Assembly (NCBI RefSeq): GCF_902779965.1
Contig: NZ_CACZDK010000002.1
Coordinates: 1 to 64,000, forward strand
Reading direction: 5' to 3'
Length of the DNA: 64,000 bases
Source: Fibrobacter succinogenes
GTDB taxonomy: Bacteria; Fibrobacterota; Fibrobacteria; Fibrobacterales; Fibrobacteraceae
The position numbers were made by a program, and so were the translations under genes. Below, piece after piece: positions 1 through 64,000 of this stretch. Below the pieces are notes generated by a model, which saw nothing but the letters and a program-made list of their open reading frames with translations, did not search any database and was not told the origin of the DNA. The first letter of the stretch is position 1. The number at the start of each line of letters is the position of its first letter.

Positions 1-1
1 G

Positions 2-1402
2 AACGGTATTATCTTGGCCGAAGACGGCTCCAAGATGAGTAAGTCTAAGCGCAACTACCCGGACCCGAACGACCTCATCGAACGCACGGGTGCCGACGCT
101 ATTCGCTTGTTTATGATCAACTCCGCCGCTTTGAAGGCCGAAGACCTGCGCTTCAGCGAAGAAGGCGTGAAGGGCATCGTGAAACAGGTGATGTTGCCGC
201 TTTGGAACGCTGTTGCATTCTTTGTTTCTAACCATAACGCCGATGCTGCCAAGGGCCAGTTGAATTGGAAGCCGGGTCAGGAAGTGAAGAGCGACAACGA
301 ACTTGACCGCTGGATGCTTGCAACATTGCAGGATCTCGCCGCCAAGGTCGAAGTGGAAATGAAGGCTTACCGCTTGTACAACGTGGTGCCTGCTGTGATT
401 GCTGCAGTTGATGACCTCACGAACTGGTACGTGCGCCGCAGCCGTCGCCGCTTCTGGAAGTCCGAAAACGATGGCGACAAGAACGCCGCCTACGCAACCA
501 TGTACAAGGTGCTCGTAGACTTCTCCAAGATTCTCGCTCCGTTCCTCCCGCTCCTCGCCGAAGAAATCTACCAGATTCTCGTTCGCGAAGTCGATGCCAA
601 CGCTCCGGTGAGCGTGCACCTCTGCGAATTCCCGAGCGCCGACAAGTCCCTCATGGACGAAAAGCTCGTGGAACGCATCGCCATGGTGCGTGGCATGGTC
701 GAAATGGGCCGCGTGATTCGTGCTACGAACAACGTAAAGAACCGTATGCCGATTGCCAGTATGACGGTGGTTGCTCACGGCACCGAAGAAAAGAACGTCG
801 CCGAGACCATGAAGGACTTGATCCTCGAAGAACTCAACGTTCGCGAAATGAAGTTCCTCGAAGATGAGACGAAACTCGTGCAGCTTTCTGCTAAGCCGAA
901 CTTCCTCGCTATTAAGGCAAAGGGGCCGGATTATGCAAAGAACATGAAGGTGATTTCCGCTAAGCTCAACAGCCTCACGGTTGATGAAATCAAGGCTCTC
1001 CAGGCTGGCGAAACCATCAAGTTCGAATTCGGTGAAGTTGGTGCTGACTGCTTGATGCTCAACCGCATCGTGGCCGATGGCATGGCCGTGGAAGCCAACC
1101 AGCACTTCACCGTGGCTCTGGACCTCAAGATTACCGACGAACTCCGCCGCGCTTGCGTGGCCCGCGAACTCGTGAACCGCATCCAGAATCGCCGTAAGGA
1201 TCAGGACTACGCCATCACCGATAAGATCGAAGTGACGTTGTTCTCTGCAAGCGAAGTCTTCAAGCAGGCCGTTGCTGAGAATGAGGCTTACATTGCTGGC
1301 GAGACCCAAGCTGTTAAGATTGCCTGGGCTGCAGCAGCCGATGGCCTCGAAGCTAACGATGCTGACGGAGAGGCATTCGCATTTACGACTGTAAAAGCGT
1401 AA
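2..1402 (+). CDS. ileS: Isoleucyl-tRNA synthetase, C-terminal part (5' end outside window)
   Basis: The reading frame is already open at the window edge, so this is a partial gene. Shortly after the edge comes the class I KMSKS loop (KMSKSKRNYPDP), where the YPDP context is typical of the longer, eukaryote-like isoleucyl-tRNA synthetases. Next come the helical anticodon-binding domain (LDRWMLATLQDL...TNWYVRRSRRRFW) and a long C-terminal region ending in FTTVKA. The enzyme charges tRNA-Ile in the cytoplasm. The gene ends in TAA and is followed by a GC-rich hairpin and an intrinsic terminator, so it ends its transcription unit. The HIGH motif and editing domain would lie upstream. Identification rests on motif recognition; a valyl or leucyl enzyme is less likely given the NYPDP context. 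Confidence 0.93.
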   Translation, partial: NGIILAEDGSKMSKSKRNYPDPNDLIERTGADAIRLFMINSAALKAEDLRFSEEGVKGIVKQVMLPLWNAVAFFVSNHNADAAKGQLNWKPGQEVKSDNELDRWMLATLQDLAAKVEVEMKAYRLYNVVPAVIAAVDDLTNWYVRRSRRRFWKSENDGDKNAAYATMYKVLVDFSKILAPFLPLLAEEIYQILVREVDANAPVSVHLCEFPSADKSLMDEKLVERIAMVRGMVEMGRVIRATNNVKNRMPIASMTVVAHGTEEKNVAETMKDLILEELNVREMKFLEDETKLVQLSAKPNFLAIKAKGPDYAKNMKVISAKLNSLTVDEIKALQAGETIKFEFGEVGADCLMLNRIVADGMAVEANQHFTVALDLKITDELRRACVARELVNRIQNRRKDQDYAITDKIEVTLFSASEVFKQAVAENEAYIAGETQAVKIAWAAAADGLEANDADGEAFAFTTVKA

Positions 1403-1406
1403 CCTA

Positions 1407-1445
1407 GCATGTCATTGCGAGGCTCCGTAAGGAGCCGCGGCAATC
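1407..1445. repeat. Short intergenic palindromic repeat with GTAA-loop hairpin
   Basis: A GTCATTGCGAG...CCGCGGCAATCTC frame encloses the perfect hairpin GGCTCC-GTAA-GGAGCC. Frames of this kind are common dispersed intergenic repeats in bacteria. Related pieces occur in this window near 11.7 kb and 60 kb. No coding content is seen. Confidence 0.5.
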
Positions 1446-1457
1446 TCAAAACATTTA

Positions 1458-1490
1458 TCCCCGGAATCTAAAATTCCGGGGATATTTTAT
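1458..1490 (+). terminator. Intrinsic terminator of ileS
   Basis: Perfect 10-bp stem TCCCCGGAAT/ATTCCGGGGA with a 5-nt loop, followed by TATTTTATA, 56 nt after the ileS stop. Confidence 0.75.
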
Positions 1491-1509
1491 ATATATTCAT
1501 ATATGTATC

Positions 1510-2034
1510 ATGAAGTTTGTTAGAAACCTGATTCTTGCTTTAGCTTTGCTCTTGCCGGGTATTTCGATGGCTGAGGAAGGGTTTAGTCTTTATCCATATC
1601 CAATAGATTTTTCGATTGGAGGAGGACCGGGATTATTCTCAACTTCATTGGAATTTGTTTTAGGTTCTTGTGCTTCACTCTATGAAACGCCCAAATCTGA
1701 TTCTTTACAAAACTTTTTTGAGCCAAGACATGCACTAACATGGACTAATCGTATTCGGATGATTTATGATTACGACAATCATCAATATGGATTTCTTTTT
1801 CAACCAAGCATACGGTATATGTTCAAATTGATTGCATTCACTGCTGTAGTGGGCCCAGAAGTAGGATGGGAAACAGAAACAGGATTTGAATACGGAATGT
1901 CAGCTCGTGTTGGAGGAATTCCAGGATTATTTTTGACAAATTATGAAGTTGGCTATTTGATTAATTCCCAAAGGTTTTACTTTACGGTAGTATTTGATAT
2001 GTTTTCTCTCTTGATGTTGTTAAGCGGGGCGTGA
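1510..2034 (+). CDS. Secreted protein of unknown family (paralogue A)
   Basis: 174 residues. The N-terminus is a clean Sec signal peptide: MKFVRN, then a hydrophobic leucine/alanine core, with likely cleavage after GISMA. The mature part has alternating aromatic and glycine-rich stretches (IGGGPGLFSTSLEF, VGPEVGWETETGFEYG) that resemble small outer-membrane beta-barrels, but I do not recognise a named family. The next gene starts 51 bases downstream and is a paralogue with an almost identical signal peptide and the same order of motifs (IEVGGGN.., VGPQVGW..TGLDYGASVRF). No Shine-Dalgarno sequence is visible, and the start is close to AT-rich promoter-like sequence. Function is unknown; an envelope location is inferred. 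Confidence 0.72.
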   Translation: MKFVRNLILALALLLPGISMAEEGFSLYPYPIDFSIGGGPGLFSTSLEFVLGSCASLYETPKSDSLQNFFEPRHALTWTNRIRMIYDYDNHQYGFLFQPSIRYMFKLIAFTAVVGPEVGWETETGFEYGMSARVGGIPGLFLTNYEVGYLINSQRFYFTVVFDMFSLLMLLSGA

Positions 2035-2085
2035 TTTCTACACAGGAAGCCAAAACACGGAGCATCCTTTTTTATATTCACAATC

Positions 2086-2622
2086 ATGAAATTTATTAGG
2101 AACTTGATTCTTGCTTTAGCTTTGTTCTTGCCTAGTATTTCAATGGCAGAAGGTGATTCAACTTACACACCTAAGAAAAAAGCCTCGGATTATATACCAC
2201 GGCCTAATGGGATAGAGGTGGGTGGCGGAAATATGTTTGTGGCTGGATTGGAGTGGTGGTCCCTGCCTTCTTTTTTAATCTATGCGCAAGAACGTCCAAA
2301 GAGTATACAAGGTCTATGGGCTCCGCGTTATGCCTTTGTATGGTCCATTCGTACCAGATATGTCTATGATTACATAGACCATGAACATGGTATTTTGTTT
2401 TATCCGAACATTCAGGGGTTGTATGCCATTTTTACAGGTGTTGCAGTCGGCCCTCAGGTGGGTTGGTTTTCTTCGACGGGTTTAGACTATGGCGCTTCCG
2501 TCCGCTTTGACGTGTTGTCTATACTGAATGTTGAAGTTGGTTATTTTGCTAAAAAAGAAAATATTTTTGTGAACGCCATATTTACGGTGTCGTTCCCGAG
2601 AATGCTGATTTTCGATCCCTAA
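2086..2622 (+). CDS. Secreted protein of unknown family (paralogue B)
   Basis: 178 residues and the tandem paralogue of the preceding gene. The signal peptide MKFIRNLILALALFLPSISMA differs from its neighbour at only a few positions. The mature chains share EVGGGNMF/SIGGGPGLF, PRYAFVWSIRTRYVYDY/PRHALTWTNRIRMIYDY and AVGPQVGWFSSTGLDYG/VVGPEVGWETETGFEYG. The shared pattern of aromatic residues and short turns suggests a small beta-barrel or beta-sandwich in the envelope (inference). The pair probably arose by duplication. No family name can be given from sequence alone. Confidence 0.72.
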   Translation: MKFIRNLILALALFLPSISMAEGDSTYTPKKKASDYIPRPNGIEVGGGNMFVAGLEWWSLPSFLIYAQERPKSIQGLWAPRYAFVWSIRTRYVYDYIDHEHGILFYPNIQGLYAIFTGVAVGPQVGWFSSTGLDYGASVRFDVLSILNVEVGYFAKKENIFVNAIFTVSFPRMLIFDP

Positions 2623-2709
2623 AAATTTTTTCCTGCTCCACGAAACTCGGCGCCTCTTTTTGTTTTTCAATATTTGAGAAAACTGTAAAAGTTTCTCTGA
2701 TTTATCTTC

Positions 2710-2764
2710 TTTACTTTTACATATTCTGTAAAAGTAAATTGCTTGTTTTACATATTTTGTAAAA
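2710..2764. promoter_or_regulatory. Proposed activator-binding sites (UAS) of dapF: two palindromes
   Basis: Two inverted repeats of the same design lie in tandem. The first has perfect 12-bp arms (TTTACTTTTACA and its complement, 2710-2721 and 2727-2738) around 5 nt. The second has arms TTTTACA/TGTAAAA (2746-2752 and 2758-2764), also around 5 nt. Their centres are 31 bp apart, close to three helical turns. The downstream centre is about 108 bp upstream of the -12 element of the sigma-54 promoter. The same core TTACA-N5-TGTAA recurs upstream of the other sigma-54 promoters in the window. Confidence 0.65.
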
Positions 2765-2848
2765 TTCAAAATTCTCTAAAATCTTTAAAATTCTGAAAAA
2801 TTGCCGTTTTTAGCGTAAATTCGACAATTTTAACAATTTCTGTAAAAT

Positions 2849-2864
2849 TGGCACGGTCTTTGCA
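2849..2864 (+). promoter_or_regulatory. Sigma-54 promoter of dapF-dapL-activator operon
   Basis: TGGCACG-GTCT-TTGCA is an exact match to the -24/-12 consensus (TGGCACG-N4-TTGCA). Predicted transcription start is near 2875, giving a leader of about 30 nt before dapF. Confidence 0.85.
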
Positions 2865-2906
2865 TATTGGGGGCGGTAAATTAACCGCCTTCAATGGATT
2901 GTGCTT

Positions 2907-3770
2907 ATGAATTTTTCAAAATGGACCGGGTTAGGTAACGATTTTGTTCTCCTGGAACCGGGTGAGTCGCTGGATTTTGGCAGCGGACTTGAACAGCGTA
3001 TCATTAAACTTTGCGACCGCCGTTTTGGCATTGGTGCCGATGGTGTGGTCCTTGTGACTCCCATGGATGCCGAGGGTTGCCTCGTGCTTAATGGTGTCGG
3101 TGGTGCGGGCCCTGCGTCAAAGGCTGTTGCAAACGGTGTCGATTTTGAAATGCGCATTTTCAATGCGGATGGCTCGGAAGCGGCGATGTGCGGGAACGCT
3201 ACGCGTTGTGTGGCGAAGTTTATCCGTAGTCGCGGTCTTGCAAAGTCCGAAGACACGAAGGTTTTCAATTTGCACACGAAGAGCGGTCTTGTTCGCCCAA
3301 CGCTTTTGGACGATGGTCGCGTGTGCGTTGACATGGGACATCCGAGGACGTTCCTTGGCTCGATTAAGCTTACGGCTGACTGCTATGATTTTACCGCGGA
3401 GACGGTTTCGATGGGAAATCCGCACGCGGTCATTTTTGTTGATGATATCGAAAAGATTCAACTTGAAAAATGGGGAAGTATTCTCGAAGTCGATAAGCAG
3501 TTCCCTGACCGTTGCAATATTGAATTTGCTCAGGTGATTTCGCCCACGCAAATCCGCATGCGGGTTTGGGAACGAGGGTGTGGAGTCACGATGGCTTGTG
3601 GTACTGGCAGCTGCGCCACCCTCGTTGCGGCCCAGCGCACGGGCCGCGTGGGCGTCGAGGCAGATGTTGTTCTTGACGGTGGCGTTTTGCACATCAAGCA
3701 CGAAGAAGATGGCCCTGTTTTGATGACTGGCCCTGCGGAAGAAGTTTTTAAAGGAGAAATCAGCATTTAG
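2907..3770 (+). CDS. dapF: Diaminopimelate epimerase
   Basis: Converts LL- to meso-diaminopimelate for lysine and peptidoglycan. Both catalytic cysteines are visible: the first in AAMCGNATRC, the second in TMACGTGSCA. The N-terminus (FSKWTGLGNDFV) is typical. Between GIGADGV and FEMRIFNADG there is an extra stretch of about 20 residues rich in Gly, Ala and Val (CLVLNGVGGAGPASKAVANG) compared with the usual enzyme. ATG 2907 is preferred over the in-frame GTG 2901; no clear Shine-Dalgarno sequence decides it. It is the first gene behind a sigma-54 promoter and shares the direction of dapL and the activator gene, suggesting nitrogen-controlled diaminopimelate synthesis. Confidence 0.92.
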   Translation: MNFSKWTGLGNDFVLLEPGESLDFGSGLEQRIIKLCDRRFGIGADGVVLVTPMDAEGCLVLNGVGGAGPASKAVANGVDFEMRIFNADGSEAAMCGNATRCVAKFIRSRGLAKSEDTKVFNLHTKSGLVRPTLLDDGRVCVDMGHPRTFLGSIKLTADCYDFTAETVSMGNPHAVIFVDDIEKIQLEKWGSILEVDKQFPDRCNIEFAQVISPTQIRMRVWERGCGVTMACGTGSCATLVAAQRTGRVGVEADVVLDGGVLHIKHEEDGPVLMTGPAEEVFKGEISI

Positions 3771-3901
3771 CACTGAGCCAGGCGTTGCGGGCTGGCGTTT
3801 GAAGCCCGCTAGAAAGGGTAGCGCCCTTCGGCAGGCTCAGGGACCTGGTCACTGAGAATGCTGATGGAAGCGAGGGGAAGACCTGCCCCTTTCACCCTCA
3901 C
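3771..3901. repeat. Intercistronic repeat remnant between dapF and dapL
   Basis: No gene. The stretch holds a piece of the form CCTTCGGCAGGCTCAGGGAC, similar to common dispersed CTTCG-CAGGCTCAG-type intergenic repeats, and small hairpins (GGGTAGCGCCC). Confidence 0.35.
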
Positions 3902-3936
3902 CACTAACCACTAATCACTGTTTACTAACCACTAAA
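3902..3936. repeat. Heptanucleotide repeat, five units (dapF-dapL spacer)
   Basis: Five consecutive 7-mers: CACTAAC, CACTAAT, CACTGTT, TACTAAC, CACTAAA, ending 3 bases before the dapL start codon. Same 7-bp periodicity as the TAGGAAG/TAGACAG arrays at 6.9, 16.5, 22.1, 23.5, 60.1 and 61.8 kb. Unlike most of those, this C-rich strand is the coding strand. Confidence 0.7.
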
Positions 3937-3939
3937 AAT

Positions 3940-5148
3940 ATGAACGAATCTTACATCAACTCCTACTACGATCGCCTTCCTGGCAGCTACCTCTTCTCGA
4001 CCATTGCCCAGAAAATCAAGGAATATCAGGGCTCGCATGCGAATGCGGATATCATCCGTCTTGGAATTGGCGATGTGACGACGCCGCTCATTCCCGAGGT
4101 CATCAAGGCCATGCATGCGGCTGTTGACGAAATGGCGGTGAAGGGAACTTTCCGCGGTTATGGTCCGGAACAGGGCTATGATTTTGTGCGCGAGGCGATT
4201 GTTCGTGGCGAATATACGGCACGTGGCATCGAGATGGATCCGAACGATATTTTTGTGAGCGATGGTTCCAAGTGCGATGTGGCGAATATTCAGGAACTTT
4301 TTTCAGAAAATGTAAAGATTGCAATTCCTGACCCTGTTTATCCGGTGTATCTTGATTCGAATGTGATGGCGGGGCGTACGGGTGTTCTTCAGGCGGATGG
4401 TCATTTCTCGGAAGTGACTTACCTTGCTTCGACAGCCGAAAACAATTTCCAGCCGGAATTGCCGAAAAATCCGGTGCAGTTGATTTACCTTTGCAGCCCG
4501 AACAACCCGACGGGTACGGTGCTTAGCCGTGAAACGCTTCAGAAGTTTGTCAACTACGCCAACGAAAATGGGGCACTGATTTTGTTTGATGGCGCCTACA
4601 ACTGCTACATTCAGGATGAATCTTTGCCGCACTCCATTTTTGAAATTCCGGGTGCCCGTACTTGCGCGATTGAGTTCCGCAGTTTTAGCAAGACGGCTGG
4701 CTTTACGGGCGTGCGTTGCGCTTATACGGTGATTCCGCACGAACTTTCGAAACTCCATGCGATGTGGAATCGTCGCCAGTGCACGAAGTTTAACGGTGTG
4801 AGCTATGTGACGCAGCGTGCTGCCGAAGCGATTTATTCTCCGGTGGGTTGGCAACAGACGAAGGAAGTGATTGCAGGTTACATGCGCACGGCTGGCGTGA
4901 TTCGTGAGGAATTGACTGCGGCCGGCTACACGGTGTTCGGCGGTGAACATGCTCCGTACATTTGGTGGAAGATTCCGGATGGCGAAAAGTCGTTCGATTT
5001 CTTTGACCGCCTGCTTGCAACTTGCGAAGTCGTGGGTACGCCGGGAAGTGGCTTTGGCCCGTGTGGCGAAGGTTACTTCCGCTTGACGGCTTTTGGCGAT
5101 TACGAACGCACCTGCGAAGCTCTGAGAAGAATTAGAGAGAAACTTTAA
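3940..5148 (+). CDS. dapL: LL-diaminopimelate aminotransferase
   Basis: 402 residues, the usual length for DapL. It makes LL-diaminopimelate from tetrahydrodipicolinate and glutamate in one PLP-dependent step, bypassing the succinylase route. N-terminal NESYINSYYDRLPGSYLFSTIAQKI and RLGIGDVTTPL are characteristic of DapL. CSPNNPTGT contains the conserved Asn. FRSFSKTAGFTGVRC contains the PLP lysine and the following motif. It sits between dapF and the sigma-54 activator gene, so substrate and product are channelled within one operon. The start at 3940 has no visible Shine-Dalgarno sequence and directly follows a heptanucleotide repeat. Glutamate as donor links this step to nitrogen status. 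Confidence 0.93.
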   Translation: MNESYINSYYDRLPGSYLFSTIAQKIKEYQGSHANADIIRLGIGDVTTPLIPEVIKAMHAAVDEMAVKGTFRGYGPEQGYDFVREAIVRGEYTARGIEMDPNDIFVSDGSKCDVANIQELFSENVKIAIPDPVYPVYLDSNVMAGRTGVLQADGHFSEVTYLASTAENNFQPELPKNPVQLIYLCSPNNPTGTVLSRETLQKFVNYANENGALILFDGAYNCYIQDESLPHSIFEIPGARTCAIEFRSFSKTAGFTGVRCAYTVIPHELSKLHAMWNRRQCTKFNGVSYVTQRAAEAIYSPVGWQQTKEVIAGYMRTAGVIREELTAAGYTVFGGEHAPYIWWKIPDGEKSFDFFDRLLATCEVVGTPGSGFGPCGEGYFRLTAFGDYERTCEALRRIREKL

Positions 5149-5195
5149 TTCCAAACTCCGAATTCCTCAATCATAATTATTCTAATTACTATCTT

Positions 5196-6722
5196 ATGAC
5201 CATGCCCACTTCTATAGGTCCAGAAATTTCGGTAATCCAAAAGATTAGCGTTGCGATTATTCACGAGCGCGATGTTGAAAAGTTGCTCGAGAATGTGCTT
5301 GGCATTTTGGAATCTGAACTTGGAATGCTGCGCGGTACGTTTGCGCTGCTTTTTGGCGATACACTGAAAATCGAAGCTTCGCGCGGGCTTGACGAATCAG
5401 AAAAACAGCGTGGCTCTTATCGAATGGGCGAAGGTATTACGGGGCATGTAGCCGAACGTGGCTTGAGTCATGTGATTCCGGACTTGCGCAAGGATTCCAG
5501 ATTCTTGAACCGTACGGGTAGCCGCCATTACGAATCTCAAGTGGCGTTTATTTGTGTGCCGCTGATTCATGACGGACAAGTGATTGGAACGCTTTCGATT
5601 GACCGCCCGGTTGACGGTTCGACCGACTTGGATCGCGATGTAGCGTTGCTCGAAATTATTGCAAATATTACGGGCGATGCGGCGAATGAATGCATTGAAC
5701 TTCACGGCGAACGCGAGGCAATGCTCGAAGAAAACCGCAAGTTACGCGATATGCTTTCGAACAATCCGGGCGAGCTCGTGGGTAATTGCCGCGAAATGCG
5801 CTTGGTTTACGAACAAGTGCGTCAGGTGGCGCCGAGTGATGCAACGGTGTTGATTCGTGGCGGTAGCGGTACGGGTAAGGAAATGATTGCCCGCGCTATT
5901 GTGAACTTGTCGGGTCGAAAGGATAAGCCGTTCATTACGCTCAACTGCGCTGCACTCCCGGAAAACCTTGTTGAAAGTGAACTTTTCGGACATGAAAAGG
6001 GGGCGTTTACGGGCGCCTTGAACCGCCGTATTGGCCGTGCAGAAGCGGCTGATGGGGGTACGCTGTTCCTTGATGAAGTTGGCGATTTGACCATGCAGAC
6101 CCAGGTCAAGTTGTTGCGCTTTTTGCAGGAGCGTACTTTTAGCCGCGTCGGTAGCAACGAAGAATTGCATTCTGATGTGCGTTTTTTGGCGGCGACGAGC
6201 CGTAATCTCGAAGACCTTATTGCTCAGGGTAAGTTCCGCGAAGACCTTTTCTACCGCTTGAACATTTTCCCGATCACGATGCCTGATTTGGCGAAGCGCA
6301 AATCCGATATTATTTTGCTTGCAGAACACTTTATCGAAAAGATGAATCTGCGTTATGGCAAGAAAGTGCAGCGCCTTTCGACAACGGCAATCAATTTGCT
6401 TATGAGTTATCATTGGCCGGGCAACGTGCGTGAGCTTGAAAACTGCATTGAACGTGCGGTGCTTACGGCTACCGATGATTGCGTCCATAGCTACAACTTG
6501 CCGCCTTCGTTGCAGACAAGTTTGAGCGTAGGCTCCATTGGAGCTCCGAACGAAAAGATTGCACCGCTTGAAGTGATGATGGAAAATTACGAACGTGAAA
6601 TCATTACCGAAGCCATCAAGCGCAATGATGGTAATATCTCGGCAGCGGGGCGCGACTTGGGCGTTTCTCCGCGTATGATGAATTACCGCATGAATAAGCT
6701 CGGGATTAAGTCTGGGCGATAG
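5196..6722 (+). CDS. Sigma-54 transcriptional activator, NifA-type (GAF-AAA+-Fis HTH)
   Basis: 508 residues in three domains. A GAF sensor domain occupies roughly 10-165. The AAA+ ATPase (about 195-430) has Walker A GGSGTGKE at 222-229, the sigma-54-contacting GAFTGA loop at 269-274, and Walker B TLFLDEVGDL near 290-298. A C-terminal Fis-type helix-turn-helix follows (SAAGRDLGVSPRMMNYRMNKLGIK minus its first residues). There is no receiver domain, so it resembles NifA rather than NtrC and should sense a ligand or partner through GAF. It is the last gene of the sigma-54-driven dapF operon, hence probably autoregulated. I infer that it binds the TTACA-N5-TGTAA sites and drives dapF, glnN, gltB, purF and glnK. 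A nifA name is not given because no nif genes are seen here. Confidence 0.92.
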   Translation: MTMPTSIGPEISVIQKISVAIIHERDVEKLLENVLGILESELGMLRGTFALLFGDTLKIEASRGLDESEKQRGSYRMGEGITGHVAERGLSHVIPDLRKDSRFLNRTGSRHYESQVAFICVPLIHDGQVIGTLSIDRPVDGSTDLDRDVALLEIIANITGDAANECIELHGEREAMLEENRKLRDMLSNNPGELVGNCREMRLVYEQVRQVAPSDATVLIRGGSGTGKEMIARAIVNLSGRKDKPFITLNCAALPENLVESELFGHEKGAFTGALNRRIGRAEAADGGTLFLDEVGDLTMQTQVKLLRFLQERTFSRVGSNEELHSDVRFLAATSRNLEDLIAQGKFREDLFYRLNIFPITMPDLAKRKSDIILLAEHFIEKMNLRYGKKVQRLSTTAINLLMSYHWPGNVRELENCIERAVLTATDDCVHSYNLPPSLQTSLSVGSIGAPNEKIAPLEVMMENYEREIITEAIKRNDGNISAAGRDLGVSPRMMNYRMNKLGIKSGR

Positions 6723-6745
6723 CGCTAATTATTTTATAAATGAAT

Positions 6746-6779
6746 GGTTGTACGTTTTATGGCGTGCAGCCTTTTTTTT
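6746..6779 (+). terminator. Intrinsic terminator after the activator gene
   Basis: GGTTGTACG pairs with CGTGCAGCC (two G-U pairs in RNA), followed by eight T residues. It closes the dapF operon. Confidence 0.8.
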
Positions 6780-6810
6780 GTGTGCTCAGGAAACGGGATT
6801 AGGGAATGCA

Positions 6811-6844
6811 AAAAAAAATCACCCGTCTTTTGACGAGTGATTTT
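6811..6844 (-). terminator. Intrinsic terminator of glnN
   Basis: Read on the minus strand: stem AATCAC-CGTC type with a TTTT/AAAA loop followed by a run of nine T residues. It lies about 85 nt after the glnN stop. Confidence 0.75.
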
Positions 6845-6897
6845 GCTTCGGTTTTTGATGTGCTTAAATCGTATTAGAAAATGTCGCGAGACAATTT

Positions 6898-6928
6898 CTT
6901 CCTACTTCTAACATCCTACTGTCTACTA
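6898..6928 (-). repeat. Heptanucleotide repeat forming the glnN stop codon
   Basis: On the glnN sense strand the stop TAG is followed without a gap by TAGACAG, TAGGATG, TTAGAAG and TAGGAAG. The stop codon itself therefore abuts or belongs to the repeat. No opposing arm is seen here. Confidence 0.7.
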
Positions 6929-9046
6929 ATAGATGAAAAGCATTTCACGATATTTCGGAAGCGGCCACTTTTCGTCCGGGACGATCTTTTCGAGCGAGTC
7001 CACGATCAAGCGGAGATCGAGCATGCCGTTCAAGATGTCTTCGTGTTTAGAGGCGAGAGCCTTTTCCATGACTTCGATAGCGGCAAGAAGCTTCTTGATA
7101 CCTTCACCAAGCGGCTTGGCGTAAGAATCGAGAGCCGGGAAGCCCTGGTTCAGAGCCATTTCGTTTGCCTTGAGGGCTGCGGAGTAAGCTTCGATGGCCT
7201 GCGGGAGAATGATGTCCTTGGCCATGTCGCGTGCGATTTCACCTTCGATGTGAATCTTCTTGTGGTAGTCTTCCATGTTGACTTCGTAGCGGGAATCGAG
7301 TTCGCGCTTGTTGAACACGCCGTACTTTTCGAAGAGGGCGACGTTTTCTTTCTTGGTGAGTGCCTGGAGGGCTTCCATCGTGGTGCGGGTGTTCGGGAGA
7401 CCGCGCTTTGCAGCTTCTTCGACCCATTCGTCCGTGTAACCATTGCCGTTGAAGATAACGCGCTTGTGTTCCTTGACAATCTTCTGCAAGAGGTTCTGGA
7501 GTTCTTCGTGGAACTTTTCTGCAGGAACGTTTGAGAGCTTGTCTGCGATGATGTCGAAGGCTTCGGCAACGATTGTGTTGAGGATGACGTTCGGTTCAGA
7601 GCAGCTCTGGCTGGAGCCCGGTGCGCGGAATTCGAACTTGTTGCCGGTGAAGGCGAACGGAGAAGTTCTGTTGCGGTCCGTAGCGTCACGCGGGAGCGGC
7701 GGGAGTGTGTCGGAACCGAGTTTGAGTGCGCCTGCCTGCTTGCTGGATTTCGGATCGCCCTTTTCGAGCTGGTCGACGACGTCAGCAAGCTGGTCGCCGA
7801 GGTACATGGAGATGATTGCCGGAGGAGCTTCGTTGGCGCCAAGGCGGTGGTCGTTACCGGCACTTGCAACAGCCATACGGAGCAAGTCAGCGTGAGTATC
7901 GACTGCGTAAATCACAGCGCAGAGCGTGGTGAGGAATATGGCGTTCTGGTGCGGGTCCTTGCCCGGGTTTAAAAGGTTGGTCTTGCCGTAGTTCACGGAC
8001 CAGTTGTTGTGTTTACCGGAACCGTTGATGCCTGCGAACGGCTTTTCGTGGAGGAGGCAAACGAGTCCGTGGCGGTCAGCAACCTGGCGGAGAACTTCCA
8101 TAATCTGCATGTTGTGGTCGCAAGCGAGGTTCACTTCTTCAAACATCGGAGCGAGTTCGAACTGAGCCGGAGCGACTTCGTTGTGGCGGGTCTTAGCCGG
8201 AATGCCGAGCTTCCAGAGTTCCTTTTCCACATCGTTCATGAAGTTCAAAATGCGGGACGGAATGCTACCGAAGTAGTGGTCTTCCATCTGCTGGTGCTTT
8301 GCCGGAGCGGCACCGAACAAGGTGCGGCCAGCCTGATAAAGGTCCGGACGCTGGAGGTAGAAACGCTTGTCGACGAGGAAGTATTCCTGTTCGGCACCGA
8401 GTGTGACGGTGACCTTCTGCTGTGCGACACCGAAGAGGCCCATGAGGCGGTCGGCAGATTTCTGCAAAGCCTGAATGGAGCGGAGAAGCGGAGTCTTCTT
8501 GTCAAGTGCTTCGCCAGTGTAGCTACAGAATGCAGTCGGGATGCAGAGGGTTGCACCGTTGCCGTGACGCTTGATGAATGCCGGAGAGGTCGGGTCCCAG
8601 GCGGTGTAGCCGCGGGCTTCAAACGTAGAGCGAAGGCCGCCGCTCGGGAAGGAAGAGGCGTCCGGTTCACCAACGATCAAGTTCTTGCCGCTGAATGCGA
8701 GGATGGCTTTGCCATCTTCGGGTTCAAGGAAGGAGTCATGCTTTTCGGCGGTGGAACCGGTAAGAGGCTGGAACCAGTGAGTAAAGTGAGTGGCGCCGCG
8801 ATCGATGGCCCACTTTTTCATGGCGTGGGCAACTTCGCCAGCGATGCTCGGGTCAAGCGGTGCGCCGCCATCGATGGTGGCGAAGAGCTTCTTGCAAATG
8901 TCCTTGGGAAGATATGCGCGCATGGCCTCGGCGTTGAAGACGTCTTCGCCGTAGAAGTCAATGTTTGCGGGTGCTGCGGGGAGGTTTGCGCCGGCGTTTT
9001 CGCTGGCGATTTCCTTGATAGCTTTTAATCTGTATTCGTTGCTCAT
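6926..9046 (-). CDS. glnN: Glutamine synthetase type III
   Basis: 706 residues, in the size range of GSIII (about 700-730) and much longer than GSI. It makes glutamine from glutamate, ammonium and ATP. GSIII signatures are visible: [12 protein letters not shown] near residue 100, [31 protein letters not shown] (in parts), the glutamate-binding NHLG-like [12 protein letters not shown], and [16 protein letters not shown]. Start ATG 9046 has a good Shine-Dalgarno sequence (AAGGAG). Transcribed from a sigma-54 promoter about 45 nt upstream of the start codon and ended by an intrinsic terminator. Convergent with the activator gene that probably controls it. With gltB/gltD it forms the GS-GOGAT cycle. 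Confidence 0.96.
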
Positions 9047-9081
9047 GGCAATCTCCTTAAGTTTTTTTTCGCAGCCTTATA

Positions 9082-9097
9082 AGCGAAAAGTGTGCCA
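9082..9097 (-). promoter_or_regulatory. Sigma-54 promoter of glnN
   Basis: On the minus strand TGGCACA-CTTT-TCGCT: the invariant GG and GC keep the canonical spacing, with one -12 mismatch (TCGC for TTGC). Confidence 0.75.
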
Positions 9098-9183
9098 ATT
9101 CGGAAATTTGCCTGTAAAACCGCGAATTTCGCTCGAAAACGAAAAATGAAAATTTGATGAGCTTTTATTTCGCGTTTTGAAAA

Positions 9184-9228
9184 TTACAGATTTTGGAAAA
9201 ATGCTGTTGGAATTACAAAATGTGTAAA
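9184..9228. promoter_or_regulatory. Proposed activator sites upstream of glnN
   Basis: TTACA-AAATG-TGTAA (9213-9227, perfect core) and the one-mismatch copy TTACA-GATTT-TGGAA (9184-9198), centres 29 bp apart. The perfect copy is about 136 bp upstream of the -12 element. Confidence 0.55.
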
Positions 9229-9549
9229 TCGAATGCTGCGCTGTCGTCAATCCGAGCGAAGTTATATATGATAGTTGGCAATTTAATGCTTTAGTAGAGT
9301 TAAGTTCTCTGGGCTAGGATCTAAAACCTTTGGTTCTGCTCAAATATTGCTGTTTGTGTGGAGAAAACTGACAAAGAATGAGTGAGCGTTTGCAAAAATT
9401 GATATTTTACATTTTTTGTAGTTCTATTACTCGTGAGAATATAGTGATTTATTTTATAGCCCTCAAGAACATTTTACTCTTATCTTTGATATTTTTTATA
9501 TATTACAAAAAGATTACGCCGGTGTCGGCCCGAAAAAAGCGAGGTTTCT
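9229..9549. other. Intergenic region between glnN control region and sodB
   Basis: No supportable gene. An AT-rich 64-codon frame (9378-9572) overlaps the sodB start, is low-complexity hydrophobic and is not credited. No clear sigma-70 promoter or structured RNA was recognised. Confidence 0.4.
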
Positions 9550-10149
9550 ATGATTCAACCCGTAAATGGTAAATTTGATATGCCGTCTCTTCCGTATGGT
9601 GCTGCGGATTTAGCTCCTGTACTTAGCCAAGAAACAATTTTGGTCCATTACGGCAAGCACTTGCAAACTTACGTGAACAACTTGAATGCTGCGCTTCCGG
9701 GGAGTGCGTTCGAGGGCATGTCTTTAGAAGAAATTGTAAAGGCTGCTGATGGGGGCGTTTTTAATAATGCTGGCCAGATGCTGAACCACGCCATGTACTT
9801 TTTGCAGTTTGCGCCTCCCAAGACCGGGAATGTTCCGACGGGTAAAATTGATGATTTGCTTACTCGTGATTTTGGGTCGTTCGAAAAATTCCAGGAAGAA
9901 TTCCAGACGAAAGGCGCTGGGCTTTTCGGTTCTGGTTGGGTTTGGCTTTCTATCGATATTTTGGGAAAGCTCGTGATTACGCAAGAATGCAATGCGCAGA
10001 ACCCGATTACCAAGGGGCTTACGCCGCTTTTAACGTTTGACGTGTGGGAGCACGCTTACTATATAGATTACCGTAACCGCCGTCCGGATTATTTGAAATC
10101 TCTGTGGAGCATTGTAAACTGGGATGTCGTGAACGCGCGCCTTGGATAA
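9550..10149 (+). CDS. sodB: Superoxide dismutase, Fe/Mn family
   Basis: 199 residues, normal for Fe/Mn SOD. Domains: N-terminal helical hairpin (LPYGAADLAPVLSQETILVHYGKHLQTYVNNLN, with the first metal His in VHYGKH), second ligand in AGQMLNHAMYF, and C-terminal ligands in LTFDVWEHAYYIDYRNRRPDY. The Gln of AGQMLNH sits at the position used by Fe-type enzymes, while CNAQNP also offers a Gln where Mn enzymes have one, so metal preference is uncertain. ATG 9550 gives a 10-residue extension before MPSLPYG; ATG 9580 is an alternative start. Detoxifies superoxide in an anaerobe. It is a single gene followed by its own terminator. Confidence 0.92.
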   Translation: MIQPVNGKFDMPSLPYGAADLAPVLSQETILVHYGKHLQTYVNNLNAALPGSAFEGMSLEEIVKAADGGVFNNAGQMLNHAMYFLQFAPPKTGNVPTGKIDDLLTRDFGSFEKFQEEFQTKGAGLFGSGWVWLSIDILGKLVITQECNAQNPITKGLTPLLTFDVWEHAYYIDYRNRRPDYLKSLWSIVNWDVVNARLG

Positions 10150-10203
10150 CGTTTCACACTCGTTGCGATTACGCGAGAATTAATTGCGCAAGATATTAAA
10201 ATG

Positions 10204-10225
10204 GCCGGGTTGTCCCGGCTTTTTT
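10204..10225 (+). terminator. Intrinsic terminator of sodB
   Basis: Stem GCCGGG/CCCGGC with TTGT loop, then six T residues. Confidence 0.85.
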
Positions 10226-10284
10226 GCGTTTTGTCAGAATTTGCTTGAAATGGGTGTTGCAAACTAATTATATTGTCATCGGCT

Positions 10285-11037
10285 ATGAAGTTGAATGTAA
10301 TTTTTTTAGCGATTGTGCTTTTCTTGTCTGGAGTTTTGTCTGGGTGTAGTTTGTCTATTATCCATCCGCCTTCAGCATCTGCATTTATGGAAAAGGGCGA
10401 TGGGGACTTACAGAAAAATGTGACGGCCTCGTATATGTGGCGGAATGGTCCGTATAAAGACAACGTGTTTCAACCATACAATAAAATGAAAAGTTCACTT
10501 TTGCCAAATGAAGATTATTATTACGAAGATTGGGAATGGAATTTTCAAGCGAGTTTTGATATTCAAAAACGGTTCGAAAATTTTAAAATTGGTGGTGGAT
10601 TAGATTGGCTCACACCTTTTTTGCAATTAGGCTATGTTTCGGATTATTTTGGAGTGATGGGGTGGAGTAATATTTGTTTGTGGCAAATTGGAAAATATGA
10701 ACATGCTTATGTTCAATGGGGTGGTGGTATTACAATTATTGAACAGTTGCCTTTTTGTTTCAGAAAACTGCGCATAGGGCTTACTCAACATATCTCGCGA
10801 AATGGTCGCGAATCTTATATGCGGGATGGATCCGATATGTTTTCATATGGTTCCTCTGCTCCTATCTTTTACGATGAAATTGGCGCCGGTGCGTATGTTG
10901 CGGGAATTGTTGGTAAACGTCTAGGTATGGGTCTCGAATTCCGTTATGGTCGCGATTTGACGTATAAGATTGTAGAAAAAGAGCATGAACGGGCAATTCA
11001 CCGATTCGCGCTTGCGCTCAGTGTTCAGTTGTGGTAA
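10285..11037 (+). CDS. Lipoprotein of unknown function
   Basis: 250 residues from ATG 10285; an upstream in-frame TTG at 10273 is less likely. A type II signal peptide is clear: MKLNVIFLAIVLFLSGV followed by the lipobox LSGC, so the mature protein should begin with a lipidated Cys. The rest is rich in aromatic residues and glycine with repeated beta-strand-like segments (GGGLDWLTPFLQLGYVSDYFG, in parts; YVQWGGGITIIEQLPFCFRKLRIGL, in parts; GMGLEFRYGRDLTYK). This suggests a beta-rich outer-membrane-attached protein, perhaps related in fold to the two secreted paralogues at 1.5-2.6 kb. No family is recognised. It is convergent with the FNT transporter gene. Confidence 0.75.
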   Translation: MKLNVIFLAIVLFLSGVLSGCSLSIIHPPSASAFMEKGDGDLQKNVTASYMWRNGPYKDNVFQPYNKMKSSLLPNEDYYYEDWEWNFQASFDIQKRFENFKIGGGLDWLTPFLQLGYVSDYFGVMGWSNICLWQIGKYEHAYVQWGGGITIIEQLPFCFRKLRIGLTQHISRNGRESYMRDGSDMFSYGSSAPIFYDEIGAGAYVAGIVGKRLGMGLEFRYGRDLTYKIVEKEHERAIHRFALALSVQLW

Positions 11038-11043
11038 CTGTAA

Positions 11044-11667
11044 TTATATATTAGGTGCTTTGTCTTTCAGCTTTTGCATGAGCGGAATGAGCCCGCCGCC
11101 AATCGTGTTGCCGATTGTGATGGCTAAAAGCGCCTTTAACATTGTCAAAGAAAAATCGCTCGCGAGCGAAAAATAGAACATGTCGGCGATGCAGTGCTCG
11201 AATCCGCTCAAGATAAAGACCATGACGGGGAGGAACACGGTGAAAACTTTTCCGACCTGGTTTTCGATGGTCTTGTAGCCGTCCGCGGCGATGAACATGA
11301 GCATGCCGCAAAAGATGCCGAGTACAACGAGGCTCAAGGGACTGTCGCTATCTTTAATAATGCAAAGCGCGTTTGCTTTGGCTTGGAGCGCTTCGCCGTA
11401 GCGGGTGGCGGCCATCATTTTAGCGAATAAGAATGTTCCGACGAAATTTCCGAGCCAGACGATGGCGAGGAATCCCCAATAATTGGGTCTCTTGTTGACA
11501 AAGTAACCGACTTTGCCCGTAAAAAGATTGAATCCGAAATTCAAAATAGTGAAAAGGCCAAGACCGAAAAGGAACGATCCCAAAATTTTATTGTCGCAAG
11601 AGAGAAATGCTGTGCCGCCGAGTCCGATGCATAAGCCCGAGTAGACGGATTTGATAAAATTAATCAT
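11044..11667 (-). CDS. Formate/nitrite transporter (FNT) family channel
   Basis: 207 residues from ATG 11667; an in-frame TTG further upstream is not credited. Six hydrophobic segments are visible, and the FNT signature SGFEHCIADMFYF corresponds to the SGFEHSIANMY motif of FocA/NirC channels. FNT proteins are pentameric channels for small monovalent anions such as formate, nitrite or hydrosulfide. The substrate cannot be decided from sequence. Formate export is plausible in a succinate/acetate/formate fermenter, while nitrite is plausible beside nitrogen genes. No sigma-54 promoter is seen, and it is divergent from gltB across a repeat-filled spacer. Confidence 0.88.
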   Translation of the reverse strand: MINFIKSVYSGLCIGLGGTAFLSCDNKILGSFLFGLGLFTILNFGFNLFTGKVGYFVNKRPNYWGFLAIVWLGNFVGTFLFAKMMAATRYGEALQAKANALCIIKDSDSPLSLVVLGIFCGMLMFIAADGYKTIENQVGKVFTVFLPVMVFILSGFEHCIADMFYFSLASDFSLTMLKALLAITIGNTIGGGLIPLMQKLKDKAPNI

Positions 11668-11686
11668 GGGGCCAAATTTAGTAAAA

Positions 11687-11793
11687 GGTGAGAGCCGCGG
11701 CAAAGCATTTATGCTTTGACATGGCCGAGCCGAACTAAATGCATCCGCAAGGATGCCAATTTAATTAAAGGTGAGAGCCGCGGCAAAGCATTT
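11687..11793. repeat. Dispersed intergenic repeat, two direct copies 83 bp apart
   Basis: GGTGAGAGCCGCGGCAAAGC occurs at 11687 and again at 11770. Between them lie CATGGCCGAGCCG, the hairpin GCATCC-GCAA-GGATGC and AATTTAATTAAAG. The same order of blocks (CATGACCGAGCCG, a GC hairpin, TTGATTAAGGCGAG) makes up the triple repeat at 63.69-63.88 kb, also with a unit of about 85 bp, and a partial copy lies at 39.13 kb. Confidence 0.65.
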
Positions 11794-11917
11794 GTTTTTG
11801 CATTTTTCATATGGAAAAATGTTTTGCAAAAATAATGCCAATGTAGAGCTTTGTGCAGAGACCTTCGTCGTGTAGGTCTTCGGTGAGTCTATTTGGAGTC
11901 TGAAATTTGTCTTTCGA

Positions 11918-11932
11918 TTACACTAAATGTAA
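11918..11932. promoter_or_regulatory. Proposed activator site upstream of gltB
   Basis: TTACA-CTAAA-TGTAA, a perfect core palindrome about 159 bp upstream of the -12 element. A further half site TTTTACA lies at 11999-12005. Confidence 0.55.
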
Positions 11933-12070
11933 AACTTGAATATTTATTTTCAAAAATTGTAATAGTAATTTACGCAGACTTGGCGATAAAACTTCGAGTT
12001 TTACATTTTTGACCGCTTTTTCACTAATTGATACGCACTTTACGGGCTATGATTGTGCAGAGTTCCTTTT

Positions 12071-12086
12071 TGGCACAGTTTTTGCA
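12071..12086 (+). promoter_or_regulatory. Sigma-54 promoter of gltB
   Basis: TGGCACA-GTTT-TTGCA matches the -24/-12 consensus with correct spacing. It lies 35 nt before the gltB start codon, which has a Shine-Dalgarno sequence AAAGGAA. Confidence 0.85.
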
Positions 12087-12120
12087 TAATATGGTCGCAA
12101 AAAATTAGAAAAGGAATTTT

Positions 12121-15100
12121 ATGAAAGCTCAAGCACTTTACGACCCGATTAACGAACACGACGCCTGCGGTGTCGGCTTGGTCGCTAATATAAATAATGT
12201 TGCCTCGCACCAGATTGTGTTGCAGGGTATTACTGTATTGAAGAGACTCATGCACCGCGGTGCAGCAGGTGGAGACCCGGAAACTGGTGATGGTGCGGGT
12301 CTTTTGCTTTCTATGCCGCACAAGTTCTTCCGTAAGTTGTACCCGGAACTTCCGGCGCGTTACGGTGTGGCAATGTTCTTTGTCGAGAACACGTTTGAAG
12401 CGGAATCCTTTGACGCTAAGATTCGTGAAGTTGCCGAAGCTGAAGGCGTGAAGGTGCTCCAGTTCCGCGAAGTGCCGGTGAACTCGGCCAAGATCGGTCG
12501 CACGGCTCGCGAAACTTTGCCGCATATCCGCCAGGTGTTCTTTGACGGTTCTGCTTTTGAGACGGACCAGGCTTTTGATATTAAGCTTTATGTGGTTCGC
12601 CGCCTGATTGAAAAGGCTTGCAGTGGATTGTATGTTTGCAGCTGCAGCCGCCGTAGCATCGTTTACAAGGGCCTTTTGCTTGCAAGCCAGATCGAAGGCT
12701 TCTACAAGGACTTGAACGATCTCGATTTTGAATCCCCGATTGCCCTTGTCCACCAGCGCTATTCGACCAACACGTTCCCGACTTGGCCGCTGGCACACCC
12801 GTTCCGCTATTTGGCTCACAACGGCGAAATCAATACGCTTCGCGGTAACCTCAACAGCTTGCGCGCTCGTGAACCGCACTTGAAGAGCGAAATTATCGGC
12901 GACGATATCAAGAAGCTTTTGCCGCTCGTTCCGGCAGGCCAGAGCGACTCGGCTAGCCTTGACAACATGTTTGAGCTTCTCGTCGCTGCGGGCCGTAGCC
13001 TTCCGCATGCGATGATGATGCTCATGCCGCAGGCTTGGGGCCAAAAGCATTACCTTGGCCGCGATGTGCGTGGCTTCTTTGAATACGAATCCATGTTGAT
13101 GGAACCGTGGGATGGCCCTGCTGCAGTTGCTTTCTCTGACGGTGTCAACGCTGGTGCAATTCTCGACCGTAACGGTCTTCGTCCGGCACGTTACACTTTA
13201 TGTAAAGACGGTCTCTTCGTGATGGCTTCTGAAACGGGCGTGCTCGATTTGCGCGATGACGAAGTCGAAGAAAAGGGTCGCCTCAAACCGGGTGAAATTA
13301 TTTACTTGGATTTGGAAAACCACAGAATTTTGAAGAACGCCGAAATGAAGGCTCAGGTGGCTCGTAGCAAGCCTTACCGCCGCTGGGTTGCCGAAAATAA
13401 GATGAGCGTTCGCGGTCTCTTTAGCGAAATCAATCCGTCTGATGTTCCTGATGATATTCTGGTGCAGCAAAAGCGTTTTGGTTATTCTGCCGAAGACTTG
13501 TCTATTATTTTGAAGCCGATGGCAAAGACCGGTGCAGAACCGATCGGTTCTATGGGTAACGATGCTGCTTTGGCCGTTCTTTCGGATAAGCCGCAGCCGC
13601 TGTTCAACTACTTTAAGCAGTTGTTCGCCCAGGTGACGAACCCGCCGATTGACCCGATCCGTGAAGAGCTCGTGATGAGCCTTACGACTTACATCGGTAA
13701 TCATGGTAACATTCTCGAAGAAACTCCGGAACAGGCTCACCTTATCAAGATCCCGCGCCCGATTGTGACCGAAGACGAAATCCGTCGCTTTGAAAATATC
13801 GGTGACAAGAGCTTTAAGGCTAAGGTGCTCAAGATGCAGTTCCCGCTCGGTGGTAATGGCGAAGTCTTGGAAGCTGCTTTGCAGAACCTTGCTGGCGATG
13901 CCGTGCGTGCGGTGAACGACGATTTCGATATCATCGTGCTTTCGGATAAGAATATCGATTGGGGCTATGTGCCTATACCGAGCTTGCTTGCCACAGCTTG
14001 CGTGAACCGCGCCTTGGTCGAAGCGGGAGTCCGTCCGGAAATCGGTTTGATTGTGCAGTCCGGTGAAGTTCGCGAAGTGATGCACTTTGCCTTGTTGCTC
14101 GGTTACGGTGCAACGGTGATTAACCCGTACCTTGCTTTTGAAAGCCTTACCCACATGTGCCATTGCGGAGACTTGGATGTTGATCCGGTGACGGCTGCTG
14201 CAAATTATGTAAAGGCTGTGGACAAGGGTCTTTTGAAGATCATGTCGAAGATGGGTATTTCTACCCTCCGTAGCTATCGCAGCGCTCAGATTTTCGAAGC
14301 GGTCGGCTTGAATCATGAACTTGTCGAAAAGTTCTTGCCGGGTACGGCAAGCCGCATCGAAGGTATTGGTCTCGAAGAAATTGCCCATGAAGTTGGCGAT
14401 CGCCAGAACATTGCCTTTGCTGATGCAAGCAAGGTGCTTCAGTCCGGTGGTCAGTACGCATTCCGCAAGGAAGGTGAAAAGCACTTGTGGACTCCGCAGT
14501 CGCTTGCGACATTCCGTCAGGCTGTGCAGGGCGGTGACTATGAAAAGTTCAAGGCTTATAGCAAGCTGATTAACGACCAGTCTGAACGTCAGGCAACTTT
14601 GCGCGGACTCTTCAAGTTCAAACAGACGACTCCGATTGATATTTCTGAAGTCGAAAGCCGCGAATCGATTATCAAGCATTTTGTGGCTGGTGCAATGAGC
14701 CTTGGTTCTTTGAGCCCGGAAGCCCACGAAACGATTGCTATCGCCATGAACCGTATCGGAGCCATGAGCAACTGCGGTGAAGGTGGTGAAGATCCGGATC
14801 GCGATACGCCTGCTGCTAACGGCGATATCCGTAGCTCTGCTATTCGTCAGATTGCTTCGGGCCGCTTTGGTGTGACGATTGACTACTTGCGCCATGCTAA
14901 GGATTTGCAGATCAAGATGGCTCAGGGTGCAAAGCCGGGTGAAGGCGGCCAGTTGCCGGCTCACAAGGTGAATGAATTTGTGGCTCGCATCCGTCACTCG
15001 ATTCCGAATGTGTCCTTGATTTCTCCGCCGCCGCATCATGATATTTACTCGATCGAAGACTTGGCCCAGCTCATTTACGACTTGCGCAACTCGAACCCGA

Positions 15101-16542
15101 AGGCTCGTGTTTCCGTGAAGCTCGTGTCTGAAGTGGGTGTGGGTACGATTGCCGCCGGTGTTGCTAAGGCTCATGCCGACGTGGTGCTCATTTCTGGTCA
15201 TGATGGCGGTACGGGTGCTTCTCCGCTGACTTCTATTAAGCATGCCGGCCTTCCGTGGGAACTCGGTATTGCTGAAGCGGAACAGACTCTTGTTCTTAAC
15301 GATTTGCGCGGCCGCATCAAGCTCCAGGTCGATGGTCAGCTCAAGACTGGCCGTGATGTTGTGGTGGCCGCCCTCCTCGGTGCCGAAGAATTCGGATTTG
15401 CAACAAACTTGCTCGTTAGCCTTGGCTGCGTGATGGACCGCAAGTGCCATACGAACCAGTGCCCGATGGGTATTGCGACTCAGGATCCTGAATTCCGCAA
15501 GCGCTTTGCCGGTAAGCCGGAATACGTTGAAAACTTCCTCTACTTTATTGCAGACGAAGTTCGCGAAATCTTGGCAAGCCTTGGTCTCAAGAGCCTCGAT
15601 GAAGCCTGCGGCCGTAGCGACTTGCTCGAACGTGATCAGGCAATTGCATTCTACAAGGCTCACAACCTCGACTTCTCGAAGATTTTCCAGACTGTCGAAG
15701 GTGGCATCAAGTCTTTCGACAAGAACTATGTGAAGGAAGAATTGGTCAACTTCGACCGTCGCGAACTCTTGCCGTTTGTGCAGGATACGCTCAAGAGCGG
15801 CGCCAATGTAGAACTCTGCACTGTTGTTCACAATACCGACCGTACGGTGGGTACGGAACTTTCTGGCGAAGTGGACGAACACTTTGGCGTGAAGGGACTC
15901 CCCGAAGATACGATCAAGATTCATTTGCAGGGTGTCGCAGGCCAGAGCTTTGGCGCATTCCTTGCTCCGGGTATTACGCTTGACCTCGAAGGCGAAGCCA
16001 ACGACTTTATGGGTAAGGGCCTTTCTGGTGGTAAGATCATCGTGCGCCCGCCAAGCAATGCAAGCTTCAAGGCCGAAGACAACGTCATTGCCGGTAACGT
16101 TATCGGTTACGGTGGTACTTCTGGTAAGATCTTCATTAACGGTCTCGCTGGCGAACGCTTTGGTATCCGTAACTCGGGTATGCTCCTCGTCTCGGAAGGT
16201 GTTGGCGACCATGGTTGCGAATACATGACGGGTGGTCGCGTGGTTGTGCTCGGTCGTGTAGGCGTGAACTTCGCCGCAGGTATGACTGGTGGCTTTGCTT
16301 ACGTGTACGACGAAACGGGTCACTTTGACTTGAGCTGCAACGTGGATTCTGTGGACCTTGAAAGTGTGCTCCCGGGTACCGATAGCGAGCGTGAACTTCT
16401 CGATATCATCGGCCAGCATGTTCAGGCGACGGGTAGTGAAAAGGGCAAGCGCATTCTTGAAAATTGGAATAGCGAACGTCCGAAGTTCGTGAAGATTTTC
16501 CCGGTGGATTATAGAAACGCATTACAGGGAAAGGTAAAATGA
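12121..16542 (+). CDS. gltB: Glutamate synthase (NADPH), large subunit
   Basis: 1473 residues, full length. Domain order: class II glutamine amidotransferase with nucleophile Cys16 (DACGVGLVANI) after a short propeptide, and RHNGE-like AHNGEINTLRGN; central domain; FMN-binding synthase domain (GEGGEDPDR, QGAKPGEGGQLPAHKV, ISPPPHHDIYSIEDLAQLI, GHDGGTGASPL); 3Fe-4S ligands in CVMDRKCHTNQCPMG (C-x5-C-x4-C); C-terminal beta-helix repeats (GxxxGKGLSGGKIIVRPP, GGTSGKIFINGLAGERFGIR). Transfers glutamine amide nitrogen to 2-oxoglutarate with gltD. Driven by a sigma-54 promoter. An open antisense frame of about 1070 codons covers it but is a shadow of codon bias. Ends just before a heptanucleotide repeat element. 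Confidence 0.97.
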   Translation: MKAQALYDPINEHDACGVGLVANINNVASHQIVLQGITVLKRLMHRGAAGGDPETGDGAGLLLSMPHKFFRKLYPELPARYGVAMFFVENTFEAESFDAKIREVAEAEGVKVLQFREVPVNSAKIGRTARETLPHIRQVFFDGSAFETDQAFDIKLYVVRRLIEKACSGLYVCSCSRRSIVYKGLLLASQIEGFYKDLNDLDFESPIALVHQRYSTNTFPTWPLAHPFRYLAHNGEINTLRGNLNSLRAREPHLKSEIIGDDIKKLLPLVPAGQSDSASLDNMFELLVAAGRSLPHAMMMLMPQAWGQKHYLGRDVRGFFEYESMLMEPWDGPAAVAFSDGVNAGAILDRNGLRPARYTLCKDGLFVMASETGVLDLRDDEVEEKGRLKPGEIIYLDLENHRILKNAEMKAQVARSKPYRRWVAENKMSVRGLFSEINPSDVPDDILVQQKRFGYSAEDLSIILKPMAKTGAEPIGSMGNDAALAVLSDKPQPLFNYFKQLFAQVTNPPIDPIREELVMSLTTYIGNHGNILEETPEQAHLIKIPRPIVTEDEIRRFENIGDKSFKAKVLKMQFPLGGNGEVLEAALQNLAGDAVRAVNDDFDIIVLSDKNIDWGYVPIPSLLATACVNRALVEAGVRPEIGLIVQSGEVREVMHFALLLGYGATVINPYLAFESLTHMCHCGDLDVDPVTAAANYVKAVDKGLLKIMSKMGISTLRSYRSAQIFEAVGLNHELVEKFLPGTASRIEGIGLEEIAHEVGDRQNIAFADASKVLQSGGQYAFRKEGEKHLWTPQSLATFRQAVQGGDYEKFKAYSKLINDQSERQATLRGLFKFKQTTPIDISEVESRESIIKHFVAGAMSLGSLSPEAHETIAIAMNRIGAMSNCGEGGEDPDRDTPAANGDIRSSAIRQIASGRFGVTIDYLRHAKDLQIKMAQGAKPGEGGQLPAHKVNEFVARIRHSIPNVSLISPPPHHDIYSIEDLAQLIYDLRNSNPKARVSVKLVSEVGVGTIAAGVAKAHADVVLISGHDGGTGASPLTSIKHAGLPWELGIAEAEQTLVLNDLRGRIKLQVDGQLKTGRDVVVAALLGAEEFGFATNLLVSLGCVMDRKCHTNQCPMGIATQDPEFRKRFAGKPEYVENFLYFIADEVREILASLGLKSLDEACGRSDLLERDQAIAFYKAHNLDFSKIFQTVEGGIKSFDKNYVKEELVNFDRRELLPFVQDTLKSGANVELCTVVHNTDRTVGTELSGEVDEHFGVKGLPEDTIKIHLQGVAGQSFGAFLAPGITLDLEGEANDFMGKGLSGGKIIVRPPSNASFKAEDNVIAGNVIGYGGTSGKIFINGLAGERFGIRNSGMLLVSEGVGDHGCEYMTGGRVVVLGRVGVNFAAGMTGGFAYVYDETGHFDLSCNVDSVDLESVLPGTDSERELLDIIGQHVQATGSEKGKRILENWNSERPKFVKIFPVDYRNALQGKVK

Positions 16543-16545
16543 AAG

Positions 16546-16641
16546 TAGACGGTAGACAGTAGGCAGTAGACAGTGTAAGTAAGGCGGCTATGCCGCGATT
16601 ATAAAAACTTCCTACTTCCTACTTCTAACTTCCTACTAAAC
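16546..16641 (+). repeat. Complete heptanucleotide inverted element between gltB and gltD
   Basis: Left arm, starting 4 nt after the gltB stop: TAGACGG, TAGACAG, TAGGCAG, TAGACAG. Centre: a GC hairpin GCGGCTATGCCGC. Right arm: CTTCCTA, CTTCCTA, CTTCTAA, CTTCCTA (16608-16635). In RNA the arms can pair imperfectly into one long hairpin inside the gltB-gltD message. Confidence 0.75.
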
Positions 16642-16677
16642 ATTGAAAGTTTAACACTAAAGAAGTTGAAGCCTATT

Positions 16678-18042
16678 ATGGAACAGATTAAACGCATACA
16701 AGATGTCTACCGCCCTGTCGAAGAGCGTGTGAAAGACAATAAGGAAGTTGAACGTAGACTGACTTCTGTTGAAATTGTTGGTCAGGCCGGTCGTTGCCAC
16801 ACATGCGGAATTCCGTTCTGCCATGGTGCGGGTTGCCCTCTCGGAAACTTGATTCCCGAATTTAACGCAGCGGTTTCTCTCGGAAATGCGGAACGTGCTT
16901 ATGATATCATTAGCAAGACGGCGTTCTTCCCGGAATTCACGGGTCGCGTTTGTCCGGCTCTTTGTGAGTCGGCTTGTACCGGGAATGTTCATAACGATCC
17001 GGTGATGGTGCGCCAGATTGAAAAGTTCATCATCGAAACGGCTTTTGAAGAAGGCTGGGTAAAGCTCCCTGCTGCTGAACCGAACGGAAAGAGCGCCGCT
17101 GTGATTGGCTCTGGTCCTGCCGGGTTGTTTGCTGCCGAAGCGCTCCGCCGTAAGGGCTTTGCCGTGACGGTTTACGAAAAACGTGAAAAGGCGGGTGGAC
17201 TTTTGCGCTATGGTATCCCAAACTGGAAACTCGACAAGTCCGTGATTGACCGCCGTGTGGCTTTGCTTGAAGCGGCTGGAATCAAGTTTGTCTACAATAC
17301 TGAAATCGGGAAGGATATTGCTGCGGAATACATTCACAAGAATTTTGACGAAGTGTTCCTTGCAATTGGTACGCCGAATGCTCGTGACTTGAAAATTCCA
17401 GGCCGCGATGCCGAAGGCATTTTCCTTGCTCTCGACTTTTTGCACGGTGCCGAAAAACCGGGCGAATCGAATCCTGAAAAGTTCTCTGCCAAGGGCCGCA
17501 AGGTGCTCGTGATTGGCGGTGGCGATACGGGTAACGACTGCGTCGGTAAAGCCATCCGCGAAGGTTGCGAAAGCGTTTTGCAGGTGGAATTCATGCCGAA
17601 GCCGCCTGAGGAACGTTCTCCGTCTACGCCGTGGCCCGATTGGCCGTACATGCTGCGCACCAGCTATGCCCAACATGAAGGTGGTGAACGTCGCTGGAAT
17701 GTTTCTTCCAAGCAGTTTATCGTAAAAGATGGCCGTGTTGCTGGAGTGGAAGCGGTTCGCGTGGAATGGGAAATGTCCCCGCAGGGCCGCCCGCTCAAGC
17801 CGAACGAAGTTCCGAATTCTACCGAAGTCATCGATACGGATTTGGTGGTGCTCGCTATGGGCTTCACCGGAGTTCCGGCCGAAGGCATCGTGAACGATTT
17901 GGGCCTCACGCTTACGCCGCGTACAGCGATTATTCCGGATCCTTCTCGCCATATTTATGCGGTGGGTGACTGCGCTAATGGTGCATCCCTTGTGGTGCGC
18001 GCCATGGCCGATGCGAAAGCGAAAGTGGCTACAATCAAGTAA
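16678..18042 (+). CDS. gltD: Glutamate synthase small subunit (FAD/Fe-S oxidoreductase)
   Basis: 454 residues from ATG 16678 (a TTG 12 bases upstream is the alternative). N-terminal cysteine motifs for two 4Fe-4S clusters: CHTCGIPFCHGAGCPLGN and CPALCESACTGN. FAD-binding GSGPAGLFAAE, then a second nucleotide-binding motif GGGDTGNDCVG for NADPH, and a C-terminal FAD motif IYAVGDCANGASLVVRAM. Passes electrons from NADPH to the FMN of GltB. It follows gltB across a 135-nt spacer filled by the heptanucleotide element and is followed 30 nt later by nadE, so gltB-gltD-nadE is probably one unit. Confidence 0.95.
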   Translation: MEQIKRIQDVYRPVEERVKDNKEVERRLTSVEIVGQAGRCHTCGIPFCHGAGCPLGNLIPEFNAAVSLGNAERAYDIISKTAFFPEFTGRVCPALCESACTGNVHNDPVMVRQIEKFIIETAFEEGWVKLPAAEPNGKSAAVIGSGPAGLFAAEALRRKGFAVTVYEKREKAGGLLRYGIPNWKLDKSVIDRRVALLEAAGIKFVYNTEIGKDIAAEYIHKNFDEVFLAIGTPNARDLKIPGRDAEGIFLALDFLHGAEKPGESNPEKFSAKGRKVLVIGGGDTGNDCVGKAIREGCESVLQVEFMPKPPEERSPSTPWPDWPYMLRTSYAQHEGGERRWNVSSKQFIVKDGRVAGVEAVRVEWEMSPQGRPLKPNEVPNSTEVIDTDLVVLAMGFTGVPAEGIVNDLGLTLTPRTAIIPDPSRHIYAVGDCANGASLVVRAMADAKAKVATIK

Positions 18043-18071
18043 CATTCATCTCGAATACTGCTCGCGAAATC

Positions 18072-20222
18072 ATGTTTGGATTTTATCGTTTTGCAGCTGT
18101 ATCTCCGATTTTAAAAGTCGCGGATACGGCCTTCAATACCGAAGAAATCATCAAGAGCGCAAAAGCTGCCGTCTCCAATGGGGCGGCTTTTGTCGTTTTT
18201 CCTGAACTTTGTATTACTGGATACACTTGCAGCGATTTGTTCCATCAGGAATTGTTGTTGCAGAACAGCACTCGTGCATTGTTGAAAATTGCGGAATCTT
18301 TTAAGGATTCTGATGCCGTTATCGCGGTGGGCTTGCCATTGCGTTTGTTCGGCCGCTTGTATAATTGCGCGGCCTTTGTGCAGCGCGGGCGGGTAGTGGC
18401 GATTACGCCGAAAATCCATTTGCCGAACCAGCGTGAATTCTATGAGAAACGCCATTTTTCGAGTGGCCGTGACTTGCTGCGCGGGGCGTGTGGCGCTTCG
18501 GCAGGGAATGCTGCGGGTGCCGTGACGTGCACGATAGAAGGCGTGGGCGAGGTTCCGATCACAAATTTCTTCACGGTGAAGGGTCGCGGAACTTCTAGCG
18601 CGGTTGATGGCTGCACGAGTACTGCGAATTGCGCGAGCGATAATGACACGTGTGTTGTGAATGACAACGGCTCCGAAGTTCGCATTGGCGTTGAACTTTG
18701 CGAAGACTTGTGGACTCCGGCGCCTCCGAGTGGTGAACTTGCTTTGGCCGGTGCAAATGTAATTGTGAACTTGTCTGCAAGTGATGCGCTTGTGGGCAAA
18801 TGCGATTACCGCCGCAATTTGGTGATGAACCAGTCCGCGCGTTGCATGGCGGCATATGTCTATGCTTCTGCGGGTGTGCATGAATCGACGACGGACATGG
18901 TCTTTAGCGGTCATCTGATGGTCGCTGAAAATGGTAGCATGATTGCCGAAAGCAAGCCGTTCTCTCGCGAAACGGAAATCGTCTATGCCGATATCGACGT
19001 GGAACGCTTGAATATGCAGCGGCTGAGCGAAGGCTCGTTCCATGATTTTGACAGTCGCAGTTTCTATGCTCGGGCGGCAACTTTCGATGGTCTGCGAGCT
19101 TGCGATGCGCTCCAGTATCGATTTGTTTCTCCGATGCCGTTTGTTCCTGGGTCGCCTGAAACGCGAGACCAATCGTGCACGGAAATTTTTAGTATTCAGT
19201 GTGCGGGCCTTGCAAAGCGTCTTGAAGCGTCGCAATCCAAGCGTGCCGTGATTGGCCTTTCGGGCGGTCTTGATTCGACGCTTGCGCTTTTGGTTGTTGC
19301 TGAAACATTCAAGCTGTTAAAACGCCCTGCGTTAGAAATTTTGGCACTCACGATGCCTGGCTTTGGAACGACCAATCGCACGAAAAATAATGCGGTTGAA
19401 CTTGCAAAACTTTTGGGCGTTGAACTCCGCACTGTCGATATTCAAAAAGCTTGTCTGCAACATTTTGACGATATCGGTCATGACCCGCAAAAACTCGATG
19501 TGACTTACGAGAATGTGCAGGCCCGCGAGCGTACGCAGATTCTTATGGATATTGCCAATAGCGTTGGCGGAATTGTAATTGGTACGGGTGACTTGTCCGA
19601 AATTGCTCTCGGCTGGAGCACGTACAATGCTGATCACATGTCGATGTATGCGGTGAATTGCGATATTCCCAAAACGCTTGTTCGCCATATCGTGAGCTGG
19701 TATGCAGATAAATCTGTCGCGCATCTCGAAACACGTGAAGATACTGCGCATCTCGAAGCGTGCAGAAAGACGGCACTTTTCGAAACTGGTGAAAATGTCG
19801 CTCATCTCGATTCCATCGCTTCGGCGCAGTCCTCGAACATGGCGTCTCTCGCTGAAGTCCTTCGCGATATTCTCGATACGCCTGTGTCGCCGGAGCTTTT
19901 GCCTGCTGATAATAACGGCCAAATTGCGCAAAAGACCGAAAGCATTTTGGGCGCTTACGAAATCCATGATTTCTTCCTCTATCATTTTGCAAAGTACGGC
20001 GCGACTCCCGAGAAACTTTTGTTCCTCGCGAAGTACGCTTTTGCGGGCAAATTTAGCGATGAAGAAATTGAAAAAGCGCTCACTGTTTTTGTGCGTCGAT
20101 TCTTTACGCAACAGTTCAAGCGAAGCTGCATCCCGGATGGCCCGAAGGTCGGAACGATTTCTCTTTCGCCCCGTGCTGATTGGCGCATGCCAAGCGATGC
20201 GTCTTTTGCAGATTGGCTTTAA
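18072..20222 (+). CDS. nadE: Glutamine-dependent NAD+ synthetase with an unusual insertion
   Basis: 716 residues, longer than most two-domain NadE proteins. The N-terminal nitrilase-type glutaminase has its Glu45 in VVFPELCITGY, a Lys in PKIHLPNQREFYEKRHF and the nucleophile Cys in GVELCEDLW. The C-terminal synthetase has the P-loop LSGGLDSTLAL and GTGDLSEIALGWSTYNADHMSMY. Amidates deamido-NAD using glutamine. Two regions stand out: a Cys/Thr-rich stretch of about 35 residues after TNFFTVKGRG, and a low-complexity insert after HIVSWYADKS with three similar pieces (VAHLETRED, TAHLEACRK, VAHLDSIAS) before LAEVLRDILDTPVSPEL. It consumes glutamine, which fits its place behind gltBD. Confidence 0.93.
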   Translation: MFGFYRFAAVSPILKVADTAFNTEEIIKSAKAAVSNGAAFVVFPELCITGYTCSDLFHQELLLQNSTRALLKIAESFKDSDAVIAVGLPLRLFGRLYNCAAFVQRGRVVAITPKIHLPNQREFYEKRHFSSGRDLLRGACGASAGNAAGAVTCTIEGVGEVPITNFFTVKGRGTSSAVDGCTSTANCASDNDTCVVNDNGSEVRIGVELCEDLWTPAPPSGELALAGANVIVNLSASDALVGKCDYRRNLVMNQSARCMAAYVYASAGVHESTTDMVFSGHLMVAENGSMIAESKPFSRETEIVYADIDVERLNMQRLSEGSFHDFDSRSFYARAATFDGLRACDALQYRFVSPMPFVPGSPETRDQSCTEIFSIQCAGLAKRLEASQSKRAVIGLSGGLDSTLALLVVAETFKLLKRPALEILALTMPGFGTTNRTKNNAVELAKLLGVELRTVDIQKACLQHFDDIGHDPQKLDVTYENVQARERTQILMDIANSVGGIVIGTGDLSEIALGWSTYNADHMSMYAVNCDIPKTLVRHIVSWYADKSVAHLETREDTAHLEACRKTALFETGENVAHLDSIASAQSSNMASLAEVLRDILDTPVSPELLPADNNGQIAQKTESILGAYEIHDFFLYHFAKYGATPEKLLFLAKYAFAGKFSDEEIEKALTVFVRRFFTQQFKRSCIPDGPKVGTISLSPRADWRMPSDASFADWL

Positions 20223-20291
20223 AAAGAGGCTCTCATTTAACCTGCGGCTGGCGCGAACGTTTTCCTTAAAATCTTTTTTGCCGTAACATGA

Positions 20292-20333
20292 AACCCCGGA
20301 ACTTTCGTTCCGGGGTTAATTAGTCAACAGAGA
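20292..20333 (-). terminator. Terminator of purF with conserved upstream 13-mer
   Basis: Perfect 11-bp stem AACCCCGGAAC/GTTCCGGGGTT with a 4-nt loop. On the purF strand it is preceded by TCTCTGTTGACTA. The same stem and the identical 13-mer recur behind amtB at 21979-22020. Confidence 0.7.
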
Positions 20334-20357
20334 ATTTTTTGGCGTTTGTGCTTCGGC

Positions 20358-21743
20358 TTAACCGCAACGAGTCTTGTTCGTATCGTTTCCGATGTAGTCC
20401 GGATAATCGTTGTCGAAGCAAGCGGCGCAATAATTTTCGCCTTCGCCTGTACATTCCTTCATGCCTTCGACGCTTAAGTAACCGAGACTTTCTACACCGA
20501 GCATTTTTGCGATTTCTTCGGGAGTCATGGAGCTTGCGGCAAGTTCACCTTGGCTCGGGAAATCCATGCCGAAGAAGCACGGGTGTGCAACCGGAGGTGA
20601 TGCGATGCGGATGTGGACTTCGAGAGCGCCTGCGTCGCGGAGCATTTTGGACAAAATCTTAAGAGTGGTGCCGCGAACGATTGAGTCTTCTACAACGCAT
20701 ACGCGCTTGTTCTTGAGCACGCCCACGATCGGGTTGAATTTGAGTTTGACTTTTTGTTCGCGAACGTTTTGCGTGGGGTCGATAAATGTGCGGCCTACAT
20801 AGTGGTTGCGCAAAAGTCCGATTTCAAAACGGATGCCGCTTGCCTGCGCGTAGCCGAGAGCTGCGGTTGTAGCGCTGTCGGGCACGGAAATCACAATGTC
20901 TGCATCGACGGGACATTCCTTGGCGAGCTGCTTGCCCATTTTGCGGCGAATCTTGTCGCAACTTTGTTCGAATATCTTTGAATCAGGACGGCTGAAGTAG
21001 ATGTATTCGAAAATGCAGTGGGCGAGTCTGTCTTTGTGCGTAAAGCGTTCGGAATGGAGACCGTTCTGCGTGATGGTCAAAAATTCACCTGGCTGGATGT
21101 CGCGAACGTAGTTTGCGCCGAGAAGGTCGAATGCGCATGTTTCGCTGGCAACGCACCAGGCTTTTCCCATGCGGGCGATTGAAAGCGGGCGGAATCCGTA
21201 GCCGTCTCGTGCGACAAACATGGAGTCCTTGCTAATGAATACGAGGCAGAAACTACCGGTAAATTTTGTAATGGCTTTTTTGATGGCTTCGCCTAAAGTG
21301 TCGGCGTTTGTTCGTGCAATTTCGTGGAGGAGAATTTCAGAGTCGGAAGTTGTCTGGAAAATGTGACCGTCGGCTTCCATTTCGGCGCGGAGCTCGTTGG
21401 CGTTGGTGATGTTGCCGTTGTGGGCGACTGCGATTTGCCCCCATTTGCAGCTCACGAGAATCGGTTGTGCGTTTGCGAGGGTGGAGGCTCCAGTGGTGCT
21501 GTAGCGCACGTGGCCAATGCCTGCAAAACCTTGTAGTTCGTCAATATTGTGTTCGCGGAGGAGAGTCGAAACAAGTCCCATGGATTTGCGGACGCGGATT
21601 TTATCGCCGTCTGTTATTGCAAAACCTGCGCTTTCTTGACCGCGGTGTTGCAAAGCGTAAAGTCCCATGGCTACATTGCGTACAACGCTATCGCCATTGT
21701 AGATGCCGATAACGCCACATTCCTCGTGCAATTCGTCGAGCAT
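20358..21743 (-). CDS. purF: Amidophosphoribosyltransferase
   Basis: 461 residues. First committed step of purine synthesis: PRPP plus glutamine to phosphoribosylamine. The propeptide MLDELHEE precedes the nucleophile in ECGVIGIYN. GHVRYSTTG and AHNGNITNANELR complete the class II glutaminase. The PRPP-binding loop is VCVVEDSIVRGTT. Fe-S cluster cysteines of the Bacillus type are present: CIFEYIYF, PCFFGMDFPS and YCAACFDNDYP. Start ATG 21743 has AGAGG upstream. It has its own sigma-54 promoter and upstream palindrome, which is unusual for purF and ties purine synthesis to nitrogen supply. Confidence 0.96.
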   Translation of the reverse strand: MLDELHEECGVIGIYNGDSVVRNVAMGLYALQHRGQESAGFAITDGDKIRVRKSMGLVSTLLREHNIDELQGFAGIGHVRYSTTGASTLANAQPILVSCKWGQIAVAHNGNITNANELRAEMEADGHIFQTTSDSEILLHEIARTNADTLGEAIKKAITKFTGSFCLVFISKDSMFVARDGYGFRPLSIARMGKAWCVASETCAFDLLGANYVRDIQPGEFLTITQNGLHSERFTHKDRLAHCIFEYIYFSRPDSKIFEQSCDKIRRKMGKQLAKECPVDADIVISVPDSATTAALGYAQASGIRFEIGLLRNHYVGRTFIDPTQNVREQKVKLKFNPIVGVLKNKRVCVVEDSIVRGTTLKILSKMLRDAGALEVHIRIASPPVAHPCFFGMDFPSQGELAASSMTPEEIAKMLGVESLGYLSVEGMKECTGEGENYCAACFDNDYPDYIGNDTNKTRCG

Positions 21744-21814
21744 AATGCCTCTTTCTGATCAGTTCCTTTTTCTGCGCTTTGCGGGCGCAGAGGCGTAAAA
21801 TTTTGCCCAATAAA

Positions 21815-21830
21815 TGCAAAAAGTGTGCCA
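21815..21830 (-). promoter_or_regulatory. Sigma-54 promoter of purF
   Basis: Minus strand TGGCACA-CTTT-TTGCA, exact in all critical positions, about 72-87 nt upstream of the purF start codon. Confidence 0.85.
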
Positions 21831-21900
21831 AAATTTGAAAAACGCCGTTTTTTGCGTAAAAAGACCGATTTTGCAGCCTGGAAAAGTTATTTGGGTTATT

Positions 21901-21931
21901 ATTACAATTATTGTTTTACAGAAAATGTAAA
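21901..21931. promoter_or_regulatory. Proposed activator sites upstream of purF
   Basis: TTTACA-GAAAA-TGTAAA (21915-21931, perfect 6-bp arms), centre about 107 bp upstream of the -12 element, almost the same distance as in dapF. An overlapping weaker copy ATTACA-ATTAT-TGT lies at 21901-21914. Confidence 0.62.
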
Positions 21932-21978
21932 GCTATTCTTATAAACGAAGTAGAGCCGGTGTGGAATGAAAAACGTAA

Positions 21979-22020
21979 AACCCCGGAACAGTCGTTCCGG
22001 GGTTAAGTAGTCAACAGAGA
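21979..22020 (-). terminator. Terminator of glnK-amtB with conserved upstream 13-mer
   Basis: Stem AACCCCGGAAC/GTTCCGGGGTT, loop 4 nt, with TCTCTGTTGACTA directly upstream on the minus strand and TTTTACGTTTTT downstream. Twin of the purF terminator. Confidence 0.7.
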
Positions 22021-22025
22021 TACTT

Positions 22026-22125
22026 TTTAGGTTGTAGGTTTTAGGCTAGTAGGCTATAGGGTTAGTTGGGCGGCTTTGCCGCGATTATTAAAACCTAACT
22101 CCTAAAACCTATCGCCTGATACCTA
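22026..22125 (-). repeat. Complete heptanucleotide inverted element behind amtB
   Basis: On the amtB strand, starting 3 nt after the stop: TAGGTAT, CAGGCGA, TAGGTTT, TAGGAGT, TAGGTTT, TAATAAT; then the GC hairpin GCGGCAAAGCCGC; then a C-rich opposing arm with CCTAAAA, CCTACAA, CCTAAAA. The 7-mer differs from the TAGGAAG/TAGACAG copies but the period and layout are the same. Confidence 0.72.
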
Positions 22126-22128
22126 GAG

Positions 22129-23394
22129 CTACATATTGCTGAAGATTTGGAAGCCGCTGTAAGCTTCTTGACCGTGTTCAGCTTGGTCGAGGCCGCGCAT
22201 TTCTTGCTTTTCAGTCACGCGGAGGCCAATCGTCTTCTTGATGGCGAAGAAAATCAGGCTTGCGGCTGCGAAGCAGGGGATGGCGTAAGCGAGAACGCCA
22301 ACGGCTTGAGTACCGAGAGTGTAGTCGCCAGTGATATCGAAGATACCGACAGCGAGCGTGCCCCAGACACCGTTAACGAGGTGAACCGAGAGAGCGCCGA
22401 CCGGGTCGTCCAAGTGGAGGCGGTCGAAGAGGAAGACTGCACCGACGACGAGCACACCAGCGATAGCACCGATAATCCAGGACGAAAGCGGGGTTACCAC
22501 GTCAGCACCAGCGGTGATTGCGACGAGACCAGCAAGGCATCCGTTGAGGGCCATGGTGGCGTCCGGCTTCTTGGAGACAATCCAGCTGGTAAGCGTTGCG
22601 GTAATGATGCCTGCAACGGCAGCGAGGTTTGTGGTCACGAGAATCCAGCTAGTGGCCTTCGGGTCGCCGTTAAGAGCAGAACCGGCGTTGAATCCCCACC
22701 AACCGAACCAGAGCATGAACACGCCGACAGTTGCGAGCGGAATGTTGTGAGCCGGAATAGCGTGAACCTTGCCACCGACATACTTACCGATACGCGGTCC
22801 AAGAATCATCACGCCAGCGAGAGCAGCCCAACCACCCACAGAGTGAACGAGGGTAGAACCGGCGAGGTCGTGGAATCCGTGAGCACCGAAGGTGGAGAGC
22901 CAGCCGCCGCCCCATGTCCAAGAACCGACAATCGGGTAAACGAGAGCCACATAGACAATGGTGAAAATCAGGAAGGAGTTGAGCTTGACACGTTCAGCAA
23001 CGGCACCAGAGACAATCGTTGCTGCGGTGGCGGCGAACATTGCCTGGAACAGCCAGTCTGTGAACAGCGTGAAGTGTCCGTTGTAGGCGGCGGTGAAGTT
23101 TGCCGGATTTGCCCAGTCGCCAATGCCGAAGCCTGCGAAACCGAGAATTCCGTTGAAGGTGCCCGGGTACATCAGGCCGAAACCTAATGCAGCGTACATC
23201 GTAATACCGATGGCCGGCACAGCGATGTTCTTGAAAGCCACGTTAGCAGAGCACTTAGCGCGTACAAGGCCTGCTTCAACGCATGCGAAACCGAGACCCA
23301 TGATGAACACCAACATAGCGCTAATCATGATCCAGATGTTTTCCGTCATAAAGATTGCGTCACTGACGGTTGCGACATTTGCTACTTCGTTCAT
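22129..23394 (-). CDS. amtB: Ammonium transporter
   Basis: 421 residues with 11 hydrophobic segments, normal for Amt. Signatures: VFIMGLGFACVEAGLVRAKCSANV, DLAGSTLVHSVGGWAALAGVMILGPR (in parts, with the pore His region) and MLWFGWWGFNAGSAL. The C-terminal cytoplasmic tail KKTIGLRVTEKQEMRGLDQAEHGQEAYSGF carries the conserved GLD..EHGEEAY region that contacts GlnK. Inner membrane; imports ammonium or ammonia. Start ATG 23394 has AAAGGAT upstream. It lies 131 nt behind glnK, separated by a heptanucleotide element, and shares the glnK sigma-54 promoter. Confidence 0.96.
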   Translation of the reverse strand: MNEVANVATVSDAIFMTENIWIMISAMLVFIMGLGFACVEAGLVRAKCSANVAFKNIAVPAIGITMYAALGFGLMYPGTFNGILGFAGFGIGDWANPANFTAAYNGHFTLFTDWLFQAMFAATAATIVSGAVAERVKLNSFLIFTIVYVALVYPIVGSWTWGGGWLSTFGAHGFHDLAGSTLVHSVGGWAALAGVMILGPRIGKYVGGKVHAIPAHNIPLATVGVFMLWFGWWGFNAGSALNGDPKATSWILVTTNLAAVAGIITATLTSWIVSKKPDATMALNGCLAGLVAITAGADVVTPLSSWIIGAIAGVLVVGAVFLFDRLHLDDPVGALSVHLVNGVWGTLAVGIFDITGDYTLGTQAVGVLAYAIPCFAAASLIFFAIKKTIGLRVTEKQEMRGLDQAEHGQEAYSGFQIFSNM

Positions 23395-23439
23395 TTGATT
23401 AAATCCTTTTTTTAGTTGATTGTTTGCTAACTAAACAAG

Positions 23440-23518
23440 TAGGCAGTAGGAAGTCGGAAGTAGGAAGTGAAAAATCAATCGTGAAATTTACTGTCTACCG
23501 TCTACTGTCTACTTCCTA
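23440..23518 (-). repeat. Heptanucleotide inverted element between glnK and amtB
   Basis: On the glnK strand, 7 nt after its TAA stop: TAGGAAG, TAGACAG, TAGACGG, TAGACAG (23518-23491); a 23-nt AT-rich centre; then the opposing arm CTTCCTA, CTTCCGA, CTTCCTA, CTGCCTA (23467-23440). The centre lacks the GC hairpin found in the gltB and amtB copies. Confidence 0.75.
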
Positions 23519-23525
23519 CTGATGC

Positions 23526-23867
23526 TTATCCAATCGCCTCCGGCCCTGTTTCGCCGGTGCGGATGCGAACGCACTGTTCGAGTGCTGTAACAAATATCTT
23601 TCCGTCGCCAATGCTGCCTGTACGGGCGCCCGCGATAATCGCATCAATGCAAGGCTGTACAAACTCATCATTCACGGCAATCTTCAAGCAAATCTTTTTG
23701 AGCAAATTCACTTCGGTCACAACGCCACGGAAACGTTGATTGTAACCCTTCTGCTGACCGCAACCCAAGACGTTCGTGACAGACATCTTGTAGATCTTCT
23801 TTTCGTATAGCGATTGCTTTACATTGTTTAACCTTTCGGGTTGTATGTAAGCTGTAACTAGCTTCAT
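23526..23867 (-). CDS. glnK: PII nitrogen regulatory protein lacking the uridylylated tyrosine
   Basis: 113 residues, the usual PII length. [13 protein letters not shown], the T-loop region [14 protein letters not shown] and the C-terminal signature [10 protein letters not shown]...VRIRTGE are clear. Numbering matches E. coli GlnK without gaps up to the T-loop, and the position of Tyr51 (EYSVNFLPK) is Thr51 here (VTEVNLLKK). Uridylylation at Tyr51 is therefore not possible. It probably blocks AmtB when nitrogen is plentiful. In several NifA systems PII acts on the GAF domain, so an interaction with the GAF-containing activator at 5196 is a reasonable inference. Driven by a sigma-54 promoter; first gene of glnK-amtB. 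Confidence 0.95.
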
Positions 23868-23913
23868 GATGTTATCCTTTTTTGGGGTTCATTTTTCTTG
23901 TACGCCCCTCTAA

Positions 23914-23929
23914 TGCAAAGCGCGTGCCA
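23914..23929 (-). promoter_or_regulatory. Sigma-54 promoter of glnK-amtB
   Basis: Minus strand TGGCACG-CGCT-TTGCA, a perfect -24/-12 consensus, about 47-62 nt upstream of the glnK start codon. Confidence 0.87.
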
Positions 23930-24002
23930 AAATATCAAAAATGGCGAAATTCGCTAAAAATCGCAAAAAACAAAAAGAAAATCGCGACCTTGCTGGCCGC
24001 GA

Positions 24003-24052
24003 TTACAAATTTTAGTTTTACAGAAATTGCAGTAAATTCAGAAAATGTAAAA
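24003..24052. promoter_or_regulatory. Proposed activator sites upstream of glnK
   Basis: A cluster of imperfect copies: TTACA-AATTT-T at 24003, TTTTACA-GAAAT-TGC at 24016-24030, and TTCA-GAAAA-TGTAAAA at 24037-24052. None is perfect on both arms. Centres are roughly 95-128 bp upstream of the -12 element. Confidence 0.45.
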
Positions 24053-24099
24053 AGAAACGAGACGCTTTGTAGCGTCTCGTAAATAGATTTTTTATTACT

Positions 24100-25785
24100 T
24101 TATTTTGACTTTTTCGTTTTTTCGGATGGCGCTGTGAGCTTTTTCGCGCCCGCTTTTTTCTGGTCGAGAGCGGCTTTCACGAGACCTGTAAACAGCGGAT
24201 GCGGATCGGTGGGACGGCTCTTGAATTCTGGATGGAACTGGCAAGCTTCGAAATAGGGGTGGTTCTTGAGTTCCACCATCTCGACGAGTTTTCCATCGGG
24301 AGATGTACCTGCGATTTTCAGGCCGGCCTTTTCCAAGGCGATGCGGAATTCGCTGTTGTAGTTGAATTCGTAGCGGTGACGGTGGCGTTCGCTGATGCTT
24401 GTGCTCTTGTAAAGCTTTGCCGCATTGGAATCCTTGGCGAGCTTGCACGGGTAAGCGCCGAGTCGCATGGTGCCGCCTTTTTCCGTGACGTTCTTCTGTT
24501 CGTCCATCAAGTCGATAACTGGGTGGGTCGTTTTTTCGTCGAACTCGGTAGAGTTGGCATCCTTCCAGCCGAGAACGTTACGCGCGAATTCAATCACGCA
24601 GCATTGCATGCCGAGGCAAATGCCAAGCAGTGGAACCTTGTGCTCGCGTGCATAACGGATGGCGACGCATTTGCCGTTCACGCCACGGCTCCCGAAACCA
24701 CCCGGAATCAAAATGCCGTCCGCTTTCTTGATGAGGTTCGGATTCTTTTCGAGCTCTTCAGCTTCGATGCATTCCACTTTCACCTTCGCGTTGTTTGCCA
24801 TGCCGGCGTGCTGCAAAGCTTCGTGCACGGACTTGTAAGCGTCGCGGATGGCGATGTACTTGCCCACAAGCGCGATGGTGCATTCGTATTTTGGTTTTGT
24901 AGCTTTCTTGACAAGGCTATCCCATTCGGAATGGATAATGGGGTGAACACTCAAATGAAGTTGTTCTAAAACGCGCAAGTCGAGTTCCTGTTTGGAAAGT
25001 TCGCGCGGTACTGCGTAAACGGAATCCGTCACGTCTTTTTCTTCGATAACGCATTCGGGTTTCACATTGCAGAAAAGTGCAAGTTTGTCCAAGTGTTCTT
25101 GCGGAATGTGCATTTCGGTACGGCACACGAGAATGTCCGGGAAAATACCGATATTGCGGAGCTCTGCCACGGAATGCTGCGAAGGCTTTGTCTTGAGCTC
25201 GCCTGCAGCCTTGAGGTACGGCACCAAAGTCAAGTGGACAAAGCAAGTATTCTCGACGCCCACTTCAAAACGGAACTGCCTTGCCGCTTCGAGGAACGGC
25301 AACGATTCGATATCGCCTGCAACACCGCCGATTTCGCATAAAATAATATCTGCACCGCTTTCGGCTGCCGAACGGAAAGCGTCCTTGATTTCATTCGTGA
25401 TATGCGGAATAACCTGCACCGTGCCGCCCAAATAGTGACCCGCACGTTCCTTTGAAAGTACAGAAGAATAAATGCGGCCCGATGTGTAGCTCGATGCCTT
25501 GGAACATTGTACACCCGCAAAACGTTCGTAGTGGCCAAGATCCAAGTCGGTTTCATAACCATCGTCCGTCACGAAAACTTCGCCATGCTGGTACGGACTC
25601 ATCGTGCCCGGATCCACGTTCAAGTACGGATCGAGCTTTTGCATGAACACCTTGTAACCGCGGCTCTTCAAGAGGAGCGCGAGAGATGCTGATGTGATTC
25701 CCTTGCCGAGCGAACTCACCACGCCGCCAGTAATAAAAATGTACTTGGGCTGTTTTGCCGTATTCTTTGCGGTTGCCTTAGCCAT
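24100..25785 (-). CDS. pyrG: CTP synthase
   Basis: 561 residues. Makes CTP from UTP, ATP and glutamine. N-terminal amidoligase domain: [30 protein letters not shown] (in parts), [27 protein letters not shown] (in parts) with the UTP and Mg sites. C-terminal glutaminase: GGFGSRG, nucleophile in GICLGMQC, and HPEF near the end. A Lys-rich tail ([19 protein letters not shown]) extends past the usual end. Start ATG 25785 has AAGGAG. The leader contains a strong minus-strand intrinsic terminator about 85-115 nt before the start codon, so attenuation is likely. Confidence 0.96.
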
Positions 25786-25866
25786 GTTGCTTCTCCTTGA
25801 ATTCGTGAGTCATGGTTTGCTCACGTCATTCCGACCTCCAAGCCGGACGTTGTTTAAAGTTTGTAC

Positions 25867-25898
25867 AAAAAGAAAGGCAAAAGCCAGATGCTTTTGCC
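25867..25898 (-). terminator. Leader terminator (candidate attenuator) of pyrG
   Basis: 9-bp stem GGCAAAAGC/GCTTTTGCC with a 5-nt loop. On the minus strand it is followed by TTTCTTTTT, while the plus strand has no T-tract. There is no credible upstream minus-strand gene for it to end, so it most likely regulates read-through into pyrG. Confidence 0.65.
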
Positions 25899-26540
25899 AG
25901 ACGATAAAGATGATAATGACAGTTATAGACAGAAAAGTAAATCGGATGTTCGATAACCTGTTTGGTGAGAGTCGCCTGATTGCGTTGCGAGATCGCTGCA
26001 ACGGCTGAGCACAGGTGGGCTTCGATGGATTCCGATATTTTCATCGGACTTATAATGTAGAAAAAAAGTGCCGCGCGGCAAGAAATGACTAAAAATTTTT
26101 TTGTAACAATTTTTGAACTGTTACATTTTGTGTAATGCAATTTTGCGAAATGCAAGAAAATGTAAAAGGAAGGGGAGTGTTAATCTTTTTGCGTGACGAA
26201 AAGAGCAAATATGCGATTCTAAAACTTAAAGATAATTCTAGTGAAAATCGAATTTAAGGTGATTATTCAGATTGTTTTGCGGATGGTCCTGGACAAGGGC
26301 TAGAGTTTTTATCTGAATTGCTATAAGGTTGTGATTGCATCAAGGGATAAAACGTTTTTTCGGTGGATATGAGGCCCCTTATTGGCTTTCGTCACTTGAG
26401 AACCTTTGATTTTTGGAGGTATATTTTAACAATCTTCTCTTGAAGATGGTTTCATAATCAAGAATCTTCAAAAACGTTTTTTTCTGTCGAAGAAAACAAT
26501 CGGTGCATTTTTGAGAATGTTTAAAAGAAGGATGTTATAG
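25899..26540. other. pyrG leader and upstream region; start of AT-rich segment
   Basis: No gene is credited. Contents: hairpin CGTTGC/GCAACG (25983-26003); UAS-like palindrome TTACA-TTTTG-TGTAA (26121-26135) plus half site TGTAAAA (26161); inverted pair GTAACA/TGTTAC (26103-26124); a long-range inverted pair ATTCAGAT/ATCTGAAT around 26265-26318. A weak frame encoding MKISESIEAHLC... on the minus strand was considered a possible leader peptide, but it has no Shine-Dalgarno sequence. Confidence 0.4.
26121..26135. promoter_or_regulatory. UAS-like palindrome upstream of pyrG
   Basis: TTACA-TTTTG-TGTAA, a perfect core. No convincing sigma-54 promoter accompanies it; the best candidate near 25997-26012 lacks the -24 GG. 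It could be a lost or divergent member of the regulon. Confidence 0.4.
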
Positions 26541-27538
26541 ATGATCGAAAAAAGATTGGATTATATAGACTGCTGCAAAGGTTTGGGTATTTTTTGGGTG
26601 CTTGTTTTGCATTCTAACAATCTCGTTTTTTTTGGACAAGGGAATTTTGTGACTCATGGAATGCATCTTTTCTTTATGCCCATTTTTTTCATGGCCTCAG
26701 GTTTTGTTGGATATAAAGTTTTTGTTGATAACTATTCTTTTGATAAATTTCTTCAAAAGAAAATGTACACGCTTTTAGTTCCTTTTTTTGTATTTGGGTT
26801 GGGATATTCTTTTTTACGTGGGTATTTAGAGGGCAATGCGAATGTACTTTTTATTGTTAAAAGTTTTTTCACGCATGTTATGAACAATGGTTATTGGTTT
26901 ATATTAGTTTTATTTGCCATAAAATTTCTGTGCAGTTTGACCTCTTTTCTTTCCTGTAAATTTCAAAAAAAAAGTTGAATTGAAATTAATTATTTCTTTG
27001 ATATTGTCTTTCTCTGTTGGATATTTAGCAACTGTATATATTCCGTCTTTGAAAAAAGTTGCTTTTTATGCTCCATTTTTTCATTTTAGGAGCTTGGTTT
27101 TGAATTAAAGATTTGCATAATTATATTGTTAAATCTTATGAATTTATTTTTGGAGTTGCTTTTGTTATGTTAATGATTCTTTATACATTTATGTATCAGA
27201 CAGGAGCTAATTTTAAACCGATTTATTGGCTTGCTCTTCAATTTATTCCTACAATATTTGTCTTCTTATTGATTTACAAGTCTGATTGCTCTAAGGGTGT
27301 AATGGGTATTTTTTCTCGGATTGGTACGATAAGTTTGGATATTTATGTTCTTCATTATTTTTGTTTACTTGGTTTTACCCCTGATACCATGAAGTTCTTC
27401 AATTATGATAATTTGCCTCTATTGCCTCAGACTGCATTGCTTACTGCTGTTGCCTTAATTATTTTGTTCTTTACAGTAGTCCTTTCTAAAATTTTTAATT
27501 CAAATTCATTTTTAAAATTTTTGCTAGGTAAGTTTTAA
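26541..27538 (+). pseudogene. Acyltransferase family 3 membrane protein, broken
   Basis: Three reading frames together give one acyltransferase-3 (O-acetyltransferase) protein. Frame one, starting ATG 26541 with AAGGA upstream, encodes the hallmark N-terminus RLDYIDCCKGLGIFWVLVLH and several membrane helices, then stops at 26978. It runs into a nine-A run (26965-26973) where a one-base shift continues as VELKLIISLILSFSVGYLA. A second shift near a six-T run around 27075 leads into FFILGAWF, then an in-frame TGA at 27101, then the rest to 27538 (LHNYIVKSYEFIFGV...SLDIYVLHYF). Two lesions are in homopolymers and could be sequencing errors; the TGA is not. It lies beside the polysaccharide cluster and probably once acetylated its product. 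Confidence 0.82.
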
Positions 27539-27630
27539 TTGGGTTGAAAATTAAATAAAATCACCTGCGAGAATGGATATCGCAGGTGATGAAAATTTGT
27601 GAAAAGAACTAAAGTCGTTTAAAGGCTAAT

Positions 27631-28539
27631 TTAAATAATTTCTGGGTTTGATTTAATTCCATCATATAAGCCTTTGACAGCGGCTTTAAATGCTTGTATT
27701 TTATTTTGGGCTCTAACAATAGAAGGAAGAGTAAAGTACAATAGGAAACCCATAAAACTTTTACAATAAAAGTTTTCGTACCCGATTCCGCCATAATTTT
27801 TAAATTTCTTATTTAAATAAATAAGGTTCCTATGAACGTAATACACTCGTAATGGATTGACGTATTTTTTATAGGATAGTTTTGCAATATTCTTGTTTTT
27901 CGTTATTTTACTTAACCACAAGAAAAATTTAACAACACGTGGCGATTTTAACGATATTTTTCCAAATTCCTGGTCTATAACTAAATTTGTCAGTTGAAGG
28001 ATTCTTAAGCCTTTTTGCTTTACTCGCTTGCAATAATCATTATCTACAAAATCAATAAATAACCATTCGTCAAATTTTCCCATTTGTTCCCATATCTTGA
28101 TGTTTGTGCAACTTGCAGAAGTTATACAAAAATCAACATCTATAATCTCTTCTTTAGAAGAATTTATTTGTAAATACTTTCTACGTTTATCAATTACTTG
28201 AGGAGCTAAAATCGCCACATTGGGGATGGAAAAATATTTAGAGAATTCGCTTACTATATTGGCGGGGAGTATCGTGTCTTGGTCTAATGTAATAATCCAT
28301 TCGTAGCCCCTTTCTTGAGCTTCTTGCATTATGCTGTTTAAAGCATGTGCAACGCCTTTATTGCCGTGCTCTGTTTTGTAAACGATTCGCTTATCGAAGT
28401 CTTGATAAAATTCTTGATTACCGACATTGTCGAAAAGAATGACCAAGTCAACTTGTTTTAAAATTCCTGATAAACATTCTTCAAATCGAGAACGTTCTGG
28501 ATTAAATAAAACGATTCCTGCTGCAATTTTCACTTTCAC
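27631..28539 (-). CDS. Glycosyltransferase family 2, rhamnosyltransferase-like
   Basis: 302 residues. Shows the GT-A fold: AAGIVLFNP at the N-terminus, the metal-binding LDQDT near residue 100, and the acceptor-side motif FIDFVDNDYCKRVKQKG. This arrangement is typical of WbbL/RfbN-type rhamnosyltransferases, but the actual sugar is not determinable. It is the last gene of the AT-rich minus-strand polysaccharide cluster. Cytoplasmic face of the inner membrane; adds a sugar to the lipid-linked repeat unit. Base composition is far more AT-rich than the flanking nitrogen genes, consistent with acquisition of the cluster by transfer. Confidence 0.85.
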   Translation of the reverse strand: MKVKIAAGIVLFNPERSRFEECLSGILKQVDLVILFDNVGNQEFYQDFDKRIVYKTEHGNKGVAHALNSIMQEAQERGYEWIITLDQDTILPANIVSEFSKYFSIPNVAILAPQVIDKRRKYLQINSSKEEIIDVDFCITSASCTNIKIWEQMGKFDEWLFIDFVDNDYCKRVKQKGLRILQLTNLVIDQEFGKISLKSPRVVKFFLWLSKITKNKNIAKLSYKKYVNPLRVYYVHRNLIYLNKKFKNYGGIGYENFYCKSFMGFLLYFTLPSIVRAQNKIQAFKAAVKGLYDGIKSNPEII

Positions 28540-28557
28540 TACCTTGTGGAGAAATCT

Positions 28558-29661
28558 CTAGTTTTTGCTCCAATAGAGATTTAGTAATTCTTGAGCTTCT
28601 TTATGGATGTTGTATCCAGTATTTGTGAGAGATACTTGATTATTTTCTGCTTGAACGAAACGATTGTCTTTATTTGTGTTTTGTAACATGAATGTAGCCC
28701 ATTCCTTTGGACTTTTTTCTAAGGATATGGGGAAACAGCTTGATGAAGCTAAAACTTCACTTGATATTACGTCCGATAGAAACACTGGTAATCCCGAAGC
28801 TTGAGCTTCAAGAACTGCCAAAGGTAGTCCTTCCCAAAGAGATGGAAATAAAAATGCATCCATAACACTCATCATTTCAGGAATATCAGTACGAGTTCCG
28901 GCCATTACTACGGCATCCTTCAAATTTAAATGTTCAATCTTATTCTTGATTTCTTTTTCTAATGAACCGCTTCCTATTAATAGTAATTTGCTGTTAGAAC
29001 ACAATTTATGAAATTCGTAAAAAACATCAATTATAAAAGAATGATTTTTCGGCTTTGTCAGATTACCTACGTTTCCAACGATAATATCATCTTTTTTAAA
29101 TCCAAAATTTTTTCGAAATGATTCTCGTTTGCTTATTGTTGGAATAAATCGATGTATATCAATTGCATTTTTTAGGATCTTGAAGTTTCCTTTTCCAAAT
29201 AGCCAATCTCCAGCAAGTGAAGAACATGCAATGGCAGTTGTATAACTTCGTAAAAAAAATGGATGCAAAATGGCGTTTACAAATGGGTGTTCGGTTTTGC
29301 TAGTGTGATTATGTACGATTCGTACAGGAACATTTGAAACTGCTTTAAGTTCGATGAATGAGGTTGAACTATTGCCGTGAATGTGAACAATGTCGTATGA
29401 TTTACTCAATTTTTTTAAGGCAAAAAAATATTTCCATATTTTTTTACGTGGAGGAAGTTTAAAGTATTTGCAACCAAATAGGTTTATTTCGTCTAGTAGA
29501 TTCTGGTTGGGATTGTTTGTACAAGCGAAATCAAAATGTAAATTTGTTTTGTCTATTGTTCTCCAGTAGTTCATCATAACAGTTGTTATTCCTCCACATG
29601 ATTCAAAATCAAGCGTGAAAATAACTAAAATTTTTCTAATCTCTTTCGTTTCTTTGGACAT
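28558..29661 (-). CDS. Glycosyltransferase family 4
   Basis: 367 residues, GT-B fold. N-terminal glycine motif FESCGGITTVMMNYWR, linker region with HNHTS and IACSSLAGDWLFG, then the C-terminal nucleotide-sugar domain with VGNLTKPKNHSFIIDVF, LLIGSGSLE and the signature FLFPSLWEGLPLAVLEAQASGLP (in parts; E-x7-E). Retaining transferase acting on a lipid-linked intermediate. Resembles EpsF-type enzymes of exopolysaccharide loci; donor unknown. Lies 33 bases after the preceding gene of the operon. Confidence 0.88.
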   Translation of the reverse strand: MSKETKEIRKILVIFTLDFESCGGITTVMMNYWRTIDKTNLHFDFACTNNPNQNLLDEINLFGCKYFKLPPRKKIWKYFFALKKLSKSYDIVHIHGNSSTSFIELKAVSNVPVRIVHNHTSKTEHPFVNAILHPFFLRSYTTAIACSSLAGDWLFGKGNFKILKNAIDIHRFIPTISKRESFRKNFGFKKDDIIVGNVGNLTKPKNHSFIIDVFYEFHKLCSNSKLLLIGSGSLEKEIKNKIEHLNLKDAVVMAGTRTDIPEMMSVMDAFLFPSLWEGLPLAVLEAQASGLPVFLSDVISSEVLASSSCFPISLEKSPKEWATFMLQNTNKDNRFVQAENNQVSLTNTGYNIHKEAQELLNLYWSKN

Positions 29662-29693
29662 TTTTTATGTTCCTTACCATTGATTTTTTACTA

Positions 29694-30749
29694 CTATTCA
29701 AATATTTTTTCATACAATGACAAATTTACAAAATCATAATTCGAATAAATGCTTCTAAAATTTAAGCATTTTTTCATAGCTTCTGCTAGCGATTCTGGAT
29801 TTTCTGGTTCTGCTAAAAAACCGTGCTCCCCTTCATGAATTAAACGAGAAATAATAGGGATGCATTTTGTGGCTGCGATAGGTGTATGTAAATATAATGC
29901 TTCAAGAAGGACGTTAGGTAATCCTTCTGCTCTTGATGATAGTACAAAGCAATTGGCATGTTTTATATAGGGGTATGGATTGCTTTTATAACCTACGCAA
30001 TGAATGCAATCGTTTAATTTATATTTGTCAATTAACCGCTTAATGTTTAAATACACTAGGTTTTCATCACCACCTGTTTGTCCTATAATAAATAATTCAA
30101 TATTCGTAGTACATTTTTTTAATAGGTGAAAAGCCTCAATCAAAATGTCAAAGCCCTTTGCAGGGGCAAATCTCCCTGATGCTACAATTTTATAGTTCCC
30201 ATTATTGGAAAATGGGCTATGTGCATTTTTTATTTTTTCTTCGATGTAGCTAGTGTCAACAGGATTCTGGAATACTGTGATTTTGTTTGTGTTTATTTTG
30301 GCCCCTTGAATAAGTCCTTCCTTCATTTCTTGGGTTTGAGCTATAATTTTTTGCGCATGTTTATATGTGAGTTTAATCATCCATTGATGGATTTTTGAAA
30401 AATAACCAAAATTGTTGTCGCTACGGATTATGAATTTCAAGTTAGGAAATAAAGGCTTTAACATCAATAGTTTCGTATTTATATTGATAACTGATGCGAA
30501 TACAATATCTGGTTTTTCGTTTTTGATTTTTTTATAAAGACCATATATTTGCTTTATAGGATTTTTTGTTTTTATTTGGTCTATTGCGTAATCTGAAGGA
30601 ACGAAATCGGCAATTGTATTTTTGCCGACACCAACAGAACAAAAAGAAACTTCGAATTTATCTTTATTTAAGTTTTTCCCAATTGTTACCGTGACTCGTT
30701 CTGCACCACCGACTCCGGATTGGAGAAATAAAAGAATTTTTTTTCTCAT
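29694..30749 (-). CDS. Glycosyltransferase family 4
   Basis: 351 residues. LQSGVGGAERVTVTIGKNL is the N-terminal motif; the C-terminal domain has VASGRFAPAKGFDILIEAF, LFIIGQTGGDE and VLSSRAEGLPNVLLEALYL with the E-x7-E pattern. Similar to N-acetylgalactosamine or galactosyl transferases of capsule loci, but specificity cannot be assigned. Its start overlaps the stop of the upstream acyltransferase gene by 4 nt (ATGA), indicating translational coupling. AT-rich like its neighbours. Confidence 0.88.
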   Translation of the reverse strand: MRKKILLFLQSGVGGAERVTVTIGKNLNKDKFEVSFCSVGVGKNTIADFVPSDYAIDQIKTKNPIKQIYGLYKKIKNEKPDIVFASVININTKLLMLKPLFPNLKFIIRSDNNFGYFSKIHQWMIKLTYKHAQKIIAQTQEMKEGLIQGAKINTNKITVFQNPVDTSYIEEKIKNAHSPFSNNGNYKIVASGRFAPAKGFDILIEAFHLLKKCTTNIELFIIGQTGGDENLVYLNIKRLIDKYKLNDCIHCVGYKSNPYPYIKHANCFVLSSRAEGLPNVLLEALYLHTPIAATKCIPIISRLIHEGEHGFLAEPENPESLAEAMKKCLNFRSIYSNYDFVNLSLYEKIFE

Positions 30750-31282
30750 TTTCTAAAATCCATCATGTTTTTATGAATGAATTTGTCTTCAGATAAATTT
30801 AGTAAAAGCTCCTTTTTTCTTTTTTCGGATAATCCTTTGCTATTTAAGTTGAACTTTAGATTTTTTTCAATGTATTCGTCAATTGTGCATATTATTTTTG
30901 CAGGATTGCCTCCAACAACAACATTGCTGGGAATTGATTTTGTTACAACGCTACAGGCTCCGATTATTACGTTGTTTCCGATTGAAACTCCTGGCATAAT
31001 TGTTGCCGAATTTCCTATATAAACAAAATCTCCGATTTGAACTTTTCCGAAAAAATCGAATTTTGGATATTTTTGTCTTACGGCACCTCCACCACCATGT
31101 GTGTGCATCTTGACACCACTTGTGATTTGACAGTGATTCCCAATCGTTATTAAATATGGTTCTGTACTCCAAAAGTCGCTCGCTATAAAGTTGCTTGAAC
31201 CCATATTTACTCCGGCTAAACGGGCTCGTTTAGCCGGAGTAAAAAGAAATTTTTTTATCAACTTGAATATTTTTTTTAACAT
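30746..31282 (-). CDS. Hexapeptide-repeat (left-handed beta-helix) acyltransferase
   Basis: 178 residues. The C-terminal half has repeated isoleucine-led hexapeptides (IGNHCQITSGVKMHTH with a catalytic-type His, VQIGDFVYIGNSATIMPGVSIGNNVIIGACSVVTKSIPSNVVVGGNPAKII, in parts), the signature of WcaB/Maa-type O-acetyltransferases. The N-terminus is short and basic (MLKKIFKLIKKFLFTPAKRARLAGV). Probably acetylates a sugar of the repeat unit or a precursor using acetyl-CoA. Overlaps the following GT4 gene by 4 nt. The protein has an extra C-terminal helical tail of about 40 residues. Confidence 0.85.
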   Translation of the reverse strand: MLKKIFKLIKKFLFTPAKRARLAGVNMGSSNFIASDFWSTEPYLITIGNHCQITSGVKMHTHGGGGAVRQKYPKFDFFGKVQIGDFVYIGNSATIMPGVSIGNNVIIGACSVVTKSIPSNVVVGGNPAKIICTIDEYIEKNLKFNLNSKGLSEKRKKELLLNLSEDKFIHKNMMDFRK

Positions 31283-31298
31283 TGTGAAGTCCTTGTTT

Positions 31299-32480
31299 TT
31301 AATGTTCTGTGTTATTTAAAAATGAAAGAATGTAATGAGCCATTTTTTCCAGGTCTTCATCTTGTTTACTTCTAATGTAAGATTCTCTTTCGAAACCTTT
31401 CTTTATATATTCGGATCTAATAGATTTATTCTCCATTTGAAGTATGCGCATCTTTATTTCGTCTATGGAATATGGATTGAAATAAAGTACGGCATTGCCA
31501 CATATTTCAGGAATGGAGGCTATTGCGGAGGCTATAACGGGGCATCCTTCATGCATGGCTTCCAAGGGTGGATAACCAAATCCTTCGTTCAATGACGGAT
31601 AAATAAATAGATACGCATTGTGGTATAGTTCTGTAAGTTTTGTTTCATCAACATATCCGACAAAAACAAATCGGTTTGGATTCTTTATATTTATTGTAAG
31701 GTCAGATTTTTGCTTTATGCCAGTAACGATAACTATTCCTGAGATTTCAGGGTGTTCTGTGAAAAGCTCATCTAGTGCGATAATCGCTCTAACGCTGTTT
31801 TTTATCCAACGATTTCCGCTAACGATTAGATAGTATTTTTCAGCGATGTTTGATTTTTCTTTTACTCGAATGGAATCGTCAATTGTAGATGGCGAGAAAA
31901 AAACTTGAATATCATTTGCCTTGATTTGGGGAATGAATGTCAGTAAAGAATACTTAGAGTGATTTGAAACAGTAACGAACGAAATATTTGATTTTGTTAA
32001 TGATTTTTTTTGGTATTGTAAATCACATATATAGTTTTTTTTTCTTTTTCTTTTTAAAAAGAATTTATATATACTCTGAATAATTTTTACTCTTTTTAAT
32101 GGAAATTTCCTGTAATATATCTCATATTCATCAAAGGGTAATTCAAGGACACGTAAACCGTGAATTGTAACTATGATGTGAAAAGAATCATCTGTTAAAT
32201 AAGTAGAATCTATTAGAGGGCTATATAAAATATTACCATATTTTCTAGAAATACTTAAAATGGATGCGTCCCTTTTTTTTTCCATGATAATGTTTTTTGA
32301 ATGACATAGCTTGATTACAGATTCATCGATGTAAATGGAATCGTCATAATATGCAGCAATTTTATCTGGAGCGATGTCCACTAACTTTTTAAATATGGCA
32401 ATCCCGTATTTAGCTCCTCCATGAAATTTTGTACCATTCATGGGCTGGGTCTTTGTTAGATCAAATAAAATTTTTTTCAT
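31299..32480 (-). CDS. Glycosyltransferase family 4
   Basis: 393 residues. Divergent N-terminal domain (ILFDLTKTQPMNGTKFHGGAKYGIAIFKKL) with a lysine/arginine-rich stretch in the middle (FFLKRKRKKNYI). The C-terminal GT-B domain is clear: YYLIVSGNRWIKNSVRAIIAL, GIVIVTG, FVFVGYVDETKLTELYHNAYLFIYPSLNEGFGYPPLEAMHEGCPVIAS (in parts; E-x7-E). Mannosyltransferase-like arrangement, donor unknown. Starts within the stop of the upstream acyltransferase gene (4-nt ATGA overlap). Confidence 0.87.
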   Translation of the reverse strand: MKKILFDLTKTQPMNGTKFHGGAKYGIAIFKKLVDIAPDKIAAYYDDSIYIDESVIKLCHSKNIIMEKKRDASILSISRKYGNILYSPLIDSTYLTDDSFHIIVTIHGLRVLELPFDEYEIYYRKFPLKRVKIIQSIYKFFLKRKRKKNYICDLQYQKKSLTKSNISFVTVSNHSKYSLLTFIPQIKANDIQVFFSPSTIDDSIRVKEKSNIAEKYYLIVSGNRWIKNSVRAIIALDELFTEHPEISGIVIVTGIKQKSDLTINIKNPNRFVFVGYVDETKLTELYHNAYLFIYPSLNEGFGYPPLEAMHEGCPVIASAIASIPEICGNAVLYFNPYSIDEIKMRILQMENKSIRSEYIKKGFERESYIRSKQDEDLEKMAHYILSFLNNTEH

Positions 32481-33058
32481 TCTATTGGGACCTTTTTAAT
32501 CTTTCTTGCTGGAACTCCGGCAACAGTTGTGTTACTTGGAATGTCTTTAGTTACAACGGCTCCTGCTCCGATTGTAACATTGTCTCCGATGTTTACTGGT
32601 GCTAAAATTGTTACTCCTGTTGAAATATAACAATTATCTCCGATTATTGCTTTGCCTTCAATACCTGGTTTTTTTTTCCCGATTAAAACCATTGGCAATA
32701 TGGTGGAATTTTTTCCTATGTGAACGAATTCGGGTATTTTCCGGAATCCAGGATGTGTTAATTTAAGTCCTTTTTGAACGCTGTTTGGCTCAATGAAAAT
32801 AGAATGTTTTAGTTGGCGGTTTCTGAACGTAAAATGCCAAAAAAATTTTAATGCTTTTTCAAAAATGTTAGGATTTTTTTTGTTAAAATAATATTCATAG
32901 AATCTTAAAGAATACAGAACTTCTTGTGCGGGAAGCATTTCGTTCCCGCATAGAAACATTTTAAGCATGTGGAAAAATTGTAACATAGGGTTTCTATAAA
33001 CACCTAGTTCTTCTTTTATGATTTCTTTTAAATCTTTTTTTGAAAGATCCATGAACAT
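32477..33058 (-). CDS. Serine acetyltransferase-like hexapeptide acyltransferase
   Basis: 193 residues. The N-terminal helical part (IIKEELGVYRNPMLQFFHMLKMF) and the C-terminal beta-helix (FVHIGKNSTILPMVLIG, AIIGDNCYISTGVTILAPVNIGDNVTIGAGAVVTKDIPSNTTVAGVPARKI, in parts) match the CysE/WcaF-like acyltransferases common in polysaccharide loci. A role in sugar modification is more likely than cysteine synthesis because of its context and because the CysE N-terminal domain is incomplete. Overlaps the next gene by 4 nt. Confidence 0.85.
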   Translation of the reverse strand: MFMDLSKKDLKEIIKEELGVYRNPMLQFFHMLKMFLCGNEMLPAQEVLYSLRFYEYYFNKKNPNIFEKALKFFWHFTFRNRQLKHSIFIEPNSVQKGLKLTHPGFRKIPEFVHIGKNSTILPMVLIGKKKPGIEGKAIIGDNCYISTGVTILAPVNIGDNVTIGAGAVVTKDIPSNTTVAGVPARKIKKVPIE

Positions 33059-33062
33059 GTTC

Positions 33063-34196
33063 CTATTTTAATGATTGTAGCATTAATGTATCAAGATTTC
33101 TTTTTTCATCCCAAATTCCAAATCCAGCTCCGTTCATACCCCATAAGGTGTAAGAAATATTGTATTCCTTCATTACGTCAACAATATCTTTAAACCATTG
33201 ATAGCGTAAAGAATCAGGCATGGTTCGTAAACAGCCGAATTCTCCAAGATTAATTGGAAGATTATATTTTTGTGCAAACTGAACTACTGTTTGTACCTCT
33301 TTTGATATATAATCCTTTCCGTAGTTTTCTTGTGTGAATTGGAACTTGCTTTGGAGTGAATCTGGAAGTTGCTTGTATTCTTCTTCGGTCAATAATTTTC
33401 CTGGATAGTGGATGGGACCTTTGTAAAAAGCGTATTTACCCCAAGGCGCTTTGTAGTGTGTAAATAGGCTTGGCCTATAATAATGAAGCGTAAGAACAAG
33501 ATTGGAATCATTTGGTGGAATATCTAAATATTTAAAGGTCCAAGTTTGGTTTCCACGATTTGAACCCACGAATAGGACTCGTTTAGGTTCTTTTTCTCGA
33601 ATAAAGCTTATCCATGGATTTATAACATTGTTCCACAAAAAATGTTTTTTATCTGGAGCTGCGGGTTCGTTTAGGCATTCGTAGGCAAGAGAATCCGTTG
33701 AATAGTTCGAAAAGGCATTTTGTAGTTTTTCCCAAATTTTTAGGAATTTTTTAATCTCTAAATCGGATTCAAATAGCTGGTTGTCTTCTCTTTCGAATGT
33801 GTGATTCCGTGTTTTATGAAGATCTATGATAACTTTTAATCCGTTTTTTAAGCAAAAATCCGTTCTATCGATTAAAATGTTCTTTACGTTTAATCGGTAG
33901 TTCAAATTTTCATCAAATAAGTTTGCTTCGCTGATTGGGATTCTGACATGGTCAAAACCGAGCTCTTTTAGTAAGAGGATTTTTTCATGTGTGACAAGTG
34001 TGTCTATTCGAATGGAATCAAGAGTTCCAGCTTCGAGCCATTCGTTAAGGTTTATTCCTTGTTTAATTTGAAAAGATTTTGTCGGTTTAATAGGGGCCTT
34101 TTCGCTGTTCGCGTAAACGAATGCTATACCGATAAAGATTGCTAGAACTACAGTGCCTAGTAAAAATTTGTTAAAAAAATTTTTAGCGGAGCGCAT
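33063..34196 (-). CDS. Membrane-anchored GH5 glycoside hydrolase inside the polysaccharide cluster
   Basis: 377 residues from ATG 34196; this start overlaps the wzy stop by 14 nt, and an upstream start at 34235 would overlap it further. One N-terminal membrane segment at about 11-29 (FLLGTVVLAIFIGIAFVYA). A GH5/cellulase-A barrel follows: QGINLNEWLEAG, FDHVRIPISEANLF, IIDLHK, the acid/base Glu177 in LNEPAAP, and the nucleophile Glu319 in LGEFGC. The enzyme should face the periplasm. Its place between wzy and acyltransferase genes suggests that it trims or releases the polymer made by the cluster, as BcsZ does for cellulose, rather than feeding on plant fibre (inference). Confidence 0.85.
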   Translation of the reverse strand: MRSAKNFFNKFLLGTVVLAIFIGIAFVYANSEKAPIKPTKSFQIKQGINLNEWLEAGTLDSIRIDTLVTHEKILLLKELGFDHVRIPISEANLFDENLNYRLNVKNILIDRTDFCLKNGLKVIIDLHKTRNHTFEREDNQLFESDLEIKKFLKIWEKLQNAFSNYSTDSLAYECLNEPAAPDKKHFLWNNVINPWISFIREKEPKRVLFVGSNRGNQTWTFKYLDIPPNDSNLVLTLHYYRPSLFTHYKAPWGKYAFYKGPIHYPGKLLTEEEYKQLPDSLQSKFQFTQENYGKDYISKEVQTVVQFAQKYNLPINLGEFGCLRTMPDSLRYQWFKDIVDVMKEYNISYTLWGMNGAGFGIWDEKRNLDTLMLQSLK

Positions 34197-35526
34197 ATTG
34201 CTTTTTGGGAGGTGGTTGATATTTTGAAATGGCAAAGAAAGCAGAAATGATGAAAAATGACCATGTATTTTGAATGCCTGTAAGCAAAATAGACAGGAAA
34301 TAACTAGAGAAATACCCTAACCATAAAAGGAATTTGTCTTTGGTGACGTGCTTGAATATCCATTTTGTGAATAAGTATAAACTGAAACAAAAGCATATAA
34401 AACCGAGTATTCCTTGCTCTACTATTTTTTGGAATAGAACACTTTCAAAACCATACATACTATTGAAAGATGACGAGGAAAAATATTGAATGGAATTAAA
34501 GCCAAGCCCACCAATGGGATTACCTGAAGCGATGCTTAATGTCGTTTCAAATTGTTCAGAACGCATGGAAATATTGCTTCCATCTATATTGGCTGCATCG
34601 CTATAAGAATTGTCCCAAAAGAAAAGTCCTGATTCAATGTATTTTATATAACCTGCTGTATATTGATATTCCTGTAGTGGTTGTATTAAAATGAGAAATG
34701 AGGCAAAAGAAACGATTAGGTATTGAAGAAGCTTTTTTTTCTTGATAGAGATTAAGTAAAAAGAACAGATGCAGCAAAGAACTACTATGGATGTTCGACT
34801 TCCTGAAAAAAGAATATTAGAAGTCGCTAGTATAATAAAAATGTATTTGATAACTTTGTTTTTTATGCAATCTCTGTAAATTAGGAATAAGGATAATAAG
34901 ACACCCCATAATTGCCCCCATGTTAATGGATGTTCCAGTGTTCCTGAAATTCGGCCGGTTAACCCACCGCGTATTTGTTCTAAGAAAAAATCAAATCTGT
35001 TCTCTCCTACGTATATGAGTGATATGGTATCTATATAGGGGTTTAGTTTTGTAATATATACAATTATTCCATAAATTCCGGCAAAAATCGCTGTGTAGAA
35101 TAAAATATTTATGTGTTTTGTGTTGAAATTTTTAAATGCGTAATAAGCGAAAATGACGTAAGGAATTTCTTGGCTTAATGTTTTTAAGAATGAAAAAATT
35201 TGAAAATCAAAAGGCGTTGCATCAGATGATAGCAGAATCAAAAAGAAGGTCGTAGAATACGTAAAGCCTAAATATATGAGTAGACCTTTGGGAAAATAGA
35301 CTCTAGCCGTTTTTTTTTCTATAAAGGCTTTATTCAAGAAAAATGATATAGTTAGCGCTATTAAGAGAAAATCGTTAATTGCAATTGATACCGGACCTGC
35401 AACGAAGCGCACAAAAGGAGGGAATAGAATTTTTGCGCACAACGAAAGCAAAAATCCGAAACTGAAATTTCGAATACACGCGAATACAATCAGTGAAATA
35501 ATAATGTCTATAATTATTATAACCAT
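34183..35526 (-). CDS. wzy: O-antigen polymerase / ligase-type membrane protein (Wzy)
   Basis: 447 residues with about 11-12 predicted membrane segments and a large periplasmic loop (about 270-340) between late helices, the usual shape of Wzy and WaaL proteins. A GSRTSIVVL motif in the cytoplasm-proximal region is typical of this family. With Wzx in the same operon, the Wzy role (polymerising lipid-linked repeat units) is preferred over ligase. Sequence similarity in this family is low, so the assignment rests on topology and context. The last residues YALR overlap the start of the GH5 gene. Confidence 0.8.
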   Translation of the reverse strand: MVIIIIDIIISLIVFACIRNFSFGFLLSLCAKILFPPFVRFVAGPVSIAINDFLLIALTISFFLNKAFIEKKTARVYFPKGLLIYLGFTYSTTFFLILLSSDATPFDFQIFSFLKTLSQEIPYVIFAYYAFKNFNTKHINILFYTAIFAGIYGIIVYITKLNPYIDTISLIYVGENRFDFFLEQIRGGLTGRISGTLEHPLTWGQLWGVLLSLFLIYRDCIKNKVIKYIFIILATSNILFSGSRTSIVVLCCICSFYLISIKKKKLLQYLIVSFASFLILIQPLQEYQYTAGYIKYIESGLFFWDNSYSDAANIDGSNISMRSEQFETTLSIASGNPIGGLGFNSIQYFSSSSFNSMYGFESVLFQKIVEQGILGFICFCFSLYLFTKWIFKHVTKDKFLLWLGYFSSYFLSILLTGIQNTWSFFIISAFFAISKYQPPPKKQYALR

Positions 35527-35532
35527 AAATAA

Positions 35533-37056
35533 CTAATTAGCACCTTTTCGTTGTATTTTTTTTATTAAGTAATCTCGATCTCCCGTATCTACGCCTATCA
35601 AAATGATGATAGCTAAAGCGACACTCATCAGCAAGCCGCTTTTGGCACATACTGAAATATATATATTATCAAATACAATGAGTTCCTGAATTACAAATCC
35701 AACTCCCAAACAGATGGCACTTACTATAATTATGGGCGAAAGAGATTTTATAAAGAAGAGTTTTAAACCAAAGTGATAATGTCTATTCATTTCCCAAACG
35801 GTATATAAGGAGTAAATTAGGCTTAAAAATGCGACAAGGATAACCGGAATAATGGGATTTGCATCGATTTTTAGTAGTACGTACGAAATTGGTAGGGCAC
35901 TAAGTGTTATCAGGCGTCCGTAAATTTGAATATTCTTTATTTTGCCTGTGGCTAGCGATGTGTCGTTAAATGGTCGACTGAATACGGTAAACAATGTTTC
36001 AAATACAACAACCTGGGTAAATATTTTGGTGTATTCAGGAACTTCGCCTAACCACAATTGCAGGATGTTTTTTGTTTCGAATAGAAACGGCATAGCAATG
36101 ATTAACATTACGTAATAAATGTATTTAGTCGCTTTCATTGCAAGCAGGAACATTTCCTGGATTTTGTCCTGTGCATACATTTTTGTAATTTGGGGTCTTA
36201 CAGCTGTATCAAGATTTGTACCGAATTGTGCTATAATTCGATCGAGTTGCGTTGCTAGGGCTTTGGCTCCGTTTATTGCTGGTCCGAAAAACATGTTCAT
36301 TACAATGTTAATTCCGTGCTTTCCTAAGGCCCAGGATATAACGCCGAACGAGTTTATACTAATGAAAGATGTTAGTTGCTTGAATATTTGCTTGTCGAAG
36401 TAACCTTTAATGCGTGTTTCCTTGTACTTTGACAGACAAAATACAATGTAAATTAAGGCAACAATCGTGTTGATGCAAAGGAGTAAAACCCCGTAGTAAA
36501 TTAGTTTGTCGAACGTTGTGTTCTGGATGATTGCGTAACAAATGGCTAGTTTTGAAAATCCCTCAAAAATGCTTAAATAGGCGTAAAAGGACATTTGCTC
36601 TCTTGCTATAATGTCGCTTTCAAAGCAAATTTTAACGAACTGTATTATTAGTGATATTATGGATAAGTGAAATACTATTAAGGCCGCGTCCAGTCTATCT
36701 GGTGAAATTACAAGCTTTTTGTAAATTAGCCATAATCCAATGGGCTCAATAATTAAAGCTGTAATTAGAGCAAATGCTAAATGCAGAAAAAAACTTTGGG
36801 AAAAATACTGGTTTGTATATTTGTTGTCATTTCGACCTAGACCAATGTTGATAAAGCGCTGTGTTGAGTTGGACAATCCTGACGATACGAAATCGAACAT
36901 TATAATGATTGATCCGACGACATTATATATTCCTAAGTCATCTACTCCTAAAGCCTCAAGTATCTTTCTTGTTGTAAAAAAACCGATGCCCATTAGAAGG
37001 AACATGCGGATATACAAAAAAAAAGAATTTTTGAGTATTCTGTTGGAATTTGACAT
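35533..37056 (-). CDS. wzx: Polysaccharide flippase (Wzx/MATE-like)
   Basis: 507 residues with 12-14 hydrophobic helices and the N-terminal RILKNSFFLYIRMFLLMGIGFFTTRKILEALG typical of Wzx (in parts), followed by DDLGIYNVVGSIIIMFDFVSSGLSNSTQRFI (in parts). Flips lipid-linked oligosaccharide across the inner membrane. Six bases separate it from wzy. AT-rich. Confidence 0.9.
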   Translation of the reverse strand: MSNSNRILKNSFFLYIRMFLLMGIGFFTTRKILEALGVDDLGIYNVVGSIIIMFDFVSSGLSNSTQRFINIGLGRNDNKYTNQYFSQSFFLHLAFALITALIIEPIGLWLIYKKLVISPDRLDAALIVFHLSIISLIIQFVKICFESDIIAREQMSFYAYLSIFEGFSKLAICYAIIQNTTFDKLIYYGVLLLCINTIVALIYIVFCLSKYKETRIKGYFDKQIFKQLTSFISINSFGVISWALGKHGINIVMNMFFGPAINGAKALATQLDRIIAQFGTNLDTAVRPQITKMYAQDKIQEMFLLAMKATKYIYYVMLIIAMPFLFETKNILQLWLGEVPEYTKIFTQVVVFETLFTVFSRPFNDTSLATGKIKNIQIYGRLITLSALPISYVLLKIDANPIIPVILVAFLSLIYSLYTVWEMNRHYHFGLKLFFIKSLSPIIIVSAICLGVGFVIQELIVFDNIYISVCAKSGLLMSVALAIIILIGVDTGDRDYLIKKIQRKGAN

Positions 37057-37084
37057 GTTGAGCAGTTCTGTTTTTATTTGATAA

Positions 37085-37822
37085 TTATTGGTTGATCGCC
37101 TTGTTATTCTTGTGAGCTAGCCATTCTCTAAAAAACATTACTGGAAACCAAAAAAAAGCTTTTAAATAACGTTTGCGTGTATGTTTTTCTTTGATTATGC
37201 GATACACAAAACGTAAATCCAGAATATCAAATATCCGCGGATAATAAATAAAGCTTGACATTGATGTTTGGGATATAAAGCCCCCGCAAGTGAATGCGAT
37301 ACCTTCATAGTAGGCTTCTTTCAATCGCGAAAGAAATTTCTCTTGATTTATCGCGCCCATCCCGCAGACCACGAAATTGGGTTTTGTGATTATGATTTTT
37401 TGAATTTCAGAATCAATATCTTGAACGCTGTTGAAATAACCGTTACGAGTTCCTGCGATAATCAATTTAGGATAGTGTTCTGTAAAAGACTTCATTGCTT
37501 GATTAATTTCGTTTGGCATCCCGCCTACGAAATAAATGGTTTTATTGTGGTCTATTGCATATGCAAACAATTTTGGCGCTAACGAAGTCATGTCGAAACT
37601 GCATCGTTTAATTCGCTTATGGTAAAGAATGGTTATTGCGATTGCAAGAAATCTGCCATCTATAAATATTCCGTCAAAATTATTATATAAATCCTTGTTT
37701 TGAATAGCTTCCAAATACGATACAGGGTTAAGGAATGTATATATTTTCCCTTTTTCTTCAAAAATATTCGGGTTATTGGGATCTGTTTCTATTATTTTCT
37801 TTATAAGCTTTGGGATAGGCAC
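37085..37822 (-). CDS. WecG/TagA/CpsF family glycosyltransferase (GT26)
   Basis: 245 residues. Family pattern: NFDGIFIDGRFLAIAITI near residue 50, IYFVGG with an alpha/beta core, GTRNGYF, PNFVVCGMGAINQEKFL and a C-terminal YRIIKEKHTRKRYLKAFFWFP. Enzymes of this family transfer a ManNAc-type sugar to lipid-linked GlcNAc, an early step in repeat-unit or wall-polymer assembly. The first acidic motif is divergent. First gene of the AT-rich cluster. A hairpin CCCCTTTG...CAAAGGGG lies upstream. Confidence 0.82.
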   Translation of the reverse strand: MPIPKLIKKIIETDPNNPNIFEEKGKIYTFLNPVSYLEAIQNKDLYNNFDGIFIDGRFLAIAITILYHKRIKRCSFDMTSLAPKLFAYAIDHNKTIYFVGGMPNEINQAMKSFTEHYPKLIIAGTRNGYFNSVQDIDSEIQKIIITKPNFVVCGMGAINQEKFLSRLKEAYYEGIAFTCGGFISQTSMSSFIYYPRIFDILDLRFVYRIIKEKHTRKRYLKAFFWFPVMFFREWLAHKNNKAINQ

Positions 37823-37874
37823 TATACAAGTCCTTTAAAAGGGGGAGATTATATACAACAACCCGTCAGCCCCT

Positions 37875-37896
37875 TTGCAAGGAACCTTACAAAGGG
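37875..37896. other. Inverted repeat at the edge of the AT-rich cluster
   Basis: CCCCTTTG (about 37875) pairs with CAAAGGGG (about 37896) across a 12-nt loop, between the WecG-like gene and the epimerase gene. It marks the point where base composition changes. No T-tract, so not clearly a terminator. Confidence 0.4.
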
Positions 37897-37963
37897 GTCT
37901 GTTAATTCGCAAATTATAATTGTATAATATCATTGCGATATACTCCATTTTCAATATTAATAA

Positions 37964-39052
37964 TTATTCCCCTCTCCCATACCACCCGGCATACCATTCT
38001 GCAAACTTTCTTAGCCCATCCCTGAGTGGGGTGGCGGGTTTGAATCCAAAATCGGCCTCTAGTGCGCTCGTGTCGGCGTAGGTCACAGGCACATCACCTG
38101 GTTGCATGGGCACGAGTTCCTTGTGCGCTTCGAAGTCGTAATCGGCGGGGAGCACTTTCGCGCGGACGAGTTCTTCTTGGAGGATGGTCACGAAGTCGAG
38201 CAGGTTTTCGGGGTGATTATTTCCGATGTTGTAAACCTTGTAGGGCGGGAGCGGTAGTCCGTCTTCGCCGTTCTGCTTTTCAGGGGCGTGCTGCATCACG
38301 CGGACGACGCCTTCGACGATGTCATCGACGTAGGTGAAATCGCGCTTGCACTTGCCGTAGTTGAAAATCTGGATGGTCTTGCCGGCCTTGAGCTTGTTGG
38401 TGAAGCCGAAGTAGGCCATGTCTGGGCGGCCGGCGGGTCCGTAGACGGTAAAGAAGCGTAGTCCGGTGCTTGGGATGTTGTAGAGTTTGCTATAGGCGTG
38501 CGCCATGAGTTCGTTGCTCTTTTTGGTGGCAGCGTATAGCGATACGGGGTTGTCCACTTTATCATCGGTGGAGTAGGGAACTTTTTTGTTGCATCCGTAC
38601 ACGCTGGAGGAACTTGCGTAGACGAGGTGTTCGAGTTCGCCTTTGCCCGCGCCCTTGCGGCAGGCTTCGAGGATGTTGTAAAAGCCGATGAGGTTGCTTT
38701 GAATGTAGGCGTCGGGGTTTGTGATGGAGTAGCGAACGCCGGCTTGGGCGGCGAGGTTCACGACGACGGCGAAGTGGTACTTTTCAAACAGATTATCGAG
38801 GGCGGTCTTGTCTGCGAGGTTCGTTTTGACGAAGGTCCATTTTTTGTTTTTCTCGGTCGCAAGTGCTTCGATTTCCTTGAGGCGTTCATGCTTGATGTTT
38901 ACGTCATAGTAGTCGGTGATGGAATCGAGCCCGACGAGCTCGGTGCAGGAGTAGCTGTTCAGCAACTTCTTACAGAGATTGCTTCCGATAAAGCCTGCGG
39001 CTCCTGTCACAAGGACTGTTTTTCCATCTAGAATAACGTTTTTATCAAGCAT
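37964..39052 (-). CDS. UDP-glucuronate 4-epimerase (extended SDR)
   Basis: 362 residues. Rossmann motif TGAAGFIGSNL, LDSITDYYDVNIKHERL (the DxxNxYY-type motif of GlcA epimerases), SSSSVYG with catalytic Ser, YAATKKSNE with catalytic Tyr and Lys, and GLRFFTVYGPAGRPDMAYFGF. Interconverts UDP-glucuronate and UDP-galacturonate, directly using the product of the adjacent ugd gene. GC content is normal for the chromosome, in contrast to the cluster downstream. It supplies uronic acid donors to the glycosyltransferases. Confidence 0.9.
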   Translation of the reverse strand: MLDKNVILDGKTVLVTGAAGFIGSNLCKKLLNSYSCTELVGLDSITDYYDVNIKHERLKEIEALATEKNKKWTFVKTNLADKTALDNLFEKYHFAVVVNLAAQAGVRYSITNPDAYIQSNLIGFYNILEACRKGAGKGELEHLVYASSSSVYGCNKKVPYSTDDKVDNPVSLYAATKKSNELMAHAYSKLYNIPSTGLRFFTVYGPAGRPDMAYFGFTNKLKAGKTIQIFNYGKCKRDFTYVDDIVEGVVRVMQHAPEKQNGEDGLPLPPYKVYNIGNNHPENLLDFVTILQEELVRAKVLPADYDFEAHKELVPMQPGDVPVTYADTSALEADFGFKPATPLRDGLRKFAEWYAGWYGRGE

Positions 39053-39222
39053 TTATATTCCTTTTTACACTAACCCAAAACACCTATATTAATGAACCTT
39101 TACTGGATGGGGCTATCGCCCCTACCCTTTGGCTCGGTCATGCCCAAGCTTGCTTGGGCGCGACTCTCGCCTTCTGGGTAGTCTTCACTTCACTGCGTTT
39201 CGTTCAGGATGACGCGTGTGGC
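39053..39222. repeat. Repeat-bearing spacer between epimerase gene and ugd
   Basis: Holds GGCTCGGTCATG at 39131, the palindrome CCAAGCTTGCTTGG and CGACTCTCGCCTT, a partial copy of the family found at 63.6-63.9 kb, plus small GC hairpins (GGGGCTATCGCCCC). A piece CACTGCGTTTCGTTCAGGAT resembles common dispersed intergenic repeats. Confidence 0.5.
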
Positions 39223-40569
39223 TTAGCACCCAATCGCAGAGTATTCGAATCCGGCTTCGGCGAGTTCCTTGGCGTCGTAGATGTTGCGGCCATCGATGAT
39301 GAGGGCATTCTTCATCGACTTCTTCATTACGCCGAAGCTTGGCATGCGGAACTGCTTCCATTCGGTCACGAGGAGGAGTGCGTCTGCATCGAGCAGCGCT
39401 TCGTACATGTCCTTGCAGTAAACGATCTGGTTTGCAATTGCCGCAGCGTCATTTCGCGCAGCCATTCTACGCTTGCATTCATTCATGGCAACCGGGTCGT
39501 ACACGCGGACTGTCGCTCCGGCTTTCACGAGCAGGTCGATGAGCACGAGGGCAGTGGCTTCGCGCATGTCGTCCGTTTCTGGCTTAAAGGCGAGACCCCA
39601 CATGGCAATGGTCTTGCCTTTGAGGTTCGCTTCGCCGCCGAAGCGTTTCGCGAGTTTGTTGAAAAGGACGGTCTTCTGGTATTCGTTCACTTCTTCGACG
39701 GCTTTTAAAACGCCCATCTTGTAGCCGTTCTTCTCGGCGGTCTTGATGAGGGCCTTCACGTCCTTCGGGAAGCAACTTCCGCCGTAGCCGCAGCCCGGGT
39801 AGAGGAACTTGCTGCCAATGCGGGTGTCGCTACCGATGCCCTTACGGACCATGTTCACGTCGGCGCCTACGAGTTCGCAGAGGTTTGCGATGTCGTTCAT
39901 GAAGCTGATGCGGGTCGCGAGCATGGAGTTCGCTGCGTATTTGATCATTTCGGCGCTCGGGATGTCCGTGAAAATCACGCGGAAGTTGTTGAGCATCATC
40001 GGACGGTAGAGGCGGGTCATGAGTTCCTTAGCCTGTTCGCTTTCGACACCCACGACAACGCGATCGGGTTTCATGAAGTCCGTGATGGCGCTGCCTTCTT
40101 TCAAAAATTCCGGATTGCTTGCAACGTCGAACGGAACGTTCACGCCACGCTTGTCGAGTTCTTCTTGAATGGCTGCCTTGACTTTTTTTGCGGTTCCTAC
40201 TGGGACGGTGGACTTGGTCACGAGAACGGTGTATTTTTTGATGTTCTGGCCGAAGGTGCGGGCAACGGCGAGCACGTATTGCAAGTCGGCGGATCCGTCT
40301 TCGTCTGGGGGCGTTCCCACGGCGCTAAAGACCATTTCTACATCGTCAAGAATGCTGGCAAGATCGGTTGTAAATTTGAGGCGGCCTTCGCGTTGGTTGC
40401 GGAGAACCATTTCGTCGAGGCCCGGTTCGTATATAGGGATTTCACCTTTTTGGAGAGATTCGATTTTAGCTTGATTCACGTCGACGCATGTCACGTTGAC
40501 GCCCATTTCGGCAAAGCATGTGCCGCTGACAAGTCCTACATATCCTGTTCCAACGATTGCGATATTCAT
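39223..40569 (-). CDS. ugd: UDP-glucose 6-dehydrogenase
   Basis: 448 residues. NAD-binding IVGTGYVGLVSGTCFAEMG, IYEPGLDEMV, STVPVGTAKKV, substrate-binding NPEFLKEGSAI, EMIKYAANSMLATRISFMNDIANLCE (in parts), and the catalytic Cys in YPGCGYGGSCFPKDVKAL. Oxidises UDP-glucose to UDP-glucuronate. First gene of the minus-strand polysaccharide operon, 170 nt ahead of the epimerase that uses its product. Confidence 0.96.
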   Translation of the reverse strand: MNIAIVGTGYVGLVSGTCFAEMGVNVTCVDVNQAKIESLQKGEIPIYEPGLDEMVLRNQREGRLKFTTDLASILDDVEMVFSAVGTPPDEDGSADLQYVLAVARTFGQNIKKYTVLVTKSTVPVGTAKKVKAAIQEELDKRGVNVPFDVASNPEFLKEGSAITDFMKPDRVVVGVESEQAKELMTRLYRPMMLNNFRVIFTDIPSAEMIKYAANSMLATRISFMNDIANLCELVGADVNMVRKGIGSDTRIGSKFLYPGCGYGGSCFPKDVKALIKTAEKNGYKMGVLKAVEEVNEYQKTVLFNKLAKRFGGEANLKGKTIAMWGLAFKPETDDMREATALVLIDLLVKAGATVRVYDPVAMNECKRRMAARNDAAAIANQIVYCKDMYEALLDADALLLVTEWKQFRMPSFGVMKKSMKNALIIDGRNIYDAKELAEAGFEYSAIGC

Positions 40570-40790
40570 AAAAATCCTTGATAATATTTGTTTTAATAAT
40601 CGTAAAGAAATGTAACAAAAATATCATGTAAGTTGCTGTCCGTTGGGATTATATTGAAGGACTGTTGGGTGTATTTGCAATTTCTCACAATTGGGTACAG
40701 CTGTATCCAGTTTTTGCTTTAGATAAGGGGCGTTCCATTTTATTTCGCGATATATTATATAATGACAAGTAATGGAAAGGAGTGTGCCTT

Positions 40791-42653
40791 ATGCAGCTTA
40801 AATTTGGTTTGAAACAGTTTATCCCTCTCGCGGCGACTGTGCTTTCGCTCGCTACGGCTGCGACCGCCGCAACTGCTTACATCAACCAAGTCGGTTATCG
40901 TACTTCGGATCCGAAGGAATTTGCCTTGACCGAAGGAAATGGTGATATCGAAATTGTAGATGCTGCAGGCCAGACCGTTCTCAAGGTCTCTCCGAAAGCC
41001 GCTTCTTATTGGAATCCCGGTGCAGTGAATGTGCAACTGGTTGATATTTCTGAATTGAAGACTCCGGGAACCTACAGCATAAAGCAAGGCGGTCAAGTTC
41101 TGCGTTCGGACTTGAAAATTGCAGATAAAGTTTTTGAAGATGTCGCCAAGGCTTCGCTCAAGTGGTACTATTATCAGCGAGCATCCATGGCTTTGGAAGA
41201 AACGTATGCGGGGCAGTGGAAACGCGCTGCGGGCCACACGAATGCAACTGTGGAACTTCATAAATCTACAGGTGCTTCGGGAACAATCCAGTCGAGCAAA
41301 GGTTGGTATGATGCTGGCGACTATGGCCGCTACATTGTGAACTCGGGCATTACGACTTACACGCTCCTTTCGCTTTACGAACATTTCCCGGAATACTTCA
41401 ATACGTTCAAGTGGAATATCCCGGCTGAGGGAACGCTTCCGGATTTGCTTGCCGAAATCAAGTACAATCTTGATTGGATGTTGACGATGCAAGCGTCTGA
41501 TGGTATGGTCTACCACAAGCTTTCAACGCTTCAGTTTCCGGGCGATGTGATGCCTGTGAAAGATACGGAAAAACTTTATGTTATCGGTAAAGGAACTGCT
41601 GCGACGCTTGATTTTGCTGGCGTGATGGCTGCTGCATACCGTGTGTATAAGCCGTTTGATGCAACGTATGCAACTCAATGCCTTGAAGCGGCCAAGAAGG
41701 CTTATGCTTGGGCTCTCCAGAATCCGAAAGTTGCTTTCTACAATCCGATGGATGTGGCTACAGGTTCTTATAGCGATGGCGAATTCTCTGATGAATTTGC
41801 TTTTGCTGGCATGGAATTGTTTATCTCTACAGGGGATGCTTCGTACAAGCCGGCGATTGATGAAAATAAAATAAATATTGTCCCGGCATGGCCTGAAATG
41901 TACGGCCTTGCGCTTTATGGTGCTGCGACTCATGCGACTGAAGTGGGGGCCGATGCCGAAAAAGCTAAGTCGATGCTTTTGAGTTTTGCAAATGAATTTG
42001 TCCATGAATCATCGAAAGGTTTTGGCGTTGTAATCTCGAACGATGATTTTGTCTGGGGTTCCAATGCTGTTGCTGGCAATCAGGGCGTATTCCTCCTTTA
42101 TGCTTACTACATTACGGGCGAGCAGAAGTATTACGAAGCCGCCAAAAAGGTATTGGATTATTTGCTTGGAAAGAATCCTCTTGACATGTCTTTCTTAACT
42201 GGTTTTGGAACGAAGTCGCCGATGATGCCGCATCATCGCCCGAGTACAGCGGATAAAATTACACCCCCTATCCCGGGAATGCTCGTGGGTGGTCCACAGC
42301 CTGGTGGTGAAGATATTGGTTCGCAGTCTTGGGAATGCAAGGATTACAAGACGGGGGTTCCTGCGACTTCTTATATCGATAACCGTTGTAGCTATGCTAC
42401 AAATGAAGTGGCGATTAACTGGAATGCTCCATTTGCATATGTTGCTAGCGCGCTTGAAGCATTGAATGCTGGCTACGCCCCGTCTTTTGCTGTTCCGGGT
42501 GTTGCTAAGGGTGGCACTTCGGCAATCAGGCCTTCGATTGCGAGAAATCGCGTGTCGGTGGAAAAGGCTCCGCGTCTGCGCTTTGACGATCAGAAAGTAT
42601 TCATCGAAAAGAACGACAAGCGCTTTGACCTTAAAGGCCACCGCGTGAAATAA
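40791..42653 (+). CDS. Secreted GH9 endoglucanase (first of tandem pair)
   Basis: 620 residues from ATG 40791, chosen because AAAGGAG ends 8 nt upstream. Signal peptide about 1-26 (LAATVLSLATAATAA), an N-terminal Ig-like CelD_N domain (AYINQVGYRTSDPKEFAL), then a GH9 (alpha/alpha)6 barrel. Catalytic features: GWYDAGDYGRYIVNSG with the two aspartates, MPHHRPS with the active-site His, and the acid Glu in CSYATNEVAINWNAP. The C-terminal tail is FIEKNDKRFDLKGHRVK, nearly identical to that of the next gene, and may be a sorting or anchoring tag. Cleaves beta-1,4-glucan outside the cell. No serine linker, unlike its neighbour. Confidence 0.94.
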   Translation: MQLKFGLKQFIPLAATVLSLATAATAATAYINQVGYRTSDPKEFALTEGNGDIEIVDAAGQTVLKVSPKAASYWNPGAVNVQLVDISELKTPGTYSIKQGGQVLRSDLKIADKVFEDVAKASLKWYYYQRASMALEETYAGQWKRAAGHTNATVELHKSTGASGTIQSSKGWYDAGDYGRYIVNSGITTYTLLSLYEHFPEYFNTFKWNIPAEGTLPDLLAEIKYNLDWMLTMQASDGMVYHKLSTLQFPGDVMPVKDTEKLYVIGKGTAATLDFAGVMAAAYRVYKPFDATYATQCLEAAKKAYAWALQNPKVAFYNPMDVATGSYSDGEFSDEFAFAGMELFISTGDASYKPAIDENKINIVPAWPEMYGLALYGAATHATEVGADAEKAKSMLLSFANEFVHESSKGFGVVISNDDFVWGSNAVAGNQGVFLLYAYYITGEQKYYEAAKKVLDYLLGKNPLDMSFLTGFGTKSPMMPHHRPSTADKITPPIPGMLVGGPQPGGEDIGSQSWECKDYKTGVPATSYIDNRCSYATNEVAINWNAPFAYVASALEALNAGYAPSFAVPGVAKGGTSAIRPSIARNRVSVEKAPRLRFDDQKVFIEKNDKRFDLKGHRVK

Positions 42654-42712
42654 TCGAATGTTCCCGACGAGGGATCTTCTTAAACGAAAAATTTCCATAT
42701 TCATAGAATGCA

Positions 42713-42748
42713 AAGCGACGCCCTGGTTTCGGGGCGCCGTTTTTTTTG
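42713..42748 (+). terminator. Intrinsic terminator between the GH9 genes
   Basis: GACGCCC pairs with GGGCGCC (one mismatch) around TGGTTTCG-like loop, followed by eight T residues. Confidence 0.75.
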
Positions 42749-42875
42749 TGAAAAACGTTGCGTGAACACTTGCTACAGTATTTTTAGAATTGCATCGGCA
42801 AAGGGTAGTATATTTCCCGTAACGGCTCTATATTATATGGGGTAAATTCAAGCACTTTTTAAAGTGAGGATGTTT

Positions 42876-44888
42876 GTGAAAAATCATGCGATAAAGTCCG
42901 TTGCGCTTGCTGCGCTTTTTGCGGTTCCTTCCTTTGCTGCGACCGCTTACATCAACCAAATCGGTTATCGTCCGGGCGACTTCAAGGAATTAGCTCTTGT
43001 CGATGCAAATGGCAATGTGGATTTCGTGAATGCTGCCGGTCAGGTTGTGCTCTCTGTCACACCGAAGGCTGCCTCATATTGGGATGCGAGTGGTCAAAAT
43101 GTCCAGCTCGTCGATTTTTCGAAGCTTTCTGAAGCTGGCAAGTACAGCATCAAAGTGAATGGCAATGTGCTCCGTTCCGATCTCGTTGTGAAATCGCAAA
43201 CATACGAAGATATTGTCAAGGCTTCTATCAAGTGGTTCTATTACCAGCGTGCATCCATGGCCTTGGAATCGCAATACGCGGACAAGTGGGCTCGTGCGGC
43301 CGGTCACACAAATGCTACTGCAGAACTCCATAATTCTACAGGAGCTTCGGGTACAATCCAGTCGAGCAAGGGTTGGTACGATGCTGGTGATTATGGCCGT
43401 TACATTGTAAACTCGGGCATTACAACTTACACGCTTCTCTCTCTTTACGAACATTTCCCGCAGTATTTCAATACGCTCAAGTGGAACATCCCTGCCGAAG
43501 GTTCGCTCCCGGATTTGCTTGCCGAAATTAAGTACAATCTCGATTGGATGCTTACGATGCAAGCTAGCGATGGTGGCGTTTATCACAAATTAACATCTCT
43601 TGGATTCCCGGGCGATGTAATGCCTGCTCAGGATAACTCCAAGCTTTATGTTATCGGTAAAAGTACTGCGGGTACGTTTGACTTTGCGGCTGTGATGGCA
43701 ATGGCTTCTCGTATTTACAAGCCTTTTGATGCCTCTTATGCGTCTACATGCCTCAATGCAGCCAAGAAGGCTTTCGCTTGGGGTCAGCAGCATCCGAATC
43801 AGAATTATCTTGCTAATCCGTCGGATGTTTCGACTGGTGCTTATGAAAATGACAACCCGAATGATGAAAAAGTTCTCGCTGGTACGGAACTCTACATCAC
43901 GACTGGCGATGCTTCTTACAAACAGTCCGGTTCTTCGGAATACGTTTCTTACTGGGGCGATGTCATGGGCCTTGCCACTTACGAAAAGGCGACGCATCAG
44001 TCTCAGTTTGGTGGCGATGCTAATGAAGCTAAGCAGAAAATTTTGGGCACTGCCGATAACTTTGTCAATCGCGCCGAAAAAGGATTTGGCGTTGTGATGG
44101 CTAAGGATGACTTTGTTTGGGGCTCGAATTCCGCTGCTGCAAATCAGGGTGTTTGGCTGTTGCATGCTTACTACCTCACCGGCGAACAGAAGTATTACAA
44201 GGCTGCTGTTAAGGCTCTCGATTACTTGCTTGGCAAGAATCCGCTCGATATGTCTTTTGTAACGGGTTACGGCACGAAGTCTCCGAAAATGCCGCACCAC
44301 CGCCCGAGTACTTCAGATAACATAGAAGACCCGATTCCGGGTATGCTCGTGGGTGGCCCGCAGCCGGGCGGCGAAGATGTTGGCTCTGCCGCAGAATGGA
44401 AGTGCGCTGATTACCGTACAGGTCAGGCCGCAACTGCTTATACTGATCAGCGTTGCAGTTATGCCACGAATGAAGTTGCGATTAACTGGAATGCTCCGCT
44501 GGCTTATCTCGCTGGTGCTATCGAAGCTATCAACGCGGGTCATGCTCCTGAATTTGCGGCAGCAGGCGTTGCCAAGAATGATACTCCGGCTTCTAGCTCT
44601 TCTGTCGCGTCGAGTTCTTCTGCTGTGCCGTCGTCTTCGTCAAGCGTTCCGCAGAGTTCGTCTTCTGTAGTTCCTGCAAGTTCTTCTTCGTCGATTGCCG
44701 GGCCTGATATGTCGAGCTCGTCTGCAAATGTCGAATCTTCAAGTTCGCAGGGAACAAATGCAATTCATGCACCGATTGAATCTAGAATTGTACGCTCTCA
44801 GCAACCGCGCTTCCGCTTTGATGGTCACTCGCTCTTCATCGAAAAGAATGGCAAACGCTTTGACTTGAATGGCCACCGTGTTAAGTAA
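42876..44888 (+). CDS. Secreted GH9 endoglucanase with poly-Ser linker (second of tandem pair)
   Basis: 670 residues from GTG 42876, favoured because GAGG at 42866-42869 sits 6 nt upstream; ATG 42870 is directly adjacent to it and less likely. Signal peptide (HAIKSVALAALFAVPSFA), CelD_N domain (TAYINQIGYRPGDFKELAL) and GH9 barrel with GWYDAGDYGRY, MPHHRPS and ATNEVAINWNAP. It is colinear with the preceding gene. After the barrel comes a serine-rich linker of about 50 residues (blocks of SSSS separated by V, P or A), a Fibrobacter hallmark, then the tail FIEKNGKRFDLNGHRVK. Extracellular beta-1,4-glucanase. The duplication with linker gain is visible in the DNA. Confidence 0.94.
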   Translation: MKNHAIKSVALAALFAVPSFAATAYINQIGYRPGDFKELALVDANGNVDFVNAAGQVVLSVTPKAASYWDASGQNVQLVDFSKLSEAGKYSIKVNGNVLRSDLVVKSQTYEDIVKASIKWFYYQRASMALESQYADKWARAAGHTNATAELHNSTGASGTIQSSKGWYDAGDYGRYIVNSGITTYTLLSLYEHFPQYFNTLKWNIPAEGSLPDLLAEIKYNLDWMLTMQASDGGVYHKLTSLGFPGDVMPAQDNSKLYVIGKSTAGTFDFAAVMAMASRIYKPFDASYASTCLNAAKKAFAWGQQHPNQNYLANPSDVSTGAYENDNPNDEKVLAGTELYITTGDASYKQSGSSEYVSYWGDVMGLATYEKATHQSQFGGDANEAKQKILGTADNFVNRAEKGFGVVMAKDDFVWGSNSAAANQGVWLLHAYYLTGEQKYYKAAVKALDYLLGKNPLDMSFVTGYGTKSPKMPHHRPSTSDNIEDPIPGMLVGGPQPGGEDVGSAAEWKCADYRTGQAATAYTDQRCSYATNEVAINWNAPLAYLAGAIEAINAGHAPEFAAAGVAKNDTPASSSSVASSSSAVPSSSSSVPQSSSSVVPASSSSSIAGPDMSSSSANVESSSSQGTNAIHAPIESRIVRSQQPRFRFDGHSLFIEKNGKRFDLNGHRVK

Positions 44889-44962
44889 TGTAGTACATGG
44901 TATGGCTTTCGCCTTGTGACCGTTTTTGAGCTTGTCAAAAGAATCTCGTGTTCAAATAATGC

Positions 44963-44992
44963 AAAACGACGCTCCGTAAGGAGCGTCGTTTT
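44963..44992. terminator. Bidirectional terminator between GH9 and 45007 gene
   Basis: Perfect 13-bp arms AAAACGACGCTCC/GGAGCGTCGTTTT with GTAA loop. T-tracts on both strands serve the two convergent genes. Confidence 0.85.
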
Positions 44993-45006
44993 CCTTTGAA
45001 TTCAAA

Positions 45007-45666
45007 TTAATACTCGATATAATAATTCGGCTTTTTCGTAAAGTATCTACCTTTGGCATCTCGGTTATGCTTTGGCGCCTTTGAGGGAATGCTTGCTCTG
45101 TTGTTTTTGGGTGAAGATATTGGCTCTGAATTAAGGAAATATTCTCCATAAACGAGAGCTTTTTGTCGTGTGTTTTCGCCGGCGTAACATGTATCATTCA
45201 ATACGGCCGCGTAATTTTTAATGCTGATTTTGTCGCCTTTTTTGGCGTCCAGGTTTTTTGGGATAAAGACGCGCTGGGCTTTAAAGTTGTTGAGCATGGC
45301 GGAATCGTTACCCGTGGGAAGATTTACGGTGCGATTGCTGATGCCGATTGCTTTCATTTGCGTGGTCTTGTGGTCGACAACTCCTGTCACGGGAACAGAT
45401 GTGACTTGACCGTATAAATTAGGGATGCGAGTGTAATTCTCGAAAACGGAATCAATTGTACCGCTGACGTCAATCGAAAAACGCAACCGTTCGAATGTAG
45501 AATCTTTGACGAAATAAAAAACTTCAAAAAAGTTTTCTTCTGAGACACTTATAAAACCAGTGTGGTCGATGGTTTCGCAAATAATTATGTCTGAAACGTT
45601 GGGCTTGTTTTCTTGCGCTGAAACAAGAACTCCTAAAAGGAAAAGTAAAATGGATAAATGTTTCAT
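45007..45666 (-). CDS. Secreted protein of unknown family (paralogue of 50854-51411)
   Basis: 219 residues from ATG 45666, which starts a good signal peptide (MKHLSILLFLLGVLVSA); an in-frame extension of 49 codons upstream has no signal and is not credited. Shares with the 50854 gene: IIICETIDHTGF / IICYDISHSGF, FxxxFYFVKDSTF / FNDLFFNLKNNSIF, QRVFIPKNLDAKKGDKISIKNYAAVLND (in parts) and DTCYAGENTRQKALVYG / DTCYAGVKSRQKAFVFG. A C-terminal basic tail (RASIPSKAPKHNRDAKGRYF) is unique to this copy. No known family is recognised. Conserved Cys in both ends of the mature chain could form a disulfide (inference). Confidence 0.75.
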   Translation of the reverse strand: MKHLSILLFLLGVLVSAQENKPNVSDIIICETIDHTGFISVSEENFFEVFYFVKDSTFERLRFSIDVSGTIDSVFENYTRIPNLYGQVTSVPVTGVVDHKTTQMKAIGISNRTVNLPTGNDSAMLNNFKAQRVFIPKNLDAKKGDKISIKNYAAVLNDTCYAGENTRQKALVYGEYFLNSEPISSPKNNRASIPSKAPKHNRDAKGRYFTKKPNYYIEY

Positions 45667-45787
45667 TTGCTGTCTCGCCTCTGATGAAAGTTTGTTATTA
45701 ATATAAATAAATAAAGGACGAAATTTTTTTACTAAAAGTATTTTGAATGGATGATTGTCTGATTTGAGAAAAAATGAATACAATAAA

Positions 45788-45821
45788 CCTAGGCTTTTTG
45801 CGTTGAAGCTCAAAGCCTAGG
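45788..45821 (-). terminator. Terminator of the PDZ-protein gene
   Basis: 10-bp arms CCTAGGCTTT/AAAGCCTAGG, about 28 nt after the stop at 45849, with TTTATTG following on the minus strand. Confidence 0.6.
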
Positions 45822-45848
45822 CTGCTTTATTTTGTGTGGAGAAAATTT

Positions 45849-46661
45849 TTATTTCAGAGTTACGACTGTTCCGCTTGTGCTGCTATTGTGGTCAATAGAC
45901 ACTGTGTAGCTTCCGTTAGGAACTTTTTCGCCGTTCCATGAAATGGTGTTGTAGCCCGCCTTTGCGTCTTTTAAGCTGAATTGGGCGATTTGCTTGCCGT
46001 CAACGTTGGTGATGGTGACTGTTGTCTTGCCGGCTTCCTTCAAATCGAACGCAATGCTTTTGCGGTCGAAGCTCTTTAATGCAGCAATGTTATTTGAAAT
46101 TGGTTTCGCGGCGGTTCTTTTTACCGGAGTTGCTTTCGATTTTTCTGCGTAAATGCCGTCCAAGTTGGCAGCAGATGTTGCTTCCTTATCTTGGAGTACG
46201 GCGCCTTTTTGAAGAACGGCTAGAAGTTTCTTATCGCCTTCAGTAGCTGTTGCGTATGTTTCAATTTCGCTAGAATTGAGCTCTTTCTTGTCGCCGTACC
46301 AGTTTTCGATATCCTTCTGGTCGAGAGATTTGACCGTGATTTGAACGCGAGAAAGAATGGTCGAGTATGTTTCTCCGTTGCTCACGTATGTCACTTCTAT
46401 GGGCTTGTTTTTGGGACCGCGAAGCATTTGCTTTGTGTCTTCAACGGATTTCCCCTTAAGCGAAATGCCGTCAACCGCAATAATCTTGTCGCTGATTTGA
46501 AGCTTGCTATCGGCAGCGGGGGTGTTGGGGATGATGTCAAGAATCTTGACACCATCGTTTTCTTGCTGGAAAGAAATACCGATTCCCCCGAAGCTTTCGT
46601 TTGCCATTGCAGCGCATGCTGAAATGATTGTGGTGAAAACGACTTTATTGAGTTTATTCAT
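45849..46661 (-). CDS. Secreted PDZ-domain protein with C-terminal sorting-like Ig domain
   Basis: 270 residues. Signal peptide MNKLNKVVFTTIISACAAMA. PDZ domain about 25-105: GGIGISFQQENDGVKILDIIPNTPAADSKLQISDKIIAVDG (in parts) and KGKSVEDTKQMLRGP, the layout of C-terminal-processing-peptidase PDZ domains but with no protease domain. A Thr/Ala/Lys-rich middle follows. The last 70 residues (AFDLKEAGKTTVTITNVDGK ... NTISWNGEKVPNGSYTVSI ... GTVVTLK) have the form of FlgD-like Ig or type A type-IX-secretion sorting domains. Likely a cell-surface or secreted scaffold. Whether a type IX system exports it cannot be judged from this window. Confidence 0.82.
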   Translation of the reverse strand: MNKLNKVVFTTIISACAAMANESFGGIGISFQQENDGVKILDIIPNTPAADSKLQISDKIIAVDGISLKGKSVEDTKQMLRGPKNKPIEVTYVSNGETYSTILSRVQITVKSLDQKDIENWYGDKKELNSSEIETYATATEGDKKLLAVLQKGAVLQDKEATSAANLDGIYAEKSKATPVKRTAAKPISNNIAALKSFDRKSIAFDLKEAGKTTVTITNVDGKQIAQFSLKDAKAGYNTISWNGEKVPNGSYTVSIDHNSSTSGTVVTLK

Positions 46662-46987
46662 TTTTGCTCCCTTTTTATGGTGTTTTGAATAAATTTAGAT
46701 TATAACAATAAATGCGAACTTTGTGATAAAGCTCTATTCTCATTCGCTGCTCTGTGATTGATTAACTTGATGTACAATTGGAAATCTTTAATTTGATTTC
46801 GAATAATGTATTTTTTATAAGCTAATCTGAATTTTAGATAATAAGATAATAAAAATTTCAAAAATATTGTTTGTATTTTTTTAAATAAATTTTTACATAA
46901 ATTTTTAAGTATTTATGACAAACTTGTAAAATTTATAGTAAATTTTTAGTCTCTATCACTTACACTTATATTTTTGGAGGTGGATTA
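46662..46987. other. AT-rich divergent intergenic region
   Basis: No gene seen. Separates two divergent secreted-protein genes and must hold both promoters. A candidate for the plus-strand gene is ATGACA-N17-GTAAAT at about 46915-46943. The downstream gene has a strong Shine-Dalgarno sequence GGAGGTG at 46975-46982. Confidence 0.4.
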
Positions 46988-49900
46988 ATGAAAAAAATAA
47001 CCTGCGTGGTTGCTTTTTCTGCTGCGTTTTTGTTTGCAGGGAAGAGCCCGTTTAGTATGGTTCGTACGGTGGCATGGGATGCAAATGGCCAACCGTCTGA
47101 AGAAGCTGTTGACTTGACAGTTTGTCTTGAACAAACTCCTGTTCAGGGAAGCTCTAGCCCGGCTAAATCTAGAGAACGCTATGAAAATATTATCAAGTAT
47201 TGGGCTGACGGCTTGTATGAAATGTCCAATGGCGGTAACTATTTGGGCAATATCAGAATCTTTACGGGAACCACGAATCCTAAGGGCTGTGACGTTCAGT
47301 GGCGTATTTTGAACGAATGGCCTCGCGCTAGAGTTGCCGGGTTTAACTCTCCGTCTGGAAACTTGATTGTATCGGATGCATGGGTTTCGGGTGACCCGAC
47401 TTATGAATTCCGTACAAATGATGCTATGCAGCAGTTCCACTTTGGTATGACGCTTACTCATGAATCGATGCATTATCTATATGGGCTGAGCGACGAATAT
47501 GGGACTGTGTCTTTTATTCCGGATCCATCGGACTTCTATAATAACGTATCCGTTTCTGCAGATCCGTCAACGGATAGAATCCGAATTAATGTATTCTCGG
47601 ATGGATCTTATGAATCAAGCTCGTTGGACGCACTCCATAACGGACAGCAAATCTATTTTGTCCCGAATGGTGGCTCGATTCCGTCCGGAACATGGACGGC
47701 TCCGACAAGTTCTGTATGGCTTGCTAATGGCTATATGACCATTGATGAACTTGAATGGGCGCAGGATGGCTCTCCTTCTGTATCGTTCACCTTGAAAAAT
47801 CCTAGTGGAAACAAGGTGAATATTACAAGTGCCGGTAGCGGAAATTGGGGAGTTTCTTTGCCTAGAGCTGCTGGTGCTACGGCACATACGATTCAAAATA
47901 CGCAATGGCCTTTGGGCTATTTCAAGTTTGGTGCATGCGGAAGTGGCGCTGCAATTCCGTGGCAGTGGGCCAACTTGAGCACTAAATTTAATTTCAATTC
48001 TAATTCGATGCAGGGTGTAACGTATAAAAATGCAAATAGCAAATCGTTCTCTGGATGGGAAACGGTTGTGTCTAATCCTGTCAACGATGTGATTTACAAG
48101 TCTTGGGGCGGATGGAACCGTTTCTGGTTCAAGTCTCTTATCAATAGAGCTCCGAAGGCTAATGACCGTTACGTGACCAAATCGCACTATCTCAATTATA
48201 ATGATAATACGGGAACATGGGATGCAAGCCATGCTACATGGTACGAAGCTGGTTATTGCAATACAAAAAATGTTGAATTGCCTTATATGAAGGTTGAACT
48301 TGCCGGTAAAACGGAAGCTCAATATATTAAGGAAACTCGTAAGCATTTGAATATCATGTGGATGGATGGCGTGAAGACCGAAATTATCGTGGTCTTGGAT
48401 CATTCAGGAAGTATGAATTCGAATAAGAAAATGGAACAGGCTCAACTTGCTTCTAAGTATGTAGCGACCGGATTCTTGGGATCTGGATCTGGCTATAGTG
48501 CAAGTAACGTAAGTGTTGGCGTTTTTGCGTTTAACCAAAATGTTTCTGAAGTGTATCACCTTAAGAGTAATCCGAATAAGAATGACATTTACAGTGCTAT
48601 CACGGGTGTGTCTGCTGGCGGTACTACTGCTATGTTCGATGCTATTGGTACGGCTTTGAACGCCTTTACAAGCAATCAGTCTAGCTTGAAGATGTTGTAT
48701 GTTATTTCTGATGGCTTGGATAATGCAAGCTCGAAGATGAATAGTCAGAAAGTTATTGAATTGTCCAAGTCAAAGAATGTGGCGATACATACATTCGCGT
48801 ATGGATCCGATGCCGATAAAAATGTGTTGGCTCTTATGGCCGCTGAAACAGGTGGCACCTTCTACGACCAGCAAGCAAATCTGGTGTTGAATGCTAATGC
48901 AGCAACGGCTTCTGTGCTTGCTAACTCCGTGGGTGTTGAACAGATTGCAGCTGCTGTCTTGAGTAACTCTGCAACGTCTTCAAATATTTATGTTCCGAGA
49001 AAAGTGGGCAGAGTGCGTATTTACGGTTCCTATACGGGCTCCGTGCAATCGAACCCGATTGCCGTGAAGTCTAGCAATGGTACGAACCTTACGTTTAGCA
49101 AGGAAACATTTACTTTGAATAATGTGAATTACTTTATTGCAGAAGTGGATTCGACTACCTTGCAACAGAATTCTACGTCGATGATTAAAATCAAAAATAA
49201 TATGTCGTCGCAGAACGTTGACTTTAGAATGTTGGCATTTGAAAAACGCGCTACTTATGGCATGAGCATTGGCATGAAGCCGGAAGCTCCTTACAAGTGG
49301 CCGGAACAGGCTAGCTTTACGGCATCGGTTGCTGGAAAGGATGGTATCCTTGCTGGTGTTACTGCCACGGGTAAGTTGACCGCTCCTAATGGCACTACTT
49401 CGCAGTTTAATCTTTATGACGATGGTACGCATGGCGATGCCCTGGCTGGTGACGGTGTTTACTTTGGCTATTTGCCGAATATCATGTCTAATGGTTCATA
49501 CCAGTGGGAAGTCTCCATTTCGAATAAGCAGAAAAAAGCTTACACGGTGAAGAGGGGTACTAGTCTTCCGGATTCCATCGCCTTCGTGAAGAAGACGGAT
49601 ACGAACCCGTTTGAAGTGATTCGCAATGGTCAGTTTGTTGTGAGCGATTGCTGCACGGAAAATGACGTAACTACGATTCAACCGGAAGTTTCTGTTTCTG
49701 GCTTCTTGCAGCAGGGTACTGATGAAGATAAGTTTAAGATTGTGGGCACCAAGTCTTCTAAGAGCTATTCTTTGGTCTTGCAATCGGCAAATCTTTCTTC
49801 GATTGAAAAGGTTGAAGTATTTGATCAGCGTGATATGAATACACCGTTGTATTCTGCAAATGTTATTGCAAATACAAAAGATAGGAATATATTCTCTTTG

Positions 49901-50857
49901 AGCTCTACGTTGGCTGCTCCTGGAAATATTATTGTTGTCAGTGGAACGCATTCTGCCGGCGCAAGCTATAACTTGCTTTTGCTTGAAGCTGAAGGTGCTT
50001 CGTTTGAAATTGGCCGTTTCGAAAATATTGCCGATTGGCATTCTGACAACTCTACTATCGCACTTGATGGAAATATTAAGAGCGAAGGCTCGTATAGCCT
50101 CTCGACAGTTTCTGGATGGAAGATTATCGAAAGCCGTAGCATTTCGACCACTGACTTAAAGGTTATCGGTGACAAGATGAGCTTGAACCTCTATGTTCCT
50201 GCTTCTTCTCAAAACCAGTATTGGTTGGGCACGGTTGAATTGTGGGTCAATGTTCCGTCTGCAAACAAGAGAATTCAGTTAGGCTCGAATGCCACGATTC
50301 AGTCCTCGTTTAACGCATGGACGACGTATGAGTTTACAGTTCCGCAGCAGGCTTTGGCTTTGCTCTCTGAACTGCATGCTGATGTTCGTTTCCAGATTGT
50401 GCTGAACTCCGCAGATTCCATTTGGGTCGATGATTTGCACTTCTCGGGTAACTTGATTGAAAACGATGTGGAAACAATTGATTTGCAGTGCCCAGGACAG
50501 CCGGGTTGCTCTTCTTCGAATCCGATTCGTTTGTCTGTCGATGGCTCCGTTGTTGTCTCTGCGACGGGTACCGTGTGGATTGAAGTTGTCGATTTCCCGC
50601 AGAATTGGACTCCGGCATCTTTGAAGATCAGCCTCTATGCTTTGGATGGCGCTCCGCTGTCGGGCAAGCTCGTGTATTCCAACACGACTTATCAGTTGAC
50701 GGATTGGGATTTCTCGAAAACGTTTAATTACGCATCGGGGAGCCGCTATGTGTTCAAGTTGACGAACCTTGAAGGACGCCCGTTCCGCATGAATGCTTGG
50801 GTGTCCGGACAGTCGATGAACTTGGCATTTAACGGTAACTATGACGTTGTGTTTTAA
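46988..50857 (+). CDS. Secreted CLCA-like metalloprotease with vWA domain
   Basis: 1289 residues. Signal peptide MKKITCVVAFSAAFLFAG. A zincin-type domain carries LTHESMHYLYGLSDEY: H158-E159-x2-H162-x3-G166-x2-D169-E170, the HExxHxxxGxxDE pattern of CLCA (calcium-activated chloride channel regulator) proteins. A vWA domain starts near 465 with the MIDAS motif VVLDHSGSM, Thr in AGGTTAMFDA and Asp in VISDGLDN. Near 810, LYDDGTHGDALAGDGVYFGYL matches the post-vWA segment of CLCA proteins. A jelly-roll, carbohydrate-binding-like domain spans about 1040-1190. Animal CLCAs are self-cleaving secreted proteases; here a role in matrix or surface processing is inferred. Confidence 0.88.
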   Translation: MKKITCVVAFSAAFLFAGKSPFSMVRTVAWDANGQPSEEAVDLTVCLEQTPVQGSSSPAKSRERYENIIKYWADGLYEMSNGGNYLGNIRIFTGTTNPKGCDVQWRILNEWPRARVAGFNSPSGNLIVSDAWVSGDPTYEFRTNDAMQQFHFGMTLTHESMHYLYGLSDEYGTVSFIPDPSDFYNNVSVSADPSTDRIRINVFSDGSYESSSLDALHNGQQIYFVPNGGSIPSGTWTAPTSSVWLANGYMTIDELEWAQDGSPSVSFTLKNPSGNKVNITSAGSGNWGVSLPRAAGATAHTIQNTQWPLGYFKFGACGSGAAIPWQWANLSTKFNFNSNSMQGVTYKNANSKSFSGWETVVSNPVNDVIYKSWGGWNRFWFKSLINRAPKANDRYVTKSHYLNYNDNTGTWDASHATWYEAGYCNTKNVELPYMKVELAGKTEAQYIKETRKHLNIMWMDGVKTEIIVVLDHSGSMNSNKKMEQAQLASKYVATGFLGSGSGYSASNVSVGVFAFNQNVSEVYHLKSNPNKNDIYSAITGVSAGGTTAMFDAIGTALNAFTSNQSSLKMLYVISDGLDNASSKMNSQKVIELSKSKNVAIHTFAYGSDADKNVLALMAAETGGTFYDQQANLVLNANAATASVLANSVGVEQIAAAVLSNSATSSNIYVPRKVGRVRIYGSYTGSVQSNPIAVKSSNGTNLTFSKETFTLNNVNYFIAEVDSTTLQQNSTSMIKIKNNMSSQNVDFRMLAFEKRATYGMSIGMKPEAPYKWPEQASFTASVAGKDGILAGVTATGKLTAPNGTTSQFNLYDDGTHGDALAGDGVYFGYLPNIMSNGSYQWEVSISNKQKKAYTVKRGTSLPDSIAFVKKTDTNPFEVIRNGQFVVSDCCTENDVTTIQPEVSVSGFLQQGTDEDKFKIVGTKSSKSYSLVLQSANLSSIEKVEVFDQRDMNTPLYSANVIANTKDRNIFSLSSTLAAPGNIIVVSGTHSAGASYNLLLLEAEGASFEIGRFENIADWHSDNSTIALDGNIKSEGSYSLSTVSGWKIIESRSISTTDLKVIGDKMSLNLYVPASSQNQYWLGTVELWVNVPSANKRIQLGSNATIQSSFNAWTTYEFTVPQQALALLSELHADVRFQIVLNSADSIWVDDLHFSGNLIENDVETIDLQCPGQPGCSSSNPIRLSVDGSVVVSATGTVWIEVVDFPQNWTPASLKISLYALDGAPLSGKLVYSNTTYQLTDWDFSKTFNYASGSRYVFKLTNLEGRPFRMNAWVSGQSMNLAFNGNYDVVF

Positions 50858-51411
50858 TCCTTCTTGAATTTGCCAAATACAAAAGCCTTTTGACGACTTT
50901 TTACCCCTGCATAGCAGGTGTCGTTCAAAAAGGCTGAGTAGTTGGTGATGGAAATATGATCCCCGGCGTTTACGTTCATTGTTTGGGGAATGTAAATCCG
51001 CTGGGGATCAAACTCCTTTAGCATTAGCGAATCGGCTTCATCTGAATTGGAAACTTTGTAGTCTTTTACTGAAATAACTTTCATTCGATTGATTGTATTT
51101 TTGGAAGACTCGGTGTTGGTAATTCCAATGATGGGGAGGCCGATTTTTTTTCCGTTGATATCTTGTAATGTTGCGTTGTTATCGACTGTACTTATAATTC
51201 CGTCAATAGAAATGGAATGTGGAACGTTAAAAATAGAGTTGTTCTTTAAATTGAAAAACAAGTCGTTAAAAGTTTTTTCGTTGATTTCGACAAATCCAGA
51301 ATGGCTTATGTCGTAACAGATGATTGTATCTACGGGTTTGAGTTCTTGTTGTGAAAATGCAGAGATTCCAAAGATTAGCACGCAACAGAGTGTGTTTGCA
51401 AAGTATTTCAT
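50854..51411 (-). CDS. Secreted protein of unknown family (paralogue of 45007-45666)
   Basis: 185 residues. Signal peptide MKYFANTLCCVLIFGISAFS. The mature protein aligns end to end with the 45007 gene product: TIICYDISHSGFVEI, FFNLKNNSIFNVPHSISIDGII (in parts), QRIYIPQTMNVNAGDHISITNYSAFLNDTCYAG (in parts), RQKAFVFGKF. It ends where the other has an extra basic tail. The gene is convergent with the CLCA-like gene and overlaps it by 4 nt (the stop codons interlock). Function unknown; two copies flanking the CLCA-like and PDZ genes suggest a shared surface role (inference). Confidence 0.75.
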   Translation of the reverse strand: MKYFANTLCCVLIFGISAFSQQELKPVDTIICYDISHSGFVEINEKTFNDLFFNLKNNSIFNVPHSISIDGIISTVDNNATLQDINGKKIGLPIIGITNTESSKNTINRMKVISVKDYKVSNSDEADSLMLKEFDPQRIYIPQTMNVNAGDHISITNYSAFLNDTCYAGVKSRQKAFVFGKFKKD

Positions 51412-51533
51412 TTTTTAACCTTGGTAGATGTATTCTTTTTTAAAATAGCAAACTTTGCGCAAAAAGTCGAAAAAGTTTATTTTTTACATGTTTGCAATAT
51501 TTTTGCTCGTTATAGGTTTTCTAAATTGACAAC

Positions 51534-52913
51534 ATGATATCTAGTATTTTGAACAATTTGTTGATGTTTGTCTTGGGGCTGTTGGCCCTGAGCTTCCTTG
51601 TGACCATCCATGAACTGGGGCATTTTATTGTCGCCAAGTGGAACAAGGTCAGGGTGAATACCTTCTCGGTGGGATTTGGCAAAAAGCTTTTCCGCTTCAA
51701 AAAAGGCGAAACCGAATACTGCATCTCGGCAATTCCCTTTGGTGGTTATGTGGCGATGGCGGGTGAAAATCCCGATAGCATTGAAGGGCAACAACCCTCG
51801 CAAGATGATTTCTTGGGGAAGTCCGTGGGGGCGCGCGCCGCAATTGCATTTGCTGGCCCCTTCGTCAATATCGTCTTTGCTTTTATCCTCTTGATTTTCC
51901 TCTACATGGTCGGCGTTCAGGAACCCGACAACAAGAGCCTCATCATTGGCTTTGTAGCAAAAAATTCTTCTGCTGAAATGGCGGGCATCCGGCCGGGTGA
52001 TACGATTACTGCAATCAATGGCAAGGAAACGCAAGGGTGGGATGATTTTCGCGAACAAATTGGCGTGAGCCTCGGTGCCGATGTCATGCTCGAAGTGCAT
52101 CGCGGTGGTGAACCGCTTGCCATCAAGGTCGTTCCGCAAGAACTCGTAATCCCCGCTATGGACTCGATATCCGATCCCATCAAGATGGGCATTGGCGATA
52201 TCGGCATTTATCCGCGCAATCGCGTTATCGTGCGCCTGCCACCCAAGGAAGGCTCTGCTGCTCAAAAGGCGGGCATCATGCGCGGCGATACTATTTTCGA
52301 AATCAATGGCGAACACATTTCGCGTTACGAAGACGTTGTCCGCTTGATCGATGGCTCCAAAGGAGCCGAAGTCAGCGTGACGCTCATGCGCAGTGGCGAA
52401 AAGGTTAACGTGAAAATGACTCCAGCCTACAGCGAAGAATTCAAACGCTACATCGTCGGAATCCAGATGGGGTATGTGATGTTCAGCGAAACGCATCTTG
52501 TGCGCCGCGGCCCGATTGAAGCTTTCGAAAAAACTTGCGCCACAAGCTGGAAAATGACCACGAGCATATTCCGTTACTTCAAGCGTTTGTTCCAAGGACA
52601 AGTTAAAGTCGATGCTTTCTCTGGCCCGGTATCCATTGTCGCCGTGATGGGTAACGTATGGATGAGCGGCTTTCAGGATTTCTTGATGCTCCTTGCGCTC
52701 ATCAGCATTAACTTGGGCGTAATGAACCTGCTCCCGCTTGCAATTACGGATGGCGGCCTGCTGATGTTCCTCGGAATTGAAAAAATACGCGGGAAACCGT
52801 TGAGCCTTAAAACTCAATCTATTATTCAAAATGTCGCCGCCGCTTTCTTCATCAGCTTCTTCGTGTTCATCACGATACTGGACTTCGGCAAAATTTCGCT
52901 CTTCTTGAAATAA
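51534..52913 (+). CDS. rseP: Site-2 (intramembrane) zinc metalloprotease
   Basis: 459 residues. Zinc site LVTIHELGHFIVAKW in the first membrane helix and the distant Asp in NLLPLAITDGG (NxxPxxxxDG). Two PDZ domains in the periplasmic loop (IIGFVAKNSSAEMAGIRPGD and AQKAGIMRGDTIFEINGEHI). Cleaves membrane-bound anti-sigma factors and signal-peptide remnants. Start ATG 51534 has no obvious Shine-Dalgarno sequence. Single gene closed by a terminator. Confidence 0.95.
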   Translation: MISSILNNLLMFVLGLLALSFLVTIHELGHFIVAKWNKVRVNTFSVGFGKKLFRFKKGETEYCISAIPFGGYVAMAGENPDSIEGQQPSQDDFLGKSVGARAAIAFAGPFVNIVFAFILLIFLYMVGVQEPDNKSLIIGFVAKNSSAEMAGIRPGDTITAINGKETQGWDDFREQIGVSLGADVMLEVHRGGEPLAIKVVPQELVIPAMDSISDPIKMGIGDIGIYPRNRVIVRLPPKEGSAAQKAGIMRGDTIFEINGEHISRYEDVVRLIDGSKGAEVSVTLMRSGEKVNVKMTPAYSEEFKRYIVGIQMGYVMFSETHLVRRGPIEAFEKTCATSWKMTTSIFRYFKRLFQGQVKVDAFSGPVSIVAVMGNVWMSGFQDFLMLLALISINLGVMNLLPLAITDGGLLMFLGIEKIRGKPLSLKTQSIIQNVAAAFFISFFVFITILDFGKISLFLK

Positions 52914-52918
52914 AAATT

Positions 52919-52942
52919 GGCGGCCTTGAGCCGCCTTCTTTT
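52919..52942 (+). terminator. Intrinsic terminator of rseP
   Basis: GGCGGC-CTTGA-GCCGCC then TTCTTTT, 6 nt after the stop; overlaps the end of the convergent cupin gene. Confidence 0.8.
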
Positions 52943-53306
52943 ATCTCTCGTGCATGTACGCGTATGCGAAATTCATCGGTGGCGTACTTATGGAAATATA
53001 TTCGAAAATTTCGGAACCCAGATTCTTGAGACCGTGAATTTCCTTTTCCGAAAAACGGACGACATCGCCAGCCTCAAACGGCACTTCCTTGTCGTCAGCC
53101 AACAAGAGAACGCCATGCCCGTTGATGGCGACCCAGACCTGTTCCGATGTATAGTGCTTGTGACGCGGCTGCTCCGCTCCCGGCATTACAGAAACCTTCG
53201 TGACCGAAACCTTTCCTGACCTGCTATTGTCGGGTGTAAGCAACTGTGCTGATTCCACACCGGGATTGCACAAAACTCTAATATCGTAATTTTTGATTAG
53301 TTCCAT
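52941..53306 (-). CDS. Small single-domain cupin
   Basis: 121 residues, one cupin_2 barrel: motif 1 PGAEQPRHKHYTSEQVWVAINGHG (in parts; metal-type His, His, Glu) and motif 2 VRFSEKEIHGLKNLG. Such proteins are often sugar-phosphate isomerase-like or mannose-6-phosphate isomerase-like small cupins; substrate unknown. Convergent with rseP, sharing a few bases of its terminator. No operon partner. Confidence 0.85.
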   Translation of the reverse strand: MELIKNYDIRVLCNPGVESAQLLTPDNSRSGKVSVTKVSVMPGAEQPRHKHYTSEQVWVAINGHGVLLLADDKEVPFEAGDVVRFSEKEIHGLKNLGSEIFEYISISTPPMNFAYAYMHER

Positions 53307-53640
53307 TTTTTAGCGTTATACGTCCACAAACTTGTGATTGACAATGGGCTCGCCGCGTTCGCATTTTGCGCCGCAACGTGTGCAAAAGATAGTTCTTTAT
53401 TGAACCTATCGAGCATGACGTGCCTGCAATTCTTGCGATTTCGGAGAGTTTTTTGGCAGAAGAGGGGGAGGAGTGGACCGCAAAAAAAAGTAAAACTGAA
53501 GCAATGATGGCCTTTTTTCATAAAATTTGAATGGAATTTATACGAAAAAGTGGTGATTTTTAGCACTTTTATGGTCAAAAAATGAATTTTTGTAATAAAA
53601 ATGTATTCTTTTGAAAAAATTATGCTATATTTTCTTACGT
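53307..53640. other. Intergenic, no gene credited
   Basis: A 93-codon minus frame (53297-53578) overlaps the cupin start, has low-complexity composition and no Shine-Dalgarno sequence; not credited. Nothing else seen. Confidence 0.4.
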
Positions 53641-53650
53641 GAACGTATCA

Positions 53651-53820
53651 GAGGGGAGCTTTGATTAGTTTGCATATTTGCAAGCACAATTCAGCTTTTA
53701 AATGAAATAAACGTCACGAGACAAGGAACCGTAAATACGGTTTTGGTGTATTTGGAGTTTATTCAAGAAGTCTCTCATTCCAACTCGTAAATTATTGTCG
53801 CCCTCAATTTGAGGGCGACT
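53651..53820 (+). ncRNA. Candidate structured RNA
   Basis: The segment begins AGAGGGGAGCTT and ends AAGTCTCTCATTCC, which can pair (with G-U pairs) as a closing stem. An inner hairpin AACCG/CGGTT and a strong 9-bp hairpin GTCGCCCTC/GAGGGCGAC (about 53797-53819) lie inside and after it. A promoter-like TATATT precedes it near 53630. No coding potential beyond a possible 13-codon frame. The RNA could resemble a 6S-type RNA, but this is only a suggestion. Confidence 0.25.
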
Positions 53821-53857
53821 TCCCGTTTATGGAGGTTGCATGCTTGCTTGTAGTAAC

Positions 53858-54111
53858 AAAAAAAGACCAATCTTGCAGTTGATCTTTTTTATACCCTGTG
53901 ATGTGGTTTGCGGTTAAAAAAAGACCCATCTTTCGATGAGTCTTTTTATACCCTGTTTGCGGTTGGCTTGTGGGTATAAAAAAAGAACCCAACTAACGTG
54001 GAGTTCTTTTATACCTTAAAAAGGTTGAAAAAAAGCCCAACCTAACGGTTGAGCTTTTTATACCTTGTGATGCGGTTAAAAAAAAGACTCATCTTTCGAT
54101 GAGCCTTTTTA
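53858..54111 (-). repeat. Array of five terminator hairpins downstream of tRNA-Glu
   Basis: On the minus strand, five units each begin GGTATAAAA(A)G, form a GC-containing stem and end in 6-8 T residues, at about 54075-54118, 54023-54064, 53972-54015, 53915-53953 and 53858-53895. Stems differ but remain paired (for example CTCATC/GATGAG, CTCAACC/GGTTGGG, AACTCC/GGGTT). Before most units comes AACCGC, so each unit looks like the last ~20 nt of tRNA-Glu plus its terminator. The second tRNA-Glu at 55.1 kb has only one such unit. Confidence 0.75.
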
Positions 54112-54184
54112 TACCCCCAAGCGGTTTCGAACCGCTGTTGCGGGAATGAAAATCCCGAGTCCTGGGCCACTAGACGATAGGGGC
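54112..54184 (-). tRNA. tRNA-Glu (anticodon TTC)
   Basis: 73 nt, cloverleaf complete: acceptor GCCCCTA/TGGGGGT (with G-U pairs), anticodon stem CGGGA/TCCCG with loop TTTTCAT, T-arm AGCGG-TTCGAAA-CCGCT. CCA is not encoded. Identical to the copy at 55123-55195. Followed by a terminator hairpin and four further hairpins. Confidence 0.95.
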
Positions 54185-54200
54185 GTTTTGTGTGGAGACA

Positions 54201-54228
54201 AATATAGAATTTTATAGAATAATGTCAA
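54201..54228 (-). promoter_or_regulatory. Sigma-70 promoter of tRNA-Glu (first copy)
   Basis: Minus strand TTGACA-N16-TATATT, ending 17 nt before the tRNA. The same elements and spacing precede the second tRNA-Glu. Confidence 0.8.
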
Positions 54229-54257
54229 GGGGGGATTACGAAATTTTTTTGAGGCTC

Positions 54258-54866
54258 TTATTTTTTTAATCTAAGGTTATTCTTTTCTGCAATTTCGATA
54301 ATTTTCTTTTGTAATTCCAAGTAGTCTTTTTCGCTCGTCATGGAGTGAAATTCTGATTTTAACTTTCGGTATTCTTTTTCCTCGATGGCTGGGGATATAA
54401 TTTCAATGTTTGATAAGGTTTTGGCTGTTGTTTCGGTTATGAATGTGGTTTTTAAAATGCTGAAAACGCTGGATGTGAGTCCAATAAATACGCTTGTCCA
54501 AAAAATAAATGGCCATCTTTTTTTTAGCTTGGGTGGTTTTTGTAGGTTTACATAAAGTTTAATTAGATATGCAAATACTATTATAAGAACAATTGAGAGA
54601 AAATTATCTATTTGAAGTGATGGACTTTTATAAAAACCGTTGGAGACGCTTTGGTAAACAGAGTCAGTAAAATTTGATGATATGAGTTTGGAAAAATAAA
54701 ATGCTTTTTTTGATAACCATGAAATGAATGGTGAAATAACGCTTTCCCATAGGCCACTTCCGAGTGCTCCTAAAATTATGACTCCGAATATGCTCAATAG
54801 TCGTTTAAAGTAAAATTGCGTTGTTTTTGGTGTATTTGTATCTTCTGTTGGTGTGTTGTTTTCCAT
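54258..54866 (-). CDS. Hypothetical membrane protein between two tRNA-Glu genes
   Basis: 202 residues. N-terminal polar segment, then about four hydrophobic helices (FGVIILGALGSGLWESVI, LSIVLIIVFAYLIKLYV, FIFWTSVFIGLTSSVFSIL), and a C-terminal charged helix likely to form a coiled coil (EIISPAIEEKEYRKLKSEF, ELQKKIIEIAEKNNLRLKK). Strongly AT-rich relative to neighbours. Start ATG 54866 has AAGAGAG upstream, and TTGACA-N17-TAAATA (54941-54969) is a plausible promoter. It lies in the ~940-bp segment flanked by identical tRNA-Glu genes, suggesting acquisition. No family recognised. Confidence 0.7.
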   Translation of the reverse strand: MENNTPTEDTNTPKTTQFYFKRLLSIFGVIILGALGSGLWESVISPFISWLSKKAFYFSKLISSNFTDSVYQSVSNGFYKSPSLQIDNFLSIVLIIVFAYLIKLYVNLQKPPKLKKRWPFIFWTSVFIGLTSSVFSILKTTFITETTAKTLSNIEIISPAIEEKEYRKLKSEFHSMTSEKDYLELQKKIIEIAEKNNLRLKK

Positions 54867-54940
54867 AAGAAACTCTCTTTTAAATAAGAGGTTGAAATTT
54901 ATTTGGATTTGTAATGAGACAATGCTGAAAAAATAGGTGT

Positions 54941-54969
54941 TATTTAGATAAATTAATTTATTGTGTCAA
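54941..54969 (-). promoter_or_regulatory. Probable sigma-70 promoter of the 54258 gene
   Basis: Minus strand TTGACA (54964-54969), 17-nt spacer, TAAATA (54941-54946). The -35 context CCCCCTTGACA is shared with both tRNA-Glu promoters. Confidence 0.6.
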
Positions 54970-55014
54970 GGGGGAGGTTCGATTTTTTGTCGAGAGAATA
55001 GAGCGTCGGCCAAG

Positions 55015-55080
55015 GATGGGGAGGGTGCAGGGAGGGGCCCGTGCGGCCTTCGCAACTCCGAGCTGGGGCCCCGCCCGCAA
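55015..55080. other. Isolated GC-rich segment
   Basis: About 65 bp of very high GC (blocks GGGGAGGGTGCAGGGAGGGG and CTGGGGCCCCGCCCGC) inside an AT-rich spacer. It contains GGGGCCC/GGGCCCC pairing and ends next to the terminator of tRNA-Glu. Origin unknown; not coding. Confidence 0.45.
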
Positions 55081-55082
55081 GA

Positions 55083-55122
55083 AAAACAAAAAAAGAGCCC
55101 AACTTACGTTGAGCTCTTTTTA
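55083..55122 (-). terminator. Terminator of tRNA-Glu (second copy)
   Basis: Minus strand: TATAAAAAG, stem AGCTCAA/TTGGGCT-like with ACGT loop region, then a run of T residues. Same family as the five-hairpin array. Confidence 0.75.
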
Positions 55123-55195
55123 TACCCCCAAGCGGTTTCGAACCGCTGTTGCGGGAATGAAAATCCCGAGTCCTGGGCCACTAGACGATAGGGGC
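55123..55195 (-). tRNA. tRNA-Glu (anticodon TTC), second copy
   Basis: Identical 73-nt sequence to the copy at 54112-54184, including anticodon loop TTTTCAT. Has its own promoter and terminator. Confidence 0.95.
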
Positions 55196-55211
55196 GTTTT
55201 AGTGTGCGCCA

Positions 55212-55239
55212 AATATAGATGTTTCTAGAAAAATGTCAA
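55212..55239 (-). promoter_or_regulatory. Sigma-70 promoter of tRNA-Glu (second copy)
   Basis: Minus strand TTGACA-N16-TATATT, 17 nt before the tRNA. Confidence 0.8.
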
Positions 55240-55271
55240 GGGTTTTTGCTTGATTTTTTTATTTTTCCCTC

Positions 55272-56837
55272 GTGATTTTGAAAAAAAGGTTAAAAAAGAT
55301 ACTTTGGCGCGGCATTTTCCGCTTTTTGCCGGTGGCGCTTTTGGCGAGTGCTGCGGATGCCGCTTTGCTTTGGGGTATCCGTTCGTTCATGGAGATCCTT
55401 CAGGGCGAGGCCGTTTTTTCGCTTGTGCAATGGCTGGGGTTGATGGTTATCCTTTCGGTGCTCCGCTTTGCGTTTTTCGTCTGGAAAATGAACGTTTCTG
55501 AAAAGTGGCTTTTCGGCGTGGGCGCTTACGTGATGGCGTGGTTCTTGCATACGTTGCGGGCTCTTTCTCCGCGCGTTTTCCACACGCCGGAGGGTGAGGC
55601 TAAAGTCGAGGCCGCGTATGAATCGACGCTTGTTTTGCAAACGAATGGTGGCGTGTTTTTCCAAGCGGTTCAGGCCGTTCTCCAGTTACTCGTGTTTTTG
55701 CCTGTTCTCTTCTATATATCATGGCCCTTAACGTTGTTCCTTTTTGTCGTTGTTGTTCCGCTGGTGAGCTGGATGCAGCGCTGCTTGCATAAGATGGGGC
55801 CTGCCGAAGAAAGTATTTTGAATGAACGTTCCGCTTTTCGCAGTTCGCTTTATCTTGCGCGTAAAATTTTCCGCCGTTGGAGTTCCCGCTTTGAACGTAA
55901 GGAAGTTTCAGATGATTTAATGGCTCAGGTGCGTGACCTTAGAGACGATGGTCTTGATGTGTCGCTCCGCAAAGGTGTGCTTTCGTTGGTGGCGGAATCG
56001 GTGTCGGTCTTGGCGATGGTTTTTGTGCTTGCGTTCTGTGCTCTTTTGATTTCGAAAGGCTGGATGGATGGAACCGGGCTTGTGCTGTTTTGTTCGGCGG
56101 TTCTTCTTTGTTACAAACCTGTAAAAGAATGTGCCCGCGTGATGCCGCAGGCGCGTTCGGCGATGAGTGCGCTTAGCGTTTTGGAAAAATTCGAAGCGCT
56201 TCCTTCGAAAAAAACGGATTCGGGTTCGGTGGAACATGTTTGCGTTCCGGCTGCGGAAAGCTTGGAAATTGTGCATGGCGATTTCTCGTACGAAGGTGCC
56301 TTTGAAACGCTTTTCAGCAATTTTTCGCTCTGCTGGAATATGAAAAAGCCGGTGCTTGTCCGCGGTCGGAATGGCGTAGGCAAATCGACGCTGTTGCGTT
56401 TGCTGGCTGGACTTGAAGATTGGGATCATGGTAAAATTATCTGTAGTTTGCCGTTCAAAAACAGCGTATTTTTTGTGGCGCAGGATTTAGAATTGCCTCC
56501 GCTTCACTTGTTGAAAAAGCTTCTTGCACAGACGAATTCTGCTGCTGTTGTTGAATTTGCGCGAGCTGCTCGTGCAGATAAAATTATGACCAAAGAGGGA
56601 ATGTCGGGCGGGGAACGCGCGCGTGTTGCGTTGGCGTGGGCGCTCGCTTCTGATAGCTCGATGGTTTTGCTTGATGAACCTTTTGCATCTGTTGCTCTTG
56701 TCGATCGAGAACCGCTGTTGACGGCGTTCCTGGATACGGCCGAGCTTTTGCATAAATGGGTTGTTCTCGTGAGTCACGATGTTTTATCTCGTGAATTGGA
56801 ACAACGTTTTGATGTTGTGGAGATGGATCATGTTTAG
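55272..56837 (+). CDS. ABC transporter, fused permease-ATPase (half transporter)
   Basis: 521 residues. Six membrane helices over about 1-310, then an ATPase domain from about 345: Walker A GRNGVGKSTLLRLL, Q-loop FFVAQDLELPP, signature MSGGERARVALAWALA, Walker B SMVLLDEPFAS, H-loop LVSHDV. Type I exporter topology, but the permease part is divergent from MsbA. GTG 55272 is the first plausible start, without a Shine-Dalgarno sequence. The next gene starts inside its last 8 bases. With waaA two genes on, a role in lipid or envelope export is inferred; substrate unknown. Confidence 0.87.
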   Translation: MILKKRLKKILWRGIFRFLPVALLASAADAALLWGIRSFMEILQGEAVFSLVQWLGLMVILSVLRFAFFVWKMNVSEKWLFGVGAYVMAWFLHTLRALSPRVFHTPEGEAKVEAAYESTLVLQTNGGVFFQAVQAVLQLLVFLPVLFYISWPLTLFLFVVVVPLVSWMQRCLHKMGPAEESILNERSAFRSSLYLARKIFRRWSSRFERKEVSDDLMAQVRDLRDDGLDVSLRKGVLSLVAESVSVLAMVFVLAFCALLISKGWMDGTGLVLFCSAVLLCYKPVKECARVMPQARSAMSALSVLEKFEALPSKKTDSGSVEHVCVPAAESLEIVHGDFSYEGAFETLFSNFSLCWNMKKPVLVRGRNGVGKSTLLRLLAGLEDWDHGKIICSLPFKNSVFFVAQDLELPPLHLLKKLLAQTNSAAVVEFARAARADKIMTKEGMSGGERARVALAWALASDSSMVLLDEPFASVALVDREPLLTAFLDTAELLHKWVVLVSHDVLSRELEQRFDVVEMDHV

Positions 56838-57447
56838 TGCGAAAAGTAATGTTTCTACTTTATTGTATCGTTTTCGAGGGAATATTTTGGGGGTTATAGC
56901 CATTGCGCTTGCGCTTGCTCCGCCCAGTTTGTTGCCTGATGAATTGTATATAAATAATTGTATCGCAGGTATGTTAATTGCGCTCTTGCTTTACATCGTT
57001 AGTGCGTTTTTGCGTGTGCAAACGCGGCGATATATTGGCGAACATACTCGTGGAAAAGTTCATGCGGCAGATTCTTTGGTGACTAGCGGCCCTTACGCTC
57101 ACGTGCGTCATCCGCTATATATATCTAATACCGGCTTTGCACTTGGAATTGCGTTTTTCCATTTGGGTGTTTCGTTTTGGGTTGTCCCGTTTATGTTTGT
57201 CGTGATTGTGTTTGAAGTGGCGCTTTCGCAAATCGAAGATATGTTTTTGGAACAGAAATTTGGCGATGATTGGCGCGCTTGGGCTTCGAAAACTCCGGCG
57301 ATTTTTCCGCGTTTGGGTGATGCAAAACACGTTCTTCCGCAAAGAACCTTTTGGCAAGCTTTTTTTGCAGATTCTTCTACGTGGTTGTGGCTATTGTTTT
57401 GTAATTTATTATTGGTATTGAGAAAGGTGGCTTATTTCTATGTTTAA
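56830..57447 (+). CDS. Isoprenylcysteine carboxyl methyltransferase-like membrane protein
   Basis: 205 residues from ATG 56830, which overlaps the preceding stop by 8 nt (ATGTTTAG). About five membrane helices. The family motif is LVTSGPYAHVRHPLYISN, followed by QIEDMFLEQKFGDDWRAWASKTPAIFP (in parts), typical of ICMT / phospholipid-methyltransferase-like proteins that use S-adenosylmethionine. Bacterial substrates are mostly unknown. Its place between an ABC transporter and waaA suggests lipid or envelope modification. The next gene again overlaps by 8 nt (ATGTTTAA). Confidence 0.82.
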   Translation: MFSAKSNVSTLLYRFRGNILGVIAIALALAPPSLLPDELYINNCIAGMLIALLLYIVSAFLRVQTRRYIGEHTRGKVHAADSLVTSGPYAHVRHPLYISNTGFALGIAFFHLGVSFWVVPFMFVVIVFEVALSQIEDMFLEQKFGDDWRAWASKTPAIFPRLGDAKHVLPQRTFWQAFFADSSTWLWLLFCNLLLVLRKVAYFYV

Positions 57448-58618
57448 GGTCTTGGACATTGCGCGTGAAGCTTTAGGTTCTGTAGCCAAAGTTGCAGCCA
57501 AGGTTCCTGTTATAGAAAATAAGTACCATGTGAAAAATCGCTTGCGTGGCCCGTGGCCTAAGGGTCCGTTCCTTTGGATGCATGGTGCAAGTCTTGGCGA
57601 GTGCAAGATGCTTTTGAATGTGGCGAAGTTCCTCAAGGAAGATTTGCCGAATTGCCCGCGTCTTTTGGTGACAACGCAAAAAGTCGAAGTGCTCTCGTAT
57701 ATCAAGGATTCCGGAGTCGATGTAGCTGCGTGTATTGCGCCTGCCGATACGCCTGCGACGATGAAAGGTTTTATTTCGGCGGTGAGGCCGCTCGGGCTTG
57801 TTCTTGCTGAAAATGAACTTTGGCCGGGGTATCTTTCTTCGATGTTGCGGATTTCAATGCGTCCATCCGTGGCTGTTATTTCGGGACGTTTCCATAGGGC
57901 GATTCCTGGAATGGATTATTCGGCGATTGGTTTTGCGAGTATGCAGACTGGGTCGGATCTTTCTCGATTTTTTAGCGTCTCTGCGCGGTCGAACAATTCC
58001 CGGATGATGATTGGCGGCGACTGGAAGCTTTTGCCGTGGGTGCGCTCGGGCGAGGCAATTGTAGCTCCAGAAAACCCGACTGTCGATACTTCGTTTATCT
58101 CGATGCACATTCAGGAATGGCCGAGCCTTGGTCGCATGGTTGATTCTTCGGTCAAGCGCGATGAAGCTGTGGTGCTTGTGCCGCGTCGTCTCTCGGAAGT
58201 GGCTGGTTTCCGCAAAGTGCTGCGTGAACAGAATGTTGCAGTGGTCGATTGGCCTAAAGTGCAGAAAGGCGCTGTTTCTATTGTTTCGCAGTTTGGCGTG
58301 ACGAAGGATGTTTTTGCGATTTCGAAATCGGCGGTTGTGGGGGGTTCGTTTGCTCGTGGCCTTGGCGTCCATGATTTTTGGGAACCTCTCCAGCGGGGTG
58401 TTGCGACTTGTGTTGGACCGTTTGCCGAAGGGCAAAAGGAAACGGTAACGACACTTGTTCGTGAAGGTGTTATCGCTCAGTTGCAATCGGTGGATGATTT
58501 TTCTCAGCGGAGCAGGCCCGATGTTCGCTTGGTGCAGACATTCCTGGCTCATGAAAGTGCTAAGATTAGCGATTCGTACCAGCAATTGATTGAATTTTTG
58601 AAAAATTTGTTAAAGTAA
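57440..58618 (+). CDS. waaA: 3-deoxy-D-manno-octulosonic acid transferase
   Basis: 392 residues. Kdo transferase (GT30) that joins Kdo to lipid A at the inner membrane. Motifs: GPFLWMHGASLGECKML, VLAENELWPGYL with the catalytic-type Glu, AVISGRF and VGGSFARGLGVHDFWEPLQRGVATCVGP (in parts). The last motif is a divergent form of the usual GGSF...GGHN..EP. The N-terminal membrane anchor is short. Start overlaps the preceding gene by 8 nt. Followed 12 nt later by ispH. Confidence 0.87.
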   Translation: MFKVLDIAREALGSVAKVAAKVPVIENKYHVKNRLRGPWPKGPFLWMHGASLGECKMLLNVAKFLKEDLPNCPRLLVTTQKVEVLSYIKDSGVDVAACIAPADTPATMKGFISAVRPLGLVLAENELWPGYLSSMLRISMRPSVAVISGRFHRAIPGMDYSAIGFASMQTGSDLSRFFSVSARSNNSRMMIGGDWKLLPWVRSGEAIVAPENPTVDTSFISMHIQEWPSLGRMVDSSVKRDEAVVLVPRRLSEVAGFRKVLREQNVAVVDWPKVQKGAVSIVSQFGVTKDVFAISKSAVVGGSFARGLGVHDFWEPLQRGVATCVGPFAEGQKETVTTLVREGVIAQLQSVDDFSQRSRPDVRLVQTFLAHESAKISDSYQQLIEFLKNLLK

Positions 58619-58630
58619 ATTAGGTGAATT

Positions 58631-59563
58631 ATGAAAAAACTCATTTTGGCTACACCTCGTGGATTCTGTGCCGGCGTTGATCGCGCTATTCATGTTGTCG
58701 AAAAAGCTGTCGAAAAATTCGGTACGCCGATATATGTCCGTCATGAAATTGTGCATAATAAGTTTGTGGTGGAAACGCTTAAGAGCAAGGGCGTTGTTTT
58801 TGTCGATGAACTGAACCAGGTGCCGGAAGGTTCCGTTGTGATTTTCTCGGCTCATGGTGTCGCTGAAAGCATTTATGAAGAAGCTGAGTCTCGTCATTTG
58901 AAGGTTCTTGATGCGAGTTGCCCGCTGGTGCTCAAGGTTCACTTTAGTGCAAAAAGACATTTCAATGCTGGTCGCCATATCATTTTGATTGGGCATGCGG
59001 GGCATGCCGAGGTGATTGGAACGCTTGGACAGCTCCCGGAAGGTGCGATTACGCTCATTCGTAACGAGGCCGATGCTGAAATGGTGCAAGTTCCAGAAGA
59101 TAAGGAGCTTGCCTATATCACGCAGACGACGCTTTCTGTAGCCGAAACGCGCAAGATTATTGATGCGCTTAAAAAGCGCTTTCCGCATATTATTGGTCCT
59201 GAAGCGGGCGACCTTTGCTATGCGACGGGGAACCGTCAGGCGGCAGTTCTTGAACTTTGTTCCAAAGTCGATATGCTCTTGGTCGTCGGTGCGAAGAATT
59301 CGTCAAATTCGTCGCGTTTGATGGAGTTGGGGCTTGAACAGGGACTTCCGAGCCACCTCATTGCCGATGTGAACGATCTTGACATGTCTTGGTTTAATGG
59401 TGTCGAAACGGTCGGACTTTCGAGCGGAGCGAGCGCACCTGAAGTGCTGGTTCAGGGCGTTGTCGACTTCTTGAAGGCTAAAGTTAAGGGCCTTCAGGTC
59501 GAAAATCTTGTAAAATTAGTGGAAAATACCAAGTTTAACTTGCCAAAGACATTGCAAGATTAA
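58631..59563 (+). CDS. ispH: 4-hydroxy-3-methylbut-2-enyl diphosphate reductase
   Basis: 310 residues. Last step of the MEP isoprenoid pathway. The three Fe-S cysteines are visible in PRGFCAGVDRAI, LDASCPLVLKVH and AGDLCYATGNRQ; HEIVHNKFVVE, SAHGV and GHAGHAEVIGT complete the active site. AGGTGA Shine-Dalgarno before ATG 58631. Probably cotranscribed with the upstream waaA operon. Confidence 0.96.
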   Translation: MKKLILATPRGFCAGVDRAIHVVEKAVEKFGTPIYVRHEIVHNKFVVETLKSKGVVFVDELNQVPEGSVVIFSAHGVAESIYEEAESRHLKVLDASCPLVLKVHFSAKRHFNAGRHIILIGHAGHAEVIGTLGQLPEGAITLIRNEADAEMVQVPEDKELAYITQTTLSVAETRKIIDALKKRFPHIIGPEAGDLCYATGNRQAAVLELCSKVDMLLVVGAKNSSNSSRLMELGLEQGLPSHLIADVNDLDMSWFNGVETVGLSSGASAPEVLVQGVVDFLKAKVKGLQVENLVKLVENTKFNLPKTLQD

Positions 59564-59572
59564 ACTTTAGCC

Positions 59573-59601
59573 TTGACAATTTTGAAATTTTTAGCTAAAA
59601 T
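59573..59601 (+). promoter_or_regulatory. Sigma-70 promoter of rpmB
   Basis: TTGACA (59573-59578), 17-nt spacer, TAAAAT (59596-59601); start of transcription about 23 nt before the start codon. Confidence 0.85.
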
Positions 59602-59630
59602 TGCTGCCTGTAAAAACAACGGAGTTTAAT

Positions 59631-59852
59631 ATGAGCCGCATTTGTGAAGTCACCGGCAAGGCCGGTCTCGTGGGTAACATGGTTTCCCACTCTAATCGTA
59701 AGAAGTTGATCAAGCAGCTTCCGAACCTCCAGAAGAAGCGCTTCTACATTCCTGAAGAAGACCGCTGGGTGACCCTCCGCGTTAGCGCCGCTGGTCTCCG
59801 CACCATCAGCAAGCTTGGCATCCAGGCTGTTGCTCAGGAACTCGGAATCTAA
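59631..59852 (+). CDS. rpmB: 50S ribosomal protein L28
   Basis: 73 residues, the family length. MSRICEVTGKAGLVGNMVSHSNRKK and KRFYIPEEDRWVTLRVSAAGLRTI (in parts) are diagnostic. ATG 59631 chosen: GGAG lies 7 nt upstream and an in-frame extension overlaps the promoter. One CxxxG-type Cys only, so the zinc-free form. Monocistronic, with terminator. Confidence 0.96.
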   Translation: MSRICEVTGKAGLVGNMVSHSNRKKLIKQLPNLQKKRFYIPEEDRWVTLRVSAAGLRTISKLGIQAVAQELGI

Positions 59853-59879
59853 TTTTTTAGATTAAAGGTTTAACAAAAG

Positions 59880-59906
59880 CCGCTATGCAACGCATAGCGG
59901 TGTTTT
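59880..59906 (+). terminator. Intrinsic terminator of rpmB
   Basis: CCGCTATGC-AAC-GCATAGCGG then TGTTTTG. Confidence 0.75.
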
Positions 59907-59967
59907 GTGTATTCTGGGAAAGGTGAATGCGCGGCCAAAATGCGGCGTTGGGGCGCATTTCTCACTA

Positions 59968-59996
59968 CAAAAAAGACCCTCGATTGCTCGAGGGTG
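59968..59996 (-). terminator. Intrinsic terminator of the DnaQ-like gene
   Basis: Minus strand ACCCTCGA-GCAA-TCGAGGGT followed by CTTTTTTG. Confidence 0.75.
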
Positions 59997-60103
59997 ACGA
60001 TTATGCTTTGTCACTTTTTCTCGTTATCTTCGCAGAGACGAGTTTTTTTAGATCTTTCGACTTCGGTGCATGCACCTTCGCTCAGAATGACGTTTCCGCG
60101 TCA

Positions 60104-60131
60104 CATCCTACTGTCTACTTCCTACTTCCTA
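60104..60131 (-). repeat. Heptanucleotide repeat supplying the end of the DnaQ-like gene
   Basis: On the gene strand: TAGGAAG, TAGGAAG, TAGACAG, TAGGATG. The first unit encodes the last codons AGG AAG (Arg-Lys) and the second unit starts with the stop codon TAG. Confidence 0.75.
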
Positions 60132-60769
60132 ATGAACTGCGGGACGCCTTTGTACTTGGCCATGGATTGCATGATGCTCCCCATTTCCCATTCCTTCTCT
60201 TTGAGACGGCGGCGGAGGAGGGCGACGAACACTTCCATGAGCATTTCGCAGTCGTACACGGAGCGGTGCATCTTTTCTTCGTCGATGGTCATCGAGATTT
60301 CACCGCGTTTCATGAACATGTTGGCCATGAAGCCGAGCTTGTGGTTCGCGAGTTCCGGCATGATGGTTTTGGAAATGGCGAGGCTGTCGATAACGGGGTT
60401 GCCCGGTGTGAACTGCGGGTTCTGTTCGTAGGCGGTGCGCAAGAAGCTCGCATCGAAGTTTGCGTTGTGGGCGAGCAAAATGGAGCCCGGGCCGCAGAAT
60501 GCGGTGAACTGCTTGAGGGCTTCGCCGACTGGCGGTGCGTTTTCGACCATCTTGTCGGTAATGTGGTTCACGTTGGTGGCTTCGGCGGGAATGAGCATGT
60601 TGGGCTTTACGAGCGTGTCAAATTCCGAGATAAGTTTCGGCACGACGCGTCCGTTTTTCACCTCTACAGTGAACTTTACGGCGCCAATTTCAATGATTTC
60701 GTCTTTGCGGTTAACAAGACCAGTCGTTTCTAAGTCGAATGCGACGAATTTTGGAGGTAATGCGATCAC
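60122..60769 (-). CDS. DnaQ-like 3'-5' exonuclease (DEDDh)
   Basis: 215 residues. Exo I FVAFDLETTGL, Exo II ILLAHNANFDASFL, Exo III HRSVYDCEMLMEV give all DEDDh residues. Probably the proofreading-type exonuclease or a stand-alone relative; the epsilon C-terminal polymerase-binding region is not recognised, so dnaQ is not claimed. The last residues and stop codon come from the heptanucleotide repeat. Lies 13 nt after the upstream acyltransferase gene, so a two-gene operon is likely. Confidence 0.9.
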   Translation of the reverse strand: MIALPPKFVAFDLETTGLVNRKDEIIEIGAVKFTVEVKNGRVVPKLISEFDTLVKPNMLIPAEATNVNHITDKMVENAPPVGEALKQFTAFCGPGSILLAHNANFDASFLRTAYEQNPQFTPGNPVIDSLAISKTIMPELANHKLGFMANMFMKRGEISMTIDEEKMHRSVYDCEMLMEVFVALLRRRLKEKEWEMGSIMQSMAKYKGVPQFIRK

Positions 60770-60781
60770 GGCTGTGTTTCC

Positions 60782-61312
60782 TTATTTTGAATAATTTTCG
60801 GGCAAAAGATACTTAATTTCGATGTCAATAGCTGTCAAAGGGAGAGGAATAATGAAATTATCCCATCCGTTTAAGCGAAAATGCTTGCCATACTTGATGC
60901 AAAAAAGCCAAATGGGGCGGCCGCTTGCCTTAGAAAGCCAAAGTGAGCCCGGTTTTACCTGGAGAGCGGGGCCGTGCGGACCGTCGAGTGCCATGCCGAC
61001 AAAGCGGCCTTCTTTGAGCGATTTGAGCAGGTGGCGCACGTTTGTTGCCCCGTGCGTGTCGGAACCGCGGGTGACTTCGTAATGGAGTTGCTTGGCGGCT
61101 TGGGCGAAAAATTCCCCGTCGCTTGATTCCGAGACGAGAATGTGTACGTTCTTGTCCTTGAAGGCTGCGCAACTTGCGAGCAGGTCCTTGTGCCACAGTC
61201 CGAGGATGCCCGGATGGAAATCCTCGGGCACGCGAAGGCGGATGCGGAGACTTCTCATCCAGAGGGCGCCGAGCGCGGCGAGTAATTTGGTCTTAATCGA
61301 GGACTGTTTCAC
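60782..61312 (-). CDS. DUF374 lysophospholipid acyltransferase-like protein
   Basis: 176 residues, slightly shorter than most of the family. LGLWHKDLLASCAAF, VSESSDGEFFAQAAKQLHYEVTRGSDTHGA (in parts) and GMALDGPHGPALQVKPG match DUF374, an LPLAT-superfamily group often found near lipid A genes. Probably transfers an acyl chain to a lipid A-type precursor at the inner membrane (inference). Upstream of, and probably cotranscribed with, the exonuclease gene. Confidence 0.85.
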   Translation of the reverse strand: MKQSSIKTKLLAALGALWMRSLRIRLRVPEDFHPGILGLWHKDLLASCAAFKDKNVHILVSESSDGEFFAQAAKQLHYEVTRGSDTHGATNVRHLLKSLKEGRFVGMALDGPHGPALQVKPGSLWLSKASGRPIWLFCIKYGKHFRLNGWDNFIIPLPLTAIDIEIKYLLPENYSK

Positions 61313-61429
61313 GCGTAAAAAATAGGTAATGGAGGGGGTCTAGACAATAAAAATGAATTTTTTTTGACTTTTTTTACTTTGAACCCTTGTATAAGTTCAA
61401 ATAAATACTTATATTGCGTCTGCAATTAT

Positions 61430-61502
61430 GGCGACGTACCCAAGTTGGTAAGGGGCGAGTCTGCAAAACTCTTATTCGGCGGTTCGAGTCCGCCCGTTGC
61501 CT
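61430..61502 (+). tRNA. tRNA-Cys (anticodon GCA)
   Basis: 73 nt: acceptor GGCGACG/CGTTGCC, anticodon loop CTGCAAA, T-arm GGCGG-TTCGAGT-CCGCC. The outermost anticodon-stem pair (C27, U43) is mismatched. CCA not encoded. A TTGACT -35-like element lies at 61364-61369. Confidence 0.93.
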
Positions 61503-61505
61503 CTG

Positions 61506-61541
61506 AAAAGACCTTCTGTGAAAGCAGAAGGTCTTTTTGTT
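61506..61541 (+). terminator. Intrinsic terminator of tRNA-Cys
   Basis: AAAGACCTTCTG pairs with CAGAAGGTCTTT, loop TGAAAG, then TTTTG. Confidence 0.85.
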
Positions 61542-61771
61542 TGTTTTTGCGGCGCCGCATTGGCAATGCCGCGCACTCAATAAAAAATGCCCGCATGAAG
61601 CGAGCATGTCTTTTTATGAATTATCTTGCCCATACCTCAAAGCTATACGAAACTTAGAACTTTAGTTCTCTAGTTGAGTTATGCTCTTTGAGTAGAAGCG
61701 ACCCCAGAGCGCGGACCGCGACCTCACTGCCATCTAAATTTTTGTTTTTCAGAACCGCAGCGAAGCCACAA
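61542..61771. other. Intergenic with several small hairpins
   Basis: No gene. Hairpins: ATGCxCGC/GCGxGCAT followed by GTCTTTTTA (61585-61617), AGAACTTTAGTTCT near 61656, and a wide inverted pair CTCAAAGC/GCTCTTTGAG around 61637-61692. Nothing further recognised. Confidence 0.4.
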
Positions 61772-61799
61772 CTTCTTACTTCCTACCGTCTACTTCCTA
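61772..61799 (-). repeat. Heptanucleotide repeat forming the stop of the AT-hook gene
   Basis: On the gene strand TAGGAAG (its TAG is the stop codon), TAGACGG, TAGGAAG, TAAGAAG. Confidence 0.75.
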
Positions 61800-62450
61800 C
61801 TCCGCCGTAGGCGGCGGAAGCGGATTCTTGCGGGGGCGGCCACGGGGACGCTTGACCGGGATTTCGGCTGCGGCTTCCGGGTGCAGTGCTTTGTTCTTTG
61901 CCATCAGCGCTTCGCGGATCTTTTTCGCGCGTTCTTCGATGCGCTGGCGGGCGAGGTCGGCCGCCGATACGATCACGGTCTTTGGCTTGTCGCCGGGCTT
62001 TACCCCGAACGAGCCCTTGAGGACGCGGCCAGAAGGCGGCTTAGGCGGTTCCGAAAGGACGCTCTTGAGCACGCGTTTTGGGGTTCCTTCGGGCGCTGCT
62101 TGTGCAATAATCTTCTTGACTTCGGCGTCTTCGGCCTTTGGTGCGCTTGCGTTTGTGGCGATTTTCTTCAAGATGCTGTTGATTTCGGCGTCTTTTTCGG
62201 CTTCGCGCGATTCGGCTGTTTCCGGTTTGTTGTACTTGGCTACGAGCGAATTGAACTTGGCGTTTTCGTTTTTTTCCTTGAGCGCCATACGCTCACGCTT
62301 GGACGGACGCCTTGCTCCGTTGTGCCTTTTGCCAACAAACTTTTTCTCTTTGCTTTCCGAGTTTCGGATAATTTCTTCGTCGGAAAGACCACGCAATTCG
62401 GGCGGAACTTCAGTGATTTGAAGAGCCTCTTTTTTAGTGGAATCAGTCAT
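61797..62450 (-). CDS. Basic disordered protein with C-terminal AT-hook
   Basis: 217 residues, rich in Lys, Arg, Ala, Pro and Glu, with no signal peptide. The C-terminus VKRPRGRPRKNPLPPP has the AT-hook core (RGRPRK) known from minor-groove DNA-binding proteins. The N-terminal RHNGARRPSKRERMALKEKNE is a second basic patch, and the middle carries short Ala/Glu helices. The SGRVLKGSFGVKPGDKPKTV region resembles a short beta unit. Likely a nucleoid-associated or RNA/DNA-binding protein; no family recognised. The stop codon is part of a heptanucleotide repeat. Confidence 0.72.
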   Translation of the reverse strand: MTDSTKKEALQITEVPPELRGLSDEEIIRNSESKEKKFVGKRHNGARRPSKRERMALKEKNENAKFNSLVAKYNKPETAESREAEKDAEINSILKKIATNASAPKAEDAEVKKIIAQAAPEGTPKRVLKSVLSEPPKPPSGRVLKGSFGVKPGDKPKTVIVSAADLARQRIEERAKKIREALMAKNKALHPEAAAEIPVKRPRGRPRKNPLPPPTAE

Positions 62451-62599
62451 GATTTATGGGTCTTTTAACTGTTTTTTGGCTTTGTCAAGTTTTTTTTGCA
62501 TTTTTTTTGCAAAAAATCTGAGAAAAATTTAAAAAAAATTGAAAAAAATGCTTGTCAAGGTCTAGAAAAAAAATTCTTTATGGACTATTTTTGGTGTAC

Positions 62600-63262
62600 A
62601 TGCTTCGGTTTACACAAGAAATATCTCTCGCTTTGCGCTCTATCGCTAATGAAGAAGAGTCGCATGAAATGTCTAAGAAGGCTAGGGAGCAATTTGAATT
62701 TCTCGGAATCAGATTGGTTCCCCGCCGTGAAGTCACGTACCCAATTTTCGACAAGTACCCGCCAAAGGACGGGGATGAACTTGTTTCGAGAGTTGAGGAT
62801 ATGTGGGCACAGCCGTATAGGGAATTCCAGTACGCGGCCTGTGACTACTTGTTCCGTCATCGTGTGCTTCTCGGTGGCCAGCACCTTAATTTTTTGAAAA
62901 AGCTCATTAAGACCAGAGCTTGGCGCGACACGGTCGATACCCTCGCTTCTTGCGTGTTGGGGGATTTGGCGCTCCGCTTGCCGGCTTTGCGTACAAAGAT
63001 TGCGTCATGGATTCGCGATCCGAACATCTGGGTTCGTCGTAGTGCAATTATCTTCCAAGTGCAGTACAAGGACCGCACGGACTGGCCGCTCTTGCGTCAG
63101 TTCTGCCTCACTTGCGCCAAGGACGATGATTACTACATCCGCAATGGCATTGGTCGTGCACTTTCGGAATACGCACGAATTAATCCGACGGAAGTACGCC
63201 GCTTTGTTCAAGACAACGCGTTTGCCGAACAAACTGCTCAGGAAATCCTGCGTTTAATCTAG
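62600..63262 (+). CDS. AlkD-like DNA glycosylase (HEAT repeats)
   Basis: 220 residues from ATG 62600; an upstream in-frame TTG would add a low-quality N-terminus. Paired helices over the whole length match the AlkD / DNA alkylation repair family: YPIFDKYPP, DMWAQPYREFQYAACDYLFRH, TRAWRDTVDTLASCVLGDLAL, IRDPNIWVRRSAIIFQVQYK, RDPN-x-W-x-RR being the family hallmark, and DDYYIRNGIGRALSEYARINP. Removes alkylated bases (family role). Single gene with terminator. Confidence 0.87.
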   Translation: MLRFTQEISLALRSIANEEESHEMSKKAREQFEFLGIRLVPRREVTYPIFDKYPPKDGDELVSRVEDMWAQPYREFQYAACDYLFRHRVLLGGQHLNFLKKLIKTRAWRDTVDTLASCVLGDLALRLPALRTKIASWIRDPNIWVRRSAIIFQVQYKDRTDWPLLRQFCLTCAKDDDYYIRNGIGRALSEYARINPTEVRRFVQDNAFAEQTAQEILRLI

Positions 63263-63286
63263 TTTTGGTTCTATATCAGCAACTTT

Positions 63287-63317
63287 TAAAGACTCTCGAA
63301 AGGGAGTCTTTTTTTTG
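63287..63317 (+). terminator. Intrinsic terminator of the AlkD-like gene
   Basis: AAAGACTC pairs with GAGTCTTT, loop TCGAAAGG, then eight T residues. A second hairpin CATCCTCC-GAA-GGAGGATC follows. Confidence 0.8.
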
Positions 63318-63345
63318 TCATCCTCCGAAGGAGGATCCGTAAAGG

Positions 63346-63489
63346 CTATTTCTTTTCGGCTTTTTTCGCCTTTTCCTTTAGCGGAAAGGCGAACTTGCCT
63401 TGAAGAACGCAACCTTTGGCACCGGGGTCGCATTCCTGTTTGCGTTTTTCGCAAAACGTTTCGTTGAGGTATTTACATTCCCAGCTCAT
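63346..63489 (-). CDS. Small Cys-rich protein (47 residues)
   Basis: A short gene with a strong Shine-Dalgarno sequence (AAGGAG, 7 nt before ATG 63489). The protein starts MSWECKYLNETFCEKRKQEC and has four Cys at 5, 13, 20 and 27 (C-x7-C-x6-C-x6-C), then a Lys-rich tail (KEKAKKAEKK). The spacing suggests a small zinc- or Fe-S-binding knuckle; the protein has no signal peptide. Not part of a recognised family. It is convergent with the AlkD-like gene. A real gene is likely because of the start context and composition, but it is short. Confidence 0.6.
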   Translation of the reverse strand: MSWECKYLNETFCEKRKQECDPGAKGCVLQGKFAFPLKEKAKKAEKK

Positions 63490-63690
63490 AAGCACTCCTT
63501 CTTAAAGTGGCTTGTCGCGCTCCATTTGATGTGGCATCTCTTTTAATTTAATCAAAAAGTAGGGGAATATCTTAATTTTTTTCATCGCTATCCTCGCGAA
63601 TGCGAGGATTCATAGCATTTGCCGCGGTATCTGTTTGTGGACGCTGCGACACTCGTTTGGGAGGAATGTTGGGCCATCTTGAGGTGGTTT
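63490..63690. other. Intergenic; start of repeat region
   Basis: No gene. A hairpin TCCTCGCGAA-TGCGAGGA lies near 63592-63608. A 69-codon minus frame through this segment and the repeats is not credited. Confidence 0.4.
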
Positions 63691-63882
63691 GCGATTCTCG
63701 CCTTAATCAAAGTTGCGCTCCTGCGTAGCGCGTTTTGTGGCGGCTCGGTCATGGCAAATTGAGCAAGCTCATCTGCCGCGACGCTCGCCTTAATCAAAAT
63801 GGCGCTCCTACGTAGCGCGTTTTGGTCGGCTCGATCATGAAAACAAGCAAGCTTGTTTTCGCGATTCTCGCCTTAATCAAAA
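63691..63882 (-). repeat. Three ~85-bp repeat units behind the last gene
   Basis: CTCGCCTTAATCAAA occurs at 63697, 63784 and 63867 (spacing 87 and 83 bp). Between copies lie GCGCTCCTACGTAGCGCG hairpins, CGGCTCG(G/A)TCATG and AAGCTTGCTT-type palindromes. The last copy contains the stop codon of the gene running off the window, so the array seems to be built from that gene's 3' end. Confidence 0.7.
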
Positions 63883-64000
63883 TTTAGACTTCTGCGATAT
63901 GGTGTAAATCCGGCGTTTTTGATGAATGCTTCGGCTTGCTCGATGGTCGTGAGGCCGTGATTCTTAAGCACGTTCTCTTCGATGACTATGCTGTTGATAT
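63873..64000 (-). CDS. C-terminal end of a gene running off the window (possibly radical-SAM futalosine-pathway-like)
   Basis: The last 41 residues are visible: NSIVIEENVLKNHGLTT, then IEQAEAFIKNAGFTPYRR and SLNFD, ending at TAA 63873-63875. The 'AGFTPYRR' end recalls the AGF-PVQRD ends of MqnC/MqnE-type radical SAM enzymes of menaquinone synthesis, but this is a weak resemblance and too little is present to decide. The stop codon lies in the first unit of the repeat array. Confidence 0.5.
   Translation of the reverse strand, partial: INSIVIEENVLKNHGLTTIEQAEAFIKNAGFTPYRRSLNFD

Follow-up and report, generated by a model that had tools for sequence, protein, structure and literature searches.

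Within a 64,000-nucleotide stretch of Fibrobacter succinogenes DNA (hereafter the window), we find a gene for a CLCA-like secreted metalloprotease flanked by genes for two small secreted proteins of a single family, and the association holds at all 15 of the Fibrobacteraceae protease loci found (three of them decayed), each with one to three partner copies nearby. We propose that the protease works as a unit with its co-encoded small partner, which would most likely be a specific inhibitor-type binder, a reading that we hold with about even confidence. The protease part of this proposal is well supported, and the inhibitor role of the partner is one that we infer. The flanking small proteins, which went unmentioned in the first-pass annotation of this DNA, are the strongest functional clue; that annotation had suggested a possible role in processing adhesion or host-matrix proteins, and nothing in the gene neighbourhood points to mucus or host matrix.

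Domain organization of the protease

The protease gene (46988..50857, plus strand, stop included) is one intact open reading frame of 1289 amino acids, with GGAGG 5' of the ATG as its ribosome-binding site. The frame itself, the HExxH motif, a VWA domain with full MIDAS and the DDGTHGDALAGDG segment had all been noted on first reading, and each was confirmed by Pfam, NCBIfam or pattern searches. Residues 1-17 (47038 being the last nucleotide of 46988..47038, plus strand) read as a signal peptide, MKKITCVVAFSAAFLFA, with cleavage before G, and hydrophobic N-terminal leaders are present in protease relatives too. The catalytic, zincin-like N-terminal half follows (47039..47512, plus strand), as delimited by our alignment of this region (A6) and by model topology, and it includes the active-site motif HESMHYLYGLSDEY at residues 158-171 (47459..47500, plus strand), supported by pattern and alignments. 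The chance expectation of HExxHx6DEY is about 6e-7 per protein of this composition, and the motif is kept in all intact Fibrobacter relatives, where only DEY shows some exchange between D and E. Two relatives from one genome (G064) read REFARYTYAINYQY and REFARYTYAVNYQY at the active site and are thus substituted and presumably inactive; these sites (REFAR...) show the type of H-to-R substitution described by Lenart et al. for zincin families, including CLCA (PMC3650047).

In an AlphaFold model of residues 18-1165 (mean pLDDT 73, pTM 0.47), HESMH lies within a predicted helix (model positions 129-148, pLDDT about 87), and the order of strands and helices preceding this helix is zincin-like. 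The lack of a zincin helix around HESMH had been named in the first-pass annotation as the outcome that would overturn its reading, and the model does show a helix there. A fold search with the model returned no solved zincin among its matches, but VWA matches fill that list, so a zincin fold is not thereby excluded; a PDB search with a profile of the catalytic part gave chance matches only.

After the active site comes a beta-rich insert within the catalytic region (47513..47880, plus strand; alignment and model secondary structure), which is present in the full-form Fibrobacter proteases and, by alignment, missing in the shorter relatives from G058. The family alignment then defines a post-insert segment up to the VWA domain (47882..48382, plus strand), in which the SIM motif of the family reads TIQ in the window protein and a WxNxST...W pattern is conserved. 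The VWA domain (48383..48868, plus strand) rests on fold matches and on a match to Pfam PF00092 over residues 466-627 (E 8e-17), Pfam finding only VWA-type domains in this protein, and its MIDAS is complete (DHSGS at 471-475, comprising D471-x-S473-x-S475, with T546/T547 and D575). Farther along, a choice_anch_X or CLCA-type segment (residues 808-843; 49409..49516, plus strand) carries DDGTHGDALAGDG at residues 811-823 and is recognized both by NCBIfam NF041940 (choice_anch_X, E 4e-11) and by alignment to CLCA1. A low-confidence linker follows this X domain in the model (model positions 832-856, residues 849-873), and the cut site of CLCA1 likewise follows its X domain.

The C-terminal region, where CLCA proteins have a fibronectin III domain, has no Pfam or NCBIfam match and is beta-rich in the model. 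The extra jelly-roll-like domain proposed there on first reading stands, as a beta-sandwich at residues about 1009-1160 (50012..50467, plus strand; model and profile matches) that recurs in many other Fibrobacterota proteins. The carbohydrate-binding label attached to it drew no match in Pfam, NCBIfam or the PDB, the last searched with the domain profile A5. A terminal region (about residues 1165-1289; 50480..50854, plus strand) is, by alignment, conserved among full-length relatives.

Relationship to the CLCA and M64 families

The active-site consensus is HExxHxxxGxxDEY for CLCA and HExxHxxxxLxDEY for peptidase family M64 (Lenart et al. 2013, PMC3650047, in which the word Fibrobacter is absent), and HESMHYLYGLSDEY fits both. 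The likeness to the CLCA family (animal CLCA1-4 and bacterial CLCA_N; PF08434/TIGR00868) extends to the VWA-MIDAS and the choice_anch_X/DDG segment, which follow the HExxHxxxGxxDEY motif in the same order, and to a patchy distribution in bacteria. In hhalign comparisons the protease family aligned with human CLCA1 over 353 columns, from the VWA domain through the DDG segment, with a probability of 98.8, and human CLCA1 has its choice_anch_X at the same place after the VWA domain. The sequence used as human CLCA1 was accepted on the strength of its match to TIGR00868, which spans its full length with 1537 bits. The window protein scores 50 bits against the same model over residues 466-852, the cut-off for full CLCA being 901 bits. 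The catalytic part likewise aligned collinearly with CLCA1 (probability 82.7, score 45.7), but a CLCA1 catalytic part scrambled except for the 14-mer gave best scores equally high, and masking the 14-mer lowered the score to 15.1, within the range of scrambled sequences. These controls indicate that the 14-residue motif alone carries the score.

The first-pass view that the protein mirrors animal CLCA is borne out for the layout and the exact active-site consensus, but not for membership in the CLCA_N family. PF08434 has no match in the window protein and none above its cut-off in 168 Fibrobacterota genomes (best relative 19.4 bits, cut-off 25.6). M64 (PF09471) also has no match in the window protein (best relative, from G058, 16.6 bits, cut-off 26), and in the window protease the catalytic part is succeeded by VWA, X and additional beta domains, a possible further difference from M64. 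Direct assignment to CLCA_N was therefore dropped. Because PF08434 fails, the scrambled controls match and the M64 motif is as good a fit, we describe the protease as CLCA-like in layout, a protein that may work like CLCA and is not a proven CLCA_N member. It differs from CLCA also in its beta insert, which stands in place of a cysteine-rich region between the protease part and the VWA domain; no such region was found in the window protein, where residues 172 to 465 hold only Cys317 and Cys424. Two extra C-terminal beta domains and the linked small secreted partners are further differences.

These comparisons bear on whether the protein could nonetheless be a genuine CLCA homologue in a bacterium, acquired by transfer or shared since ancient times, that self-cleaves after the DDG domain and remodels matrix, with its neighbours irrelevant. 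The exact motif and the collinear zincin-VWA-X layout, the low-confidence linker after the X domain and the CLCA-like substitutions in G064 speak for this; the failure of PF08434, a catalytic likeness confined to the active-site motif and the scarcity of cysteines after the catalytic half tell against it, and we consider it improbable.

A family of small secreted partner proteins

Both partner genes of the window lie on the minus strand. Partner 1 (45010..45666, 219 amino acids) starts with an ATG at 45666 and has its stop at 45007-45009, and partner 2 (50854..51411 including the stop, 185 amino acids), assigned by homology, is convergent with the protease gene, whose stop it overlaps (50857-51411 without its own stop). 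The two are paralogous and 36% identical. Between partner 1 and the protease lies a gene for a secreted PDZ-like protein (45849..46661, minus strand; read from the sequence), which is found beside the protease in the window's genomic setting only.

The partner family (A4, 36 members) showed only scattered, chance-level matches in Pfam and NCBIfam, none common to more than two members. All 36 members have one invariant cysteine, and a second cysteine occupies either of two sites further downstream. Most also share a conserved basic C-terminal tail, HNRDAxGR..., which partner 2 of the window lacks; the tail is nearly invariant and the body variable, even between paralogues at one locus. A model of partner 1 is beta-rich (pLDDT 82), and its nearest solved structures are mostly of OB type at weak scores (VIA Z at most 4.3, Foldseek E at least 0.27), which suggests, weakly, an OB-like core. 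OB folds serve many functions.

Linkage of protease and partner

A search of 168 Fibrobacterota genomes located the catalytic half in 16, a patchy distribution. Genome contigs gave a single relative, viral contigs gave none, and plasmids gave two weak Rhizobium matches that we judged to be chance. The copy in F. succinogenes RUG12208 (L029, identical with G151 and of the same genus as the window) is 92% identical to that of the window.

The 15 loci comprise 12 in Fibrobacter, some of them cut by contig ends (G000, G151, G145, G034, G026, G143, G119, G031, G138 twice, G121 and G132, with G151 and L029 counted once), and three in which the protease has decayed while the partner remains intact (G004, G007 and G159). 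At these loci the partners lie no farther than about 1.5 kb from the protease or from each other. A first survey scored three candidates per genome and a search with the catalytic part scored all, and both gave the same intact loci. The linkage applies to the full-length protease type in Fibrobacter and to the G159 remnant; no full-type protease without a partner was seen in Fibrobacter. In the genomes of G058, G064 and G095, which carry related proteases, no partner-family member was found; the protein of G095, a genome from another genus of the same family, is the distant relative L036.

Partners are placed divergently from the protease start, often at about 60-250 bp, and/or convergently at its end; in the window, as in G151 and G145, the convergent genes meet tail to tail. 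The pair is found in at least five settings. In one, GH9 genes lie on one side and an RseP-like gene on the other; in a second, the neighbours are ribosomal protein genes and a CorC-type gene; in a third, they are a TraB-like gene and cytidylate kinase (gene names read from the sequences); and there are two others. Partners also occur alone, at about 27 loci in the sequence examined, some at contig ends and some at positions orthologous to four of these settings. In G001 and G114 an intact partner 1 is followed by 33 bp left over from the PDZ gene, then by the 5' portion of partner 2 and then by RseP; these scars indicate that a deletion removed the protease and that partner 1 survived.

Protease-to-protease distances correlate with those between the upstream partners (Mantel r 0.94, p 0.0002), and the pairs of G121 and G138:C11, although in different settings, are closer to each other in both genes than to the G138:C8 pair, which shares its setting with G121. 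Correlated distances and gene linkage are due in part to the common descent of neighbouring genes. Protease and partner genes evolve faster than their neighbours, under purifying selection, with dN/dS of 0.12-0.24 for partners, 0.11-0.15 for the protease and 0.03-0.08 for flanking genes; between the window and L029, the value is 0.03 for protease residues 1-175 and 0.11 for the whole gene.

The many solitary partners would be expected if the small proteins formed an independent, variable surface family, with which the protease resides by chance or shared mobility and without interaction. That explanation seems doubtful to us, as not one full-length-type Fibrobacteraceae protease locus lacks a partner and as protease and partner stay together across five settings, with their divergence running in parallel.

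A proposed protease-inhibitor pair

A functional pair, in which the partner inhibits or gives immunity to the protease, is suggested by the protease never occurring alone, the partner often occurring alone and the adjacency of the genes, all as an inhibitor predicts. We infer proteolytic activity, binding, inhibition, location and substrates as follows. The protein would be an exported zinc metalloprotease, probably active, made up of a zincin part, a VWA-MIDAS domain, a DDG beta domain and two extra beta domains, and the VWA and extra domains would probably anchor it to a surface or to a substrate. The small partner would most likely bind the protease specifically, restrain it during export and protect the producer and its neighbours, by analogy with AprI for AprA and BamI for Mep72. 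The frequency of partners without a protease counts against this reading, and such partners may have a role of their own; the weakness of the OB-like match and the finding of no family member in G058, G064 and G095, despite their related proteases, count against it too.

Metalloproteases with an adjacent inhibitor gene are known from Mep72-BamI and AprA-AprI, and BamI relieves the toxicity of Mep72 (PMC4334185). Mep72 of Pseudomonas aeruginosa resembles the window protease in being a secreted metalloprotease with extra domains of carbohydrate-binding type and an adjacent gene for a small binding protein (PMC4334185), but its protease domain is a metzincin with no VWA described, and BamI is predicted to be partly unfolded. 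AprA-AprI of Pseudomonas likewise joins a secreted zinc protease to a small cognate inhibitor, the role for which the window partner is a candidate. AprI forms a small beta-barrel of a different kind, whereas the window partner models as OB-like. TIMP and other NTR-type OB-fold inhibitors share with the partner an invariant cysteine near the N-terminus and perhaps, going by its weakly OB-like model, the core fold, and agrin NtA, which is TIMP-like, is among the weak fold matches (Z 4.1). With cleavage sites judged by eye, however, the partner cysteine falls at mature position about 3 to 17 and not at 1, which makes the TIMP mechanism unlikely, and a TIMP-like, zinc-chelating N-terminus was set aside.

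A broader version of the inhibitor reading, to which we give a rather low probability, is that the partners constitute a new small secreted OB-like family of dedicated inhibitor or immunity proteins of Fibrobacter CLCA-like metalloproteases, and that orphan copies protect cells that have lost the protease, so that on plant fibre the pair would either serve competition or help to remodel surfaces. The partner could alternatively be a substrate or cargo of the protease, cut or matured at the cell surface and possibly attached or released via its basic tail. A nearly invariant tail on a variable body is consistent with this, and repeated partner copies near one protease would fit a set of substrates, but partners persist after deletion of the protease, substrates need not adjoin the protease at every location and window partner 2 is without the tail, and we therefore regard a substrate role as fairly unlikely. 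A non-proteolytic adhesin, with a vestigial zincin and with fibre or cells bound by its VWA and C-terminal beta domains, is a very unlikely alternative, since strong purifying selection has preserved the active-site residues in every intact Fibrobacter copy. In its favour, most of the protein's length consists of VWA and additional beta domains, and the window clade has TIQ where relatives have SIM.

Significance

Bacterial CLCA-like proteases have been known for more than 10 years, and no conserved gene neighbourhood was found for them beyond the species level (PMC3650047); what is new here is a partner gene at every locus found in one clade. This linkage turns an orphan protease into a testable two-gene system and offers a direct test of binding and inhibition. 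If the partner is an inhibitor, it would represent a new family of inhibitors and could lead to what CLCA-type proteases do in bacteria. The pair also has a bearing on surface management in Fibrobacter, which is a main degrader of fibre in the rumen.

Results and discussion

A secreted PDZ-like gene (45849-46661, minus strand) lies between partner 1, which encodes a small secreted protein, and the CLCA-like metalloprotease gene, and this three-gene order is common to the window and the Fibrobacter genomes G151 and G145. The PDZ-like gene is reduced to a 33-bp scar in G001 and G114, where the protease is deleted. Elsewhere in the window, two adjoining GH9-like cellulase paralogues (40782-42653 and 42864-44888) both end in the same basic tail, IEKNxKRFDLxGHRVK, presumably the Fibrobacter basic terminal domain.

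Among protease relatives in genome G064, the paralogues L139:2119-5148 and L141:1601-4678 carry REFARYTYAINYQY and REFARYTYAVNYQY, respectively, instead of the zinc site and presumably form a pseudo-protease pair; HExxH is intact in a third relative from this genome, L140 (HEFAHYAYGLYDQH).

Partner genes also occur without the protease: three stand in tandem at a ribosomal-protein locus on G151 contig 28 (L118:4726-6710), with in-frame stops in the middle region. Partner paralogues within a single locus share a near-identical HNRDAxGR...IxY tail on strongly divergent bodies (window 45010-45666; L106:6368-8523), a combination that may reflect recombination or a role in sorting.
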